Below are positions 1-64,000 of a stretch of DNA of 64,000 nt, piece by piece. Each line of letters begins with the position of its first letter. Position 1 is the first letter of the stretch. Made by a program: the position numbers and the translations under genes. Source of the DNA: Sediminibacterium salmoneum NBRC 103935. GTDB taxonomy: Bacteria; Bacteroidota; Bacteroidia; Chitinophagales; Chitinophagaceae. The stretch spans positions 298,912 to 362,911 of the forward strand of contig NZ_KI866530.1 in NCBI RefSeq assembly GCF_000511175.1, read 5' to 3'. A model generated the notes under the pieces. It saw nothing but the letters and a program-made list of their open reading frames with translations, had not been told where the DNA came from and made no database searches.

Positions 1-47
1 TGAAATTTACCAAGATGCCCAACACCAAATACGCCTACTTTCAACAT
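1..47 (-). CDS. Gfo/Idh/MocA-family oxidoreductase, N-terminal fragment
   Basis: Only the first 15 codons are inside the window; the gene runs off the left edge. The ATG at 47 opens a reading frame MLKVGVFGVGHLGKF, whose GxGxxG pattern is the dinucleotide-binding start of a Rossmann fold. This opening is typical of Gfo/Idh/MocA NAD(P)-dependent sugar or inositol dehydrogenases. It lies 32 bases downstream of the acyl-CoA dehydrogenase stop on the same strand, so it is probably the last visible gene of that operon. Substrate cannot be judged from so short a piece. Confidence 0.6.
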   Translation of the reverse strand, partial: MLKVGVFGVGHLGKF

Positions 48-79
48 AATTTAATAATATAATGCGTAAATATAGCCAA

Positions 80-1885
80 TCAATTGAACAGGTTGAAATT
101 TTGAATGGATGTCAATGCTGATTCATTGGTTAATATTGCAGCACAGGCAGCAGAATGAGGCATTTCGTATTTAAAGTAAAACCGGCAAACGTGAATTTTG
201 CCCTCATAAAAGGCTTTTTGCTCCGCAGACAGGTTTTCGGATGACAGCATTTCCAATGATTTGCTGGCCATTTTAAGCCACTGCCATCCAATTACTGCAT
301 AACCCATCATTTCAAGAAAAACCGATGCATCAGAAAGATACCTGGCTGTATCTCCATCAGTTGCAAAACGTTTCAGTTTATTTAGTACCCATCTGATTCT
401 GGCTACTTCCTGGTCGAGTAGTTCAGCTTCTGCTGACAATTCTTCGGATATTTGTGCTATTGCAATTTCCTTTCTGAATTCTGCAATTAACAATTCTAGG
501 GCCTGACCATTTTCCAAATTAACTTTTCTGCCTAAAAGATCAATAGACTGAATTCCGGTTGTGCCTTCGTATAAAGACATGATTTTTAAATCGCGATAGT
601 GCTGTTGAACAGGAAAGTCTGTTGTGAATCCATATCCTCCCAAAGTTTGAATGGCCAGGGCAGCTGATCTGCTACCTTGTTCTGAAGGGTAAGTTTTGGC
701 TATAGGGGTAAGAATTTCAAGTAACAATTGATAGGACTTCTTTTCTTCTCCTTTACTGGCATGCCATAAGTCGTATAATAAATTGCATTCAAGTCCAAGA
801 GAAAGGGAACCTTCTGCTATGGCTTTTTGCGTTAGCAACATTCTTTGAATGTCTGCATGGTGAATGATCTTTACCGGAGCGGCTTCCGGGTTTTTTTCTC
901 CTGCCTTTCTTCCCTGTGAACGTTCATTTGCGTATTGCAGTGCATACTGATAGGCCGCCATTGCAACAGATGCAGCTGAAAGGCCAACACTGATCCTGGC
1001 TCCATTCATCATTTGAAACATATAATGTAAACCCTTATTGGGTTCGCCAACCAGATATCCGATACAATTATCGTTATCTCCGAATGATAATTGGGTTGTG
1101 GCGTATCCACGTTGTCCCATTTTTTGAAAATCCCCTGCACAATAGACATCATTATAAGTCAAGTTTCCTTCCGGGTCAGGTCTGAACTTTGGAATAATAA
1201 ACAGCGAAATCCCTTTGATTCCTGCAGGTGCCCCTTCTATTCTTGCCAGTGTTAGATGCACAAAATTTTCACAAGCTTCGTGCTGTCCTGCTGAGATGAA
1301 TACTTTTTGTCCTTTAATTAAGTATTCTGATTCAGATTTTTTTTGTGCGCTCGTTGTAATATCTGAGAGTGAACTACCGGCCTGTGGTTCTGTTAATGCC
1401 ATAGTGCCCTGCCATTCACCGGAATAAATTTTGGGAACATACTGTGTTAGTTGTTCAATTGTACCAAAGCTGGTAATTAATGCAGCAGCTCCTACCGATA
1501 GGCCCAGATAGCCCTGCACACCATTATTTGCTGCCTGAAAAATATGATGAGCAGTTCCAAAAATCAACTCAGGTAACTGCATGCCTCCGTGTTCAAAAAT
1601 GGCACTTCCTGCAATCCAACCTTGCTCTGCTGCTGCTGTTATTATTTTTTTTAAGGCAGGATGGGTAATTACTTTTCCATTACCATCATAATAGGCAGGC
1701 TTTTCGTCCATTGCCTTGAAATAAGGAGCCATTTCCTGGTCTGCCAGTAATTTAGCAGACTCAATCATCATCCAGGCCTGTTCTTTATTCAGGTGGGCAA
1801 ATCTTTCGTAACTGAAAAGTTTTTCCAATGGATGAACATGGAATAACAGGAATTTCAACAATTCCATACTGGTATAAGGCAACAT
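80..1885 (-). CDS. Acyl-CoA dehydrogenase with C-terminal extension
   Basis: A 601-residue flavoprotein that should oxidise an acyl-CoA to the trans-2-enoyl-CoA and pass electrons to ETF. The family signature MALTEPQAGSS lies in the middle domain. The second signature, GGYGF followed by YEGTTGIQS, carries the likely catalytic glutamate at about residue 440. At 601 residues it is about 200 longer than short-chain dehydrogenases; the extra part is a C-terminal helical domain as in the longer, AidB-like or very-long-chain types. The start lies one base after the MaoC gene stop, so the two are surely cotranscribed. Chain-length preference cannot be read from the sequence. Confidence 0.93.
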   Translation of the reverse strand: MLPYTSMELLKFLLFHVHPLEKLFSYERFAHLNKEQAWMMIESAKLLADQEMAPYFKAMDEKPAYYDGNGKVITHPALKKIITAAAEQGWIAGSAIFEHGGMQLPELIFGTAHHIFQAANNGVQGYLGLSVGAAALITSFGTIEQLTQYVPKIYSGEWQGTMALTEPQAGSSLSDITTSAQKKSESEYLIKGQKVFISAGQHEACENFVHLTLARIEGAPAGIKGISLFIIPKFRPDPEGNLTYNDVYCAGDFQKMGQRGYATTQLSFGDNDNCIGYLVGEPNKGLHYMFQMMNGARISVGLSAASVAMAAYQYALQYANERSQGRKAGEKNPEAAPVKIIHHADIQRMLLTQKAIAEGSLSLGLECNLLYDLWHASKGEEKKSYQLLLEILTPIAKTYPSEQGSRSAALAIQTLGGYGFTTDFPVQQHYRDLKIMSLYEGTTGIQSIDLLGRKVNLENGQALELLIAEFRKEIAIAQISEELSAEAELLDQEVARIRWVLNKLKRFATDGDTARYLSDASVFLEMMGYAVIGWQWLKMASKSLEMLSSENLSAEQKAFYEGKIHVCRFYFKYEMPHSAACAAILTNESALTSIQNFNLFN

Positions 1886-1886
1886 A

Positions 1887-2351
1887 TTATTGTATTAATG
1901 CAATCAGTTCTGCAACATAGGCTGGTTTATCCTTTCCCTCAATTTCCAGGGTGCAGTCAAGTAAGATTTGTATCGTATTGTTTTCCATCAGCGTAACTTC
2001 TTCTAATTTGGCTTTTAGCCTGACCCTGCTGTCAACAGTTACGGGATGGACAAATCTTAGTTTATTCATCCCATAATTCACAAAGGATTGTATGCCTTTT
2101 ATTTCAACTAGTTTGTAGAGCAGATTAGATAAAAGCGAAAGCGTTAAATAACCGTGAGCAATGATTTTTCCGTCGGGAAGCCACTTTTTTGCTCTTTCTG
2201 TGTCGGTATGTACCCACTGATTGTCACCGGTTAGTGCGGCAAAATCAAAAATCATCTTTTCGTTAATGGTAATCCATTCGCCGGGTCCAATCAGGGCCCC
2301 TTTATAATTGATTAAATCGTTTTTATGCTCTATTGCCAGTTTATTTACCAT
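1887..2351 (-). CDS. MaoC-like (R)-specific enoyl-CoA hydratase
   Basis: A hot-dog fold protein of about 154 residues. The segment FAALTGDNQWVHTD followed by HGYLTLSL is the MaoC/NodN hydratase motif with the catalytic Asp and His. It is expected to hydrate trans-2-enoyl-CoA to (R)-3-hydroxyacyl-CoA, which fits the acyl-CoA dehydrogenase one base downstream. The frame is open up to 2429, but that extension would lie inside the upstream glycosyltransferase. I therefore choose the ATG at 2351, which overlaps the upstream stop by seven bases and gives the normal family N-terminus. The overlap suggests translational coupling. Confidence 0.88.
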   Translation of the reverse strand: MVNKLAIEHKNDLINYKGALIGPGEWITINEKMIFDFAALTGDNQWVHTDTERAKKWLPDGKIIAHGYLTLSLLSNLLYKLVEIKGIQSFVNYGMNKLRFVHPVTVDSRVRLKAKLEEVTLMENNTIQILLDCTLEIEGKDKPAYVAELIALIQ

Positions 2352-3151
2352 CCAATCATTCTTTTTAGTCGTTTCCAGGTTCCTTTCCAAAGCCCTCCAT
2401 CTAACTGAATTCTCCTGTCCGTGGTCCACACAAGAGCTTTGATATTAGTAACATAGTGCAATTTCCCAAATCCCTTCTCTCTCAGTTTGAGTGCCAGCCA
2501 TCCGTCTTCATTGGTTCCTGGAGGATGGTTAAATCCATCCACTTCCAGTCCCTGCTCCCTTCTGAAGCCGGAATTGAAACCATAGGCATTCATGGCTTCA
2601 TCCCTGAACATTTTATTCAGCCATCTCATAAAATCTGCAAAATACTCATAGAAAAAATAGGTAAACCTGCCGGTACTTCCTATAGGAATAAAGGAAAATC
2701 TCCCGTAAACAGAGCATAGCTTTTTATTGGTAGCCAAGGGATTAATCATTTCCTGTATCCAATCTTTGGGGTAGATGGTGTCTGCGTCTGCGTTTAATAT
2801 ATACTTGCCCTTGGCAATGGCCAGTCCTGCATTTCTGGCATTGGTAATACCTTGTTTGGGCTCATTCACACAAGGTATGCCTGTGGCAATAACCATTTCG
2901 GCAGTTCTGTCTTTTGAATTGTTGTTTACAACAATTATTTCAACAGGCCATTGGGTTTCATTATTGCTTAAGGACAGCAGGGTTTGAAGAATATTTTCTT
3001 CTTCATTGTAAGCCGGAATTACAATGGATACTACAGGTGGTTGATTGGCAATTTTGCCGTATCTTTCTCTTATCAGTGCGGTTGTAGCAATCTCTTTGGG
3101 ATTGGTCCTGAATAATTGTTCTATATAAGTGGGGATTGAAATGGGTCTCAT
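2345..3151 (-). CDS. Family 2 glycosyltransferase
   Basis: A 268-residue GT-A enzyme. The N-terminal part has VSIVIPAYNEEENI, the nucleotide-sugar binding strand of GT2 enzymes. NADADT further on is the DxD metal-binding motif, and NEDGWLALKLREKG is the acceptor-site acidic motif. No strong membrane segment is evident, so it is probably cytoplasmic or peripheral. It leads a minus-strand operon with MaoC and acyl-CoA dehydrogenase genes and is divergent from the EPS locus that starts at 3254. It could act on a lipid or on the EPS; the donor and acceptor are unknown. Confidence 0.88.
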   Translation of the reverse strand: MRPISIPTYIEQLFRTNPKEIATTALIRERYGKIANQPPVVSIVIPAYNEEENILQTLLSLSNNETQWPVEIIVVNNNSKDRTAEMVIATGIPCVNEPKQGITNARNAGLAIAKGKYILNADADTIYPKDWIQEMINPLATNKKLCSVYGRFSFIPIGSTGRFTYFFYEYFADFMRWLNKMFRDEAMNAYGFNSGFRREQGLEVDGFNHPPGTNEDGWLALKLREKGFGKLHYVTNIKALVWTTDRRIQLDGGLWKGTWKRLKRMIGW

Positions 3152-3253
3152 GAGGGGGTATAATTGTACTTAGATTGATTTAAATTCTATTAACTTCATT
3201 ACTTATATATTTAAATATATTTAGATTTCTTACATTAGCAAAATTTTAAAAAT

Positions 3254-3649
3254 ATGGCATTCTCAAATTCTGATACTTTAAAAATCGTAGTGGTTGAAGA
3301 CGAGATGACCATGCAGCTGATTTTAAAAAAGTACTTAAGTACGCTATATCAGGTAGAAATTTTTAAAGACGGGGTTGATGCAATGGCTTTTTTACAGCAA
3401 GGAAATGTTCCGGATCTTATTATATCTGACCTGAATACACCTGTGATGGGAGGCCTTGAGTTAACCAGGCAATTAAGAGCAAGTGATTTCTTCAATGCTA
3501 TTCCTATTATCATTTTATCCGGGGAAGAGAGTTCAGAAATGATTATTCAATGTCTTGAGGCAGGAGCAGATGATTATCTGGTAAAACCATTTAATCCCAA
3601 AGAGCTGGAAGCTAGGCTTAGAGTGGTTTTACGCAGAATCAGAAAATAA
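3254..3649 (+). CDS. Stand-alone response-regulator receiver protein
   Basis: A 131-residue protein consisting only of a receiver domain. The acidic pocket is in VVVEDE near the N-terminus, the phospho-acceptor is Asp59 in IISDLNTPVMGG, the Ser is in IILSGEE, and the conserved Lys111 is in YLVKPF. It has no output domain, so it should work by protein-protein contact. It is the first gene of the EPS locus and lies 17 bases before a sugar transferase that carries a receiver-like domain lacking the Asp. That context suggests it regulates polysaccharide initiation. No histidine kinase is encoded nearby. Confidence 0.93.
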   Translation: MAFSNSDTLKIVVVEDEMTMQLILKKYLSTLYQVEIFKDGVDAMAFLQQGNVPDLIISDLNTPVMGGLELTRQLRASDFFNAIPIIILSGEESSEMIIQCLEAGADDYLVKPFNPKELEARLRVVLRRIRK

Positions 3650-3666
3650 TTTCATTAAAAGGGCCA

Positions 3667-4863
3667 ATGAATACAATACTACCCCCCCAGGAGCAGATCA
3701 TCGTTTTTCTTAATTGTGATGACAATATTTTTGAAACTTTTTCGTCGGCCAATTTAGGAGGACGAAGTCTGAAACGTTTTGCCAATCCGCTGCTTTTTTT
3801 TGCCGAATGGGAAAAAAGCAAGTTTAATCTGGTCGCTATCGTTTCACAAAGTGAAGTGTTAGGTATTGGAGGTATTTCGCTGCTTGAAACACTGGTAAAT
3901 AAGAAAAATATCAATGTGCCTTTTTTTCTGGTAAGTCAGCAGTTGAGTGAAAGTACCGTTAGGATGACACTTAAATCAGGGGTTGCTGATGTTTTTAAGC
4001 TTCCAATACAAAAAGAGAATCTGGAAATCAGGATTCCATTTTTAATAGAAAAGTGGAATGACTTAAAGCACGCTAACACCGTATTGGATTTTCATAAATA
4101 TAAAACCCCCTTTATTAAGCGGGTATTTGATATATTCTTTGCCAGTTTGGCTTTGTTACTATTATCGCCACTTTTAATTACAGTTTGTATATTGCTGAAA
4201 CTGGAATCCCGGGGCCCCATATTTTATTACGCACTCAGAGTTGGGTCGGGGTATAGAACGTTTAAGTTTTATAAATTCAGGTCTATGTATGTGAATGCAG
4301 ATAAGCGCCTGAAAGATTTAAAACACCTGAACCAATATGCACCTGCAGCGGATGAAGCCACTACCAATAAAGCAGAGGAAGAGTACTTATGTGATGAATG
4401 TAAAGCAGCGGGAACGGGTTGTAAATTCCCTATTTATTCAGATACCATTCAATGGTGCGAAAAGCAATACAGTGAAAGTAAAAAAGCCAAAGCAGGATCT
4501 GCTTTCTTTAAACTAAAAGATGATCCCAGAATCACCAAAGTGGGTAAATTCATCCGAAACAGCAGTATTGATGAACTTCCGCAACTTTGGAATGTGATTA
4601 TTGGTGATATGAGTATTGTGGGAAACCGCCCTTTGCCGTTGTATGAGGCTGAGAAATTAACAACCGATAAATATGCCATGCGTTTTATGGCACCAGCAGG
4701 TATAACAGGCCTTTGGCAGGTAGAGAAAAGAGGGAAGGGCGAAATGTCCGAAGAGGAAAGGCTTATGCTCGACAATAAATACGCCGAAAACCATAGTTTC
4801 TGGTACGATATCAAGTTGATTCTCAGAACCATACCTGCACTTTTACAAAAAGAATCTGTATAA
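3667..4863 (+). CDS. Pseudo-receiver / polyprenyl-phosphate sugar-1-phosphate transferase fusion
   Basis: A 398-residue protein with two parts. Residues 1-130 have the length and beta/alpha pattern of a receiver domain, including a lysine in VFKLPI near 112, but the phospho-acceptor position (IVSQSEV, about 58-64) has no Asp. From about 145 it is a WcaJ/WbaP-type bacterial sugar transferase: one hydrophobic segment (FFASLALLLLSPLLI), KFRSMYVNAD, the catalytic region SSIDELPQLWNV and GLWQV. Such enzymes start EPS repeat units by moving a sugar-1-phosphate to undecaprenyl phosphate at the inner membrane. An insertion between about 220 and 285 carries four cysteines (242, 245, 252, 264). The length is close to that of WcaJ, but the N-terminus differs. 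Confidence 0.9.
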   Translation: MNTILPPQEQIIVFLNCDDNIFETFSSANLGGRSLKRFANPLLFFAEWEKSKFNLVAIVSQSEVLGIGGISLLETLVNKKNINVPFFLVSQQLSESTVRMTLKSGVADVFKLPIQKENLEIRIPFLIEKWNDLKHANTVLDFHKYKTPFIKRVFDIFFASLALLLLSPLLITVCILLKLESRGPIFYYALRVGSGYRTFKFYKFRSMYVNADKRLKDLKHLNQYAPAADEATTNKAEEEYLCDECKAAGTGCKFPIYSDTIQWCEKQYSESKKAKAGSAFFKLKDDPRITKVGKFIRNSSIDELPQLWNVIIGDMSIVGNRPLPLYEAEKLTTDKYAMRFMAPAGITGLWQVEKRGKGEMSEEERLMLDNKYAENHSFWYDIKLILRTIPALLQKESV

Positions 4864-4966
4864 TCCTGCTGATTTTTCTTTAATTAATTGCTTCATTCCT
4901 GACATTTGAATAAAGTGGGGATATCTAAACCATTGGTTTTAACTATATTATTTATCTTTAATCTTT

Positions 4967-5716
4967 ATGAGAATCATTGGTTTAGATATAAATTACCCTA
5001 AATCCTGCCTTCTGTCAAAAGTGAGTATTTCCTTTGTCAGGAAAAAGCTGTTTTTTTTGCTTTTTTCCTGTGCTTTTTTGTTGGGATCATCCAGGGAAAT
5101 CCAGGCCCAGGAATCTATGATTCCTGAATTGTCTTATCCTTTTCTGGAGAAATTGATTTTTTCTGCCAAGCAAAATTATCCCCTCATGAAAGCCAATTTA
5201 AGAAGGGTAAATGTGGCCAATTATAATCTTCAAAAAGCAAGGCTTTCCTGGTTCGATTTTTTTACTTTATCTGCATTTTATAGCCCCAGTACATCCGTAA
5301 CATTAACCAATGCTACATTAACGGGTGTGCAGATTGGGTTATTTATCAATTTTAGCAATATCATTCAAAAACCAACCGTAATTCGACAAACCCGGGAAGA
5401 GCTGGCTATAGCACAATTAACAGCAGATCAGTATGCAATAACGCTTGAGACAGATGTTAAGAACCGTTATTTCAGGTATATGCAAACACTTTCTGTGTTA
5501 AAAGTTCAGAATCAGAATGCAATAGACATTGAAGCATTATATAAGCAATTGAAGTTTCGGTACGAAAGAGGAGAAGAAACTTTAGAAAACTTTACTAAAG
5601 TAATGATACAGAATGCCGATCAAAGACAAAAAATTATTGATGCTGAAAGTGCTGCCTTGATTGCTAAAAACGCATTGGAAGAATTAGTAGGAAAAAAACT
5701 GGAAGAGATAAAGTAA
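4967..5716 (+). CDS. Half-length TolC-like outer-membrane protein
   Basis: A 249-residue exported protein. A signal peptide (KKLFFLLFSCAFLLG, then AQES) is preceded by about 25 extra residues. An in-frame GTG at 5021 would give a cleaner signal peptide, so that start is possible. The mature part resembles one repeat of the TolC/outer-membrane efflux family: long amphipathic helices (NLRRVNVANYNLQKARLSW; LTADQYAITLETDVKNRY) around a short beta segment. Full TolC proteins are about 430-490 residues with two repeats, so this is about half. Its stop is directly followed by the Wzz-like gene. Inference: it may be the outer-membrane part of EPS export. Confidence 0.75.
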   Translation: MRIIGLDINYPKSCLLSKVSISFVRKKLFFLLFSCAFLLGSSREIQAQESMIPELSYPFLEKLIFSAKQNYPLMKANLRRVNVANYNLQKARLSWFDFFTLSAFYSPSTSVTLTNATLTGVQIGLFINFSNIIQKPTVIRQTREELAIAQLTADQYAITLETDVKNRYFRYMQTLSVLKVQNQNAIDIEALYKQLKFRYERGEETLENFTKVMIQNADQRQKIIDAESAALIAKNALEELVGKKLEEIK

Positions 5717-7879
5717 ATGGAATTACAGAAGTTTTTTTTACTGTTATACAAGAGGAAATATATACTGCTCATTGTTCCAATGATTGCCGTATTTATAACC
5801 TATTTTCTTGTACGAAAGCTTCCGGATACATTTAAGTCAAGGTCCAGAATTTCAACCGGACTGGTAGATCAATCCCAGCAATTTCTTGAAACCAACAAAA
5901 CGCAGGACGAAAATAAAATCTCCCAGCAATTCAGCAACCTGATTGAGATGAACAGGCTGAAGCGAATTTTTGATCAGGTTTCCTTTCAGTTAATGGTTCA
6001 TGATTTAACCAGTGACAAGCCATTCAGACCTCCAAGTAAACTACTTAACGAAATTGGTCCTGAAGCAAGAGCACATGCACTAGAAGTTTTTAAAAAACAT
6101 ATTGTTTCAAAAGAGCCCCTTTCTCTTTTTGATAAAGATCAGTTTGGAATTAATCAACTACTCATTTCAATGGGTTATGATGAACCTACACTTCAGAAAA
6201 AAATTATCATCTATCGGGTTAATAACAGTGACTTTATAGATTTTGAATACGAGTCGGAAAATCCTTTTTTATCGGCATTTGTAATTAATACTTTAATCTC
6301 AGAATTTGTAGACTTCTACAGTAATTACATTAAAGGGAATCAGCAGAAAGCGGTGAATTTTTTGGATATGCTGATGAAGAAAAAGTACGACTCAATGACC
6401 GCTAAAATGCGATTACTGAGAGATTATAAAATTCGTAACAGGGTTTTGAATCTGAATGAACAGGCAAAAAGTTTATACAATCAAATTGCTGATTATGAGT
6501 CAAGGTTGCAAGTTGCCTTGAAAGACGTGGAAGCCTATCAGGGGGCTATCAGGGGAATAGAGAAAAAGTTTAGTCCACAAGACAGGCGATACCTGGAAAG
6601 TGTTGTAGTTGACGTGAATCAGTCGGTTATCGCAACAAGAGACAGATTGAGGCAGGTGACCAATGATTTGGTTAAGAGTAATTTTGATCCCAGAATAAAA
6701 GAGAAACAAGATTCATTGAGAAATGAATTGGAAAGCAAAGTTTTAGAATCTACTGACCGGCTTTTGGTTAGTCCATTGGCAAATAAACAATTGTTGGTTC
6801 AGCAAAAACTAAATCTGGAAATTGCGCTGGATCAGGCCAGAAGCAGTATTGATCCGCTTACCTCTGAACTTAGAAGACTGAATGAAAAGTTTGATATGCT
6901 GGTTCCGCACGAGGCATTGATTCAAAGCTATGAAGGTTCGGTTGATGTTGCAGGAAAGGAATACCTGGATATACAGAATCGGTTTAACCAGACTTCTCTG
7001 GAATCGAGTATGACCGTTCAGCTTCGGCAAATTGAAATGGCCATGCCCGGTCCGGCTCAGCCTTCAAAAAAATTATTGCTAGTAGCACTGGCAGGTATAA
7101 TTAGTTTTGTTTTCTGTTTGGCAGCATTATTTGTAATATTCTATCTGGATGACAGCATTCAGAATGCTACCGAATTGGCTAATAAAACCAATCTTCCTGT
7201 TCTGGCTTATCTGCCTTATATCAATACATCCATGCTCGATTTAACCAACTTGTGGAAGAATGGGGAAGGAAACAGAATAACAATTGCTTTTAAGAATCTG
7301 CTTCGTTCTCTTCGATTTGAAGTTGAGAGAGAAATGGGGAATAAAAAGTTGCTGGTTGTTACCAGCTTAACTGACGGCGAAGGAAAGACCTTAATATCAT
7401 TAGGACTTGCCTATGCTTATTCAATGGTAAACAAGCGGGTTCTTGTAATAGATGGAAATTTTGATCAACCTACTATAAGCGAAACAACAGGCGCCAATAC
7501 TTATTTAGAAGACTATCTTAAAAACAGAATAACGCTGGGCGAAATTGTTAAAGAAGGAAAAATAAGTGTTCTTGGTAACCGTGGCGGTGATACTTCAATT
7601 TTTGAATTTTGTGATGAATCTATTGTAAAGCCAAAGCTTACTTATCTGCGAGATGTATTTGATATTATAATTATTGAAGCACCATCCATGGATAAACTCA
7701 ATAAGTCAAGAGAGTGGGTGGTACTGGCAGAAAAAGTAGTTGCTATTTATGCAGCTGGTACAACAATAAAGAATGGTAAAAAGCAAAGTGTTCAATATCT
7801 CTACGATTTGGGCGATCAGTTTGCAGGCTGGGCATTGAACAAAGTAATTATCAATCGCCTTAACAAGATTCCTAAATAA
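5717..7879 (+). CDS. Wzz/GumC-type chain-length protein with degenerate BY-kinase domain
   Basis: A 720-residue inner-membrane polysaccharide co-polymerase. The first membrane segment is at about 15-33, followed by a long periplasmic coiled-coil region and a second membrane segment at about 450-475. The cytoplasmic domain resembles bacterial tyrosine kinases: a Walker A with GEGKT at 554-558, then VLVIDGN at 575-581 where Walker A' normally has DxD, and IIIIEAP at 650-656 where Walker B normally has Asp. The protein ends in NRLNKIPK with no tyrosine cluster. It probably controls chain length and links to export, while autophosphorylation looks unlikely. Its ATG follows the TolC-like stop with no gap. 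Confidence 0.9.
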   Translation: MELQKFFLLLYKRKYILLIVPMIAVFITYFLVRKLPDTFKSRSRISTGLVDQSQQFLETNKTQDENKISQQFSNLIEMNRLKRIFDQVSFQLMVHDLTSDKPFRPPSKLLNEIGPEARAHALEVFKKHIVSKEPLSLFDKDQFGINQLLISMGYDEPTLQKKIIIYRVNNSDFIDFEYESENPFLSAFVINTLISEFVDFYSNYIKGNQQKAVNFLDMLMKKKYDSMTAKMRLLRDYKIRNRVLNLNEQAKSLYNQIADYESRLQVALKDVEAYQGAIRGIEKKFSPQDRRYLESVVVDVNQSVIATRDRLRQVTNDLVKSNFDPRIKEKQDSLRNELESKVLESTDRLLVSPLANKQLLVQQKLNLEIALDQARSSIDPLTSELRRLNEKFDMLVPHEALIQSYEGSVDVAGKEYLDIQNRFNQTSLESSMTVQLRQIEMAMPGPAQPSKKLLLVALAGIISFVFCLAALFVIFYLDDSIQNATELANKTNLPVLAYLPYINTSMLDLTNLWKNGEGNRITIAFKNLLRSLRFEVEREMGNKKLLVVTSLTDGEGKTLISLGLAYAYSMVNKRVLVIDGNFDQPTISETTGANTYLEDYLKNRITLGEIVKEGKISVLGNRGGDTSIFEFCDESIVKPKLTYLRDVFDIIIIEAPSMDKLNKSREWVVLAEKVVAIYAAGTTIKNGKKQSVQYLYDLGDQFAGWALNKVIINRLNKIPK

Positions 7880-7894
7880 ATTAATTGCTACAAA

Positions 7895-9079
7895 ATGACT
7901 TTCCAATTCATTCTCGAATTTGCCTGGGTTTTTATTCAGATTGCTATTGGTTATAATTTAGTTCTACCTTTCTTTTTACTTTTATTATATGCAATAATTG
8001 GTAATAGAAAAAGAGTAATTCAATCTGAAAAAAAAGAAGCGGACTATGCTATTATTGTTACCGCATACGAACAAACTACATTAATACCTTCTGTTGTTGC
8101 TTCTCTTTTAAAGTTAAATTACAGTAACTACCTTATTTATATTGTAGCCGATAAATGTGATGTATCAGGGCTTCATTTTGAAGACGAAAGGGTGATTGTC
8201 CTTCGTCCTGAACATACGCTTTCGAGTAATACCCGTTCGCATTTTTATGCAATTGAGAGATTTAAGAGGCCACATGAAAGGTTAACTATTATTGATAGTG
8301 ACAATTTAGTTGATCCCGATTATCTATTAGCATTGAATGAATATTTTGATTTAGGTTATAAAGCCGTTCAGGGAGTAAGAGATGCAAAGAACCTGGATAC
8401 ATTGTATGCTGCATTGGATGGGGCAAGAGATATCTATTATCATTTTTATGACGGTAAAGTCTTATTTAATGTAGGGTCTTCTGCTACGCTTTCAGGATCG
8501 GGAATGGCATTTACTACCTCCTTATATAAAGAATGTCTGGGACGTTTAGATATAACAGGTGCAGGTTTTGATAAAGTTTTACAGAAGGAAATTGTAGGCA
8601 GGGGAAACAGGATTGCATTTTCTGAACATGCTATTGTTTATGATGAGAAGACATCAAAAAGTGATCAATTGGTAAATCAGCGTGCCAGATGGATTAATAC
8701 CTGGTTTAGGTATTTTAAGTTTGGATTCGGGATAACTGCCAGTGGAATACTCAGGCTAAACTGGAATCAGTTTTTATTTGGTTTGATTTTGCTTAGACCT
8801 CCTTTGTTTATTTTTCTATTACTTGGATTGTTTTGTTTGTTACTGAATTTGATTTTAAATCCTTTTGCTGCCTTGCTTTGGGTACTCGGTTATGTTATTT
8901 TTATCGGAGGCTTTATGATGTCTCTGATAATGAGTAATACGAATCCGAAAATTTATAAATCACTCTGGGGCATTCCTAAATTTATATTTTATCAGGTTAT
9001 GTCTTTAATGAGTGTTCGTTCCGCTAATAAGAGGTCGGTGGCAACTAAACATTTTCATGCTGATAAAAAAACTGAGTAG
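7895..9079 (+). CDS. Membrane-bound family 2 glycosyltransferase
   Basis: A 394-residue processive-type GT2. A hydrophobic N-terminal segment (about 5-32) is followed by the catalytic domain with IIVTAYEQT, the DxD in TIIDSDNLVDPDY and the QRARW acceptor motif. Two or three membrane segments follow (about 290-350). The layout is that of N-acetylglucosaminyl- or cellulose-synthase-like transferases that work at the inner-membrane face. It lies 15 bases downstream of the chain-length gene within the EPS operon, so it should add a sugar to the repeat unit. The sugar is unknown. Confidence 0.9.
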   Translation: MTFQFILEFAWVFIQIAIGYNLVLPFFLLLLYAIIGNRKRVIQSEKKEADYAIIVTAYEQTTLIPSVVASLLKLNYSNYLIYIVADKCDVSGLHFEDERVIVLRPEHTLSSNTRSHFYAIERFKRPHERLTIIDSDNLVDPDYLLALNEYFDLGYKAVQGVRDAKNLDTLYAALDGARDIYYHFYDGKVLFNVGSSATLSGSGMAFTTSLYKECLGRLDITGAGFDKVLQKEIVGRGNRIAFSEHAIVYDEKTSKSDQLVNQRARWINTWFRYFKFGFGITASGILRLNWNQFLFGLILLRPPLFIFLLLGLFCLLLNLILNPFAALLWVLGYVIFIGGFMMSLIMSNTNPKIYKSLWGIPKFIFYQVMSLMSVRSANKRSVATKHFHADKKTE

Positions 9080-9087
9080 TTGAATCA

Positions 9088-9861
9088 ATGATGCAAAAAA
9101 TAAAAAATTCAGTTCAGTTTCTGATTCAGAGAATCATTGGATATTCCAACTATCTATACTGGTTTAGTATTTATAGAGTGCTACGGTATCAATTCATGAA
9201 AGATGATATTGATATCACTTTTTTTATTGAGTTGGTTAAAAAGCAAAAGCAGGGAGTTGTGATTGATGCGGGAGCAAATGTGGGGTACACGAGTGTTATT
9301 TTTGCAAAAGCATTTCCTTCCAGTTCTATTATTTCTTACGAGCCTGTAAGGCTATTGTCTCAAATTATTTATAGAGTCGTTCGTTTTTTTAGAGTCAATA
9401 ATATTGAAGTAAGACAAAAAGCTTTGGGTGACTCTTTAGAAACAGTGATGATTAAAACACCCGTTATACAAGGTGTTAAAAAGCAAGGCCTTAGTTATAT
9501 TGATAAGGAAGTAGATCGGGAAGATATAGAGCTTATTAAGTCTAGTATTGCTGAAGAAGTAGATATGGTTACCCTGGATAGTGATTGGGGAAATCATATC
9601 AATCCTCCAATTTCAGGTATCAAGGTAGACGTAGAGAATTTTGAGTATTTTGTTTTGAAGGGTGCCAGAAATCTGGTTATGAAGTTTCGACCAATTGTAA
9701 TGGCAGAATTATGGGACAATGCTCGCAGGAACTCCTGTATTCAATTGATGCAGGAACTGGGATATAAAACATTTGTAATAAAGAACAAGGAGTTGGTTAA
9801 ATACCAGGGACAATCTTCTCTAAACTATTTTTTTATACCAGATTCCACTGAAGCGGAATAA
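9088..9861 (+). CDS. FkbM-family methyltransferase
   Basis: A 257-residue SAM-dependent methyltransferase. VIDAGANVGYTS at about 53-64 is the SAM-binding motif I of the FkbM family, and GIKVDVENFEYFVLKGA is the characteristic second motif. FkbM enzymes O-methylate sugars or polyketides; inside an EPS locus, methylation of a sugar hydroxyl is the likely role. The first two codons are both ATG. It starts eight bases after the preceding glycosyltransferase stop. Confidence 0.88.
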   Translation: MMQKIKNSVQFLIQRIIGYSNYLYWFSIYRVLRYQFMKDDIDITFFIELVKKQKQGVVIDAGANVGYTSVIFAKAFPSSSIISYEPVRLLSQIIYRVVRFFRVNNIEVRQKALGDSLETVMIKTPVIQGVKKQGLSYIDKEVDREDIELIKSSIAEEVDMVTLDSDWGNHINPPISGIKVDVENFEYFVLKGARNLVMKFRPIVMAELWDNARRNSCIQLMQELGYKTFVIKNKELVKYQGQSSLNYFFIPDSTEAE

Positions 9862-9875
9862 AATAATGTTTGTAA

Positions 9876-10025
9876 ATGAGAGTAAAACCTTCATCTAAGA
9901 GGCTAACTAAAGAAGAGCAGGCAATATTTGATCAGCAAAAGCTAGATCGCTTAACCAGGTTGGCAGCATTGGTATTTGCCGGAGCAAGTGTATATTACTT
10001 TTTTATCAAATTACTATTTCTTTAA
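9876..10025 (+). CDS. Small membrane protein of 49 residues, EPS operon
   Basis: An ATG at 9876 opens a 49-codon frame. The N-terminal half is charged (KRLTKEEQAIFDQQKLDRL) and the C-terminal half is one membrane segment (LAALVFAGASVYYFFIKLLFL), giving a small bitopic protein. Its TAA overlaps the ATG of the next gene as TAATG, which suggests translational coupling to the ligase-like gene, and the spacing fits the operon. I do not recognise a family. Inference: an accessory subunit of the downstream polymerase or ligase. Confidence 0.7.
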   Translation: MRVKPSSKRLTKEEQAIFDQQKLDRLTRLAALVFAGASVYYFFIKLLFL

Positions 10026-11539
10026 TGGAAGAACCATTCCAAATACCACTTGGTGAAAAAAATAATCGCAAAGGCTTTTTTACTCTTTTGCATGATTTTT
10101 TTATCGTAAGAAAGATGGGGGGTATTTGGGGACTGTTCTTTTTTGGTGCAGCAGCAATATTTTTTTCACTTGTGGTAAGTAAACTCGGATTGGTTCCGGG
10201 GATTCTTATTTTATTAATGCTAATTGGGTTGCCGGTTGTACTGGCCCTGATATTTTATCCAAAGTTCGGGGTTGTTACTTTTATAGTTGCTGCATATTTA
10301 ATAATGTATGTGGGCAGGATGAATATAACTGATTTCCCTTTAGGTACATTAATGGATGGAATGGAGTTGCTCTTGTTTTTAGGAATTTTTGTTCAGCAAA
10401 AAACAGAATCAAACTGGGCGCTTTTTAAAAGTCCAATCAGTGTTATTATTCTTGTCTGGATCTGTTATAATTTAATTCAGGTTATTAACCCAACAGCAGA
10501 GTCAAGACTTGCATGGGTATATACGGTTAGATCTGTGGCTGTAATTATGATGATGTTCTTTGTTTTTTTATATAATATCAGAACACTTGATTTTATTAAG
10601 TTAATATTAAAAATCTGGATTGGACTTTCGGTATTTGCAGCATTGTATGGGTACAAACAGCAGTATATAGGCTTCACCGCATTTGAAGAAGCATATTTAT
10701 ACTCAGATCCTGAGATAGCCGGACTATTATTTATTGGAGGCCAATGGAGGAAGTTTTCCATATTTACTGACCCGGTAGCTTTTTCCTATAATATGGTGGT
10801 AAGTGCACTGCTTTGTATTGGTCTGTTAACAGGGCCTTTTTCCAGAAGAACTAAAATTCTTTTAATGATCAGTGCCTTTTTATGTTTGACTTCTATGTTA
10901 TTTTCAGGAACCAGGGGAGCTTATGTTTTGCCCCCTGCAGCAATGGCTCTTTATGCCATTTTAAAGTTCAATAAAAAAGTAATGGTTGGAGCCATTATCG
11001 GCGCATTGGGATTTGCAGCCTTAATTTTTGTACCAACAACCAATCCAACCATCTATCGTTTTCAAACCGCATTTAAACCTTCGGATGATGCTTCTTTTAA
11101 CGTTAGGAAGTTGAATCAGAAACGAATACAGCCATTTATTCAGAGTCACCCATTGGGTGGAGGCCTGGGTGCTACTGGTATGTGGGGTAAAAGATTTGCG
11201 CCCAATTCTTTTCTTGCCAATTTTCCGCCAGATAGTGGCTATGTAAGGGTAGCAGTTGAAACAGGCTGGGTTGGGCTTCTGATTTTTTGTACATTAATGT
11301 TTATCATTCTCAAGGTTGGGATTAATAATTATTATACCATAAAAGACCCTACTTTAAAATCTATTTGTTTGGCAATGATACTGGTCATTTTTGCCTATCA
11401 TATTGGAAATTACCCCCAGGAAGCAATTGTTCAGTTCCCCTCCAATACATTGTTTTATTTGGTTGCGGCTCTCATTGTAATAACTAAACGTCTTGATTCA
11501 CAAAACAACTCAATGCAAGCATTCAATAATAAAGTATGA
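10025..11539 (+). CDS. O-antigen polymerase/ligase-like membrane protein (Wzy/WaaL type)
   Basis: A 504-residue very hydrophobic protein with about eleven predicted membrane segments. A large periplasmic loop at about 340-410 includes RKLNQKRIQPFIQSHPLGGGLG, a pattern usual in the Wzy_C/WaaL family. FSGTRGAYVLPPAA upstream of it is also typical. It should polymerise or transfer undecaprenyl-linked repeat units in the periplasm. Wzy and WaaL cannot be told apart by sequence alone; in an EPS operon with a Wzz-like protein and a flippase, polymerase is more likely. It shares TAATG with the small gene upstream and ATGA with the gene downstream. Confidence 0.85.
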   Translation: MEEPFQIPLGEKNNRKGFFTLLHDFFIVRKMGGIWGLFFFGAAAIFFSLVVSKLGLVPGILILLMLIGLPVVLALIFYPKFGVVTFIVAAYLIMYVGRMNITDFPLGTLMDGMELLLFLGIFVQQKTESNWALFKSPISVIILVWICYNLIQVINPTAESRLAWVYTVRSVAVIMMMFFVFLYNIRTLDFIKLILKIWIGLSVFAALYGYKQQYIGFTAFEEAYLYSDPEIAGLLFIGGQWRKFSIFTDPVAFSYNMVVSALLCIGLLTGPFSRRTKILLMISAFLCLTSMLFSGTRGAYVLPPAAMALYAILKFNKKVMVGAIIGALGFAALIFVPTTNPTIYRFQTAFKPSDDASFNVRKLNQKRIQPFIQSHPLGGGLGATGMWGKRFAPNSFLANFPPDSGYVRVAVETGWVGLLIFCTLMFIILKVGINNYYTIKDPTLKSICLAMILVIFAYHIGNYPQEAIVQFPSNTLFYLVAALIVITKRLDSQNNSMQAFNNKV

Positions 11540-12729
11540 TAAAAGGCAAAGACATCATTATAGTTGGTCAGCAACCCTGGGATATTGAGATTGGCAGTAA
11601 TTGCAAGAATATTGCCGTTGAATTTAGTAAATACAACAGAGTTCTCTATGTCAATTCTCCGCTGGATCGCATTACATTAATGAGAAATGGGAATGATGCA
11701 AAAATCAGGAAGCGGAAAGAGATTGTTGAAGGTAAAACATCTGGTTTACTACAAATAAGTGATAGTCTTTGGAATTTATATCCGGATGCCATGATTGAAT
11801 CAATCAACTGGATTTCTATTCACCCTGTTTTTAAAGTATTGAATAAAATAAATAACAGACGTTTTGCCGGCAGTATACAAAAAGCAGTCAGTAAATTGGG
11901 ATTTAAAGATTTTATTTTATTCAATGACAATGATATTTTCAGAAGTTTCCATTTGAAAGAATTGCTGAAGCCCGCTTTGTCAATTTATTATTCAAGGGAC
12001 TATATGCTTGCTGTTGATTATTGGAAAAGACATGGTGAAAAACTTGAACCTCAGTTGATTGCATCTTCCGATATCTGTGTGGCTAATTCTACCTATCTGG
12101 CTGATTATTGCAGACAATACAATCCTAATTCTTACTATGTAGGGCAGGGGTGTGAATTGGATTTATTCATGGATTTCAAAGGGGATTCACCCGCTGAAAT
12201 TAAAGCAATAGAAGGAATTAAAATAGGATATGTAGGAGCATTGCTGGGACTTCGTCTGGATATTGAGATTCTAACCGAGATTGCCAGAAGCAGACCTCAA
12301 TGGCAACTGATATTGGTGGGTCCTGAGGATGAACTTTTTAAAGGAAGCGAGCTTCATCAATTCTCTAATGTACATTTTCTGGGATCCAGGTCACCCAATG
12401 ATTTACCCTCATATATTCATTCCTTTGATATTTGTCTGAATCCGCAAGTAATTAGTCAGGTGACTATTGGTAATTATCCCAGAAAAATAGATGAGTACTT
12501 GGCTATGGGTAAACCAGTAGTTGCAACGAGTACTCCATTTATGGAAGCTGTTTTTTCTGGTTATACCTATCTGGCAAAAAATGCAGCTGATTATATTAGT
12601 TTAATTGAGCTTGCTTTACAGGAAGATAGTAAGCAAAAGCAATTGGAAAGAAAAGAATTTGCAGCTGAGCATACATGGGAAAACAGTGTGGCAGAAATTT
12701 ATAAAGCCATTGAAAAGCATTCAAATTAA
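11536..12729 (+). CDS. GT-B glycosyltransferase (family 1/4 like)
   Basis: A 397-residue soluble GT-B enzyme. The C-terminal domain has IKIGYVGALLGLRLDIEIL, a typical start of the donor-binding half, then KIDEYLAMGKPVVAT, the nucleotide-sugar E-x7-E-like region of GT4 enzymes. The N-terminal half starts DIIIVGQQPWDIEIGSN, common in Bacteroidota EPS glycosyltransferases. It overlaps the ligase-like gene by four bases (ATGA). It is expected to add one sugar to the lipid-linked intermediate in the cytoplasm. Confidence 0.88.
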   Translation: MIKGKDIIIVGQQPWDIEIGSNCKNIAVEFSKYNRVLYVNSPLDRITLMRNGNDAKIRKRKEIVEGKTSGLLQISDSLWNLYPDAMIESINWISIHPVFKVLNKINNRRFAGSIQKAVSKLGFKDFILFNDNDIFRSFHLKELLKPALSIYYSRDYMLAVDYWKRHGEKLEPQLIASSDICVANSTYLADYCRQYNPNSYYVGQGCELDLFMDFKGDSPAEIKAIEGIKIGYVGALLGLRLDIEILTEIARSRPQWQLILVGPEDELFKGSELHQFSNVHFLGSRSPNDLPSYIHSFDICLNPQVISQVTIGNYPRKIDEYLAMGKPVVATSTPFMEAVFSGYTYLAKNAADYISLIELALQEDSKQKQLERKEFAAEHTWENSVAEIYKAIEKHSN

Positions 12730-12767
12730 TTATTATTGTAAATTCAAATAGATTATCTAAGACCTTT

Positions 12768-14099
12768 ATGATTAAGAAGCTGGTACGGCAATTGAATAAT
12801 AAGCACTTTTTGTCTTTAGCAGGTAATGGTGCTATGTCGGTATTAGCAATGATAACAGTTGCAGTTTTATACAGAGCACTAACTGTAGAAGAAATAGGAT
12901 ATTGGGTTTTTTTTCAAACTGTAGCTGTTTTACTGGATACATTCAGGACTGGATTCCTGCAGGTTGCATTGGTGAAATTTTATACAGGAACTCAGAATGA
13001 GCGGGCAAAGGAAGTACTGGGTTCAGTTTGGTTTTTGGCCATAGTTATTACTGCTGTACTGGGATTAATAAATCTTTTGTTTGTTCCTTTTAAGTCCTAC
13101 TTTGATAATCCTGCCATATTAGTAATAATTCAGTGGTTTGGCTGGAGTTTTTTATCAACCCTTCCTTCAGGTATTGCTTCATGGATACTGCAGGCCGATC
13201 AGCGCTTTGACAGATTATTGATTTTAAGAATTGTTACACAGGGTAGCTTTATCCTTTCAGTTATTCTTTTAATTGTTTTTGATTTGATGCAATTACAGAA
13301 TGTATTCATTGCAAATATTGCATCAGCATCACTTGCCAGTTTAATTGCAGTTCTTTCAGGATGGTCGGGCATTAAAACACTAGGGGCTAAAACCGCTTCC
13401 TGTGTAAAGGAAATTTATCACTTTGGGAAGTATAGTGTAGGAACTACCATTAGTGCCAATATGCTCAGAAGTGCAGATACATTCATAGTTGCTTATATGC
13501 TTGGGCCCGCTGCCGTTGCTATTTATAATTTGCCTGGCAGACTCATGGAGATTATTGAAATTCCTTTAAGAAGTACACTGGCAACAGCTATGTCATCACT
13601 GGCCAAAGCTTTTAATACAGGAAACAAACGTGAAGTGGCATATATTCTGCAAAAGTATGCTGGTACTTTAACTGTAGCTTTTGTTCCATTGGCAATAGGT
13701 GCTATTTTGTTTGCGGATATTGCAACAGGGTTGTTAGGGGGTGGGAAATATGTTGATTCCGAAGCAGCCAATCTGTTGAGAATTATGATGTTGCTGGCGA
13801 TATTCTATCCAATTGATCGTTTCATAGCCGTTTCCCTGGATATCATTCATCAACCCAAAGCCAACTTTGTTAAAGTACTTTTAATGTTGCTGGTAAATGT
13901 AATTGGCGATTTTGTGGGTATATATTTAACGGGAAATTTATATGGAGCGGCATTAGCAACGTCTTTACCCTTAATAGTTGGAATTTTTTACGGTTATTAT
14001 CGTTTTAATCAGCATATACCATTTAAATTGTCAAATATTTTTGTATCAGGATACATTAATATCAGAAAAATGCTTAGAAAATACCTGGTTAAAAACTAG
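12768..14099 (+). CDS. Wzx-like polysaccharide flippase (MATE/MOP superfamily)
   Basis: A 443-residue protein with about twelve hydrophobic segments and the oligosaccharide flippase opening (FLSLAGNGAMSVLAMITVAVLYRALTVEE-type pattern). The repeat block around ADTFIVAYMLGPAAVAIYNLPGRL is characteristic of Wzx-like MOP transporters. It should flip the undecaprenyl-linked repeat unit to the periplasmic side, between the glycosyltransferases and the ligase-like protein. It starts 38 bases after the previous gene, one of the longer gaps in the operon. Confidence 0.9.
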   Translation: MIKKLVRQLNNKHFLSLAGNGAMSVLAMITVAVLYRALTVEEIGYWVFFQTVAVLLDTFRTGFLQVALVKFYTGTQNERAKEVLGSVWFLAIVITAVLGLINLLFVPFKSYFDNPAILVIIQWFGWSFLSTLPSGIASWILQADQRFDRLLILRIVTQGSFILSVILLIVFDLMQLQNVFIANIASASLASLIAVLSGWSGIKTLGAKTASCVKEIYHFGKYSVGTTISANMLRSADTFIVAYMLGPAAVAIYNLPGRLMEIIEIPLRSTLATAMSSLAKAFNTGNKREVAYILQKYAGTLTVAFVPLAIGAILFADIATGLLGGGKYVDSEAANLLRIMMLLAIFYPIDRFIAVSLDIIHQPKANFVKVLLMLLVNVIGDFVGIYLTGNLYGAALATSLPLIVGIFYGYYRFNQHIPFKLSNIFVSGYINIRKMLRKYLVKN

Positions 14100-14104
14100 A
14101 ACAA

Positions 14105-14944
14105 ATGGTTGTAGCTCACTTAATCCTGGTTCATTCCAAACCTGATCAGCTGAAGAGGCTGGTAAATAGGCTTGTGCACAACAAGGCTATTTTTTTCATA
14201 CACGTAGATGCCAAAGCCAATATAGAGTTATTCAGGGCAGCATTAAAAGGAATAAACAATGTTTATTTCGTTGATAAAAGGGTGGATATTCAATGGGCAA
14301 CCTATAGTATGGTAGAAGCAACTGTAAATGGGTTTGAGGCCATTGTTGCTTCTGGATTAGCTATTGATTATGTAAACCTGTTGAGTGGTCAGGATTATCC
14401 AATACAACCTGTTTCTAAATTTCATGATTTTCTAAGAATGAATCCCGGTAAAGCATTTATGCAGTGTCTGGATATTGAAACAGAATGGACAGAAGCTATT
14501 AGCAGAGTAAGATCTTATCACTTTACACATTGGACAGTACCTGGTAAATACAAGATTCAGAAAATCATAAATTTTCTTTTGCCAAAGCGAAATTTGCCTG
14601 AGAATCTTATTCCGGTAGGCAGGTCTCAATGGTTTACTATTTCATTAAAACATGTAGTCTTTATAATTAAAAGGCTGGAGGCTAACCCCGCTTTTTCTAA
14701 ATTCTTTTCATACTCGTGGGCACCGGATGAAATTATTTTTCAGACCTTGTTGTATAATTCCACTTTCAAGTTTGATATAGTGAATAACAATCTCAGGTAT
14801 ATTGATTGGTCCGAAGGGTTAAAAAACCCCAAAATGCTCACCAAAGATGACTTTTCAGCTATGATGAAGTCCGGGCATTTCTTCGCCAGAAAGTTCGCAG
14901 AAAACGACGATGTACTTTCAATGATAGATGCAGAAATAGGCTAG
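14105..14944 (+). CDS. Core-2/I-branching type glycosyltransferase (GT14)
   Basis: A 279-residue protein matching the beta-1,6-N-acetylglucosaminyltransferase family: HLILVHSKPDQLKRLV at the start, IHVDAKA, LLSGQDYPI at about 97-105, and SYSWAPDEIIFQTLL toward the C-terminus. Bacterial members add branching sugars to surface polysaccharides. It begins five bases after the flippase stop, so it is in the same transcript. It ends one base before the stop of an antisense gene. Confidence 0.88.
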   Translation: MVVAHLILVHSKPDQLKRLVNRLVHNKAIFFIHVDAKANIELFRAALKGINNVYFVDKRVDIQWATYSMVEATVNGFEAIVASGLAIDYVNLLSGQDYPIQPVSKFHDFLRMNPGKAFMQCLDIETEWTEAISRVRSYHFTHWTVPGKYKIQKIINFLLPKRNLPENLIPVGRSQWFTISLKHVVFIIKRLEANPAFSKFFSYSWAPDEIIFQTLLYNSTFKFDIVNNNLRYIDWSEGLKNPKMLTKDDFSAMMKSGHFFARKFAENDDVLSMIDAEIG

Positions 14945-14945
14945 C

Positions 14946-15434
14946 TTATTCCTTTTTATCCTGAGCAACAAAGGCTTTGATAAAGAAAAATATCCCAATA
15001 AAAATTACAACCAAAGCAAACGCATCCAGAACAGTGAAGCCATCGTGCTCATTAAAATAAAATAATGTGGCTATTTCAAATTCTGCCGTTGCTGGAGTAA
15101 CAATGGTTAAAAAGCCAACTGTAATAAATAACAAGCCAACACCTGAATATGCCAATCCTGCTGCCCAGTTGATTGCTTTGTCAGGCAGATTTTTTACGCT
15201 AAATGAACGGTGTTGTCTTAATAGCTTATCCATGTCTAAAACAATTTCTTCGCTGCCTCTTGCATCATCAGCGTGAGAATGATCTCCAACCTTGTATGTT
15301 TTTTCCATGGTGTGTAAAAACAGGTGTTGCATTTCTATAGCTTTTTGCTTGCTTACAGGCTGTTTTTCGAGTTCTTCAATGAACTCTGCAAAAACCTTTT
15401 CTATTTTTAAAACCTGACTGTTGTCTGTGGCCAT
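14946..15434 (-). CDS. Two-TM membrane protein of unknown function, antisense within EPS locus
   Basis: About 162 residues from the ATG at 15434 (a GTG at 15440 is possible). The N-terminal half is a charged helical cytoplasmic region (KIEKVFAEFIEELEKQ; HLFLHTMEKTYKVG) and the C-terminal half has two hydrophobic segments, WAAGLAYSGVGLLFITVGFL and FALVVIFIGIFFFIKAFV. I do not recognise a family. It is the only minus-strand gene between 3254 and 18080 and splits the EPS cluster into two plus-strand blocks. Confidence 0.75.
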   Translation of the reverse strand: MATDNSQVLKIEKVFAEFIEELEKQPVSKQKAIEMQHLFLHTMEKTYKVGDHSHADDARGSEEIVLDMDKLLRQHRSFSVKNLPDKAINWAAGLAYSGVGLLFITVGFLTIVTPATAEFEIATLFYFNEHDGFTVLDAFALVVIFIGIFFFIKAFVAQDKKE

Positions 15435-15502
15435 AAACACCTATTATTTCACTTTGTGCGCTAATTTAAATAAATTACGGAACTAATTGCCGGATAAGAT
15501 TC

Positions 15503-16414
15503 ATGAAAAAAGTATCCATTATTACAGTCAATTTTAATCATAGTCATGTAACGGATGAATTACTGGACTCTATCCGTGCCAGGAATACCTATGAAAACAT
15601 AGAAATTATTGTAGTTGACAACGGAAGCAAGGAGAATCCTGTTCCCGTTTGGAAGACTAAATATCCGGAAGTTCATTTTATTCGCTCTGAAGTGAATCTG
15701 GGTTTTGCCGGGGGAAATAATCTTGGTCTGCATTCTGCTACTGGTGATTTTTTATTCTTCGTTAACAATGATACAGAATTTACCAAAGGTCTGATTGATA
15801 CATTGGTTGAAACGCTTGACCATCATCCCGGTGTGGGTGTTGTTTCACCTAAACTGCTTTATTTTGACCAGCCAGGCATGCTTCAATATGCAGGATATAC
15901 GCCTATGAATTATTTCACGGCCAGAAATGCCTGTATTGGACAGTTTGAAACCGATAACGGACAATACGATCAATTGGTTGGGCCCACCGGATTTGCACAC
16001 GGGGCAGCAATGATGGTTACCAGAGAGGCAATACAAAAGTCAGGACCAATGGCAGAAAACTTCTTTCTCTATTATGAAGAGCTCGATTGGGCAGACCGGA
16101 TCAGAAGGAATGGCTTTGACATCTGGGTAAATATGAAAGCGACCATCTACCATAAAGAATCTATTTCTGTCGGGAAAAAGAGTGCCTTGAAAGAGTATTA
16201 TATGAATCGCAACCGCATCCTGTTTATCAGAAGAAATGCTCCTTTTTTAAAAGCAGTTTGTTTTTATTTTTATTTTCTGCTAATAGTTACCCCAAGAAAC
16301 CTGCTTGCTTATATCAGGGAGAAAAATTATAACTTCATTAAACAGCTATTCAATGCTATATGGTGGAATTTAACCAATGGGGTAAATAGTAAACAATTAG
16401 GATTCAAGCCTTAA
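15503..16414 (+). CDS. Rhamnosyltransferase-like family 2 glycosyltransferase
   Basis: A 303-residue GT2 enzyme of the WbbL/RfbF type: VSIITVNFNHSHVT at the start, IEIIVVDNGSKENP, NLGFAGGNNLGL, the DxD equivalent in FFVNNDTEF, and YYEELDWADRIRRNGF as the acceptor motif. The pair GFAGGNN and NNDTE is diagnostic of this branch. A hydrophobic stretch near 245-265 may anchor it to the membrane. It begins the second block of the EPS locus, after the antisense gene; specificity for rhamnose is family inference only. Confidence 0.9.
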   Translation: MKKVSIITVNFNHSHVTDELLDSIRARNTYENIEIIVVDNGSKENPVPVWKTKYPEVHFIRSEVNLGFAGGNNLGLHSATGDFLFFVNNDTEFTKGLIDTLVETLDHHPGVGVVSPKLLYFDQPGMLQYAGYTPMNYFTARNACIGQFETDNGQYDQLVGPTGFAHGAAMMVTREAIQKSGPMAENFFLYYEELDWADRIRRNGFDIWVNMKATIYHKESISVGKKSALKEYYMNRNRILFIRRNAPFLKAVCFYFYFLLIVTPRNLLAYIREKNYNFIKQLFNAIWWNLTNGVNSKQLGFKP

Positions 16415-16422
16415 TTTAAAAT

Positions 16423-17589
16423 ATGCATATAATTTTCTGGATATCTGTTTTCATTATCCTTTACACCTATATCGGATATGGATTGTTACTGTATTTAATT
16501 CTAAAATTAAAAGCAATCATTAAGGGGAAGAAGCAGAATCCTGAACCAGGATACACGCCTTCCTTAACCGTTATAGTTGCTGCTTATAATGAAGCTTACT
16601 GCATAGAAGATAAAATACTAAATACGCTGGCATTAAATTATCCGGCTGAAAAAGTCACTTTTATTTTTATAACAGATGGGTCTACGGATGAAACACCTTC
16701 AATTGTAGCGAAGTATTCTCAAATAAAAGGGATGCACCAGCCAGGAAGAAGCGGTAAAATTGCAGCAGTGCATCGTGCAATGGAGCAAGTGAGTTCAGAA
16801 GTAGTTGTATTTACAGATGCCAATACCATGTTAAACAAAGAGGCATTGATGCTAATGTGCAGGCATTATATTGATCCATCAGTAGGTGCAATTGCAGGGG
16901 AAAAAAGAGTTCAAATTGACGATACTGCAGATGCAACCGCAGGGGAGGGATTCTATTGGAAATATGAATCAAAATTGAAGAAATGGGATTCTGAGTTGTA
17001 TTCGGTAGTGGGTGCAGCAGGCGAACTGTTCAGTATTCGTACCAGTCTTTATACTCCTGTAGAACCTGATACCATTCTGGACGATTTTATGATTTCAATG
17101 CATATTGCTTTAAAAGGATATAGAATTGTGTATGAGCCTGATGCTTATGCTTCTGAGTTGGCATCTGCAAATACCGGTGAAGAATTAAAGCGGAAAATAA
17201 GAATTGCAGCTGGTGGGGTACAATCTACCATCCGACTTAAATCTCTTTTATGGCCATTCAGACAACCTGTTTTAAGTTTTGAATATATCAGTCATCGGAT
17301 ATTACGTTGGATGGTTACCCCTTATATGATGATTCTGGCACTTATTCTGAATAGTATAATTGTTTATTCCAGCGGCTGGAGCAATATTTATGGTTTGATG
17401 CTGGCAGGACAATTGTTTTTTTATCTGGCGGCATTGCTTGGGTGGATACTGGAACAAAGGCAGTTAAAAGTGAAAGTGTTTTTTGTTCCCTATTATTTTT
17501 GTTTGATGAATTACGCTGTAGTAGCAGGATTGCTCAGATATTGTTTTACAGAACAGTCTGTTTTATGGGAAAAAGCGAAACGAAAATGA
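16423..17589 (+). CDS. Membrane GT2 glycosyltransferase (cellulose-synthase-like)
   Basis: A 388-residue protein with an N-terminal membrane segment (about 3-28), a GT2 domain (LTVIVAAYNEAYCI, VVFTDANTML, DTILDDFMISMHI) and about three C-terminal membrane segments. The expected QxxRW motif is replaced by RKIRIAAGG, a variation seen in non-processive relatives. It starts eight bases after the previous glycosyltransferase. It should add or extend sugars at the inner membrane. Confidence 0.88.
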   Translation: MHIIFWISVFIILYTYIGYGLLLYLILKLKAIIKGKKQNPEPGYTPSLTVIVAAYNEAYCIEDKILNTLALNYPAEKVTFIFITDGSTDETPSIVAKYSQIKGMHQPGRSGKIAAVHRAMEQVSSEVVVFTDANTMLNKEALMLMCRHYIDPSVGAIAGEKRVQIDDTADATAGEGFYWKYESKLKKWDSELYSVVGAAGELFSIRTSLYTPVEPDTILDDFMISMHIALKGYRIVYEPDAYASELASANTGEELKRKIRIAAGGVQSTIRLKSLLWPFRQPVLSFEYISHRILRWMVTPYMMILALILNSIIVYSSGWSNIYGLMLAGQLFFYLAALLGWILEQRQLKVKVFFVPYYFCLMNYAVVAGLLRYCFTEQSVLWEKAKRK

Positions 17590-17657
17590 TTTGTTTTTAA
17601 AGTTTTCGCCGTACCTTCCAATATAATAGGATAATCAGTAAAAGAATCTTCAGATAG

Positions 17658-18080
17658 ATGATTAATAAAATTCTTTGTGTTGACGACGACAGTATCTCGC
17701 TTACTATTTCAAAATTACTTTTGAAAAGGACAGGTTTTACCAATGATGTGGTAACTGCAGTTGACGGTAGCGATGCATTGGATTATTTTAAAGATTTATT
17801 TGCTACCAGTTCAGATCCTGTGGCAGACGCGCCCTCTCTGATTTTACTGGACATTAATATGCCGGTAATGAATGGTTGGGAATTTCTGGAAGCTTATATT
17901 CCTCTGTTTGCAGAAAAATTGACCCAGACTAAAGTAATTATCCTATCCTCTACAATTGATCCGGAAGACTTCTCCAGGGCAAAAAAATTCCCTGTTGTTG
18001 CTCAGTTTGTGAGTAAGCCATTAAGTGTTGAAAATCTTGCTGAGTTAAAAGAAAACGAATTCGTTCAGCAATTCTTTTAA
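17658..18080 (+). CDS. Second stand-alone receiver protein
   Basis: A 140-residue receiver-only protein. ILCVDDDSIS gives the acidic pocket, Asp65 in LILLDINMPVMNG is the phospho-acceptor, Ser is in IILSSTID, and Lys120 is in FVSKPLS. It has no output domain and no kinase nearby. It lies 68 bases after the last EPS glycosyltransferase on the same strand and ends convergent with dapA. With the receiver at 3254 it brackets the EPS locus, so a regulatory role there is plausible but unproven. Confidence 0.92.
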   Translation: MINKILCVDDDSISLTISKLLLKRTGFTNDVVTAVDGSDALDYFKDLFATSSDPVADAPSLILLDINMPVMNGWEFLEAYIPLFAEKLTQTKVIILSSTIDPEDFSRAKKFPVVAQFVSKPLSVENLAELKENEFVQQFF

Positions 18081-18103
18081 TCTGTCTCTTTTCGCTCCGG
18101 CTG

Positions 18104-18991
18104 CTAGCGGTTATTGGCCATCCATGCTTCTATAGCGCTGAATACAGGATGACTTAATGGTACATTAGGCAATCGTAATTGGTTGTTTATTAATCCCATT
18201 TTATACATAAATGCTTTAACACCTGCAGGATTGTTCTCTGCAAACATTAAATCATAAGTTGGAATTAATTTATCATTGATTGCTTTGGCTTCTTTAAAGT
18301 TATTTGTTAAGCAAGCTCTGACCATATCCCCGAATTCAAGCGGAAATGCATTGGCGGCAACACTGATTACGCCTTCCATTCCACAAGCCATCTGAGGCAA
18401 TGCCAGGGCGTCGTCTCCACTTAATACCAGAAATCCTTCAGGACGATCTCTCAGAATTTGCATGCACTGTGCCATGTCTCCGCTGGCTTCTTTAATTCCT
18501 ATGATATTGGGAACTTCATTGGCCAATCGAAGGGTTGTTCCGGCAGACATATTTCTACCCGTTCTGCCTGGCACATTATACAGAATAGTGGGTTTGGGAG
18601 AAGATTCAGCAACCATTTTGTAATGCTGAAAAATCCCTTCCTGTGATGGTTTGTTGTAATATGGTGCTGCACTTAATACGGCTGCAGCTTTTTCAAGAGG
18701 TAGCAATTTAAAGTCTTCCAGTAAATGCATGGTGTCATTCCCGCCGATTCCTACAACTACAGGTACCCTTCCAGCTATTTTTTCATAGGAATACTGCAGA
18801 ATCTCTGTTTTTTCTGAAGTACTTAGGACAGGTGTTTCTCCTGTTGTACCCAATAGAACCAGGTACTCCACACGATTGGAAATTAAAAATTCTATGACTT
18901 TACCCAATGCAGGGAAATCTATAGCATTCTCTTTAGTAAATGGGGTGATAACCGCAACACCTGTTCCTTTAAATTGATTTTGAACTTGCAT
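18104..18991 (-). CDS. dapA: 4-hydroxy-tetrahydrodipicolinate synthase
   Basis: A 295-residue TIM-barrel aldolase that condenses pyruvate with aspartate semialdehyde, the first committed step of the lysine/diaminopimelate pathway. The pyruvate-binding lysine is Lys167 in GIKEASGD, Tyr138 lies in YNVPGRTG, and the GTTGE motif is near 47-51. The length is normal for the family. It starts five bases after accA on the same strand, so the two form an operon that supplies peptidoglycan and fatty-acid precursors. Confidence 0.96.
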   Translation of the reverse strand: MQVQNQFKGTGVAVITPFTKENAIDFPALGKVIEFLISNRVEYLVLLGTTGETPVLSTSEKTEILQYSYEKIAGRVPVVVGIGGNDTMHLLEDFKLLPLEKAAAVLSAAPYYNKPSQEGIFQHYKMVAESSPKPTILYNVPGRTGRNMSAGTTLRLANEVPNIIGIKEASGDMAQCMQILRDRPEGFLVLSGDDALALPQMACGMEGVISVAANAFPLEFGDMVRACLTNNFKEAKAINDKLIPTYDLMFAENNPAGVKAFMYKMGLINNQLRLPNVPLSHPVFSAIEAWMANNR

Positions 18992-18996
18992 AAATC

Positions 18997-19977
18997 TTAA
19001 ATAGCAGATTCTTCCCAGAATCCCATTTTACAATACTTATTAATTCTATTATTGATTCTTTCAGCAGGATCAACGTTTTTAAATTCAGCTAATGCCTGTT
19101 TTATATTTTTCTTCAATATATCAGCTGCTTCCTGGTAGTCCCAGTGTGCACCACCCAATGGTTCCGGCACAATTTCATCTACCAGTCCAAATCCTTTCAT
19201 ATCTGATGCCGTTAGTTTTAATTGTTCAGCTGCTGTTTCTTTCTTATCCCAGCTTCTCCATAAAATAGAGCTGCAGCTTTCAGGAGAAATTACAGTATAC
19301 CAGGTATTCTCCATCATCAGGGTTTTATCACCCACACCAATTCCCAAGGCGCCGCCGCTGGCCCCTTCGCCAATTATTACAATAACAATGGGCACTTTCA
19401 GTCTCATCATCTCGTAAATATTGCGGGCAATGGCTTCGCCCTGTCCTCTTTCTTCAGCTTCCAAACCAGGGAAAGCACCGGGAGTATCAATCAGGGCAAT
19501 AACCGGCTTATTGAATTTTTCTGCAAGCTTCATTAACCGAAGTGCTTTTCTATATCCTTCCGGGTTGGCCATACCAAAGTTCCTCATCTGTCTCATTTTG
19601 GTATTCACACCTTTTTGCTGCCCCAGAATCATTACGGTTTCTCCGTCTAATTGTGCAAATCCGCCAACCATGGCTTTGTCGTCCTTTACATTCCTGTCTC
19701 CGTGCAATTCCACAAAATTAGTGCACATCTTATCAATATATTTCAGGGTATAAGGTCTGTCGGGATGACGGCTCAGTTGTACCCTTTGCCAGGGAGTTAA
19801 ATGTGCAGTTATTTCTTTTCTTTTTTCAAGAATAGAAGCTTCCAGTTGTTGAAGGGTTAGGGTATAGTCTATTTTAGGATTCTTCTCTGCTAATTTTTTT
19901 GTAGCATCAATTTGTTCATACAACTCTTTGATGGGGGTTTCAAAATCAAGAAATTGTCTATTGGGGTATTGAGGCAT
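18997..19977 (-). CDS. accA: Acetyl-CoA carboxylase carboxyltransferase subunit alpha
   Basis: About 326 residues. The crotonase-fold signatures [35 protein letters not shown] and [15 protein letters not shown] are clear. With AccD it transfers carboxyl from biotin to acetyl-CoA to make malonyl-CoA for fatty-acid synthesis. The frame is open to 20007, but the family N-terminus fits the ATG at 19977 ([16 protein letters not shown] follows). Upstream is the divergent tRNA-Asp promoter region; downstream is dapA. Confidence 0.96.
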
Positions 19978-20029
19978 ATTATATGATTTGGCGGTAAAAA
20001 TAGGCATTGCTTTTTTTTTGAAAAGATTT

Positions 20030-20059
20030 GTTTGAAAAACTCTTTTCCCCTTATCTTTG
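20030..20059 (+). promoter_or_regulatory. Bacteroidota-type promoter for tRNA-Asp
   Basis: TATCTTTG at 20052-20059 matches the Bacteroidota -7 consensus TAnnTTTG exactly. TTTG elements at 20027-20030 and 20031-20034 are candidates for the -33 element. The predicted start, near 20066, is about 30 bases before the mature tRNA. This is a consensus match read by eye. Confidence 0.55.
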
Positions 20060-20095
20060 CAATCCCAAAAACGACATAACCTGTCGGAAAGGAAT

Positions 20096-20169
20096 GGATC
20101 GGTAGTTCAGTTGGTTAGAATGCCGCCCTGTCACGGCGGAGGTCGCGGGTTCGAGTCCCGTCCGGTCCG
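20096..20169 (+). tRNA. tRNA-Asp (GTC)
   Basis: A 74-base cloverleaf. The acceptor stem GGATCGG pairs with CCGGTCC (one T-G wobble), the anticodon stem CCGCC/GGCGG encloses CTGTCAC, with anticodon GTC at 20130-20132. The T arm has the usual GGTTCGAGTCC core, and the discriminator is G. The CCA end is not encoded. A terminator follows five bases later, so it is a single-gene unit. Confidence 0.97.
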
Positions 20170-20174
20170 CAAAA

Positions 20175-20197
20175 GCCACTCATTTGAGTGGCTTTTT
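20175..20197 (+). terminator. Intrinsic terminator after tRNA-Asp
   Basis: An 8-bp perfect stem (GCCACTCA/TGAGTGGC) with a two-base loop is followed by five T. It lies between the tRNA and the convergent T9SS-exported gene. On the other strand the stem is followed by four T, so it may serve both. Confidence 0.85.
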
Positions 20198-20202
20198 GCA
20201 TT

Positions 20203-22458
20203 TTAGTTACTCTTTATAAAACTCAGGGTTTGTTTCTGATTGCTGTTTCTTATTTCCAGGTAGTAGATGCCGGTTGGAAGAGAAGCCATATTCAACTGAA
20301 AAGTATTACTTGTGGTTACGGACTGTGAAACCCTCTTCCCGATGCTGTTATATACCGTTAAATGCTGTTGTTTCCCATTTTGTAATCCCTGAATGGTAAT
20401 AGTATGTTTTACAGGATTAGGAAATAGCTGAATACCAGTAACAGTTGTAGGATTAACTCCGGTTCGGCCAACCGGTTTCACAAAAACGGGTGTTTCAGAG
20501 GCATTTACGATGATATTTCCATTGTTCACTTTTAATTTAATCACAGCCATTTCACTGGCACCTGCTGTGGGGGTATAGATGTAGGCTGAATCGGCATTGC
20601 CCAGCTGTAAGGTATAAACTCCGGTTCTGCCTTTTTCATCAGGAATATATACCACATACATTTTGCCTGTATCGTTAAGTAAATATTCATCCACCGTGGG
20701 GTCTGCGTTAAGGGATTGATTAAATACATAATTTCCAAACAGCTTTTTTGTCTGGTTTACATAATCTGCAGCAGGCCTGTTATTCAATGCGTCACCCAAT
20801 AAACCGCTGGTTGCATATAGTTGGGGTGACCCTGAATTATCATCTTCCAGTTGGTAAAAAAACTGCTTTTCAATTCCATTTCTGGCATATAAAAGAGCAG
20901 TTCTGAGCAGCCAGTCTGCCTGTGTTTGTAATACAGTTTTATTCCCTACGGCAATGGCTTTATTAGGACTTCCGGGGTTGATATCATAACCTGTTTCTGT
21001 AACCCAAACAGGCATATTGTTTAGATAAATAGCTGAATTAAGCAGGAATGCTTTTGCTGTTGAATCAGCATTGGCGTTTGCCGATTTTAGTTCAGGTGCA
21101 ATACCACGCTGCGTTTTTGTGTCATTGGTGTAAAGATGATAATTGATGATGTCCCAGCAAATATTTACGGATCCGTCGGGATGAAAGCCTCTGAACTCTT
21201 TGCACCAGTCTATCATACCTCTGAAATAGTCTGTTGAAGCCAACGCAACGCCTGCCATTACAACTTGGATGGTGCTATCAGCATTTTTTACTCCAACATT
21301 TATTCCTAGTGTTTTTTTATGCCCGTCGTAGAAAGCAGATAAATTGGCCGCATACTCTCTTCCGGTCTGATAAGCTTTTCTTCCCTTCCACCACTTGTCT
21401 CTTTCATTTTCGCATTCTATGTATTCAATCAGTCCCAGTCCGATTTTTACGGTATTGATTTCATCACCTGTAAATCTGGAGGAATCGAATACCGACAATA
21501 AGCCCGGATTAATATTCTTGTTTTTACCATAACGTGCCACATACTGAAAACCCAGTTTAGCCTGTTCAATATAAGAGGCTGGATCACTAAGGTCTTTGCC
21601 ATAGAATACCGGATTGTTTTCATTGTCTTTCAAATTATCCGGATAGGATGCCAGCATCCAGTCTGGTAATGTTTTTAAGCAGGCTAATACAGGAATGCCC
21701 TCTTTTTTACAGGCTTCATAAATTGCATCGTAATTCCAGCTACCACTTCGGGTAGGACTATAGGTGTAACTGCCCTGCCTGTATTCGAGTTTCTGCCAAT
21801 CCATATAGTGTCTGAATCCTCCAAACTGCTTTACTGTATTTAATCTTTTTGGGTCAATGCCAAATGGGTCTGTTCTTGCGTCTGAAAAGTTCCACTCATA
21901 CCCATTAATTCCCAGTAATCCTGAAATCGGATTTTTCTTTTTGATGACCGGATTTACGGGTAATGGTGCATTGTAGGTTCCGTACAATTCCATTTCAGAA
22001 GGATAATCATTTTGCGATACCAGCATCAGATACATGATATTGGTAGCAGGTGTATCCAGCTGAATAATATCGGGTCTGTTTGGATAAGGGCCAACCCATC
22101 TGTCGTATTTACTGCCATCGAATGAAGCGATGGGTTTTCTTGTCCAGTTGCTGTCTATAATGTACAGCACAAAGGGCTGCGAACTCATTCCTACCCAATC
22201 GTAGAATCGAATGCTTTGAATTACCATCGATTCTCCCTTCAGTAAAGGGTAATAAGATTCGTGCAGTGGTATAATTTTATCGTACTGGGCATCTACAGGG
22301 GTATATAAATCACCGTCTGTTAATTGCTGTAGACCTTTTTCTGCATTGGTTAACTGATACCATCTATTTCCATCCAATGGTATTTTCTGACTCGACTGAG
22401 CAAATGAAAAATGCGTAAGCAGGAAACTAAATATTAAAACTGAAATTGGTTTGCTCAT
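20203..22458 (-). CDS. T9SS-exported glycoside-hydrolase-like protein
   Basis: About 751 residues from the ATG at 22458, chosen because it puts the signal peptide (KPISVLIFSFLLTHFSFAQ) at the N-terminus. Residues of about 25-170 form a beta-rich, discoidin-like region. The central part looks like a clan GH-A TIM barrel: IPVLACLKTLPDWMLASYP, the Asn-Glu pair in ECENERDKWW as candidate acid/base, and VWVTETGYD as candidate nucleophile. The last 80 residues are a type A T9SS sorting domain (LFPNPVKHTITIQG, LPTGIYYLEI). It is therefore probably a secreted or surface glycosidase; the substrate is unknown. Confidence 0.85.
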   Translation of the reverse strand: MSKPISVLIFSFLLTHFSFAQSSQKIPLDGNRWYQLTNAEKGLQQLTDGDLYTPVDAQYDKIIPLHESYYPLLKGESMVIQSIRFYDWVGMSSQPFVLYIIDSNWTRKPIASFDGSKYDRWVGPYPNRPDIIQLDTPATNIMYLMLVSQNDYPSEMELYGTYNAPLPVNPVIKKKNPISGLLGINGYEWNFSDARTDPFGIDPKRLNTVKQFGGFRHYMDWQKLEYRQGSYTYSPTRSGSWNYDAIYEACKKEGIPVLACLKTLPDWMLASYPDNLKDNENNPVFYGKDLSDPASYIEQAKLGFQYVARYGKNKNINPGLLSVFDSSRFTGDEINTVKIGLGLIEYIECENERDKWWKGRKAYQTGREYAANLSAFYDGHKKTLGINVGVKNADSTIQVVMAGVALASTDYFRGMIDWCKEFRGFHPDGSVNICWDIINYHLYTNDTKTQRGIAPELKSANANADSTAKAFLLNSAIYLNNMPVWVTETGYDINPGSPNKAIAVGNKTVLQTQADWLLRTALLYARNGIEKQFFYQLEDDNSGSPQLYATSGLLGDALNNRPAADYVNQTKKLFGNYVFNQSLNADPTVDEYLLNDTGKMYVVYIPDEKGRTGVYTLQLGNADSAYIYTPTAGASEMAVIKLKVNNGNIIVNASETPVFVKPVGRTGVNPTTVTGIQLFPNPVKHTITIQGLQNGKQQHLTVYNSIGKRVSQSVTTSNTFQLNMASLPTGIYYLEIRNSNQKQTLSFIKSN

Positions 22459-22561
22459 ATTGAAATAAATAAAAGAATGCACTTTGTTTATGCAAAATAA
22501 ACAGGTTTCTGTTTCTTAGAGTCATTTCACTGGTTGAATGTTGTACAGCAGGGGTATAAAA

Positions 22562-22593
22562 ACAAAAAACCGGTCAAAAAAGATTGACCGGTT
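22562..22593 (-). terminator. Intrinsic terminator after beta-barrel gene
   Basis: A 10-bp perfect inverted repeat (AACCGGTCAA/TTGACCGGTT, loop of six) is followed on the minus strand by a T-rich run. It is 22 bases past the stop of the gene ending at 22615. Confidence 0.85.
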
Positions 22594-22614
22594 AAAGAAT
22601 CCAATTTTTCTAAA

Positions 22615-23247
22615 CTAAAACAAAAATTTAAATCCAAATGAAAGTGGGGTAGTCAATGTTGGATTGCTTCCACCTAAAGCACTATTGTATGCGCTTTCTA
22701 CATTGGCTACATGAGCCAGAGAGAAATCGGTAATGGTTGTTTTATTACCTGTTTTTGGAGTCAAGGTAGTAAAGGACAGATTGGCAAGGTTGTAAGAAAA
22801 CTCAACACTGAAATGTTTACCCAGAATCATATCTAAGCCACCGGATGCTGCTAATCCTATCTGTGTTACTTTCAGTTCGCTTTGCTTTTCCTTACCGCTG
22901 ATGATGGGTGCAGCCAACTGACCAAAGAAATACATGCTGCCCGCAACATTCCAGTATTTTCTTACCAATGGCTGGAATACAAATAAACTGGTATTGGCAT
23001 TCGTAGTAGCACCGGTAACTGATTTTATATTAACTGTTCCAATACCAGCACCAATGGCTACGGATGGAGATACAAAAGTTCCTACAATTGGTAACACCGT
23101 TAAATTGGTACTCTTGTTGGTTCCGGTTTTTGTTTGTGTGTAGCCAAACTGAGAAGTGGCAAAACTAACTCCCTGTAATCCTTTCTTCTGAGCGTTAGCT
23201 CCAAGGCTAACAACAATAAGCAATAAAGCTGTCATTAATTTTTTCAT
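22615..23247 (-). CDS. Small outer-membrane beta-barrel protein
   Basis: About 210 residues from the ATG at 23247. A signal peptide (KKLMTALLLIVVSLGANAQ) is followed by alternating beta-strand segments and a terminal aromatic, GFKFLF, as in OmpA-like or opacity-type barrels of Bacteroidota. No enzyme motif is visible. It is monocistronic, with its own terminator. Function unknown; a porin-like or structural role is an inference. Confidence 0.82.
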   Translation of the reverse strand: MKKLMTALLLIVVSLGANAQKKGLQGVSFATSQFGYTQTKTGTNKSTNLTVLPIVGTFVSPSVAIGAGIGTVNIKSVTGATTNANTSLFVFQPLVRKYWNVAGSMYFFGQLAAPIISGKEKQSELKVTQIGLAASGGLDMILGKHFSVEFSYNLANLSFTTLTPKTGNKTTITDFSLAHVANVESAYNSALGGSNPTLTTPLSFGFKFLF

Positions 23248-23398
23248 AAACAATAATTTTATGCGAAGCTAAGTGGCTAATACTGAGCGAAATATGACCT
23301 GCATTACTCTCAATTATGATACTCATCATATTTTTATTTGAATGGGTAAGCAAGAGTGATAACTATGGTTATCTTCGTTTAAACACCAATTTTATACT

Positions 23399-25957
23399 AT
23401 GCTTTCGAATGTAGTGAATAGATACTTAGTCTTGGTCTTTTTTGCAGCCTGTGGCATGGGCGTTTCCAGTCTGAATGCACAATTGCCGGAACCGATGGGA
23501 AGTGCTGCCATTTTTCAGGAGTTGCAAAAATTGAAAGTAGCAGGTAGTGTATTATATATTGCTGCGCATCCGGACGATGAAAACAACAGTCTTTTGCCTT
23601 ATCTGGCAAAAGAAAAAAAGTACAGGACTGCCTATCTCAGTTTAACCAGAGGAGATGGGGGACAAAACCTGATTGGTTCTGAGCAGGGGATTGATCTGGG
23701 TCTTATCCGAACCCAGGAATTACTGGCAGCAAGAAAAATTGATGGTTCAGAACAATATTTTACCAGTGCCTATGAGTTTGGGTTCAGTAAAACCTCTAAT
23801 GAGACACTTTCTATATGGGATCAGCAAAAAGTGCTGGCTGATATGGTATGGGTAATCAGAAAGTTTCAGCCCGATATTATTATCAACCGTTTTCCTCCCG
23901 ATGCAAGAGCCGGACATGGTCATCATGCATCTTCTGCCATTTTATCCATACAAGCTTTTAAAGCTGCCGGAGATCCGAATCAATTTCCCGAACAGTTAAA
24001 AAAAGGAGTAAGTGTATGGCAGGCCAAACGTTTGTTGTGGAATACTTTCAATTTTGGAGGAGCCAATACAACCAGTGAAAATCAGTTAAAAATCAATGCA
24101 GGCGTTTATAATCCATTTCTGGGTCAGAGTTATGGTGAGGTAGGAGGAGAAGCCAGATCAATGCACAAAAGTCAGGGAGAGGGAAGGCCCAGAAGAAAAG
24201 GTCCTCTTTATGAATATTTTGTAACGATTGCGGGAGATTCTGCTAAAACTCAGTTAATGGATGGGGTAACAACAGATTGGAGCAGATTTGGACATTCAGG
24301 CAAAATAGTTGAACAGAAAATAGATGAATTGATTCATGATTTTCAATTTGTAAAACCTGAGAATGCAGTTGCAAAATTAGTTGAATTGTATCGGCAGGTT
24401 CAAATGATTCAGATGAATGCAACATGGAAGGATCAGAAATTATCGGATATAACGCGATTAATTGCAGCTAGCGCCGGATTGGTGGCCGAAGCAACTACTG
24501 AAATGGAATTCGCTGTTCCCGGAGAAAAACTGGGTATTCAATTCCAGATAAATAAAAGAACGGATGCAAATATTAATTTGATGCAGATACAATTGATGTC
24601 GAAGGGTAAAGCAGCTTTTGATTCGTCCATACAGCTGGCTTTACAAAATAATATCAATTTCAATTTAACCTATCAGTATACGGTTCCTACGAATCAGCCT
24701 CTTAGTCAGCCTTATTGGCTGGCATCTCCTATGAAAGACATGGGTACATTTAATGTAACCAATCAGGATTTGATTGGGCTTGCCAATTCCTTGCCAGACT
24801 TTGAAGTCATTTTTACCTTTAGTATTAACGGAGAAAAAATGAATCTTAGGTCACCGGTACAATATAAATATGTAGACCTTGTAAGAGGCGAATTGTACGA
24901 GCCTCTTACGGTGATTCCACCCGTTTTGGTTTCTCTGAACAAAAAAGTAATTTTTTCAGATTTAAAAACACCGGACAATAAGGCAATAGTACAACCCGAT
25001 ATTCTACTTCAGTTCAAGTCTAATTTTACTGCTGCTGCTGTTCCCGTAAAGCTGGGTTTAAAAGACGAGAAAAACTTACTTGTATCCAAAGACACCAGTT
25101 ATAATTTAATTGCGGGAAATATCTATCCCTATTCACTTTCGCTGTCTGAAGTACTTAAAAAGAAAAAAGGGAATACCATAACAGGAGAGGTTCAGCTAAA
25201 GCGCAACGAGCAATCTTTTTCTTTTGATCAGCAATTAAAGTCCATTCGATATGACCATATTCCTGCTATCAATTACTTATACAAAGATCAGATTCAATTG
25301 ATTGATGAGCCTGTTTTTTCAACGCCAAAAAAAGTAGGATATATAGTTGGAGCCGGCGATAAGGTGCCGGAAGCATTAATGCAACTGGGTCACACTGTTG
25401 ATATTTTACATGAGTCTGATATTGCTGCATCGAAGCTGGAACAATATGCAGCTGTTGTGGTTGGAATTCGTGCGTATAATATTCATGAGTGGCTTACCAA
25501 TAAGAACGATGTGCTAAATCAATACATAGAAAATGGCGGCCACTTAATTGTGCAATACCTCAAGAATAATTTAATAGGAAATAAGCGGGTAAAAGTTGGG
25601 CCTTACGATTTTTCTGTTTCAAATGTAAGGGTAACAGAAGAGAAAGCGTCTGTAGAATTGCTGAATGCAAAACACCCTTTTATGAATTTTCCCAACCGGA
25701 TTGGCGAGAAGGATTTTGATAACTGGATTCAGGAAAGAAGTACTTATCAGATGGAGCCGGTGAAAGCACCTTATGAAGCTTTCTTTCAAATGAAGGATAG
25801 CAACGATGCACCTACAAAGGGTAGTCTTGTGACGGCCAAATATGGGAAAGGGTATTTTACCTATGTTAGCCTGGTATTATTCCGGCAATTACCAGCCGGA
25901 GTGCCGGGTAGTTATAAATTATTGGCTAACTTAATTGCCGCTACTGATAATAAATAA
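23399..25957 (+). CDS. Large PIG-L/LmbE-family deacetylase with C-terminal GATase-like domain
   Basis: An 852-residue exported protein. A signal peptide (YLVLVFFAACGMGVSSLNA) is followed by a LmbE domain at about 45-290: AAHPDDENNSLLPYL supplies the zinc-binding His and Asp pair, TRGDGGQN is typical, and GHGHHASS gives the second zinc ligand. Such enzymes remove N-acetyl groups from sugars. The middle is beta-rich. The C-terminus (about 640-850) resembles a ThuA/class I GATase-like fold (KVGYIVGAGDKVPEAL, VVGIRAYN, IENGGHLIVQYL). It is followed by two small membrane genes and a sodium symporter. The natural substrate is unknown. Confidence 0.88.
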   Translation: MLSNVVNRYLVLVFFAACGMGVSSLNAQLPEPMGSAAIFQELQKLKVAGSVLYIAAHPDDENNSLLPYLAKEKKYRTAYLSLTRGDGGQNLIGSEQGIDLGLIRTQELLAARKIDGSEQYFTSAYEFGFSKTSNETLSIWDQQKVLADMVWVIRKFQPDIIINRFPPDARAGHGHHASSAILSIQAFKAAGDPNQFPEQLKKGVSVWQAKRLLWNTFNFGGANTTSENQLKINAGVYNPFLGQSYGEVGGEARSMHKSQGEGRPRRKGPLYEYFVTIAGDSAKTQLMDGVTTDWSRFGHSGKIVEQKIDELIHDFQFVKPENAVAKLVELYRQVQMIQMNATWKDQKLSDITRLIAASAGLVAEATTEMEFAVPGEKLGIQFQINKRTDANINLMQIQLMSKGKAAFDSSIQLALQNNINFNLTYQYTVPTNQPLSQPYWLASPMKDMGTFNVTNQDLIGLANSLPDFEVIFTFSINGEKMNLRSPVQYKYVDLVRGELYEPLTVIPPVLVSLNKKVIFSDLKTPDNKAIVQPDILLQFKSNFTAAAVPVKLGLKDEKNLLVSKDTSYNLIAGNIYPYSLSLSEVLKKKKGNTITGEVQLKRNEQSFSFDQQLKSIRYDHIPAINYLYKDQIQLIDEPVFSTPKKVGYIVGAGDKVPEALMQLGHTVDILHESDIAASKLEQYAAVVVGIRAYNIHEWLTNKNDVLNQYIENGGHLIVQYLKNNLIGNKRVKVGPYDFSVSNVRVTEEKASVELLNAKHPFMNFPNRIGEKDFDNWIQERSTYQMEPVKAPYEAFFQMKDSNDAPTKGSLVTAKYGKGYFTYVSLVLFRQLPAGVPGSYKLLANLIAATDNK

Positions 25958-25959
25958 CT

Positions 25960-26111
25960 ATGCAACCTAGAAAGAAAATAAGTTTTTTTTGCTTGTTATT
26001 ATTGGGGTAGTTGTTGGACTGTTTCTGAAAAATGTTAAAGCGGGACTGTTGATTGGACTGGCATTGGGATTATTGGGGGGAGGACTACTTAATTCAAGAT
26101 CAAGAAAATGA
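25960..26111 (+). pseudogene. Small glycine-rich membrane protein, frame interrupted at an 8-T run
   Basis: From the ATG at 25960 the frame MQPRKKISFF stops at 26008. With one more T in the run 25983-25990 it would continue as LLVIIGVVVGLFLKN, then AGLLIGLALGLLGGGLLNS to a TGA at 26109: a 50-residue protein with two hydrophobic segments and a glycine zipper. That TGA overlaps the next ATG as ATGA, and the ATG here is two bases after the PIG-L stop, so operon spacing supports the corrected frame. It may be a sequencing error, a real mutation or slippage. Confidence 0.65.
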
Positions 26112-26221
26112 AAGAGAAAATACCCTTGTTTAAATCCTGGCGCAGCTGGTATATTTTCATACTGGTTGTATTGCTGTGTCAGATTGTTTTATTTGAATGG
26201 ATGACAAACTTATTTAAATGA
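26108..26221 (+). CDS. 37-residue single-TM protein coupled to symporter
   Basis: A 37-codon frame starting MKEKIPLFKSWRSWY and continuing with one membrane segment (IFILVVLLCQIVLFEW). It overlaps the upstream small frame and the downstream symporter, each by ATGA, which argues strongly that it is translated. I do not recognise a family. Inference: an accessory subunit of the sodium:solute symporter. Confidence 0.75.
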   Translation: MKEKIPLFKSWRSWYIFILVVLLCQIVLFEWMTNLFK

Positions 26222-27924
26222 GACTTACAGACTGGATTGTTTTAATTATTACGCTTACTGGCATTATTGCTTATGGTGTTTACAAAAGTAAGACCAGTAA
26301 AGACATGGAAGGTTATTTTCTGAGTAACCGAAATATGCCCTGGTATATTGTGCTGCTGAGTATCATGGGTACACAAGCCAGTGCCATTACTTTTCTCTCA
26401 GCTCCCGGGCAGGCATTTACCGATGGGATGCGTTTTGTTCAGTATTATTTTGGTATCCCCATAGCAATGGTGGTATTGTGTATCACATTCGTTCCGCTAT
26501 TCAGCAAATTGAAAGTGATTACTGCCTATGAATATCTTGAACAACGCTTTGATGTTAAAACAAGAACCTTTACATCAGCACTTTTTTTATTGTCAAGAGG
26601 ATTGTCTACAGGAATCAGTATTTACGCGCCTTCCATCATCTTGTCTTCCCTAATGGGTTGGGATATTTATTATACCAATATTGTAATGGGTGGATTGTTA
26701 ATTGTGTATACAGTTACCGGTGGTGCAAAAGCGGTGGCCTACACTCAGCAGATACAGCTAATCATCATTTTTATCGGGATGTTTATTGCAGGTTATCTGA
26801 TTGTAAAACATTTGCCGGAAAATGTAGGATTTAGTGAAGCGCTGGCAGTTAGTGGTGCAGCCGGGAAAATGAATGTGATTACAACCGGGTTTACTGAAAA
26901 CGGGTTTGACTGGAAAGACAGATATAATATTATCAGTGGTATTATTGGTGGTTTTTTTCTGGCTCTCTCTTATTTTGGTACAGATCAGTCACAGGTGGGT
27001 AGATACCTGACAGCCAAAAGTGAATCAGAAAGTAAGTTAGGATTACTCATGAATGGATTGGTAAAAGTACCGATGCAGTTTTTTATTCTTTTGCTTGGGG
27101 CACTGTTATTTACCTTTTATCAGTTTAATCCTTCACCTATTTTCTTTAACAGAGCTGCGGAGGATAAAGCTATGCAGACCTCTTACAGGGATTCATTGCT
27201 TCAAATAAGATATCAGTTTGAGGAGCAGCAATTTAATCAGCAGGCGAATAGCAAATTGTACATATTGAAATCTACACCCGCATTAAAAGATAGTGTGGCG
27301 TTGGGGGCTGAAAAATTGGCCACCCTTAAAAAAGAGTATAAAACCGTCATTAAAAAAGCAGTGCCTGCTGCAGATACCAATGATACCAACTATATTTTTT
27401 TAAGATTTGTGGTAGACTTCTTGCCAGCAGGGTTGGTGGGACTATTGATTGCCATTATTTTTCTGGCTGCCTGGGGGTCCATTGCTGCTGCGCTGAATTC
27501 GCTGGCATCCTGCACGATGGTAGATTTTCATAAGCGGTTTTTAAAGCAAAAACCTGAAACAGATCATGCAACGCAATCGTTGAAAGATTATCAGCTCTCT
27601 AAATGGTATACTTTTTTCTGGGGTATATTCTGCATTATCACCGCACAGTTTGCCACAGGCATGGGCAGTTTAATTGAAGCTGTAAATGTTTTAGGGTCGC
27701 TGTTTTACGGTGTTATTCTCGGGATTTTTTTAGTGGCATTTTATCTTAAAAAAATCGGAGGCACGGCTGTATTTTGGGCAGCGGTTATTGGCGAGTTGTT
27801 AGTGGTAGCATTATTCCTGCTGGATAAATACAATGTAATTGGGTTGGGCTTTTTATGGTTGAATGTAGCCGGTGCATTGGCTGTAATAGCTTTTAGTGTT
27901 GTTTTAGGTTTTTTAAAACGATAA
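26218..27924 (+). CDS. Sodium:solute symporter (SSS family)
   Basis: A 568-residue transporter with about 13-14 membrane segments. The N-terminus (LTDWIVLIITLTGIIAYG) and GTQASAITFLSAPGQAF are typical of SSS proteins, as is YFGTDQSQVGRYL. A hydrophilic loop at about 310-390 (charged, with PALKDSVALGAEKLATLKKEY) is longer than in PutP. It should import a solute with Na+. The position after a LmbE-type deacetylase and before an amylase suggests a sugar or sugar derivative, but this is inference. Confidence 0.92.
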   Translation: MRLTDWIVLIITLTGIIAYGVYKSKTSKDMEGYFLSNRNMPWYIVLLSIMGTQASAITFLSAPGQAFTDGMRFVQYYFGIPIAMVVLCITFVPLFSKLKVITAYEYLEQRFDVKTRTFTSALFLLSRGLSTGISIYAPSIILSSLMGWDIYYTNIVMGGLLIVYTVTGGAKAVAYTQQIQLIIIFIGMFIAGYLIVKHLPENVGFSEALAVSGAAGKMNVITTGFTENGFDWKDRYNIISGIIGGFFLALSYFGTDQSQVGRYLTAKSESESKLGLLMNGLVKVPMQFFILLLGALLFTFYQFNPSPIFFNRAAEDKAMQTSYRDSLLQIRYQFEEQQFNQQANSKLYILKSTPALKDSVALGAEKLATLKKEYKTVIKKAVPAADTNDTNYIFLRFVVDFLPAGLVGLLIAIIFLAAWGSIAAALNSLASCTMVDFHKRFLKQKPETDHATQSLKDYQLSKWYTFFWGIFCIITAQFATGMGSLIEAVNVLGSLFYGVILGIFLVAFYLKKIGGTAVFWAAVIGELLVVALFLLDKYNVIGLGFLWLNVAGALAVIAFSVVLGFLKR

Positions 27925-27956
27925 ACACTTATCTTACCGTATAAGATTGGGTAAAC

Positions 27957-29228
27957 ATGAAGTCATCTTTTCACGTAGTGCCATGGGCGCATACTGCTAC
28001 TTTATATGAAGTTAATATTCGACAATATACACCAGAAGGTAGTTTTGCTGCATTTGCAAAACATCTGCCAAGGCTAAAGGAAATGGGGGTTACCATACTA
28101 TGGCTGATGCCAATTACCCCTATAAGTATGGCTAACAGACAGGGGAGTTTAGGAAGTTATTATGCCTGTAGCAGTTACACAGATATCAATCCGGAATTTG
28201 GTAATAAAGAAGATTTTAAAGCATTGGTTGATAAAGCCCATTCCCTGGGATTGAAAGTGATTATTGACTGGGTGGCCAATCACACTGGTTGTGATCATCA
28301 CTGGACATTGGACCATCCCGACTGGATTATGCAGGACGAAGAGGGAAACTTCACTGAAAAAAATGGCTGGAAAGATGTGATTGATTTGAATTTTGCCGTT
28401 CCGGAAATGAGACATGAACTCATTAAAGCCATGCGCTATTGGGTAAGTGAATTTGATATTGACGGTTTCCGTTGTGATATGGCTCATTTGGTGCCAATTG
28501 ATTTTTGGCAGCAGGCAAGATTGAGTTGTGAATTAACCAAGCCCCTTTTCTGGTTGGCAGAATGTGAAGTGCAGGACTATCATCAGGTTTTTGATGCCAC
28601 TTATGCCTGGTGGTGGATGCATGAAACAGGAAGATATGCAGAAGGGAATAGCAGTTTACATGAAATAAGAAATGTATTACATGCTTATTCGCAATACCCA
28701 AGACATGCGATTAAATTATTTTTTACCTCGAATCATGATGAGAATAGCTGGAATGGTACCGAATACGAGAAATATGGTTCAGCGGCGCTTGCATGGTCGG
28801 TATTTTCTTTTACATGGGCAGGCATGCCCTTAATTTACAGCGGTCAGGAAAATCCAATGCTGAAACGTTTGGCTTTTTTTGATAAGGATTTAATTGAATG
28901 GAAGGAACAGCCTTCCCTGCATACTTTTTATCAGAAGCTTACCAGCCTGAGAATGAGAAATGCTGCCATTTACAAAGGCGAAACGCATATACTTCCTTCC
29001 GATCAGGATCACTCATTGATGGCATTTTTCAGAAGAAGCGGCAAAGAAATAGTTTTGGTATTGTTGAATGTTTCAAAGCATAACAGATTGCGAATTTCTA
29101 TTGACCATGACTGGTTAAAGGGAAGTTTCCGGAATGTATTTTCAGATTTGATATTTCAATTTAAGCAAGCTGAAAGCTTTGAATTGCAGGCAGGGGAGTA
29201 CCTGGTGTATGAGAAAATAATTGATTGA
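27957..29228 (+). CDS. Alpha-amylase family (GH13) glycosidase
   Basis: A 423-residue GH13 enzyme without signal peptide, so probably cytoplasmic. The conserved regions are VIIDWVANHTG (I), DGFRCDMAH with the nucleophile Asp174 (II), WLAECEV with the acid/base Glu202 (III) and FTSNHDENSW with Asp261 (IV). It should hydrolyse or rearrange alpha-1,4-glucans or maltodextrins. It starts 32 bases after the symporter and is followed by a strong bidirectional terminator. Confidence 0.93.
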   Translation: MKSSFHVVPWAHTATLYEVNIRQYTPEGSFAAFAKHLPRLKEMGVTILWLMPITPISMANRQGSLGSYYACSSYTDINPEFGNKEDFKALVDKAHSLGLKVIIDWVANHTGCDHHWTLDHPDWIMQDEEGNFTEKNGWKDVIDLNFAVPEMRHELIKAMRYWVSEFDIDGFRCDMAHLVPIDFWQQARLSCELTKPLFWLAECEVQDYHQVFDATYAWWWMHETGRYAEGNSSLHEIRNVLHAYSQYPRHAIKLFFTSNHDENSWNGTEYEKYGSAALAWSVFSFTWAGMPLIYSGQENPMLKRLAFFDKDLIEWKEQPSLHTFYQKLTSLRMRNAAIYKGETHILPSDQDHSLMAFFRRSGKEIVLVLLNVSKHNRLRISIDHDWLKGSFRNVFSDLIFQFKQAESFELQAGEYLVYEKIID

Positions 29229-29241
29229 TTGCTTCTTAACA

Positions 29242-29272
29242 AAAATCCCCGCATCAATTATGCGGGGATTTT
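29242..29272. terminator. Bidirectional intrinsic terminator
   Basis: A 13-bp perfect stem (AAAATCCCCGCAT/ATGCGGGGATTTT) has T-rich flanks on both strands. It separates the convergent amylase and HtrA genes and likely ends both. Confidence 0.9.
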
Positions 29273-29312
29273 ATTTTACTAGTTACCTTATTAAGGCAAG
29301 AAAATCTTTTTG

Positions 29313-30833
29313 TTATTCTTCAGTGATCTGCAGCGGGTAAGTATATCTTCCTTCAAATCCGGGATAGAATCCATCTATGCGGATGGTTCCGGTTTTTATA
29401 TTTCCCAGTGCAATCTTCAGTTCGTCGAGATTTACAATTTCTTTTCCGTTGATACCAGTAATAACAAAGCCGTCTTCCATGCGGCTCTTGCTTAGTAAGC
29501 CATTTCCTACTTTCTTAACTAATACACCACCCGGAACATCATTAGCAGTGGCCACTTTCTTGTCTAGGTTTACCAGTTCTCCTCCCAGTTTTTCAATCAC
29601 ACTGCTGCGTCTAACCAAATCGGTATTTCCTGCTTTATTTTTCAGCGTAATTGTTACAGAATTTTCCTTTCCACCACGCTTGTATTGTACTGTAACCTTA
29701 TCGCCGGGTTTGTAGCGGGCTACTTGTTCCTGTAATTCAGGACCACTGGTAATGTTAACACCCTGAATCTTCGTGATAATATCTCCTTTTTTTAATCCTG
29801 CACTTGCAGCAGCACCCCCTTCAGGAGTATCTGTAATATAAACACCTTCTCCTTCTTTGTAGGCAGTGCCTAACTCTTTTTCCAGTTCTCTCTTGGCTTC
29901 ATCAGATAAGTTTTCCTTTGGATAACTGATTCCGATATACGCTCTTTGAACCGTACCGAATTTAACTATATCGGTTACTATTTTCTTAACCATATTTACT
30001 GGGATGGCATAAGAGTAACCTGCATAAGATCCGGTAGGAGAAGCAATGGCAGAGTTGATGCCAATTAATTCTCCATTGGTATTGATAAGCGCGCCACCGC
30101 TATTGCCCGGATTTACTGCGGCATCGGTTTGAATAAAGGATTCAATTGGGTTGGCTCCCTGTCTTCCATTGATATCAATTGATCTTGCTTTTGCACTGAT
30201 AATGCCTGCAGTTACGGTTACGTCCAGACTAAAAGGATAGCCGATGGCCAATACCCATTGGCCTAATTTGGCGTCATCGCTATTGCCGTAAACAATATAA
30301 GGGAATGCCTTTCCTTCAATTTTAATTACAGCCAGATCGCTGTTTGGGTCCTGCCCAATTAATGTGGCTTTGTAGGATTTTTTATTGGCAAGCGTAACAT
30401 TAATTTCATCCGCTCCGTCAATCACGTGGTTATTGGTGACGATATATCCATCTTCTGTTATGATGACACCACTTCCGCTGGCTCTTTGTTCAGGCTGTAT
30501 TCTGGGGCCTCCGAAGAAATCGCCGAAATCATCACCGAACATATCCGAAAACGGATTACGCTGGCGTTGCGAACTGCTGATTTGTTTGGCCTTGGTTCTG
30601 GTTTTAATGTGCACAACGGCAGGGGTTCCCGTGGTGGCGGCTGCAGTAAAATCAATTGCATTGTTTGCCGCATTATTAGCACCACTCATAAATCCAGCAT
30701 AATTCACTGGTAATTTCCCTTGTTCCTGAATTCCAGCCTGTTGGTTCTCCATATATTTACCGTAGCCCCAAACACTAGCTAGGGCGGTAGAGGCACTAAT
30801 GCCTACGATCAGTAAACCATTTTTCCAATTCAT
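29313..30833 (-). CDS. Do-family serine protease (DegP/HtrA)
   Basis: A 506-residue periplasmic protease. An N-terminal signal or anchor (GLLIVGISASTALASVWGYG) is followed by the trypsin-like domain with the triad His136 (TNNHVID), Asp166 (NSDLAVIK) and Ser245 (NPGNSGGAL). Two PDZ domains follow (AAASAGLKKGDIITKIQG and, at the C-terminus, RMEDGFVITGINGKE). It should degrade or refold misfolded envelope proteins. The linker SSSQRQRNPFSDMFGDDFGDFFGG is the usual LA loop region. It is apparently monocistronic. Confidence 0.95.
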   Translation of the reverse strand: MNWKNGLLIVGISASTALASVWGYGKYMENQQAGIQEQGKLPVNYAGFMSGANNAANNAIDFTAAATTGTPAVVHIKTRTKAKQISSSQRQRNPFSDMFGDDFGDFFGGPRIQPEQRASGSGVIITEDGYIVTNNHVIDGADEINVTLANKKSYKATLIGQDPNSDLAVIKIEGKAFPYIVYGNSDDAKLGQWVLAIGYPFSLDVTVTAGIISAKARSIDINGRQGANPIESFIQTDAAVNPGNSGGALINTNGELIGINSAIASPTGSYAGYSYAIPVNMVKKIVTDIVKFGTVQRAYIGISYPKENLSDEAKRELEKELGTAYKEGEGVYITDTPEGGAAASAGLKKGDIITKIQGVNITSGPELQEQVARYKPGDKVTVQYKRGGKENSVTITLKNKAGNTDLVRRSSVIEKLGGELVNLDKKVATANDVPGGVLVKKVGNGLLSKSRMEDGFVITGINGKEIVNLDELKIALGNIKTGTIRIDGFYPGFEGRYTYPLQITEE

Positions 30834-30959
30834 ATGCGCTGTTTGTTTTAATAAATTTAATCAATTAATGTGCCTATTCAATAGCAAATAAACAAAGCTG
30901 TTTAATTGACAGTTGACCAATGACACCATTTAACAAATTTTTCCGAAAAAATGTCATCT

Positions 30960-31958
30960 TTACAAGCCTGTTAAGAATTCCATGGTATCTATTCCATCTG
31001 CATAGTCGCTCAGTCCGGGGGTTTGGGCATGGCCAAATGGGATTAATCCCATCCCAACGATACATTGAATGGCTTCGTCTTTTTGCAACTGCTCTATCAG
31101 CATTTGTCTGTTCTGATAGTAGGCAAAATGCAGTTGACTTACCGGTGAAAAGGGAGAAGCATTTTCTGTAAGCACCATCAGGTCATTGTTCATATAGTAC
31201 TTTCCCCCCATTATCAGTAAAGCCAGGTGATAGTCATAATTGTGTTTGTACTTGTGATAGTCAATAAATTCAGGATACTTCTTCAACGCAGCTAGCAAAG
31301 GTTGAAAATCATAATTTTCCGGCACATACACTTGTGTAACATTTCTGCAGCCTAAGCCAAAATACTGTAACACGTCATCTGCCAGCAAGGAAAGCGTTTC
31401 CTGCGATTCTGATCCATCCAGAATGGCAACAGAAGTTCTGTTTTTTCGGATGATATGGGGGTATTTGCCAAAATAATAATCAAAATAGCGGCTGGAATTA
31501 TTACTTCCTGTAGCAATATAGGCGTCCAGGCCTTTTAGCTTATCAGCAAAAGAAACCCAGTTCTGTATTCTTACGTCCCATTCGTACAATTTGGCTATCA
31601 GGTGCTTGATAAGTACCTCGTCTTTTGATGAGGGTTTAATTACACTGATATTTCCTGAAACAAATACACAAAGGAAGTCGTGGAAACCCACCAACGGGAT
31701 ATTGCCAGCCATTACAATGCCGACCTGCTTCGGATGGGATAAAGCGTCCGGAATCTGATATTGATTGGCCCATGCCGTTAAATTATCTTCATCAAGAAAG
31801 CTTTGGGCAATTTGTTCGCTGGCTTTATTAATGAACTCCGGAACAAACCATTGGTTTTCACGATATGCTCTTTCTTTTACTTCCTGCCAGTCGGGGGTAT
31901 TCGACAGAATATATTGACCTAATCGGGATAATAATCCAATTCGTTCTTGTAAAATCAT
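30960..31958 (-). CDS. LuxC-type acyl-CoA reductase
   Basis: A 332-residue protein of the LuxC acyl-CoA reductase family. IVMAGNIPLVGFHDFL, the GSNNSSRYF segment and YFGLGCRNVTQVYVP with the candidate catalytic Cys204 support this. Vibrio LuxC is about 480 residues, so this is a short form. It would reduce an acyl-CoA to the aldehyde with NADPH, although the Bacteroidota members have no bioluminescence role and the real substrate is not known to me. It is divergent from a ferredoxin gene, 61 bases apart, a pairing that suggests shared redox work. Confidence 0.85.
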   Translation of the reverse strand: MILQERIGLLSRLGQYILSNTPDWQEVKERAYRENQWFVPEFINKASEQIAQSFLDEDNLTAWANQYQIPDALSHPKQVGIVMAGNIPLVGFHDFLCVFVSGNISVIKPSSKDEVLIKHLIAKLYEWDVRIQNWVSFADKLKGLDAYIATGSNNSSRYFDYYFGKYPHIIRKNRTSVAILDGSESQETLSLLADDVLQYFGLGCRNVTQVYVPENYDFQPLLAALKKYPEFIDYHKYKHNYDYHLALLIMGGKYYMNNDLMVLTENASPFSPVSQLHFAYYQNRQMLIEQLQKDEAIQCIVGMGLIPFGHAQTPGLSDYADGIDTMEFLTGL

Positions 31959-31976
31959 TTGTCAACCGTATTTTTG
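31947..31976 (+). promoter_or_regulatory. Promoter for the ferredoxin gene, inside the 5' end of the reductase gene
   Basis: TTG at 31947-31949, 19 bases, then TATTTTTG at 31969-31976: an exact match to TTG-N19-TAnnTTTG. The start would be near 31983, about 37 bases before the ferredoxin ATG. On the minus strand TACTTTTG (31990 to 31983) is a candidate -7 for the divergent reductase, but its -33 spacing is poor. Confidence 0.55.
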
Positions 31977-32019
31977 GTACTGCAAAAGTAATTTTACAAA
32001 CCTAACAAACCCATTTCGT

Positions 32020-32367
32020 ATGGCAATCAAAATAACAGAAGAGTGTATCAATTGTGGGGCCTGTGAGCCAGAATGTCCTAATAATGCAATTTATGAAGGC
32101 GGAGTAGAGTGGGCTATTGCCGACGGTACTACCATCAAGGGGAGTTTTCAGTTAATGGACGGGTCAACGGTTGATGCAGACCAGCGTTTTGCTCCTATTA
32201 GTCTGGATACTTATTTTATTGTTCCCAATAAGTGTACTGAGTGTCAGGGATTTCATGAAGAACCACAGTGTGCGGCAGTTTGTCCGGTAGATTGTTGTGT
32301 TCCTGATGAAATGTATCAGGAAACGATTGATGAATTAATGGCTAAGAAGGCTAAAATGCATATTTAA
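32020..32367 (+). CDS. 4Fe-4S dicluster ferredoxin
   Basis: A 115-residue ferredoxin with two cluster-binding sets. The first is CINCGACEPECP near residues 8-19; the second is CTECQGFHEEPQCAAVCP near 70-87, with extra spacing between its first two and last two cysteines. It should carry electrons for a cytoplasmic oxidoreductase. It is divergent from the LuxC-type reductase and 16 bases ahead of ddl on the same strand. Confidence 0.93.
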   Translation: MAIKITEECINCGACEPECPNNAIYEGGVEWAIADGTTIKGSFQLMDGSTVDADQRFAPISLDTYFIVPNKCTECQGFHEEPQCAAVCPVDCCVPDEMYQETIDELMAKKAKMHI

Positions 32368-32383
32368 TTGCACAAATTATCAA

Positions 32384-33364
32384 ATGAAGCGAAAAGTTGC
32401 ATTGGTTACAGGAGGGTTGAGCGGAGAAGCGCAAATCAGTTACAAGAGTGCTTTAACGGTTGGCAATCATGTTGACCGGAATAAGTATACCGTTTATAAA
32501 ATTGATATCAATGCCTCTGGTTGGTGGTATGAAGCAGCTTCAGGTGAAAAACTACCCGTGGATAAAGCAGATTTTTCCATTGTGGAGAACAATGAAAATA
32601 TTGTTTTTGACGTGGCATTGATGTGCATTCATGGTACACCGGGTGAAGATGGAAAATTGCAGGGATATTTTGATTTGATTGGATTGCCTTATACCAGCTG
32701 TGACGCGGCCACTTCAGCATTAACCATGAACAAACGATATACCGTTGCGGTTGCTTCGTTTGGAGGTATTGCAGTAGCTAAGTCTATGCATTTGTTCAGT
32801 CATACACCTGTTCCCGCAAGCGAAATACTTTCCCAACTGCAATTGCCCTTGTTTGTAAAACCCAATAATGGGGGCAGTAGTATAGGTATGAGTAAAGTGA
32901 ACAGCGCAGAAGAACTGGAACCCGCTATAGTTAAAGCTTTCAGGGAAGATCACCAGATTCTGGTAGAAGAATTTATTGGTGGCAGAGAATTTACCATTGG
33001 AGTATTTAAGCAGGATGGTATAATTAAGGTTTTACCTATTACTGAAATAACAACCCAGAATGAGTTCTTCGATTTTGAAGCCAAGTATCAGGGAAAAAGC
33101 ATTGAAACAACGCCGGCGGTTATTGATGAAAAAATGAAAGCTTCTCTGGAAGCTGCAGCAAAAAGGGTCTATGAAATCTTCAATTGCAGAGGAGTAGTAA
33201 GGGTAGATTTTATTTACGACACAAAGCAACAGAAACCGTTTATGCTGGAAGTAAATACGGTGCCCGGACAAAGCGATGCTTCTGTAATCCCTCAGCAGGT
33301 GAGGGCAATGGGGATGAGTCTGACTGATTTTTATTCAGCGGTAATTGAGCAGGCATTTCACTAA
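32384..33364 (+). CDS. ddl: D-alanine--D-alanine ligase
   Basis: A 326-residue ATP-grasp enzyme that joins two D-alanines for peptidoglycan precursors. VALVTGGLSGEAQIS is the N-terminal motif, FVKPNNGGSSIGMSKV the ATP-binding loop, and CRGVVRVDFIYD with FMLEVNTVPG near the C-terminus holds the metal ligands and substrate site. Length is normal. It lies between the ferredoxin and a PASTA protein, on one strand with short gaps. Confidence 0.95.
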   Translation: MKRKVALVTGGLSGEAQISYKSALTVGNHVDRNKYTVYKIDINASGWWYEAASGEKLPVDKADFSIVENNENIVFDVALMCIHGTPGEDGKLQGYFDLIGLPYTSCDAATSALTMNKRYTVAVASFGGIAVAKSMHLFSHTPVPASEILSQLQLPLFVKPNNGGSSIGMSKVNSAEELEPAIVKAFREDHQILVEEFIGGREFTIGVFKQDGIIKVLPITEITTQNEFFDFEAKYQGKSIETTPAVIDEKMKASLEAAAKRVYEIFNCRGVVRVDFIYDTKQQKPFMLEVNTVPGQSDASVIPQQVRAMGMSLTDFYSAVIEQAFH

Positions 33365-33390
33365 ATTATTTCCTAAATTAATAATAGCAA

Positions 33391-34209
33391 GTGTTCAAAT
33401 TCATTACAGATAAACCACTTTGGGTAAACATCTTAACAGGGATAGGAATTATTCTTCTGTTAATACTTTTATTTTTTGGATCACTTGACTGGATAACCGG
33501 ATATGGCAAGTTTGAGAAAGTGCCCAATGTTGCCGGACAGCATATTATTGCTGCACAAAAATTACTGGAAGATCAGGGTTTTGAAGTAGTTATTCAGGAT
33601 TCAGTTTATATTGACACCATCGCCAAGCAGGCTGTAATTAGACAGTCTCCTGAAGCAGATGCCATTGTAAAAACAGGCAGAAGGATTTATTTAACGCTGA
33701 ACAGAACCATTCCGCCACAAGTGGAAATGCCCAATCTTACTGGTTTCTCAATCAGAAGTGCAGAAATGTATTTGCAAAGCCTTGGTTTAAAGCTGGGCTT
33801 TGTTACCTATAAACCGGATATAGCCCGTAATGCCGTTTTGGAGCAATTGATTAATGGAACTCCGGTTAAACCCGGACAGAAAGTTCCAATTGGTACAATT
33901 ATTAACCTGGTGTTGGGGAGCGGTATTGGCGGAGATGAATTGGATGTTCCTGATTTGGTTGGACTTACGCTTGATCAGGCAAGAGCAACGCTTACCGGTA
34001 TGAATATTAATATAGGCTCAATTATAGCAGCCGGTTCAGTAAGAGACTCTTCCACTGCTTTTGTTATCCGGCAAAATCCTCCTCTTTGGAGTGATGTTCC
34101 GGGGATAGATGGCAATCCTGCAAAAAATAAAATAAGATCCGGTCAATTAATCGACCTTTACATAAGTGAACAGGCACCGGTAAAAGATACCGTAAATCAT
34201 CATCCTTAA
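33391..34209 (+). CDS. PASTA-domain membrane protein
   Basis: A 272-residue protein that starts at a GTG. One membrane segment (ILTGIGIILLLILLFFGSL) at about 10-28 is followed by three PASTA repeats at about 42-108, 110-178 and 185-262, each starting with VPNVAG, MPNLTG or VPDLVG. PASTA domains bind peptidoglycan or muropeptides in penicillin-binding proteins and Ser/Thr kinases, but here there is neither a kinase nor a transpeptidase domain. The place next to ddl supports a cell-wall role, which is inference. Confidence 0.88.
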   Translation: MFKFITDKPLWVNILTGIGIILLLILLFFGSLDWITGYGKFEKVPNVAGQHIIAAQKLLEDQGFEVVIQDSVYIDTIAKQAVIRQSPEADAIVKTGRRIYLTLNRTIPPQVEMPNLTGFSIRSAEMYLQSLGLKLGFVTYKPDIARNAVLEQLINGTPVKPGQKVPIGTIINLVLGSGIGGDELDVPDLVGLTLDQARATLTGMNINIGSIIAAGSVRDSSTAFVIRQNPPLWSDVPGIDGNPAKNKIRSGQLIDLYISEQAPVKDTVNHHP

Positions 34210-34218
34210 TAATAATAT

Positions 34219-34527
34219 ATGCAAACAATAACTGTAGAAGAATTAAAAGCCAAACTAGATAGTGGAGAGCCAATTAATCTGGTAGATGTAAGAGAACCCC
34301 ACGAAAGAGCCGATTTTAATATTGGTGGAATGCATATACCACTGGGTCATATTCAAACCATGCAGTTGGATGAAATAGAACACCTGAAAAACGAACCTGT
34401 CTACATGTATTGCAGAAGCGGAAACAGAAGTGGACAGGCTTGTCTGATTCTGGAAACAGCAGGCTTCTCTAACCTGATTAATGTAACAGGTGGGATGCTA
34501 GCCTGGCAGGATCGCATAAAAGGTTAA
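34219..34527 (+). CDS. Single-domain rhodanese-like protein
   Basis: A 102-residue rhodanese domain. NLVDVREPHERADFNI is the CH2A-like motif and Cys65 in YCRSGNRSG is the active-site cysteine in a six-residue loop. It may carry persulfide sulfur. It follows the PASTA gene by nine bases and is followed by a strong terminator, so it is the last gene of the ferredoxin-ddl operon. Confidence 0.92.
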   Translation: MQTITVEELKAKLDSGEPINLVDVREPHERADFNIGGMHIPLGHIQTMQLDEIEHLKNEPVYMYCRSGNRSGQACLILETAGFSNLINVTGGMLAWQDRIKG

Positions 34528-34548
34528 TAAATTAACATCAATTTATAG

Positions 34549-34587
34549 AGCCCCAACCTGTATTATCAGGTATTGGGGCTTTTTTTG
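34549..34587 (+). terminator. Intrinsic terminator after rhodanese
   Basis: AGCCCCAA pairs with TTGGGGCT, with an inner CCTG/CAGG pair extending the hairpin, followed by eight T. It ends the ferredoxin-ddl-PASTA-rhodanese transcript. Confidence 0.88.
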
Positions 34588-34603
34588 TATTCAAATTATT
34601 TTT

Positions 34604-37056
34604 ATGTGTAAAAAGGCAGCAGTTCTGTTATTATTCTTTCTTGCTCAGATGCCTGTATGGGCCAATACCGTTTCAGGAATCATAAGTTCTGCTTCCAATC
34701 AGTCTCCCCTGCCTTTTTCTTCGGTTCTGGTGAAAGGAACAACCAGTGGGGCAACCGCCAATAGCAATGGATTTTATAGTTTGTTACTTAGTCCGGGAAA
34801 GTACACACTGGTGTTTCAATATATTGGATATCAATCGCAGGAAAAAAATATTGTAGTTGGCAATCAGCCAATCAAGCTTGATATTTTTCTGGTAAACCAA
34901 ACCTACCAGTTAAATGAAGTAATTGTAAAAACCGGCGGAGAAGATCCTGCTTATGGTATAATAAGAAATGCCATTGCCAGCAGAAAAGCTAATGCAACAG
35001 AAATTAAGCAGTTTTCTGCTGAAGTTTATATAAAAGGACAAATGCAGCTTCGTGATTATCCCAAAAGTTTTCTGGGTCAGAAAGTAGATTTTGAAGACGG
35101 GGATACCAGTAAAAGGAAAATGTTGTTTCTATCAGAAACAATTGCGAAGTATTCGGTAAGTGAACCCAATCAGAAAAAAGTAGAGATTGTTTCAACAAAA
35201 GTAAGTGGCAGAAGTAATGGATTTGGTTTTGGCAATCCACAGATTATTTCTTTCTACGACAATATGGTTTCCCTGGGAGATGGATTGAATCCAAGAGGGT
35301 TTATATCCCCCATATCCGATAATGCCTTGAATTTTTACAAGTATAAATTTGAAGGTACATTTTATGAGTCAGGAAAAGAAATCAACCGCATACGTGTAAT
35401 ACCCAGAAGAAACTACGAGCCCTTATTTACAGGGTATATTCATATAACAGAAAACGACTGGCATATACAGAGTGTTGATCTTAAACTGGTGAGAGAGCAA
35501 CAGATGCAACTGCTGGATTCATTGGTTATTCAGCAACAATATGTTCCTTTAAAATCGTTTTGGGTAATTAAACAACAAATGATTTATCCTTATGGTAAAT
35601 TCTTTGGTTTCGATTTTTTCGGAAATTTCCTGCAGGTATACAATCAGTTTGATATTACGCCTGTTTTTAAACCCCGGTTTTTTAATAATGTAATTCGCCG
35701 TTATGAAGATAGTGCCAATAAAAAACCAATGACTTATTGGGATAGTATCCGTCCATTACCCTTGTTGGCTGAAGAAGTAAGGGATTATCAGAAAAAAGAC
35801 AGCCTGGAGAAAGTAAGGGAATCCCCGGCCTACCTGGATTCACTGGATAAAATAAGAAACAAGATAAGTATCGGGTCTGTTTTGCTTACTGGCAAAACCT
35901 TTTCTAAAAGAAAAGAAAAAACAACTTTTCGTATTGATCCGCTTATTAATTCTTTAAACTTTAATACAGTGGAAGGAGGTGTTTTATTGGTGGCACCTCA
36001 GTGGAGAAAACAATACGAGGGTAGAAAATCATTAACCATTACGCCTGAATTCCGGTATGGATTTGCGAACAGGCATTTTAATCCTTCACTTGCCTTGAAT
36101 TATAGTTTTGGGAAAAAGTATTTTCAGTCTTTGCAGATTGCGGGGGGTAAAAAGGTTTTTCAGTTTAACAATGCTGCTCCTATTTCTGAACCCATTAACT
36201 CTATTTATACGCTTTTGCGAGAACAGAATTTCATGAAAATTTATGAGGCGGATTTTTTCCGAATCAATTATAATGCGGGTATTGGAAATGGGTTGAACTT
36301 TTCGGGTTCTCTTCAATACCAGAATAGAAGACCTTTGAATAATCTTCCTGATATTGCTTTCTGGAAAGATTTTCCCAACAGATCTTTTACGGGTAATTAT
36401 CCTTCTGAAATGGGGGCAGGACCCATGCAGCCTAATCAGGCATTGCTGCTGAATGCCAGCCTGACCTGGATTCCAGGTGCAAGGTATATTGAATACCCTG
36501 ATCGCAAAGTGAATATTGGTTCCGGTTATCCCACATTTAATTTATCTGTTACCAAAGCCATTTCAGGTATTTTGGGTGCCGACGCAGATTATACCAAATG
36601 GCGATTGAATATTTCTGATGAAATGAATCTGGGACTTGCCGGTGAATTGAAATATGCATTTTCCACAGGTGGATTTTTACAAAAACAAAAGTATTTGAAC
36701 CCGATCAGATTCATTTTATTGGCAACCAGGTTATTCTGGCCAGCCCTTTCACCAGTTCTTTTCAGCTGGCTCCTTATTATAGGTTCAGCAACACTGCAGC
36801 ATTGTATGGAACAGGTCATATTGAATACCATTTGAATGGTTTATTAACCAATAAAATTCCGGGCTTTAAGAAGCTGAATTGGTTTCTGGTTACCGGTGCC
36901 AATGCATTGATGCTGGAGAAGGGGAATTATTATGTAGAATATTTTGCTGGTCTGGAAAATATCTTCAAGGTTATTCGGGTGGATTATATACGCTCTGTTG
37001 AACTGGGGGGCGCTCAGCGTTCGGGTATCCGGATTGCATTGCCTGTTGGAAGATAA
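34604..37056 (+). pseudogene. DUF5686/carboxypeptidase-regulatory outer-membrane protein, frameshifted
   Basis: A signal peptide (KAAVLLLFFLAQMPVWA), a carboxypeptidase-like beta-sandwich at about 20-100 (NTVSGIISSASNQSPLPFSS) and a long barrel-like region match the DUF5686 outer-membrane family of Bacteroidota. The first frame ends at 36835 after an alien tail. The true C-terminus lies in another frame and continues to 37056: DQIHFIGNQVILASPF, then FAGLENIFKVIRVDY and GIRIALPVGR. One extra A in the AAAA run 36687-36690 restores a frame of about 817 residues, close to the family length. Function is unknown; it may be a sequencing error rather than a dead gene. Confidence 0.85.
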
Positions 37057-37144
37057 TTTGTACTTTTGCTGTGAATTTTGGCTGCCCTGCAAGCAGCTCC
37101 ATTGTTTAACGGAACATAGCAGCAGCTATGTCTAAAATTTATTT

Positions 37145-38242
37145 ATGGCAGTACTACATAATCGTGTCTCCAATAAGGAGCTAAAGGAACGTTTGATGCA
37201 AGAAACGTTCAAAAGAATTACGATTAGTTTTTATCGTTATTTCCCAGTTCAGAATCCACAGGAGTTCAGGGACCAGCTGTACAAAATGTACAATGCCATT
37301 TCGGTGTTTGGAAGGGTATATATTGCCAAAGAAGGAATCAATGCACAGATCAGCGTTCCGGAACATCATATGGATGAATTTAAAAGCATCATGAACTCCA
37401 TTCCCGGACTGGAAGATTTGCGATTGAATATTGCTGTAGAAGATCCTTCTGGTTTAAATGATCCATTAACACAAGGGAAAAGTTTCTGGGTGCTCAAAAT
37501 AAAAGTCAGAGATAAAATTGTGGCGGACGGCATTGATGATCCTGCATTTTCTATGGAGCGTAAAGGCAAGTATTTAAATGCAGCCCAGATGAACGAAATG
37601 CTGAACGATCCCAATACCATTGTGATTGATATGCGCAATCACTACGAATATGAAGTGGGACATTTTGCCAATGCGGTTGAAATTCCTTCCGACACATTCA
37701 GGGAACAGTTGCCCATGGCAGTGGAAATGTTGCAGGGTAAGGAAGATAAAAACGTAGTGATGTATTGTACGGGAGGAATCAGATGTGAGAAAGCCAGTGC
37801 TTACATGTTACACAAAGGATTTGAAAAAGTGTATCATTTGGAAGGGGGCATTATTCATTACGCCAATGAAATCAAGCGTCAGGAACTGGAGCCCAAATTC
37901 ATTGGGAAGAACTTTGTTTTTGATGACAGGCTGGGAGAGCGGATTACCGAGGATATTATTGCACATTGTCATCAGTGTGGAGCTGTATGTGATAGCCATA
38001 CCAACTGTAAGAATGATGGTTGCCATTTACTTTTTATACAATGTACTTCCTGTGCAGAAAAATATGAAGGATGTTGCAGTAAAGAGTGTAAAGACACCAT
38101 TCATATGCCTGCTGAAAGACAGGCTGAAATTAGAAAAGGCATTGATAAGGGGCGTAATATTTTTAATAAAAGCCAGGCCAGGATCAGACCCAGGCTGGAT
38201 GAAATAATACAGGCAAAAAAAGAAATGGGGCAGGAGATTTAA
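37145..38242 (+). CDS. trhO: tRNA uridine(34) 5-hydroxylase, rhodanese family
   Basis: A 365-residue protein of the TrhO (YceA) family, which hydroxylates U34 of tRNAs on the way to 5-methoxyuridine-type modifications. It has an N-terminal acylphosphatase-like domain ([18 protein letters not shown]), a rhodanese domain with Cys208 in [13 protein letters not shown], and a C-terminal cysteine-rich zinc-binding part ([20 protein letters not shown]). The domain order and length are those of Bacteroidota TrhO. The stop lies in an inverted repeat facing purC. Confidence 0.93.
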
Positions 38243-38256
38243 TCCTGCCTCATTTT
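38228..38256. terminator. Hairpin between convergent trhO and purC
   Basis: GGCAGGA pairs with TCCTGCC across a seven-base loop that contains the trhO stop codon, followed by CATTTT. It is short but well placed to end trhO. Confidence 0.5.
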
Positions 38257-38258
38257 CC

Positions 38259-39185
38259 TTATTGTATTTTTTCTAGTGATTGCACAACAGCGCGGTAAGT
38301 TTCGTCTTCAGTAAAGTTCTGCGGCAGGAAGGTTTCCCCAATTACTTTTTCGTATAATTCAATGTATCTTTTGCTGATGGTGTTTACCCATTCATCGCTC
38401 ATTTCAGGTACGTTTTGTCCTTCCTTGCCCATAAAATGATTGGCGATTAACCACTCTCTTACAAATTCCTTACTCAATTGAATTTGTCTTTCGCCGCTGA
38501 TCTGTTTTTCTTCGAACTGATCTGCATAAAAATACCTGGATGAATCCGGTGTGTGAATTTCATCCATCAGGTAAATGGTATCTCCTAATTTGCCAAATTC
38601 ATATTTGGTGTCGGCCAGAATCAATCCTCTTTTGGCCGCAATTTCTTTTCCTCTTTGAAATAAGGCCAGCGCGTATTGAGCCAGTACATTCCATTCTTCA
38701 GCAGTTGCCAATCCCCCCGCAATAATGGCTTCTTTAGAAATATCTTCATCGTGACCTTCTGCTGCTTTTGTAGACGGGGTAATTAAGGGTGTCGGGAAAA
38801 AGTCATTTTCCTTTAATCCTTCCGGCATGGTAACCCCGCAAATGGTTCGGTTTCCTGACTGGTAAGTTCGCCAGGCATGGCCTACCAGGTTTCCCCTTAC
38901 TACCATTTCAATTTTAAAGGGTTCACATCTTCTGCCTATGGAAACATGGGGGGCCGGTGAATCCATTAACCAGTTAGGACAGATATCAGTGGTCTGTTGA
39001 AGCATGTATGCAGCTATCTGATTCAGTACCTGACCTTTGTAGGGAATGGTCCTGGGTAAAATAACATCAAATGCTGAAATCCGGTCACTTGCTACCATCA
39101 CCAGCCACTGGCTGCCAATGGAATAAACATCTCTTACTTTGCCTCTGTAAAAACCGGTTTGGTCGGGGAAATTATACTGTGCCAT
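38259..39185 (-). CDS. purC: Phosphoribosylaminoimidazole-succinocarboxamide synthase
   Basis: A 308-residue SAICAR synthetase that adds aspartate to CAIR in purine synthesis. GFYRGKVRDVY, SDRISAFDVILP and the block EMVVRGNLVGHAWRTY are family signatures, and DTKYEFGK lies in the middle. The length matches the longer bacterial/yeast type. It is divergent from the TonB receptor at 39332. Confidence 0.96.
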   Translation of the reverse strand: MAQYNFPDQTGFYRGKVRDVYSIGSQWLVMVASDRISAFDVILPRTIPYKGQVLNQIAAYMLQQTTDICPNWLMDSPAPHVSIGRRCEPFKIEMVVRGNLVGHAWRTYQSGNRTICGVTMPEGLKENDFFPTPLITPSTKAAEGHDEDISKEAIIAGGLATAEEWNVLAQYALALFQRGKEIAAKRGLILADTKYEFGKLGDTIYLMDEIHTPDSSRYFYADQFEEKQISGERQIQLSKEFVREWLIANHFMGKEGQNVPEMSDEWVNTISKRYIELYEKVIGETFLPQNFTEDETYRAVVQSLEKIQ

Positions 39186-39331
39186 TTCCCAAAATTAGAC
39201 TGCTATTTTTCTAAAACCTACCCACTCCATCAAAATTTGTCCACAAACAGCTGATTTATTGTACAAATTAAATTTTTATGTGAGGGGAACATACATTATT
39301 TTGCCTTACAATTCAAACTAAAATTGCCAAT

Positions 39332-42298
39332 ATGAGAAGACTATTAACCCATTTCGGCCTGTCTATCTTTGCGCTTTTATTGAGTATTTCAGTAATGGCT
39401 CAGCAGACAACCGTTTCCGGCAGTGTAAAAAATGGAAAGACCAAAGAACTCCTTTCTGCGGTTTCAATTTCAGTTAAAGGAGGTACTGCAGGTACCTATA
39501 CCGATGACAAAGGAAGTTTTAAATTTTCCACTGTTCAAAAATTACCTTTTACCCTTGTGATTTCTTCTGTAGGTTATGCAGCCAAGGAAGTTGTTGTAAA
39601 GGATAACAATCAGGATATTGTTGTTGAGCTGGAAACAGCTTTCACATTGGGCGATGAGATTGTTGTTTCTGCATCAAGAGTACCTGAGCGTATTCTTGAA
39701 TCGCCGGTTTCTATTGAAAGAATCGGACCAGCTGCCATCAGAAATACTCCTGCTGCCAACTATTATGATATGATTGCTACTTTGAAAGGAGTAGACGTTG
39801 TATCTGCCAGTTTAACTTTTACCAGTGTGGGTACACGTGGTTTCAATAGCAGTGGTAACACGCGTTTGAACCAGATTGTGGATGGTATGGACAACCAGGC
39901 ACCTGGATTGAATTTCTCTGTGGGAAATATCATTGGCTTAACAGAATTAGACGTTGAGAACATGGAGCTTTTACAAGGTGCATCTTCTGCATTGTATGGC
40001 CCGGGTGGTACCAACGGTACTTTGTTGATTAACAGTAAAAGTCCTTTCAAATATCAGGGCTTGAGTTTCCAGATTAAGTCTGGGGTTAACCATGTTGATA
40101 ATAAGCAGCGTCCAAGATCTCCTTATTACGACTGGAGCGTTCGTTTCGCGAAAAAAATCAATGAGAAGTGGGCATACAAAATGAATCTTCAGTTTGTACA
40201 GGCTCAGGATTGGTTAGCCAATAACAATGGCAACTATCTGCGCTCTCCATTGTCTGCCAACCCGAATGGTAATGTGGTTCCCGGAAACCGTTTAACAGAT
40301 CCAAATTACGATGGTGTTAATACTTATGGTGATGAAACCAATGCTGATTTGCGTTCTGCTTTTGCAGGTGTAATTGCCGGTAATCCATTCCTGGCATTGT
40401 TGCCAGCGGGAACTTTCCCTGGTATCACTACTCCAACACCAATTCCTTCTTCTGCTGTTTTAGGATCATTTGCCAATTCACCTTTATACGTTTCCAGAAC
40501 TGGTTACGATGAAAGTCAGGTGGTAAATCCAACAACACTGAATGTTAAATTAAGTGGTGCTTTACATTATAAAATCAGCGACAAAATTGAAGCCATTTTT
40601 GCTGGTTACTGGGGTATGGGTAACACCGTATACACCGGTAGCGACCGTTATTCTCTGAAGGATTTAAAAATGGGTCAATACAAATTTGAATTGAAAGCAA
40701 AGAACTGGTATGTAAGAGCTTACACAACACGTGAAAATTCCGGTGGTTCTTTCAACTCTACCATTGCAACCCGTTTATTTAATGAAGCCTGGAAACCAAG
40801 TGCAACTCAGTGGTTCCCACAATTTGTGGGTGCAACTGTAGGGTCTGCTTCCAGCGGTGCTGTAGGAACTTATATTGCTGCATTGGCTGGTGGTTATGCT
40901 GCTGGTTTAGGTGCTGGTTTAACTCCAACTGCTGCTTTGGCTGCTGCACAAACTGCTGCACCTGGAGTAGTTGCTGCCAACAGAATGAATATCCTGAATG
41001 CTGCAAGAAATGTAGCTGATCAGGGAAGACCAAGCGGATTTATTGGAAACAATCCATTGTTCCAGCAAATTGCCAACACTCCAATTTCTCAGGGAGGTGG
41101 TTTATTTGTAGACAGAACAACTTTAAAAAGTTTGGAAGCACAGTATAATTTATCAGATGACCTTGGCTTAACTGAAAAAGGAACTGATTTAATGATTGGA
41201 GGTAATATCCGTCAGTTCAGCCTGAATTCTCTGGGAACTTTATTTGCTGACACTGCAGGTAATATTAATATTACTGAAACAGGTGCATACTTGCAGATTT
41301 CTCAGAAAATGTTCGGAGATCGTTTAAAAATTACTGCTTCTGGTCGTTACGACAAGAACACCAATTTCAAAGGCCGCTTTACTCCAAGAGTTTCTGCAGT
41401 TATTAAGTTGGCACAGGATCATAATTTACGTTTCTCTTATCAGACTGCTTACCGTTTCCCAACTACACAGAATCAGTGGATCAACCTTCTTGTAGGTGGT
41501 GGTACCCGTTTAATGGGAGGTTTGCCTCAGTTGAGAGATTTCTACAATTTCAATGGCAACCCTGCGTATACATTAGCAAGTGTGCAGGCTTTTGGTGCAA
41601 GTGCTTTAGCGGGTGCTCCAAATCCTGGTTTACTTCAACAACAACAATTTGGAGAATTTAAACCTGAATCTACCACTTCATTTGAAGTAGGTTACAAGGG
41701 TTTAATTGGAAAGCGTTTGTTGATTGACGTTTACGCATATACTGCCCGTTACAGAGACTTCTTAAGTGGTGTAACCGTAATTCAGGCAAGAGCTGGATTA
41801 CCTCCAAGTCCATTGAACCTGTTAGATGCAAACAGAAGAATTGCTTACAGCATTTCTACCAATGCACCAGGTTCTGTTGATGTAAAAGGATGGGGTGCTT
41901 CTTTGGAATATCTGATGCCTAAAAACTTCTCTGTAAACGCCAACTTATATTCTGATGTAATTGGTGATTTGCCAGCGGGTTTTGTATCTTATTTCAATAC
42001 GCCTAAGTACCGCTTTAATGCAGGGTTCTCTAATAGCGGATTTGGAAAAGACAACCGTTATGGCTTCAATGTAACTTACAGATGGGTGGATTCCTTCAAT
42101 TACGAAGGTACATTTGCTGTAGGTCAGGTTCCTTCTTACTCAACTGTTGACGCAATGGTTAGCTATAAACTACCAAGCATTAAGTCGTTGATTAAAGTAG
42201 GTGGTACCAATATTTTCAACAAATACTACTACAACGGTTTTGGAAACGTACAGATCGGAGGTTTATATTATGTAAGCTTTGGCTGGAACGTATTCTAA
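39332..42298 (+). CDS. TonB-dependent receptor with carboxypeptidase-like N-domain
   Basis: A 988-residue outer-membrane receptor. A signal peptide (LSIFALLLSISVMAQ) is followed by a CarboxypepD_reg-like domain (TTVSGSVKNGKTKELLSA) at about 24-110, the plug (VVSASRVPERILESPVSIERI and GPGGTNGTLLINS) and a 22-strand barrel ending in GLYYVSFGWNVF. It takes up a ligand using TonB energy. An alanine/glycine-rich stretch of about 40 residues starts near 510. No SusD follows, so it is not a SusCD pair. It has its own terminator. Confidence 0.93.
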   Translation: MRRLLTHFGLSIFALLLSISVMAQQTTVSGSVKNGKTKELLSAVSISVKGGTAGTYTDDKGSFKFSTVQKLPFTLVISSVGYAAKEVVVKDNNQDIVVELETAFTLGDEIVVSASRVPERILESPVSIERIGPAAIRNTPAANYYDMIATLKGVDVVSASLTFTSVGTRGFNSSGNTRLNQIVDGMDNQAPGLNFSVGNIIGLTELDVENMELLQGASSALYGPGGTNGTLLINSKSPFKYQGLSFQIKSGVNHVDNKQRPRSPYYDWSVRFAKKINEKWAYKMNLQFVQAQDWLANNNGNYLRSPLSANPNGNVVPGNRLTDPNYDGVNTYGDETNADLRSAFAGVIAGNPFLALLPAGTFPGITTPTPIPSSAVLGSFANSPLYVSRTGYDESQVVNPTTLNVKLSGALHYKISDKIEAIFAGYWGMGNTVYTGSDRYSLKDLKMGQYKFELKAKNWYVRAYTTRENSGGSFNSTIATRLFNEAWKPSATQWFPQFVGATVGSASSGAVGTYIAALAGGYAAGLGAGLTPTAALAAAQTAAPGVVAANRMNILNAARNVADQGRPSGFIGNNPLFQQIANTPISQGGGLFVDRTTLKSLEAQYNLSDDLGLTEKGTDLMIGGNIRQFSLNSLGTLFADTAGNINITETGAYLQISQKMFGDRLKITASGRYDKNTNFKGRFTPRVSAVIKLAQDHNLRFSYQTAYRFPTTQNQWINLLVGGGTRLMGGLPQLRDFYNFNGNPAYTLASVQAFGASALAGAPNPGLLQQQQFGEFKPESTTSFEVGYKGLIGKRLLIDVYAYTARYRDFLSGVTVIQARAGLPPSPLNLLDANRRIAYSISTNAPGSVDVKGWGASLEYLMPKNFSVNANLYSDVIGDLPAGFVSYFNTPKYRFNAGFSNSGFGKDNRYGFNVTYRWVDSFNYEGTFAVGQVPSYSTVDAMVSYKLPSIKSLIKVGGTNIFNKYYYNGFGNVQIGGLYYVSFGWNVF

Positions 42299-42320
42299 TA
42301 AACGTTTAACAAGTTATAAA

Positions 42321-42356
42321 AAACCCTTCCTGGTGAAAACTCAGGAGGGGTTTTTT
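42321..42356 (+). terminator. Intrinsic terminator after TonB receptor
   Basis: An 11-bp stem (AACCCTTCCTG with CAGGAGGGGTT, one T-G pair) is followed by six T, 22 bases past the receptor stop. Confidence 0.85.
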
Positions 42357-42386
42357 GCTTTTGTATAGGTTTAAATTCTATTTTTG
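42355..42386 (+). promoter_or_regulatory. Promoter for pdhB
   Basis: TTG at 42355-42357, 21 bases, then TATTTTTG at 42379-42386: a TTG-N21-TAnnTTTG match. The start would be near 42392, about 18 bases before the ATG. The -33 element touches the T-run of the preceding terminator. Confidence 0.55.
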
Positions 42387-42409
42387 TGCACATTTTAAAA
42401 TAAGCAACT

Positions 42410-43396
42410 ATGCGTTCAATAGCATTTAGAGAAGCCCTTCGGGAAGCGATGAGTGAAGAAATGAGAAGAGATGATAGAGTATTCCTAATGGGGGAAGAGG
42501 TAGCACAGTACAATGGAGCATATAAAGTAAGTCAGGGAATGCTGGCTGAATTTGGCGATAAACGTGTTATTGACACTCCCATTGCTGAGTTGGGTTTTGC
42601 TGCTGTAGGGGTGGGTGCTGCTCAGAATGGGTTAAGACCCATCGTTGAATTCATGACCTGGAACTTTGCAGTTTTGGCCATGGATCAGATACTGAATACT
42701 GCATCAAAAATGCTTGCCATGAGTGGCGGACAAATTGGTTGTCCTATTGTTTTCAGAGGCCCGAACGGAAGTGCTGGTCAGTTAGGGGCACAACACTCAA
42801 CGGCTTTTGAAAGCTACTACGCAAATATTCCCGGTTTAAAAGTGGTATCTCCATCAAATGGGTATGATGCAAAAGGTTTATTAAAGCAGGCCATCCGATT
42901 TGAAGAAGATCCCGTTATGTTCATGGAAAGTGAAGTTATGTATGGTGATAAGTGTGAAGTGCCTGATGAAGAATATTATATACCGTTAGGAAAAGCGGAT
43001 GTTAAAAGACAGGGTACAGATGTTACCATTGTCTCGTTTAATAAAATGATGAAAGTGGCTTTGGGAGCGGCTGATGAGTTGGCAAAAGAAGGCGTAAGTG
43101 CAGAAGTAATTGATTTGAGAACCATCCGACCACTAGACTGGATGACCATATTAGAAAGTGTAAAAAAGACCAACAGATTGGTGATTGTAGAAGAACAATG
43201 GCCTTTTGCTTCTGTATCTTCTGAAGTTAGTTATCGCATTCAGAAAGAAGGTTTTGATTACCTGGATGCGCCAATAAGAAGAATTACCAGCGCAGATGCT
43301 CCTATGCACTATGCGCCGAATCTGACTGCATTGGCAGTGCCGGATGTAACCAGAACGGTTAAGCTGGTAAAAGAAGTAATGTACATGAAGAAATAA
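42410..43396 (+). CDS. pdhB: Pyruvate dehydrogenase E1 component subunit beta
   Basis: A 328-residue beta chain of a thiamine-diphosphate 2-oxoacid dehydrogenase. FREALREAMSEEMRRDDRVFLMGEEVAQYNGAYKV-type opening, the region VFRGPNGSAGQLGAQHS and FMESEVMYG match pyruvate rather than branched-chain E1 beta. With the alpha subunit it decarboxylates pyruvate and acetylates E2 lipoate. No alpha gene is nearby, so the complex is encoded at scattered loci. It is a single-gene unit with its own promoter and terminator. Confidence 0.93.
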   Translation: MRSIAFREALREAMSEEMRRDDRVFLMGEEVAQYNGAYKVSQGMLAEFGDKRVIDTPIAELGFAAVGVGAAQNGLRPIVEFMTWNFAVLAMDQILNTASKMLAMSGGQIGCPIVFRGPNGSAGQLGAQHSTAFESYYANIPGLKVVSPSNGYDAKGLLKQAIRFEEDPVMFMESEVMYGDKCEVPDEEYYIPLGKADVKRQGTDVTIVSFNKMMKVALGAADELAKEGVSAEVIDLRTIRPLDWMTILESVKKTNRLVIVEEQWPFASVSSEVSYRIQKEGFDYLDAPIRRITSADAPMHYAPNLTALAVPDVTRTVKLVKEVMYMKK

Positions 43397-43414
43397 AATA
43401 ACATATGAACTGAT

Positions 43415-43438
43415 AAAGCCCGATTCATTTCGGGCTTT
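43415..43438 (+). terminator. Intrinsic terminator after pdhB
   Basis: A 9-bp perfect stem (AAAGCCCGA/TCGGGCTTT) with a six-base loop ends in three T, followed by GTTATTT. It is 19 bases past the pdhB stop. Confidence 0.8.
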
Positions 43439-43458
43439 GTTATTTGATAGCTATCCTC

Positions 43459-45531
43459 ATGATGATCTTAAAAAAATCTACACTAGCCGGTTTATTCTTT
43501 TTGTTTTGTCATCTGGCATTTGCTCAGGATTCAACTATTTCGGCAGAAAAGCCCTTAGAGGATGTGATGGTTACTGTTTTTAACAGTAGGGTAAAGTGGA
43601 AGGAAGCACCTGCGGCTGTTGCCCTTATTGGACAAAAAGATTTTCAATCCTTTTCCGCCGCATCTGCATTGCCGGCATTAAACCGGGTCCCGGGTATCAG
43701 AATGGAAGAACGTTCACCGGGAAGTTATCGTTTATCGGTAAGAGGTAGTTTACTGAGATCACCCTTCGGAATAAGAAATATTAAAGTGTACTGGAATCAG
43801 ATTCCATTTACAGATGCTACCGGAAATACTTATCTGAATCTGATAGATCTTACCCAGCTTGACCAGATTGAAGTGGCCAAAGGGCCTGCATCCAGCATGT
43901 ATGGTGCAGGTACCGGAGGAATATTATTATTGAAGCAAAATGCTTCATTTGCAGATAAGCCAAAGTATAAAACGCAGATTGATATAAGTGCAGGATCATA
44001 TGGATACAATCAGCAACAGGTAACCCAGCAGTATCATTCCCGTCAATGGAGTTCAACCTTGCAAATGCATCGGTTGGCGCAGGATGGGTACAGAGATCAC
44101 TCAGCAATGAACCGATCTGGAATTTTCTGGCAGAATACAGTTCAGATTAACAAACATCAGATTAAGTCTGGATTGCTTTTTACCAATTTATTTTATCAGA
44201 CTCCGGGGGGTATTACTGCTGCACAGGTAGCCATGAATCCCAGATTGTCCAGACAGGCTACGCCTGTTTTACCTGGGGCAATTGAGCAGAATGCATCCAT
44301 TCGTAATGCTACATGCTGGATAGGTTTGCAGGATATTTATCAGATTAATAAACGGCATGCCATTCATGCTTTTATTGGATACTCCAATACCCGTTTTGAA
44401 AATCCGTTTATTACCAATTATGAAAAACGGAGGGAGAGGAATCTGATGACGGGGATACAGTGGATAGTATCCCCCACTGAAAATTCCGATCAGTTTCAGT
44501 GGACTACCGGTGCAGAATATATGGCCAATGAGGCTGGCATAAAAAATTATGCAAACAACAAAGGAACACCTGCCAATCTTTTTGCTGATGATATTATTTA
44601 CAGTCAGCAGGCTTTTGTATTTACACAGATAAAATGGAAACCCTTTAAGGGATTGTTTCTTCAGGGAGGGGTAAGTATTAGTCAGCAGGATTATATGTAC
44701 AAGTCTATGCAAAGAGCATCCGAGTTGTTCAATTACAGAAAGATTGCTTCTCCAATAAGTCCGAGGTTTTCATTCAATTATACCGTGTCTCCCAAATTGA
44801 ATTTGTATGGTGTGGTTTCAAGGGGATTTTCAGCCCCTACGCTTGCAGAAATCAGACCATCGGACGGACAATTTTATCCCTTACTGAATGCGGAACAGGG
44901 ATGGAATATGGAAGCTGGCATAAAAGGAGTTCTTGGCGATGACCATTTTGTTTTTGATATTTCCTATTATCGCTTTAACCTGCAGAACACCATTGTAAGA
45001 AGAACGGATGCAGGTGGGAATGAATATTTTGTTAATGCAGGCGGAACCAGACAACATGGTGCTGAATTGAATATTCGTTACAGGATAATGCAAATGGTAA
45101 AAGGACAGTCATTCGATTTGGAATACAAGGGAGCATTCAGTTATCAGCCTTATCGGTTCACTAATATTCAGCAAGGTTCATTGCAGCTAAATAATAATCC
45201 CTTAACAGGGGTACCAACTTCTGTTTGGGTTACAGGACTTGATTTTAAAACAAAATCGGGGCTGGCCATTTTCTGTAATGTTAATTTTACCGGAAAAATT
45301 TCTCTGAATGATGCAGCCACTGTTTTTGCGGATCCTTATCAGCTGGTACAGGTTAAGCTGAGCCAACAATTAAAGAAAGGCAATACAGGTATTCAGCTTT
45401 TTACAGGTATTGATAATTTACTTAATCAGGTATATAGTTTGGGTAATGATATTAACGCAGTAGGTAATCGGTATTTCAATACTGCAGCCGGGCGTAATTT
45501 TTATGCAGGATTCAGAATCAGTTTTCAATGA
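43459..45531 (+). CDS. TonB-dependent receptor (siderophore/cobalamin type)
   Basis: About 690 residues. The frame is open to a TTG at 43444, but the tandem ATG codons at 43459/43462 put the signal peptide (LKKSTLAGLFFLFCHLAFAQ) in place. The plug contains VPGIRMEERSPGSYRLSVRGS and EVAKGPASSMYGAGTGGILLL. The barrel ends in NFYAGFRISFQ with a terminal aromatic. It lacks the CarboxypepD_reg extension of the receptor at 39332. Size and plug resemble receptors for iron complexes or vitamin B12; the ligand is not readable. It starts 20 bases past the pdhB terminator. Confidence 0.92.
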   Translation: MMILKKSTLAGLFFLFCHLAFAQDSTISAEKPLEDVMVTVFNSRVKWKEAPAAVALIGQKDFQSFSAASALPALNRVPGIRMEERSPGSYRLSVRGSLLRSPFGIRNIKVYWNQIPFTDATGNTYLNLIDLTQLDQIEVAKGPASSMYGAGTGGILLLKQNASFADKPKYKTQIDISAGSYGYNQQQVTQQYHSRQWSSTLQMHRLAQDGYRDHSAMNRSGIFWQNTVQINKHQIKSGLLFTNLFYQTPGGITAAQVAMNPRLSRQATPVLPGAIEQNASIRNATCWIGLQDIYQINKRHAIHAFIGYSNTRFENPFITNYEKRRERNLMTGIQWIVSPTENSDQFQWTTGAEYMANEAGIKNYANNKGTPANLFADDIIYSQQAFVFTQIKWKPFKGLFLQGGVSISQQDYMYKSMQRASELFNYRKIASPISPRFSFNYTVSPKLNLYGVVSRGFSAPTLAEIRPSDGQFYPLLNAEQGWNMEAGIKGVLGDDHFVFDISYYRFNLQNTIVRRTDAGGNEYFVNAGGTRQHGAELNIRYRIMQMVKGQSFDLEYKGAFSYQPYRFTNIQQGSLQLNNNPLTGVPTSVWVTGLDFKTKSGLAIFCNVNFTGKISLNDAATVFADPYQLVQVKLSQQLKKGNTGIQLFTGIDNLLNQVYSLGNDINAVGNRYFNTAAGRNFYAGFRISFQ

Positions 45532-45556
45532 TTAACTTCGTAAATAAACTTAATAT

Positions 45557-46708
45557 ATGGCTTCTATTTTAGTTATAGATGATGAAAGGGCAATCCGCAA
45601 TGTATTAAAGGATATTCTGAACAATGAGGGATATACAACCGTGGAAGCAGGTGACGGTGAAGCAGGGTTGGCACAGTTTTCAGCAGGTAATTTTGACCTG
45701 GTACTTTGTGATATTAAAATGCCAAAAATTGACGGTATTGAATTTCTGCAAAAAGCAAAAGAATTGAATCCGGATGTACCTGTGATTATGATTAGCGGGC
45801 ATGGAAATATTGAGACAGCTGTGGATGCAGTTAAGAAAGGGGCATTTGATTTTATATCGAAACCGCCCGATCTGAACCGTTTGCTGATTACCATTCGCAA
45901 TGCCATGGATAAGACTACTCTGGTTAAAGAGACAAAAGTGTTGCGTAAAAAAGTTTCACGTATTCAGGAAATCATTGGTGAATCGGCCCCAATACAAAAA
46001 ATTAAAGAGACTATTGATAAGGTTGCTGCAACAGATGCCCGGGTATTGGTAACCGGGGAAAATGGCAGTGGCAAGGAACTGGTTGCCAAATGGCTGCACG
46101 AGAAAAGTAACCGTTCGCAGGGACCAATAGTAGAAGTAAACTGCGCTGCTATACCAGCAGAATTAATTGAAAGCGAATTGTTCGGACATGAAAAGGGCTC
46201 TTTTACTTCTGCGGTAAAACAACGCATAGGTAAATTTGAGCAGGCACATGGAGGAACATTGTTTCTGGATGAAATAGGAGACATGAGTTTACCTGCGCAG
46301 GCAAAAGTTTTACGTGCCTTGCAGGAAGGTAAAATTACCCGTGTTGGCGGTGATAAGGAGATTGCTGTAGATGTGAGGGTTGTAGCTGCAACCAATAAGG
46401 ATTTGATGAAAGAAGTAGAAGCCAAAAACTTCAGACTCGATTTATATCACCGCCTGGGTGTTATTTTAATTCATGTGCCCTCTTTGAATGAAAGAAGGGA
46501 AGATATTCCTTTGCTGGTTCAACATTTTTTAGAAGAAATTGCCAATGAGTATGGACAGGCACCCAAGGCAATTGCCTCAGGGGCAGTGGATTTGCTTAAA
46601 AAACATAACTGGACGGGGAATATTCGTGAATTAAGAAATGTAGTGGAAAGGTTAATTATTTTATCCGGTAAGGAGATACAGGCTACCGATGTTAAAAGTT
46701 ATATTTAA
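45557..46708 (+). CDS. NtrX-like sigma-54 response regulator lacking a DNA-binding domain
   Basis: A 383-residue protein with a receiver (LVIDDERAIRNVLKDIL; phospho-acceptor in LVLCDIKMP; lysine in FISKPPD) and a sigma-54 AAA+ domain at about 140-370: Walker A GENGSGKEL, Walker B GGTLFLDEIG and the arginine-finger region FRLDLYHRLGVI. The sigma-54 contact loop reads GSFTSA (214-219) instead of GAFTGA. The protein stops right after the AAA+ lid (IQATDVKSYI), with no Fis-type helix-turn-helix. It would therefore activate sigma-54 promoters without specific DNA binding, or act through a partner. No sensor kinase gene is in the window. Confidence 0.92.
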   Translation: MASILVIDDERAIRNVLKDILNNEGYTTVEAGDGEAGLAQFSAGNFDLVLCDIKMPKIDGIEFLQKAKELNPDVPVIMISGHGNIETAVDAVKKGAFDFISKPPDLNRLLITIRNAMDKTTLVKETKVLRKKVSRIQEIIGESAPIQKIKETIDKVAATDARVLVTGENGSGKELVAKWLHEKSNRSQGPIVEVNCAAIPAELIESELFGHEKGSFTSAVKQRIGKFEQAHGGTLFLDEIGDMSLPAQAKVLRALQEGKITRVGGDKEIAVDVRVVAATNKDLMKEVEAKNFRLDLYHRLGVILIHVPSLNERREDIPLLVQHFLEEIANEYGQAPKAIASGAVDLLKKHNWTGNIRELRNVVERLIILSGKEIQATDVKSYI

Positions 46709-46740
46709 TTGGATACATTTGTTTACATTAAAAACAGTTT

Positions 46741-48249
46741 ATGGGTATTGCGATTTTTTTAATTGGATTAGTCGGATGGCATGCAGGCATGTATGGAATG
46801 TTTAAGAAAGCAGGTATTGAACCCTGGAAAGCCCTGGTGCCATTTTACAACACTTGGGAAATTGTTCGGGTTGCCCATATTAAAAGATTTTGGTTCTGGC
46901 TGCAATTGATTCCTATAGCCGGTCAGTTTATTACTATCTGGATTACCATCATTTTTGTAATGAATTTTAAAAAGGTATCTGTACCTGCCCATGCGGCTGT
47001 AGTGTTTTTCCCCTTCATATATTTTCCTTACCTGGGTTTTTCTGAGAAAGAAAAATGGCACGGTCCTTCTGCCTTGCAACATTACCATAAGCCTGCTTCA
47101 AGAGAATGGATAGACGCAGGTGTTTTTGCTGTTGTGGCAGCTACCATTATCCGGACTTTTGTTTTTGAAGCCTATGTAATTCCTACAGAAAGTATGGAAA
47201 AGAGTTTGCTCGTAAACGACTTTTTGTTTGTTAGCAAAATGAGTTACGGTCCAAGAATACCTCAGACACCTGTATCTTTTCCATTTGTACATAATATCAT
47301 GCCTTTCAGCTTAACAACGCCTTCCTATATTAAGGAAGTGCAGTTGCCTTACAAACGATTGCCAGCAACCAGTGCTATCAAAAGGAATGATGCGGTTGTA
47401 TTTAATTTTCCGGCCGGAGATACCATTATCAATCTGCCCGAATTTGGCAGTAAGGTAACCTATTATGAAGTTTTAAGAAGTAGTCAGTTCAAAGGCAACA
47501 GGGAAGCATTGCTGGCTGAATACCCAATTCTGGTGCATCCAATGGATAAAACAGACAACTATATCAAAAGATGTGTTGCCATGCCCGGAGATGTGCTTGA
47601 AATTAAAAATGCTGACCTTTTTGTAAATGGCAAGCTAGCCGATATTCCGGAGGGAGCCCAAACTGATTATATTGTTACCACTTCAGGTTCCGGATTTTCT
47701 GATGAATTCCTGCAGGACGAAATAGGAATTGATTTGGAGAATAACAATGGAAATTTTTCTCCAGGCCCGGATAGCAAAACTTATATTTTCAATATAACGG
47801 CTACAGAAGCAGAGAAAGTAAAAAAGTATCCCGGAGTGGTTTCTGTAGTTAAATATGTTGATACCAATGTGGGCATGTTTTTTCCAAATGATGAAGCCAA
47901 TTTTCCATGGACACTGGATAATTACGGGCCCTTGACCATTCCGCAAAAAGGGAAAGCGATTGCATTGGCGCCCAATAATATTGCCTTATATCGCAGGTTA
48001 ATTACGGTTTATGAACAGAATACGCTGGAAGAGAAAAACGGACAAATCATTATTAATGGACAAGTAACCAATCAGTATATCCCTAAATACAATTATTACT
48101 GGATGATGGGGGATAACAGACATAGAAGTCAGGATAGTCGTTTCTGGGGTTTTGTGCCCGAAACCCATATAGTTGGAAAGGCCTCCTTAATTTGGTTCAG
48201 CTGGAATAAAGGACCCAGATGGAACAGAATTTTTAAAGTCATTGAATAG
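46741..48249 (+). CDS. lepB: Signal peptidase I with membrane-rich N-terminal extension
   Basis: A 502-residue protease. Residues 1-130 have three or four hydrophobic segments and the pattern WKALVPFYNTWEIVRVAHIKRFW, a domain outside classical LepB. The peptidase part has the catalytic Ser151 in IPTESMEKSL and the general base Lys276 in YIKRCVAMPGD, with GDNRHRSQDSRFWGFVP as the C-terminal box. Ser and Lys are 125 residues apart, against 55 in the E. coli enzyme, because of a large insertion. It cleaves signal peptides at the periplasmic face. TACATTTG at 46714-46721 is a possible -7 element. It starts 32 bases after the NtrX-like gene. Confidence 0.93.
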   Translation: MGIAIFLIGLVGWHAGMYGMFKKAGIEPWKALVPFYNTWEIVRVAHIKRFWFWLQLIPIAGQFITIWITIIFVMNFKKVSVPAHAAVVFFPFIYFPYLGFSEKEKWHGPSALQHYHKPASREWIDAGVFAVVAATIIRTFVFEAYVIPTESMEKSLLVNDFLFVSKMSYGPRIPQTPVSFPFVHNIMPFSLTTPSYIKEVQLPYKRLPATSAIKRNDAVVFNFPAGDTIINLPEFGSKVTYYEVLRSSQFKGNREALLAEYPILVHPMDKTDNYIKRCVAMPGDVLEIKNADLFVNGKLADIPEGAQTDYIVTTSGSGFSDEFLQDEIGIDLENNNGNFSPGPDSKTYIFNITATEAEKVKKYPGVVSVVKYVDTNVGMFFPNDEANFPWTLDNYGPLTIPQKGKAIALAPNNIALYRRLITVYEQNTLEEKNGQIIINGQVTNQYIPKYNYYWMMGDNRHRSQDSRFWGFVPETHIVGKASLIWFSWNKGPRWNRIFKVIE

Positions 48250-48254
48250 ATTTC

Positions 48255-48734
48255 ATGAAAGAAATACCATTTCAGTACCAGGTTTTTGATAAGGAATCGT
48301 CGCTTTCTCCGGAAGATGCATCATTATTGCTACAGGCAAGAGCCATTACCTCTCATGCCTATGCCCCTTATTCTCATTTTAAAGTTGGTGCCATTGCCTT
48401 ACTAAACGATGGAAGCAGGGTAGAAGGCACCAATCAGGAGAATGCAAGTTACCCTGTGGGTATTTGTGCCGAGCGCGTTTTATTGTCTGCCATAGCTTCC
48501 TTACACAGGAACCAGGCTATTAAAACCATAGCCATCAGCTATCACAATGAAAACGGGAAAAGTAATAATCCTGTGAGCCCATGTGGTATTTGCAGACAAA
48601 GTTTACTGGAACAAACATTAAGACAGCAGCAACGCATCCGATTGATATTAAGTGGTCAGGAAGGTCCTATTTATATTATTGAAGATGCTACCAGTTTGTT
48701 GCCTTTGAGTTTTACTGCCAATGATATGCAATAG
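48255..48734 (+). CDS. cdd: Cytidine deaminase
   Basis: A 159-residue zinc enzyme that deaminates cytidine and deoxycytidine to uridine forms. Cys71 and Glu73 in GICAER, with Cys110 and Cys113 in PCGICRQ, form the zinc site and proton shuttle of the homotetrameric class. YAPYSHFKVGAIALL and NQENASYP are family motifs. It is five bases downstream of lepB and ends two bases from the convergent desaturase-like gene. Confidence 0.95.
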   Translation: MKEIPFQYQVFDKESSLSPEDASLLLQARAITSHAYAPYSHFKVGAIALLNDGSRVEGTNQENASYPVGICAERVLLSAIASLHRNQAIKTIAISYHNENGKSNNPVSPCGICRQSLLEQTLRQQQRIRLILSGQEGPIYIIEDATSLLPLSFTANDMQ

Positions 48735-48736
48735 TA

Positions 48737-49996
48737 TTATGCTGTTGCAGGAACACGGTTGCTTTCTTTTCTGAAATAGATGCTAAGCAGAAAAGAAACA
48801 AACAGATAAATGCCAATAATATAGGGTAGTATTGGATGCAGTTGTTCAATGCCGAACCATCCCCTGGTATTCCACATTAACCATCCTCCAATGGATAATT
48901 TCAGCAAGTCCCAGGCCCATGCATTGGTATTTCCATCCATCAGCTCGGTAAAAGCATACACATAGATATAAATAAACAACCCATAGTAAAATATACCCGG
49001 GCTTCCTATGCTGGCTATGTTTCCGAATAAATAGCTGATCATCAGTAACAGGATGGCCAATTGTGCCCATACCCAAATGTTAAATGCTTTTCCAGCCCTT
49101 GTTTCATATTTTTCAAAATGATATGGATCCTCAATTTTAAATACGGGATATTTTTCTGCAACATCTGCTGGTCTCCATCCGGTGGGCATGAACCAGATCT
49201 TTAATTTGTCGGACCAGTTTTGTGCATGCCAGGCATCTTTTATCAACAGCCACAAGTGCATGAAGTTGATTTTGATGGGGTTCCAGGTTCTTACAGGTCT
49301 CGTGATTCCGTACACCGGTTTAACATTCGGTAATTCTTCCTGAAATGTGCCAAACCATTTGTCCCAGAAAATAAAAATTTGTCCGTAGTTTTTATCGAGG
49401 TATTCCGGATTAATGGCATGATGCACCCGGTGATGAGACGGAGTAACAATAATTTTCTCCAGCCAACCCATACGGTCAATATGTTGGGTATGGTACCAGA
49501 ACTGAGCAAATAAATGCAAAGGGGCAACAACGGCAATAATCTGAGTGGGAACGCCCAACAATGCTGCCGGTAAAAGAAAAATGGTAAATAATCTTACAAA
49601 GGTTGAAATGCTCTGACGCAACGCACAAGCCAGATTAAAATCTTCGCTACTATGATGAATAATATGGGCATTCCAGAAAAAATTAAACTCATGATCAATC
49701 CTGTGAACCAGGTAGCCGGTTAAATCCAGCGCCAGGAATGCAATTATGTATAACCATACGGATGATTCAATCTGAAAGATGGCCCAATGCGAAACCATCC
49801 AGTTATAACTGATTACTGCAATGCTTAATCCCAACACATCTTTGGTAGAATTGGTGATGCCAGAAGTTAAACTAGACACCATATCCATAGTCCGTATGGT
49901 ATCATTTCCTTTATAGACCCCCCACCATTTTTCAAGTAAAATCAAAACTAAAAATGCGGGCATCGCAATGAGCAATATTTTTCCGTAAGTTTCCAT
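48737..49996 (-). CDS. Sterol desaturase/fatty-acid hydroxylase superfamily membrane protein
   Basis: A 419-residue protein with about eight hydrophobic segments. The three histidine boxes HRIDHE, HIIHHSSED and HRVHHAINPEYLDKNYG bind the di-iron centre of the superfamily. Such enzymes hydroxylate or desaturate lipids with O2. Bacterial members act on fatty acids, ether lipids or carotenoids; the substrate is open. The C-terminal third (about 280-410) carries four extra hydrophobic segments beyond the core domain. It is divergent from the FAD oxidase gene at 50028. Confidence 0.9.
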   Translation of the reverse strand: METYGKILLIAMPAFLVLILLEKWWGVYKGNDTIRTMDMVSSLTSGITNSTKDVLGLSIAVISYNWMVSHWAIFQIESSVWLYIIAFLALDLTGYLVHRIDHEFNFFWNAHIIHHSSEDFNLACALRQSISTFVRLFTIFLLPAALLGVPTQIIAVVAPLHLFAQFWYHTQHIDRMGWLEKIIVTPSHHRVHHAINPEYLDKNYGQIFIFWDKWFGTFQEELPNVKPVYGITRPVRTWNPIKINFMHLWLLIKDAWHAQNWSDKLKIWFMPTGWRPADVAEKYPVFKIEDPYHFEKYETRAGKAFNIWVWAQLAILLLMISYLFGNIASIGSPGIFYYGLFIYIYVYAFTELMDGNTNAWAWDLLKLSIGGWLMWNTRGWFGIEQLHPILPYIIGIYLFVSFLLSIYFRKESNRVPATA

Positions 49997-50027
49997 AATT
50001 ATTGTCTCAAAATTATACCCAAGTTAA

Positions 50028-51278
50028 ATGAAAGTAACGATAATCGGAGGTGGAATTATTGGTTTGAGCAGCGCATGGTTTTTAAGTGAAGCGGGACATG
50101 AAGTAACGGTAATTGACCGGACAGATATGCAGAATAACTGTTCTTATGGAAATGCAGGATATGTTTGTCCCAGCCATTTTGTTCCGCTGGCCACACCAGG
50201 AATAGTTAAGCAGGGTTTAAAGTGGATGTGGAATCCGGAAAGTCCTTTTTATGTTCAGCCAAGACCAGACTGGTCACTTGTACAATGGGGCTGGAAGTTC
50301 ATGCAAATGGCCAATGAAAAACAGGTAGAAGCGGCGGCTATTCCCTTGAGGGATGTTGCGTTTTTAAGTAAGCATTGGTATGAACAATGGGACAGGCTGC
50401 CCAATTTTTCATTTGCCTATGAGCAAAAAGGTTTATTGGAAATATTCAAGACAGAGAAGGGGAAGGAAAAATGTGAACACCTATGTAAGAAAGCGCAGGC
50501 TTTGGGCTTGTCTGATACGGTAATGCTGGATCGTACACAGCTGCAGGAGATGGAATCACATACTCCGCTGGATGCATTGGGTGCATTGTATTTTAAATGT
50601 GATGCGCATCTGTATCCGAATCAGCTGATGCAGCAATTATTAAACCTGCTTCAAGAAAAGGGTGTGAACCTGATTAAAAACGAAGCAGTAAGCGGATTTG
50701 AAACAGCGGGTAAAAAAATTATTGGAGTAAAAACAGAAAAAGGAAATTATCAAACGGATGAAGTGGTGTTGGCTTCCGGTTCCTGGAGCAGAGAGCTGGC
50801 CAGTCAATTAAATATAAATCTTTTATTGATGCCCGGAAGAGGGTATTCTGTTACGCTGGAAAATTCACCTTATCGGATTAATCATCCTAGTGTATTGGTA
50901 GAGGGTAGGGTGGCATTGACCCCGATGGACGGAAATAAAATCCGATTTGGTGGTACAATGGAAATTACATCAACCAATACGCCTCCCAGAATGAATCGCG
51001 TAAAAGGGATACTTTCTGCAGTGCAATCAGTGTATACTGATTTTAAAATAGACATGCCTCCTGTTGAAAATATCTGGTATGGTTACAGACCCTGTTCTGC
51101 AGACGGTCTACCTTATATTGGCAGAACCCGGAAATGGGAGAATCTGACCCTTGCAACCGGACACTCTATGATTGGACTAAGCCTGGGGGCAGGCACCGGA
51201 AAACTGGTTAGTGAAATCATTAACGGGAATTCTCTTAGTATGGATATTACTCCATTCAGTCCTGACCGATTTGCTTAA
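50028..51278 (+). CDS. FAD-dependent D-amino-acid dehydrogenase-like oxidoreductase
   Basis: A 416-residue DadA-type flavoprotein. VTIIGGGIIGLSSAWFLSEAGHEVTVID is the type of dinucleotide-binding opening seen, with GNAGYVCPSHFVPLATPG typical of DadA; GYRPCSADGLPYIGRT and TGHSMIGLSLGAGTGKL close the FAD site. It would oxidise D-amino acids, or possibly hydroxyproline-type substrates, to the 2-oxo/imino acid. It is 24 bases before bshC on the same strand, with no clear functional link. Confidence 0.88.
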   Translation: MKVTIIGGGIIGLSSAWFLSEAGHEVTVIDRTDMQNNCSYGNAGYVCPSHFVPLATPGIVKQGLKWMWNPESPFYVQPRPDWSLVQWGWKFMQMANEKQVEAAAIPLRDVAFLSKHWYEQWDRLPNFSFAYEQKGLLEIFKTEKGKEKCEHLCKKAQALGLSDTVMLDRTQLQEMESHTPLDALGALYFKCDAHLYPNQLMQQLLNLLQEKGVNLIKNEAVSGFETAGKKIIGVKTEKGNYQTDEVVLASGSWSRELASQLNINLLLMPGRGYSVTLENSPYRINHPSVLVEGRVALTPMDGNKIRFGGTMEITSTNTPPRMNRVKGILSAVQSVYTDFKIDMPPVENIWYGYRPCSADGLPYIGRTRKWENLTLATGHSMIGLSLGAGTGKLVSEIINGNSLSMDITPFSPDRFA

Positions 51279-51302
51279 AACATTTGTATTTTTACAACCG
51301 AT

Positions 51303-52904
51303 ATGGATTGTAGCACGACGTATTTGCCATTTGAGAGTACCGGTTATTTTTCAAAGATTGTAGAAGCCTATCTTCAGCAACACGAAAATATCAGACCCTT
51401 TTATTTGCATGAGCCCAATTGGGAGGGGATTAAAACCTCTATTCAGTCTAGGGATAGTCATCCGGTAAACCGGAAAGTGCTTACTGAAGTATTGCAACAG
51501 CAATATATGGGTCAGAAAAATACGGAAGCAGTTTTCAGCAATATTTCATTGCTTAACGACTCGGCTACCTATACCATTACCACTGCGCATCAGCCCAATT
51601 TATTTACTGGCCCCATGTATTTTGTTTACAAAATACTTCATGTGATTAAACTGGCAGAATCCCTTTCAGCAAAATATCCTGATAAAAATTTCGTACCTGT
51701 TTTTTACATGGGAAGTGAGGATGCGGATCTGGATGAGTTGGGGTTTGTTAATATTGAAGGTGCTAAATGGAGCTGGGATACAAAGCAAACAGGTGCGGTA
51801 GGAAGAATGAAGGTTGACAAGCAATTGGTTTCGTTGATTGAATCCATTGCAGGTCAGTTAGGCGTATTACCGAATGGAAATGAATGGGTAGAATTATTAC
51901 GTAATTGCTATGTTAATGGGAAGACCATTCAGGAAGCTACCTTATCATTGGTGCACACGCTGTTCGGGCATTATGGTTTGGTTGTATTAATTCCGGATCA
52001 ACCTGCATTAAAAAAGTTGTTTGCTCCTGTAATGGCGAAAGAACTTACCGAACAGTTCTCTCATAAAGCGGTAACAGATACCATTCAAAGTCTGCAACAA
52101 TTTTACAAAGTACAGGCTGCAGGCAGGCCCATCAATCTTTTTTATTTAATTGACGATAAGCGGGAGAGAATTGAAAAGGAAGGTAATGCGTATACAGTTC
52201 CTTCCCTTGGTTTGCGCTTTACTGAAGAAGCCATTTTGCAGGAACTGGATGAACATCCGGAACGGTTTAGTCCGAATGTGATTTTAAGGGGTGCTTTTCA
52301 GGAAACCATTTTACCCAATATCATCTTTGTTGGTGGGGGAGGTGAACTGGCTTATTGGCTGGAACTGAAAACAGTTTTTGAAAATGCGGGGGTTGCCTAT
52401 CCCTTACTGATGCTGAGAAATTCATTTTCTATTTCTTCAGCCAAGCTTGCACAAAAGCAGATGAGTTTGCAACTGACGGATGCAGATTTATTTCTTCCGG
52501 AACATTTGTTAATTGGTCAGTATGTAGAGAAGCATACCGAACATCAGCTTAATCTGGATAAAGAAAAAGCAGCATTGCAGGCCTATTATGATCAGATGAG
52601 TAGATTGGCAACACAGATTGATCCCAGTCTGCGAGATCACGTGACTGCATTGTCTCATCAATCACTGAAAAAAGTGGATGAACTCGAGAAAAAAATGAAA
52701 CGGGCCGAGAAAAGAAAATTTTCTACTGCAGCAAATCAAATTCAATCCATTAAACAAGCTTTATTCCCTGGCAATAGTTTACAGGAAAGACAGGAGAACC
52801 TGGCTTCCTTTTACGCCAGATATGGTAGTTCAGTTATTGATATGATTTATCAATCATCTGGTGATATTAATCCGGCATTCGGATTAATTAAATTACAGTC
52901 CTAG
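51303..52904 (+). CDS. bshC: Bacillithiol biosynthesis cysteine-adding enzyme
   Basis: A 533-residue BshC, the last enzyme of bacillithiol synthesis, which adds cysteine to glucosaminyl malate. ITTAHQPNLFTGPMYFVYK and FYMGSEDADLDELG are diagnostic nucleotide-binding-like motifs, and FVGGGGELAYWLELK follows. The C-terminal third is a coiled-coil (KKVDELEKKMKRAEKRK). Length matches the family. Bacillithiol is the low-molecular-weight thiol of many Bacteroidota; bshA and bshB are not in the window. Confidence 0.94.
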   Translation: MDCSTTYLPFESTGYFSKIVEAYLQQHENIRPFYLHEPNWEGIKTSIQSRDSHPVNRKVLTEVLQQQYMGQKNTEAVFSNISLLNDSATYTITTAHQPNLFTGPMYFVYKILHVIKLAESLSAKYPDKNFVPVFYMGSEDADLDELGFVNIEGAKWSWDTKQTGAVGRMKVDKQLVSLIESIAGQLGVLPNGNEWVELLRNCYVNGKTIQEATLSLVHTLFGHYGLVVLIPDQPALKKLFAPVMAKELTEQFSHKAVTDTIQSLQQFYKVQAAGRPINLFYLIDDKRERIEKEGNAYTVPSLGLRFTEEAILQELDEHPERFSPNVILRGAFQETILPNIIFVGGGGELAYWLELKTVFENAGVAYPLLMLRNSFSISSAKLAQKQMSLQLTDADLFLPEHLLIGQYVEKHTEHQLNLDKEKAALQAYYDQMSRLATQIDPSLRDHVTALSHQSLKKVDELEKKMKRAEKRKFSTAANQIQSIKQALFPGNSLQERQENLASFYARYGSSVIDMIYQSSGDINPAFGLIKLQS

Positions 52905-52934
52905 CTATTTCGCTTTTTAAAAGCAAAAACATTG

Positions 52935-52964
52935 ATGGAATAAAAACAAGACTTTTTATTCCAT
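52935..52964. terminator. AT-rich inverted repeat between convergent bshC and PBP genes
   Basis: A 12-bp perfect repeat (ATGGAATAAAAA/TTTTTATTCCAT, six-base loop) sits in the short gap and touches the PBP stop codon. It has no GC-rich core or clean T-run, so terminator function is only likely by position. Confidence 0.4.
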
Positions 52965-55369
52965 TATCTGTTCCCACCCGGTTTTTTAACGGGAGGTGGT
53001 AAAACTGCTTTGGGTTTATCTGCAGGCTTGGGTTGGTTATTAGCTGGAACTGCAGGAGGGGTTGCAGGTTTCTTATTGTCAATAATCAAATCAGATTCTG
53101 CACCCAGGTCTTCTGGTTTAATGTTTTTGGGTATTTCATAATCTTCTGAAGTGCCTGCTCCCATATCTTCACCTTCTCCTCCTAAAATTTGGTTGGTGCC
53201 ATTGATATAATCAATAATGATATCGTTGCTCATCACTTCCGGCTTAACAAAACTTAGTTTGGTGTCGATGCCACAATTGGGATCTGCAGCGGCTTTATTG
53301 AAAAAGTAAGCCCAGATTGGCATGGCGGCTCTGCCACCCTCACCATTCTTACTGTTGAAGCGAATAAAACGATCATCACAACCAACCCATCCGCCTGCAA
53401 GGTATTGTGGGGTATAGCCCATAAACCAGGCGTCACTGTTGTTGTTGGTGGTTCCTGTTTTACCAGCCATCTGTAATCCCGCAGGTAATCCATAGCCCCA
53501 TATGCCGGCACCCGTACCATTGGTTAAAACCCCCTGCATCATTTTAATTACGGAATAAGCGGTAACGTCATTGATAACTTCTTTTCTCTGTGGAGTAAAC
53601 GTGGCCAATACATTTCCATTGCGATCTTCAATTCGGGTAATATACATGGGCTTTGCATTGAAGCCTCTGCCAGGGAACATACTGTATGCCTGCATCATTT
53701 CAATCAAGGATATTTCGCAAGCGCCAAGGGCAATGGAAGGGTATGGATCTATCTTGGTTTTAAGTTCACACTTCTCTAAAAATTCAACGAATCTTTTTGC
53801 TCCATTGTTTGCTGTATTGTCCAGTTGCTTCATGATATAAGCAGAAGCACAGTTCCTGGATTTAGCCAGCGCAATTGCCATGGGGATGGTAGCTCCTGTA
53901 CAGGTTTTGGAAGTAGCAGGTACCAGACCATATTGTCCAAAATTCTGCTGAACGTCTTGTACCGGTGAATTGGGATTCAGTCCGGCTTCTTCAATAGCTA
54001 AGCTGTACAATAATGGTTTAATGGTACTACCTACCTGTCTTTTGGTATTGATATTAGCGTGGTCGTATTTAAAGGTTTTGAAATCAATTCCTCCTACCCA
54101 GGCTTTAATTTGTCCGTTCAGCGGATCCATTACCATAAAGCCAGCCTGCAACATTTGTTTGTGGTATTTGATAGAGTCAAAAGGAGTCATTACTGTATCT
54201 ATTCCTCTGTTGTTGTTCCATGCAAAAACGCGCATGGGTACTTTCTCCTGAAAAGTGCGAAGGTTTTCTTCATCTGTTAATCCTTCACGTTTTAAATTTT
54301 TCCAGCGGTCAGTTTGCTTGATGGCCTGTTCCAGAATGGGTTCAAATCCTTTCCAGATACTTCCTGTTCTGATATTTTCCTGTGTGTTGAATAATTTTTG
54401 CATGTAGCTCATATGTTTGGCTACTGCTTCCTCTGCATACAATTGCATACGCGGGTTAATAGTGGTATATATTTTTAATCCGTCTCTGTATAAATCGTAC
54501 TGGTCACCATTGTTCTTGGTGTTTTCCTTACACCACTTTTTCATCTCTTCGCCCAGAATCATTCTGAAATAGGGTCCAAGTCCTGTTGTTTCATCGAGTT
54601 TTTTGTAATTGAGCTCAATGGGCTGTCTCTTCAGAATCTCTGCCTGTTGGGGATCCAGGTAATTGTTTCTGACCATCTGGCTCAGTACGGTATTTCTTCT
54701 GTCCAAAGATAATTTTGGATTTCTTCTGGGATTATACAATGTTGCACCTTTCAGCATACCTATCAACACGGCGGCTTCCTCTACATTCACCCGGTCGGGC
54801 TCTTTCTGAAAAAATGTTTTGGAAGCGTTTCTGATTCCATACACATTATCGCTGTAGGCAACAGTATTCAGGTAAAGAGTAATAATTTCTTCTTTGGTAA
54901 AATTTCTTTCCAGTTTTACAGCAATAATCCCTTCTTTAATTTTCTGCAGAGCCCTTAAGATGAAATTTTTAGTGCTCCAGTTTTCTGTAAAAAGGTTTTT
55001 AGCTGTTTGCATGGTAATGGTACTGGCTCCCCCTTCACTACCCAGATAAAAAATAGCCCTCCCCAATGAACGGGCATCTATTCCGCTGTGCTCATAAAAG
55101 CGTTCATCCTCAGTGGCAATTAAAGCCTCAATAATATGTTTGCTAATATCTTTATACTGAACATTGATTCTGTCTTCAATATAATATTTGCCCATTAAGG
55201 TTCCGTCTTCCGCGTAAACCTGAGAAGCCAGAGAAGCAGATGGATTTTCAATGTCATCCAGGTCGGGCATACTGCCAATCCATCCAAAATTCAACATGGC
55301 CAGCAGAATGATGACAAATGCAAAACCACCCAAAAAAATACGCCAGAATATGCGAACCGGTTTACTCAT
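52964..55369 (-). CDS. Class A penicillin-binding protein (PBP1A type)
   Basis: An 801-residue bifunctional peptidoglycan synthase. One N-terminal membrane anchor (FLGGFAFVIILLAMLNFGW) is followed by the GT51 transglycosylase (ATEDERFYEHSGID, GGASTITMQTAKNL) and a transpeptidase with Ser448 in GSTIKPLL, SRN at 504-506 and KTGTT from Lys637. The last 60 residues are rich in proline and lysine (PAVPANNQPKPADKPKA) and probably disordered. It polymerises and cross-links glycan strands at the inner membrane. It is 27 bases downstream of the PorW/SprE-like gene. Confidence 0.95.
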   Translation of the reverse strand: MSKPVRIFWRIFLGGFAFVIILLAMLNFGWIGSMPDLDDIENPSASLASQVYAEDGTLMGKYYIEDRINVQYKDISKHIIEALIATEDERFYEHSGIDARSLGRAIFYLGSEGGASTITMQTAKNLFTENWSTKNFILRALQKIKEGIIAVKLERNFTKEEIITLYLNTVAYSDNVYGIRNASKTFFQKEPDRVNVEEAAVLIGMLKGATLYNPRRNPKLSLDRRNTVLSQMVRNNYLDPQQAEILKRQPIELNYKKLDETTGLGPYFRMILGEEMKKWCKENTKNNGDQYDLYRDGLKIYTTINPRMQLYAEEAVAKHMSYMQKLFNTQENIRTGSIWKGFEPILEQAIKQTDRWKNLKREGLTDEENLRTFQEKVPMRVFAWNNNRGIDTVMTPFDSIKYHKQMLQAGFMVMDPLNGQIKAWVGGIDFKTFKYDHANINTKRQVGSTIKPLLYSLAIEEAGLNPNSPVQDVQQNFGQYGLVPATSKTCTGATIPMAIALAKSRNCASAYIMKQLDNTANNGAKRFVEFLEKCELKTKIDPYPSIALGACEISLIEMMQAYSMFPGRGFNAKPMYITRIEDRNGNVLATFTPQRKEVINDVTAYSVIKMMQGVLTNGTGAGIWGYGLPAGLQMAGKTGTTNNNSDAWFMGYTPQYLAGGWVGCDDRFIRFNSKNGEGGRAAMPIWAYFFNKAAADPNCGIDTKLSFVKPEVMSNDIIIDYINGTNQILGGEGEDMGAGTSEDYEIPKNIKPEDLGAESDLIIDNKKPATPPAVPANNQPKPADKPKAVLPPPVKKPGGNR

Positions 55370-55396
55370 CTTTTGTTCTATGTTTGAAGGGTAAAA

Positions 55397-58308
55397 TTAA
55401 TATTTATCAGGGAACAGATTTCGCAACATTTGCCAGTAGGTACCTGTTTCTCCTTTTTTTAGCAATAAATTCAGATTCTCTCTGCTGATGATGGCAAAAC
55501 TAAATTTGGATGAATCCAGCCAGGGTGTTACTCTGGAGCTTGCCTGTGGCCTGTTTCTATCTGTATAAGTGCTTGCCTCTGCTGCATTAGCAAAGGGACC
55601 CATAATTAAAATTTGTTCTGAATCATTTACCCTGATTACATTAATGGGTAGTTTCTGATTATAATACCTTTCCTGGTTAAAACGATTCCAGGCATTTCTG
55701 GCTTCACTTACAAAAACCGGATCTACCTTATAAAGTGCGATGGCTACAAACTGAGAATCGGAAGCATTAAACTGATAGGTTTCAGGAGCAAGTGCTTTTT
55801 CTATAGGAGCAGCTTTTATGTTGCCTGGCATAGTTGGTGCGCTTACTGGTACGGTAACTTTAACAGGGGCTTTAACTGTTAGGGGAAGATCTTCTGCCTT
55901 TGTGCTATTGAGATCAATTTTCTTATCTGGTATTTCTACCGGTCTCTCAACAGAAAGCTGGGACAGATAGGTTTCAATTTCCTTTCTTCTGTTAATAACA
56001 TCCAAAAATGTTTTGGCTCTTTCGGCCAACGGATGTTCTTTAAACATACTGGCCAGCGTATTCAGTTTAATTTTAGCAATGCTATCCTGCTGATTTTTTA
56101 AGAAGTAAACCGATTCTATATAGAGCAGTTGCGGGGTCCAGTAAGAACTACCCAGTTGTTTGTCAGCATTTTGTTTTTTTAACAGTGCTTTTTCAAAATC
56201 GCCACTGATAAACTGGTTGTAAATATCCTGATACAGGCCAATAGCAGGATCAGTTTGTTCTTTACCCATATTGAGTAAAATCTGGTTGTTCTTTCCTTTG
56301 GGATAAAATGACTGAAGCAGTTGTTTAACTGAATCTGCTTTTCCGTATTGATTTGTTTTTTTATAAGCATTGTTTAATTGAAACCAAATATCTTCCAGTA
56401 CAGCACTTTCCGGGAATCGTTTGGCTAGCAATTCGTAGGTTTCTATTGAAGCGGCTGCATCATTAAGCTCGTATTGAAATCCATTTGCATTATTTAATAG
56501 TGATTCTGTGATGGCATTATTGGATTGCAATAATTTTTCCGGTGTAAGTGGCAGACTATCTTCCAGCGAAGTAAAACTCAGTACAGCTGGGGCTGTATTG
56601 GCAGATTTGTTGTTTTTTTCGTCTGTGTCTATAGCAGCTACACTGAAGTTTCTGTCTACTGCCGATTGTCTTCTCCAGTTATCAATATTTGGGCGGTTGC
56701 CCCATTTAGCTTTAAAGTCGGAAAGTCCTTTGGTTTTTAAGGAATTATTGGCGAAATAAAACCCTGTTGCACCTGCGGTTCCAAATAAGTCCGCACCTGA
56801 GTTCAAATTCCCTCCAAAGCTGCTTCCTTGTTCTGCTTCGCTTTCTTTAATCCCCCGTTCTTTTCTTAGTTTCTTCAATAAACTGGTTAAATAGGCTTCT
56901 CTTTCAGCGGAGGGCAAGGCAGCAATTTTTTGCAAACTATCTTCTCTGTTTACCGTGATGAAACCCTTTGCAATTTTTTGTAAAGGGCCCTTGATGCTAT
57001 TGGCTTTTGCGGTTTCCTTTTCGGTAAGTAATTGAGCATTCACGCTGTCCATTGCTGAAGAAGCTTCAATGTATTTTTTTTGTAAATAATTGGCTTCAGA
57101 CAAAAGGAAAAATGACCTTGCCTTTTGCTCAGCATTTTTTTCATTGAATTCAATGCTTTTGTTCAGATAGTTGCTTGCCATCAGATAGTTTTTCTGAGAC
57201 ATGGCCAGTTCCGCTGCTGCATAATAAATTAAATCTCTGAATGCCTGATACTTCTCTCTTTTGGCCATCTGCAATAATTGGCTGAGATGAAAATTAACTG
57301 CGTCTTTTTTACCATCCGCAGATAAGGCAGCTATGTTTAAACGGGCAAATACATCTAAAAAAGGATCGGTGGTTTGTTTGATGGCTTTCTCGAACCATAC
57401 AATGGCCATTGAATCTTTATTGGCCAAGCTATAGAGTTGTGCAGCCAGGTATTCCCATCTTGCCATTTCCTGATTATTGGTAGCATTGGGGAGTGCTTTG
57501 GTTAAATGAAAGGCTGCGCTATCGTATTTTTTATCCTTGTATAATAAATAGGCATATTGTTCATGCCACTGTGTTTTTAGTCTTTCAGGAAAAAACGGTC
57601 TGCTGCCAGAATTTGTAAAAGAGATTCTGCATCATCCAGTTTTTCCTGCTCAATAAAATTTCTGGCCTGCATAAGAAAGCTTTCGTTTCTGGCCGGAGCA
57701 GGAGATGATATTTTCTTCCAGAAATTGCGTTTTTCATCCGTACTCACAGAGAAGGAACCTCCTTTGCTGCTTACGTTGCTTCCTATGGGAATATCATATC
57801 CATCTTCTTTGTTTGCAAAAGCATAATTGATGTAATTGAATACGTAAGTAGCAGAGTCAAAATCTTTGCGATGCAAATAAGCATTACCCATTAATAAATA
57901 AAACTGATCAACCCAGTCGCTTCTGAGGTCATGTAAAAGGATACCCGCAGTACATTTATAAATAATGCTGTCTATTTGCCCTTTTGAAGTTTCATTCAGG
58001 GAATAATTATAGAAAGGTAAAAGTTCCCTGTAGTTTTCTTTATGCTGCAATTTTGCAGTGCTTATGATGTCATTTAATTTGCTGTTGGCATTAAAATAAT
58101 AATTGTAGTGACTTACAGTATTATTGTACAGCCTTTTGGGTATGGTAAATTTTTTGTTCCCCGTTTTTTCAGAAGCCAATACCCTGTTCTGGTATTTCTC
58201 CTGCTTGGGTATTTCAACGGAAGTATTGGGTTGCGCATTAATCAGTGAGCAACAAAATAGTAAAATACCTGTCAGGATCCAGTTATGTCTAAATTTCCGA
58301 TAGTGCAT
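55397..58308 (-). pseudogene. PorW/SprE-like T9SS tetratricopeptide protein, frameshifted
   Basis: Two frames give one protein. The first (58308 to a stop at 57577) has a signal peptide (HNWILTGILLFCCSLINA) and TPR-like helices. The second (in frame from about 57589 to 55397) continues as FPERLKTQWHEQYAYLLY, more TPR helices and a C-terminal domain with FVAIALYKVDPVFVSEARNA. One extra T in the T6 run (plus-strand A-run 57590-57595) restores about 970 residues. Architecture fits PorW/SprE, needed for type IX secretion and gliding, but no clear lipobox is seen, so the name is tentative. The start is the ATG at 58308; 58317 is also possible. Confidence 0.7.
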
Positions 58309-58392
58309 AAAATCCATTAAAATTACAGTTATTTCTTTAGCATACCCATATAAAACCATACCAATCCGTACCTTTAACCCAGTTTTTATAGT

Positions 58393-58788
58393 ATGGACAA
58401 AATAAATAAAGAAAGTACTTTTAAAAGGTTGCGCAATACCTATCGGCTGGTTATCATGAACGATGATACCTATGAGGAAATGATTGCGTTTCGATTATCC
58501 AGATTAAGTGTTTACATAGGTTTGAGTACTGTTTTTGTATTGTTAATTGGCCTCACCATAGCATTAATTGCCTTTTCTCCTTTAAAATACTATATCCCTG
58601 GTTATGGAACCAAGGAAAGCAGAACCGCACTTCAGCTTTTAAAGATCAGGACAGATTCCTTGGAAAATGAAATACGATACAAGGAACAATACCTAGAGGG
58701 CATTAAGAAAGTATTGGCAGGGGATAAGCCTGCAACACTGGATACTGTTCCGCTGGCCCTGCCAAAAGTGGAAGCTTCAAATGATTAA
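58393..58788 (+). CDS. Single-TM protein resembling the N-terminus of Bacteroidota M23 peptidases
   Basis: A 131-residue protein: a cytoplasmic N-terminus (LRNTYRLVIMNDDTYEEM), one membrane segment (VYIGLSTVFVLLIGLTIALIAF) at about 38-59, then SPLKYYIPGYGTKESR and a short coiled-coil (LLKIRTDSLENEIRYKEQYLEG). From memory this pattern matches the N-terminal part of Bacteroidota M23 metallopeptidases, which normally go on to a catalytic domain. Here the stop comes at 58788 and the next gene starts nine bases later, so no peptidase domain is present. It is divergent from the PorW/SprE-like gene. Confidence 0.75.
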   Translation: MDKINKESTFKRLRNTYRLVIMNDDTYEEMIAFRLSRLSVYIGLSTVFVLLIGLTIALIAFSPLKYYIPGYGTKESRTALQLLKIRTDSLENEIRYKEQYLEGIKKVLAGDKPATLDTVPLALPKVEASND

Positions 58789-58797
58789 TTTATTACT

Positions 58798-59205
58798 ATG
58801 TCGTCAATTTTCATAAAGCCATTCCGACCTGTACTTTATTTATTTATTCTGGTAAATCTATTGTGTTTGTTTCTCGGCGTTTTTTTTAAAAAGCAGGATA
58901 TTAATCCCTGGGTAGTTGCTTCTACAAATTTGTTGTTGTTTGCCATCAGCATGTTTAGTTTGCAACAACAATTGAAACAGTCGAAAGATACCAATCCTCA
59001 TGCCATGGTAAGAGGTGTAATGAGTACGGTAGTACTTAAATTGTTTGTGCTGGGATCTGCTGCTATTGTTTACCTCTACAATGCAGGAGAAAATAAAAGT
59101 GTGAATGCCATTTTTTTAGGAATGGCTTTATATATTATGTATACATGGCTGGAAGTTAAACTTTCACTGAAAATAAATCATTCAAGTAAAGATGGCGGCA
59201 ACTGA
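58798..59205 (+). CDS. Four-TM membrane protein of unknown function
   Basis: A 135-residue protein with four hydrophobic segments: PVLYLFILVNLLCLFLGVFF, PWVVASTNLLLFAISMFSL, VVLKLFVLGSAAIVYLY and AIFLGMALYIMYTWLEV. The overall layout resembles ATP synthase subunit I-like small proteins, but no diagnostic motif is seen and no ATP synthase genes are near. It overlaps the SprT gene by 14 bases, so it is coupled to it. Confidence 0.8.
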   Translation: MSSIFIKPFRPVLYLFILVNLLCLFLGVFFKKQDINPWVVASTNLLLFAISMFSLQQQLKQSKDTNPHAMVRGVMSTVVLKLFVLGSAAIVYLYNAGENKSVNAIFLGMALYIMYTWLEVKLSLKINHSSKDGGN

Positions 59206-59827
59206 ACATCCGCTGAAAGACCTAGCTGAGTTTTTGCCTGAAGGCAGTTTTGATCACGTAGTTCAATACCTGTATCAATATAAAGTACATCTTACTGTTG
59301 CAAGAAGCCGTAAAACGGTACTTGGGGATTACAGGCATGCATTTCGTGGAAACAATCACCGAATCAGCGTTAACGGGAATCTGAATAAGTATGAATTTCT
59401 GATTACACTCCTTCATGAACTGGCACATTTATTAACTTTTGAACAGTATAGGAATACCGTTCCTGCGCATGGAACAGAGTGGAAAAAACTATACAGTCAG
59501 TTGCTGGTACATTTTGTACAGCTGAAAGTATTTCCCGATGATATAGTAAAAGCCCTGGAAAAATCCATCATTTCTCCTGCGGCAACTGCCAACGGGGAAA
59601 CAGAATTACTAAAAGTGCTTCGTAAGTATAATCCCCATAAACCCGAAGGCATTTGCTTGCTTTGTGATGTTCCCCTTGGTACGGTTTTCATGATCTCTAA
59701 TGGAAAAATTTTTCAAAAAGGGGAGCTTCGCAGAAAAAGATATGTTTGCGCAGAATTAAAGACAGGGCTATTGTACACCATTAGCGCCATCACTGAAGTT
59801 AAGCCCATTCCGGAAAATAAGGGGTAA
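59192..59827 (+). CDS. SprT-like zinc metalloprotease-domain protein
   Basis: A 211-residue protein with HELAH at 75-79 (ITLLHELAHLLTF) and a downstream HGTEWK, which supply the zinc ligands of the SprT family. A small C-terminal motif with GICLLCDVP and a later cysteine (RYVCAEL) may form a partial zinc ribbon. Eukaryotic SPRTN cuts DNA-protein crosslinks; bacterial SprT function is poorly known. It overlaps the preceding gene and ends at a bidirectional terminator. Confidence 0.88.
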   Translation: MAATEHPLKDLAEFLPEGSFDHVVQYLYQYKVHLTVARSRKTVLGDYRHAFRGNNHRISVNGNLNKYEFLITLLHELAHLLTFEQYRNTVPAHGTEWKKLYSQLLVHFVQLKVFPDDIVKALEKSIISPAATANGETELLKVLRKYNPHKPEGICLLCDVPLGTVFMISNGKIFQKGELRRKRYVCAELKTGLLYTISAITEVKPIPENKG

Positions 59828-59831
59828 TAAA

Positions 59832-59860
59832 AAAGCCATAGAGGATTTTTCTATGGCTTT
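59832..59860. terminator. Bidirectional intrinsic terminator
   Basis: An 11-bp perfect stem (AAAGCCATAGA/TCTATGGCTTT) with A/T-rich flanks lies between the convergent SprT and sucC genes. Confidence 0.82.
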
Positions 59861-59881
59861 GATATATTTAGCTAATTGAAA

Positions 59882-61093
59882 TTAGGCTACTGCTTGCTTT
59901 ACTAAGGCAGCTGCTTCGCTTAACTGGATAGCAGATTGTACTTTAAGTCCGCTTTCGTCAATTAATTTTTTAGCTTCAACAGCGTTGGTTCCTTGCAATC
60001 TTACAATAATCGGGATATTAATGTTACCTAATTTGTTATAGGCTTCAATTACCCCCGCAGCAACACGATCACATCTTACGATACCACCAAAGATATTGAT
60101 AAGGATTGCTTTTACGTTAGGGTCTTTCATGATGATTCTGAATCCAGCCTCAACGGTTTGGGCATTCGCTGTACCACCCACGTCAAGGAAATTGGCGGGT
60201 TCTCCTCCACTTAATTTAATCATGTCCATGGTAGCCATAGCAAGACCTGCACCATTTACCATACAACCTACGTTGCCATCTAATTTTACAAAGTTAAGGT
60301 TGTACTGACCTGCTTCAACTTCAGTAGGATCTTCTTCTGTTACATCTCTTAGCGCAGCAACATCAGGATGACGCATCAATGCGTTATCGTCAATATTCAT
60401 TTTACAGTCTACTGCAATGATTTTTTCATCACTTGTTTTAAACAGTGGATTAATTTCTAACATACCACAGTCTAAACCAACATATGCATTGTACAGGTTG
60501 GTTACAAACTTTACGCAGTTCTTGAAAGCTTCTCCGCTTAAGCCAAGATTGAAGGCTATTTTTCTTGCCTGGAAACCTTGTAAACCGCCTCCAGGGTGAA
60601 CCCACTCTTTAAAAATCTTTTCAGGAGTATTGTGTGCCACTTCTTCAATATCCATTCCCCCTTCTGTACTGTACATTACCACATTCATTCCAGTAGCCCT
60701 GTCCAGCAGGATAGACAAATAAAATTCCTTAACAGGATTGGGGCCAGAATAATAAACATCCTGGGCAACCAGTATTTTGTTTACTTTCTTACCTGCTTCA
60801 CCTGTTTGGATGGTAACCAATGTGCCTCCAAGAATATTTTTTGCAATATTGGTTACATCTTCAGCGCTTTTTGCAACGGCAACCCCTCTTTGTTCGGTTC
60901 CCACAATTTTACCCTTCCCGCGTCCGCCAGCATGAATCTGGGCTTTCACAACTGCAAAATTATTGCCAGTCTGGGTTTTAATTTGACGGTAAGCTTCCTC
61001 TGCAGCCATCACCGTATCTACTGCAATACCTTCCTGCACTGGAACTTGGTATTTTTTGAGTAATTCTTTTGCCTGGTACTCATGAAGATTCAT
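59882..61093 (-). CDS. sucC: Succinyl-CoA ligase (ADP-forming) subunit beta
   Basis: 403 residues from the ATG at 61093, where the family N-terminus [19 protein letters not shown] begins; the longer frame to 61210 would run into the yceI start and is rejected. The ATP-grasp domain has [14 protein letters not shown], and the C-terminal flavodoxin-like part has [10 protein letters not shown] and [11 protein letters not shown]. With SucD it makes ATP or GTP from succinyl-CoA in the TCA cycle. No sucD is adjacent. It is divergent from the YceI gene. Confidence 0.95.
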
Positions 61094-61158
61094 ATGGAAC
61101 AATTTTTGCGAAGATAAGATAATCCAACATGCAGATTTTAAACCTTTTAAAAAATTTG

Positions 61159-61188
61159 TTGTTGTAACATTAAATTTCACTATTTTTG
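61159..61188 (+). promoter_or_regulatory. Promoter for the YceI-family gene
   Basis: TTG at 61159-61161, 19 bases, then TATTTTTG at 61181-61188: a perfect TTG-N19-TAnnTTTG match. The predicted start is near 61195, about 14 bases before the ATG at 61209. Confidence 0.65.
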
Positions 61189-61208
61189 AAACATTAAACA
61201 AAATCAAC

Positions 61209-61781
61209 ATGAAAAAAATTGCATTAGCGCTGTTAGGTACAGCTTTTTTAGCGGGTGTTTATTCATTTACTACAGTGAATAAAACAATGGATGTAGTTAC
61301 TTACAAAGTAGAAGCAGGTAAAAGCAGAGTAGACTGGGTAGGCTCTAAGAAAAATGATTTTCATACAGGATACTTCACTGTAAAGAGCGGAGCGGTTCAG
61401 GTTAACAATGGTAAAGTTACCGGAGGTGAGTTTGTAATTGATTTGGCAAACTTAAAAGTTACGGATGCTGCAGGAGCAAAACTGGAGGGTCACTTAAAGG
61501 CTGCTGATTTCTTTGAAGTTGCTAAATTCGGAGAAGCTACTTACAAGATCAATACTGTAACCTACGCTGATGAGAACAATGCAACCATCAACGGTACATT
61601 GAATTTAAAAGGCGCAAGCTTACCAGTAAGTTTTAATGCGGTTATCAGAAGTGCTGATGATAAGGGTTTGTTTGCCGAAGCTTTCTTCTCAATGGACAGA
61701 ACTTTATTCGGTATCAACTACGGAATTGGTAATATCGCTAAAGAAGTACAGGTAGCAGTACACTTGTTCGCTACTAAATAA
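61209..61781 (+). CDS. YceI-family periplasmic lipid-binding protein
   Basis: A 190-residue exported protein with a signal peptide (KKIALALLGTAFLAGVYSF) and one YceI domain: SRVDWVGSKKNDFHTGYF, GGEFVIDLANLKV, LKAADFFEVAKFGEATY and FSMDRTLFGINYG. YceI domains form a lipocalin-like barrel that binds a polyisoprenoid such as a quinone precursor. The exact ligand here is not known. It has its own strong promoter and terminator. Confidence 0.93.
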   Translation: MKKIALALLGTAFLAGVYSFTTVNKTMDVVTYKVEAGKSRVDWVGSKKNDFHTGYFTVKSGAVQVNNGKVTGGEFVIDLANLKVTDAAGAKLEGHLKAADFFEVAKFGEATYKINTVTYADENNATINGTLNLKGASLPVSFNAVIRSADDKGLFAEAFFSMDRTLFGINYGIGNIAKEVQVAVHLFATK

Positions 61782-61825
61782 TGAAGGTATATACCCCAAC
61801 TAGATAAGTGAAAAAGACTATGTGA

Positions 61826-61854
61826 AAAACCCGGATCATTTTGATCCGGGTTTT
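61826..61854 (+). terminator. Intrinsic terminator after YceI gene
   Basis: A 13-bp perfect stem (AAAACCCGGATCA/TGATCCGGGTTTT) with a three-base loop is followed by ATTTTT. It lies 45 bases past the stop and could also serve the convergent DinB gene. Confidence 0.88.
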
Positions 61855-61888
61855 ATTTTTATAAGTCGGTTGGTTTTAAGCAATTAAG

Positions 61889-62398
61889 CTATTGGTATCT
61901 TTCCTCAATTATTTGTTTGTGATGAAGCAAGTGACCGAATATGATAAAGGCAATTGCAGTTGCGGTTACCGGAAGATTGCTCGCAATCCCTGACTGCTGT
62001 AATTGCGACTCTTTTAATGATTTCAGCAACAAATCGGTTGATTTTCTCAACGCCTTAAATTCTTCTTTCAGTTCAATAAATGTTCTGCTATTGGCTTCAG
62101 CTGAAGCTGCATATTGGTTTTCGTCAAAACCTGGCAAAGGGGTCTGGTCATTTCTGGAAATTCGCAACAGCCTGTATTGCATGATTCTTTCTGTATCAAT
62201 GATATGTTGTAACATATCTTTCAATGTCCATTTGTTTTCAGCATACCGGTAATCGGCTTTTTCGTCTGCTAAATTTAAAAAGAAATAGGTTAATGGGTGC
62301 GATAAGGTATTCACCAATTCCTGAACATTGTCCTGTTCAACTTTTTGGATATAACCGTTGAAGTAGGAGGGGTAATCTCCCGATTGAGGTTTGGCCAT
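61889..62398 (-). CDS. DinB-family protein
   Basis: A 169-residue four-helix-bundle protein of the DinB/YfiT type. WTLKDMLQHIIDTERIMQYRLLRI carries the first His ligands, and FIIFGHLLHHKQIIEERY the last, so three histidines should bind one metal ion. Members include thiol-dependent transferases that use bacillithiol, which would fit bshC in the same window, but that link is inference. It is one base downstream of the subtilase stop and is probably cotranscribed with it. Confidence 0.9.
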   Translation of the reverse strand: MAKPQSGDYPSYFNGYIQKVEQDNVQELVNTLSHPLTYFFLNLADEKADYRYAENKWTLKDMLQHIIDTERIMQYRLLRISRNDQTPLPGFDENQYAASAEANSRTFIELKEEFKALRKSTDLLLKSLKESQLQQSGIASNLPVTATAIAFIIFGHLLHHKQIIEERYQ

Positions 62399-62399
62399 T

Positions 62400-64000
62400 T
62401 TACTTTTTTGTGTTGTTATTATTTTTTGCTGGTATAACAGGTTTATATTCTAGTGCTGTTCTAACAGCATTGTAGGCGTTTACAATACCTCCAGTCTTAG
62501 AGAGGTTTGCAAAAGAGACTTTTTCCTGGTCAGATCCAGGTTTAATGCAAGCGATATCGGCTTCTGGTTTAAATACAGATTGCTCTAGAATATTTTTTAT
62601 TTCTATAGCCGACAGATGAGGGATATAGGATTTTAAAATAGCTGCGATTCCTGTAACAATAGGAGTTGCCATACTGGTACCTTTCAGATTTCCATAGTTA
62701 TTTCCACCTGGCATGGTTGAGTAAATTTTAACTCCAGGAGCAAATAAATCTACCTGTGTTTTTCCATAACTGCTGAAATCAGCAGCTATGCTAGGTCCCA
62801 AGGTTAAATCGCTGCTTGCACCTACTGTAACATAATTTTTAGCAAATACTTTCCAAGGACTTAGCCATGGGTTGGGAAAATTTTCAACCGAATCAATATT
62901 TTCTGCATCGTTACCAGAAGCGTGAATCAGTAATACATCTTTTTGTTCTGCGTACTTAATGGCGCTGTCTACCCAGGATTTTTCTGGAGAGAAAGATTTA
63001 CCAAAACTCATATTGATAATTTTTGCGCCATTGTCTACCGCATAACGAATAGCCAATGCTACATCTTTGTCATATTCGTCACCATCCGGAACTATTCTTA
63101 ATGTCATGAGCTTAACCTGGTCTGCAACTCCATCAATTCCAATATTATTTCTTTTTGCAGCAATGATTCCTGAAACGTGTGTACCATGTGTAGGGCCTGG
63201 TCCCATTACGTCGTTATTGCCATAATATCGATCGTTGAAATCAAAATAATTATCACCTACAATTTCAGCTCTGAAATTATAAGGGGCCACTTCCTTTGAT
63301 TCAAATGCCAATTTTTTCCCTTCAATGTATTCATCTAGTTCCTTCAGCGCAAGCGTGTTTTTTTCTTCAGGATCCATTTGCAACATTTTCATCACTGTTA
63401 AAAAGCCAAGTTTGGCATCCCTTGCTGTTTTAGTAATGGGATCAAATTTTTCCAATTTTTCACAACTATATTCTTCAACCCCCATTTCCTGCCTTAAAAC
63501 CTTATCGTGTCTTTTCAATGCTTTCGCAGTAACTTCAATGAACATAAGCTCGGTCATTTCCTCCTGACTGAAATTGAGTTCATTGGCTGCTTTCAGCCAC
63601 ATTCTGTAATTTAATTTTTGCTGAAGATCCAATTGAGCAGTGTCAATGTATTTTCCTAAAAACTGTTCTTTCCATCTGTGGTAAACACGTGCCCTTTCGT
63701 CTCCTGCTTTTTTCAGGCTCTTGCCATTTGGACCTCCTAAAAAATTCCAGCCATAAATATCATCGATGTATCCGTTTTTATCATCGTCTATACCGTTGCC
63801 CGGAATTTCTTTTGGGTTTTTCCATAAAATATCTTTCAAGTCTTCGTGTGTGGTGTCAACGCCAGAGTCTAGCACTGCAACAATTACCTGTTGTGCTTTC
63901 TTGTTTTTTTGCTGCAATAAATCGTAAGCTTTTTTCAAACTAATCCCATGCAACTTACTGGTTTCCCAATCCATTAGATGCCAACCCTTAGGTGTTTCCG
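62400..64000 (-). CDS. S8 subtilisin-like serine peptidase, 5' end cut by window
   Basis: At least 533 residues are visible; the frame stays open past the ATG at 63974 (ETPKGWHLMDWETS), so the true start lies beyond the right edge. The subtilase triad is present: Asp in VAVLDSGVD near 63875, His in GTHVSGIIAA near 63175, and Ser in GTSMATPIVTG near 62665. About 200 residues between the Asp and His segments are extra compared with subtilisin. There is no visible T9SS sorting domain at the C-terminus (KPVIPAKNNNNTKK). It is probably exported, but its signal peptide is outside the window. Confidence 0.92.
   Translation of the reverse strand, partial: ETPKGWHLMDWETSKLHGISLKKAYDLLQQKNKKAQQVIVAVLDSGVDTTHEDLKDILWKNPKEIPGNGIDDDKNGYIDDIYGWNFLGGPNGKSLKKAGDERARVYHRWKEQFLGKYIDTAQLDLQQKLNYRMWLKAANELNFSQEEMTELMFIEVTAKALKRHDKVLRQEMGVEEYSCEKLEKFDPITKTARDAKLGFLTVMKMLQMDPEEKNTLALKELDEYIEGKKLAFESKEVAPYNFRAEIVGDNYFDFNDRYYGNNDVMGPGPTHGTHVSGIIAAKRNNIGIDGVADQVKLMTLRIVPDGDEYDKDVALAIRYAVDNGAKIINMSFGKSFSPEKSWVDSAIKYAEQKDVLLIHASGNDAENIDSVENFPNPWLSPWKVFAKNYVTVGASSDLTLGPSIAADFSSYGKTQVDLFAPGVKIYSTMPGGNNYGNLKGTSMATPIVTGIAAILKSYIPHLSAIEIKNILEQSVFKPEADIACIKPGSDQEKVSFANLSKTGGIVNAYNAVRTALEYKPVIPAKNNNNTKK

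Follow-up and report, generated by a model that had tools for sequence, protein, structure and literature searches.

A conserved half-length TolC-like protein encoded beside a Wzc-like protein: a candidate outer-membrane exit for exopolysaccharide in Bacteroidota

Described exits for Wzx/Wzy polysaccharides and the locus compared

In the literature cited here, polysaccharides of the Wzx/Wzy route leave the cell through OPX proteins, or through an OPX protein together with a barrel. Wza and Wzc each contribute an octamer to the stacked channel of E. coli (PMC12881504). EpsY-EpsX of Myxococcus xanthus combines an OPX protein with a single-chain 18-stranded barrel (PMC9601211 and PMC9603273). Chain-length proteins that are BY kinases carry Walker motifs and a Tyr-rich tail; EcpK is without these and is thought to be a scaffold (PMC12004946). 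In the open-licence PMC literature, judged mostly by listing, no half-length TolC and no TolC-type exit for Wzx/Wzy polymers was found, and the word TolC is absent from the main texts of PMC9601211 and PMC9603273.

The window analysed here is a 64-kb stretch of Sediminibacterium salmoneum NBRC 103935 DNA that contains an EPS locus with the following genes on the + strand. A response regulator receiver protein (3254..3649; Pfam E 1.4e-26), found at the same place in many relatives, precedes an initiating polyprenyl-phosphate sugar transferase, Bac_transf (3667..4863; E 2.4e-60), whose N-terminus is weakly receiver-like (Response_reg E 0.076, below the cut-off). The half-length OEP/TolC-like protein considered here (half-OEP; 4967..5716) and a Wzc-like chain-length protein of 720 aa (5717..7879; assigned by NCBIfam, AF model and Foldseek) follow. 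Downstream lie a GT2 glycosyltransferase (7895..9079; Pfam E 1.3e-36), an FkbM methyltransferase (9088..9861; E 2.9e-11), a member of the Wzy-type polymerase/O-antigen ligase family (10025..11539; Wzy_C E 1.8e-14), a GT1 glycosyltransferase (11536..12729; E 3.5e-13), a Wzx-type flippase (12768..14099; Polysacc_synt E 3.2e-15), a Core-2/I-Branching glycosyltransferase (14105..14944; E 1.5e-27) and two more GT2 glycosyltransferases assigned by Pfam (15503..16414 and 16423..17589). A 164-aa gene at 14946-15440 gave no Pfam match. The initiating transferase, flippase, Wzy-type polymerase/ligase and Wzz-like neighbours named by a first-pass annotation of this DNA were therefore all recovered, as Bac_transf, Polysacc_synt, Wzy_C and the Wzc-like protein. 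Response-regulator genes stand at both ends of the locus, at 3254-3649 and 17658-18080.

The half-OEP supplies the one match to an outer-membrane family in the Pfam scan of EPS-locus genes, which showed no adaptor, RND, MFS or ABC gene. A large barrel encoded by the locus was considered and rejected, since no barrel family occurs among the scanned genes at 3254-18080. Outside the EPS locus, the scan of the vicinity gave only one more outer-membrane-like match, to OMP_b-brl at 22618-23253; it is weak and falls below the cut-off (E 0.00013).

Compared with E. coli Wza-Wzc (PMC12881504), the locus likewise places a Wzc-fold protein beside an outer-membrane protein gene in a Wzx/Wzy pathway, but the partner here is half a TolC and not a Poly_export/SLBB protein, and the Wzc is altered in its Walker A' and B motifs and has no Tyr tail. 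As described for EpsY-EpsX (PMC9601211 and PMC9603273), the polymer would exit via beta-strands and not via the helical pore of Wza; however, neither the OPX protein nor the single-chain 18-stranded barrel of that system was found in this locus, and the strands here would come from several subunits. Similarly, the short OPX protein with a 16- to 18-stranded barrel that marks a composite OPX/beta-barrel locus was not found. With EpsV-EcpK and HfsAB, which are BY pseudokinase PCPs (PMC12004946), the locus shares a chain-length protein perhaps working without tyrosine phosphorylation. Here, though, the kinase-like domain is fused to the chain-length protein and has retained the Lys of Walker A; EcpK is a stand-alone protein without Walker motifs.

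The half-length protein and its predicted fold

The half-OEP gene (4967..5716, + strand) starts with ATG and ends with a TAA at 5714-5716, which the ATG of the Wzc-like gene at 5717 directly abuts. Its 249-aa product has a single OEP domain (PF02321; Pfam E 1.6e-15), in which residues 60-242 align with positions 1-187 of the 187 in the profile. As the full profile is covered, the protein amounts to one complete TolC repeat (residues 57-249), preceded by a signal sequence that, judged by eye, ends before about residue 48. The earlier claim that a half-length TolC-like protein abuts a Wzz-like gene is thus confirmed. The Pfam scan gave no Poly_export (PF02563) or SLBB match in this protein, and with one OEP match in 249 aa the two-repeat, four-strand protomer of TolC-type outer-membrane factors (OMFs) is absent. 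Genes of this type are presumably annotated as TolC family protein.

The other OEP matches of this genome are 11 two-repeat genes, a fusion (L010) and a protein that by eye is adaptor-like (L028). The half-OEP is the sole intact one-repeat gene among them, and none of the two-repeat genes lies inside the 64-kb window. L010 (G000:C1:1809263-1812802) by eye joins an OEP part to a CusA-like pump and seems to be frame-broken. The first residues of the half-OEP, M-x-I-I-G/D-L (window 4967-5000), are kept in 8/8 close relatives read and are followed by a variable stretch; in L164 they come after a longer start. The true start may lie further downstream, with the DNA at 4967-5000 conserved for another reason.

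An AF2 model of the half-OEP made from 26 sequences (mean pLDDT 86.2, pTM 0.66) has helices at residues 57-70 and 72-98, strands at 99-106 and 120-127, and helices at 129-200 and 206-241. One OMF repeat consists of two strands, a long helix and two helices in line (PMC8277102), and by this comparison the model carries exactly one OMF motif. The repeat topology of helix, strand, strand, long helix and helix is present both in the AF2 model and in its Foldseek and VIA-align matches to the N-terminal repeat of TolC/OprM. The first 39 PDB rows returned by Foldseek are TolC/OprM-type channels, including VceC, OprM and TolC, if rows titled only P. aeruginosa membrane protein or ST50 are taken, as we assume, to be channels of this type. 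The best E is 1.0e-4, six rows have an E no worse than 0.001, and an F-BAR domain comes next as row 40 (E 0.15). VIA-align placed model residues 58-249 on TolC 1-192 (1ek9), with 184 residues aligned at 3.9 A and Z 9.6. Hairpins of HlyD and MacA scored as high as the TolC-type channels (Z 10.1-10.4 over 86 residues), so the VIA-align Z alone cannot decide the fold. Against PDB sequences, a half-OEP profile gave a weak SilC match alone (E 0.009). The protein is therefore like TolC/OprM OMFs (PF02321) in its OEP domain, in the order of its elements and in its alignment with TolC 1-192; it differs from them in having one repeat per chain instead of two, in a locus whose Pfam-scanned genes include no adaptor or pump (an adaptor may be encoded elsewhere), and in being linked to Wzc.

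The predicted transmembrane beta-hairpin, residues 99-127 (5261..5347, + strand), was delimited from the AF2 strands and an alignment of 26 half-OEP proteins. In the strand columns of this alignment, hydrophobic residues mostly alternate with small or polar ones. Column 99 is hydrophobic, 100 mostly Thr/Ser, 101 hydrophobic and 102 mostly Ser; column 121 is mostly Tyr, 122 is Gln in 25/26, 123 mostly hydrophobic, 124 Gly in 26/26 and 125 hydrophobic; columns 127, 128 and 129 are mostly hydrophobic, mostly Asn and hydrophobic respectively. Columns 103-105 and 126 break the alternation. Columns 99-106 contain a single charged residue in the whole alignment, and columns 118-130 contain no such residue. 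The pattern fits a membrane hairpin, with both strands short (8 residues each) and a low-confidence loop (block pLDDT 54-79 over residues 101-130).

Conservation and pairing with the Wzc-like protein

The partner protein (5717-7879) gave no Pfam Wzz (PF02706) match at E 0.1, and its homologue in L109 a weak one (0.0065). Its NCBIfam matches, to TIGR03007 at E 1.8e-19 and to TIGR01007 at E 2.5e-15, did not reach the curated cut-offs, and the best Foldseek match of its model was Wzc (7nhr, E 1.5e-22), the next rows being Wzc too. The Wzc fold of PCP-2a proteins, comprising membrane helices, a periplasmic helical arm and a P-loop kinase-like domain, is present. In the model there are two membrane helices, long periplasmic helices at 183-240, 246-282 and 355-431, and a P-loop domain at about 540-710. 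Of 36 Wzc-like proteins, 35 retain the Walker A motif GK[ST] with its Lys, 19 show DGNF at Walker A', and 35 carry D or E in Walker B. The usual form of Walker A' has a second Asp. The last 25 residues of these proteins hold 0-2 Tyr, with one in the window protein, so a Tyr-rich tail is lacking. Judged by these motifs, the Wzc-like proteins probably have weak or no tyrosine kinase activity, and the missing Tyr tail with the changed Walker A' and B suggests an assembly working without tyrosine-phosphorylation control.

A single-sequence search with the half-OEP matched 71 of the 147 genomes in the family sample. The strong tier (E < 1e-28) holds 29 matches in 28/147 genomes, the window's own counted, and 29/29 are half-length; the 28 with a locus comprise 26 complete ORFs of 219-258 aa and two cut by contig ends. 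Full-length OEPs enter this search as weak matches alone, from E 4e-7. When further matches in frames of <=310 aa are added, the half-length protein occurs in 54/147 genomes, two of which (G006 and G091) have a stop inside the match; the remaining 17 of the 71 have weak matches alone, at E 4e-6 or worse, to longer OEPs. Only G097 has a second half-length match, and both of its copies are with a Wzc. Ten close loci were compared, two of them cut by the end of the stretch; in 8/8 of those readable upstream a half-OEP of 249 or 258 aa has its stop directly before the Wzc gene.

The half-OEP is under strong constraint (dN/dS 0.04). This value comes from the comparison with Sediminibacterium sp. 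C3 (L169; dN 0.029, dS 0.680, dN/dS 0.042), the Wzc of which is 98% identical to that of the window; the other half-OEP pairs have dS near or beyond saturation. A tree was also made of 24 half-OEPs, gathered with half-OEP queries, together with 16 N-terminal and 16 C-terminal repeats of two-repeat proteins. All 24 half-OEPs lie on one side of a branch with support 92/88, recovered in 92% of 200 bootstrap trees, outside both sets of repeats; the N and C repeats are not separated from each other and many end branches are long. The tree supports one half-OEP family over many truncations.

Half the usual length could suggest a truncated remnant of a full-length TolC, the case that the first-pass annotation had named as fatal to its own proposal. 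Because all 29 strong family matches are half-length and the full-length ones weak, dN/dS is 0.04 and the half-OEPs form a single branch, this reading was rejected and has hardly any credibility left. A half-OEP profile scores the C-terminal repeat best in 5/6 full-length proteins with a domain score > 30, a preference that is biased because 5 of those 6 were picked by the same profile. The single-repeat family could also be a surviving version of the unit that was duplicated to give rise to TolC, the tree favouring neither an ancestral nor a derived origin.

In the strong tier, Wzc adjoins the half-OEP in 26/28 loci, the window's included, and the other two loci end at a contig edge. Among 40 wide loci, Wzc follows directly in 33; in L121, L122, L126, L127 and L129 it is in the same stretch and the half-OEP stands after Wzy, and L120 has Wzy with no Wzc within the stretch. 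A survey of Bacteroidota EPS loci for the same adjacent pair, as proposed earlier, thus finds the pair recurring. In L128 (G180), a half-OEP profile match lies between chaperonin and dynamin-like genes, without Wzc or Wzy and outside any EPS locus.

With single window proteins as queries, 61/147 family genomes carry this Wzc type (E < 1e-28, full or as fragments; the next one, G058 at 1.3e-19, was left out). The single-sequence search finds a half-OEP in 51/61 of these (Fisher 1.4e-25), many of them paired at the level of the genome and not by position. When the other 10 were read, nine had a half-OEP after Wzy (8 complete at 234-261 aa, one cut by a contig end) and the tenth contig stopped at Wzy. 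In total, the half-OEP is present in 60/61 Wzc genomes of the family sample, and the contig of the exception ends at this place. Three family genomes have a half-OEP without such a Wzc: a divergent Wzc adjoins the half-OEP in G070, the G128 contig breaks off at it, and G122 has no such explanation.

In the phylum sample, 19/247 genomes match the Wzc profile at E < 1e-100 and 19/19 have a half-OEP, a count that is largely circular because 14 of these genomes had themselves entered the profile by way of their half-OEP. The phylum search itself found a half-OEP in 18 Wzc genomes versus 2/228 others (Fisher 3.7e-24), and the nineteenth, G151, was added by locus reading. The five new genomes are G151, G230 and G156, with the half-OEP directly upstream of Wzc, G287, where it lies after Wzy on another contig, and G180, where it is on another contig outside any EPS locus. 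Of all 19 genomes, 14 have the half-OEP immediately upstream of Wzc, 3 have it behind Wzy within the same stretch, and 2 have it on a separate contig. Both Fisher values ignore the shared ancestry of the genomes, and the linkage is carried by the family count made with single sequences and not by the phylum count.

This linkage bears on two further explanations. The half-OEP might combine with one of the cell's two-repeat TolC proteins into a mixed channel, which chain arithmetic permits and for which the genome offers 11 two-repeat OEP genes; however, none of these is in the window, the half-OEPs have a branch of their own apart from the sampled N and C repeats, and their linkage is to Wzc, so that such a hetero-oligomer appears improbable. 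Less probable still is another export task, such as small-molecule or peptide efflux, with the gene placed in the EPS locus by chance or co-regulation. It would suit an OEP family known mainly from efflux and type 1 secretion (PMC8277102), but the scanned locus genes include no adaptor, RND, MFS or ABC gene, and 60/61 Wzc genomes of the family sample have the half-OEP.

A second arrangement has the half-OEP after Wzy, some genes away from Wzc. In 8/10 loci of this kind (L188-L196, except L191; L197 is too short) an ORF of 1831-2413 aa lies just upstream of Wzc, and in L109 a 2404-aa ORF lies a few genes upstream of it. The large ORF of L194, the one scanned, combines fn3, laminin-G and PA14 domains with a tail for type IX sorting. 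Neither the 515-aa gene that follows the half-OEP in L195, by eye an inner-membrane protein, nor its 523-aa counterpart in L194 gave a Pfam match.

Four loci of a more distant Wzc class were read. A half-OEP is upstream in L150 and L155 (Pfam OEP E 3.7e-12 and 1.7e-21) and absent in L151 and L160. At seven loci with the usual kinase-type Wzc, a 169-198-aa protein takes the place of the half-OEP in six (L153, L154 and L156-L159, not L152). Four were scanned, and 4/4 have SLBB, a domain of OPX proteins (PMC9603273), without Poly_export. The short SLBB proteins of L153, L154, L156 and L158 have by eye a hydrophobic C-terminal stretch and, in other lineages of the phylum, precede the usual kinase-type Wzc. 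Poly_export was also considered for the ORFs ahead of the SLBB genes in L153, L156, L158 and L159 and rejected, since these ORFs are FtsX.

The proposed exit and the Wza-type genes

The pairing of half-TolC and Wzc appears to be more general than one locus, and an EPS export module is its best-supported reading, one that the genomics and the monomer model moderately favour. On the same evidence we lean towards the half-OEP as a homo-oligomeric, OPX-independent outer-membrane exit for Wzx/Wzy EPS, acting with its Wzc-like neighbour. Within the TolC (OMF) superfamily it would be a one-repeat form dedicated to this task, closing into a ring of identical subunits. Six would rebuild the 12-stranded barrel of TolC, and eight would give 16 strands, matching the octamer known for E. 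coli Wzc. The periplasmic tip of the ring would dock on the helical arms of the Wzc-like protein, and the Wzy-made polymer would exit through the ring, in which case no Wza would be needed. The partner would contribute a degenerate kinase, the assembly probably not being under tyrosine-phosphorylation control. If Wzc is octameric, a one-repeat chain could match it 1:1, which a two-repeat trimer could not. A bolder and distinctly tentative proposal is a fourth polysaccharide exit type, after OPX proteins, synthase barrels and OPX/barrel composites, in which an OPX-independent half-TolC ring, sized by its Wzc-like partner (eight subunits, 16 strands, wider than TolC), would operate without tyrosine-phosphorylation control.

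If the proposed exit is true, a conserved OPX-free module in many Bacteroidota would be an additional type of outer-membrane exit. It would join efflux-channel and capsule machinery and explain matrix secretion by these Bacteroidota. Questions about what sets the ring size of such channels, and about the origin of the duplication in TolC, could then be put to a natural one-repeat TolC.

The search for Wza-type genes elsewhere in the genome, which the first-pass annotation had recommended, returned only two Poly_export genes, L059 and L060, 1.34 and 1.39 Mb from the half-OEP; their absence from the 64-kb window was borne out. In a test set of 52 half-OEP genomes from the family and phylum searches, 51 have Poly_export genes, 135 in all, and the exception, G046, is 79% complete. 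None is within 31 kb of a half-OEP in the 52 genomes; 30 of the 135 are on the same contig, the nearest at 31 kb. A Wza hidden in the EPS locus was rejected on these grounds.

Nineteen of the 135 Poly_export loci were read, namely both from this genome (G000), all three from G087 and one each from 14 genomes that have a single such gene. A chain-length partner or a probable one is present in 15, as a Wzc in 9 (L172, L174, L175, L176 and L182-L186) and as a 348-368-aa protein of the L059 type in 6 (L059, L171, L178-L180 and L187, where it follows a second Wza-like ORF). The 348-aa protein adjoining the L059 Wza had no Pfam or NCBIfam match, and of three homologues one had no match and two had weak BexC or Wzc-N matches; with matches absent or weak, this protein is counted as a probable chain-length partner only. 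Neither partner was found at L060, L173, L177 and L181. In the 14 genomes with a single Poly_export gene, it is next to Wzc in nine (G005, G029, G035, G043, G069, G089, G097, G105 and G438), near the 350-aa type of protein in G112 and G119, and near neither in G156, G166 and G254.

In the chief competing explanation, on which these loci bear most directly, a distant Wza (L059 or L060, the latter partnerless) forms the pore in trans, and the half-OEP serves the Wzc-like protein as a docking collar in the periplasm or outer membrane. Poly_export genes occur in 51/52 half-OEP genomes, and L060 (810 aa) stands without a neighbouring chain-length gene, as do L173, L177 and L181 among the 19 loci read, so that service in trans by an OPX protein is conceivable; the free Wza L060 in the same genome is the strongest point against the half-OEP as the pore. 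However, 15/19 of the loci read have their own Wzc (9) or probable chain-length protein (6), the single Poly_export gene adjoins Wzc in 9/14 and the 350-aa type of protein in 2/14, no Poly_export gene is near the half-OEP in the 52 genomes, and the hairpin is kept with membrane character. A collar served by a distant pore is thus unlikely, although it carries more weight than the mixed channel. The first-pass suggestion of an EPS export module is supported in part, by a conserved, non-remnant half-TolC tied to Wzc; the channel role and the ring size are kept as conditional parts of the homo-oligomeric exit, against the unlikely case of a Wza in trans.

The L060 gene (7253-9685 of that locus; G000:C1:1693252-1695684) encodes a Wza-type protein with Poly_export and several SLBB domains, and is flanked by the type IX secretion genes porU and porV. 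G087 (L180) has a similar Wza with an adjoining chain-length-like gene and a PorV-like gene a few genes off. In L187 (G112), the Poly_export gene seems to be split over two adjacent frames of 551 and 280 aa.
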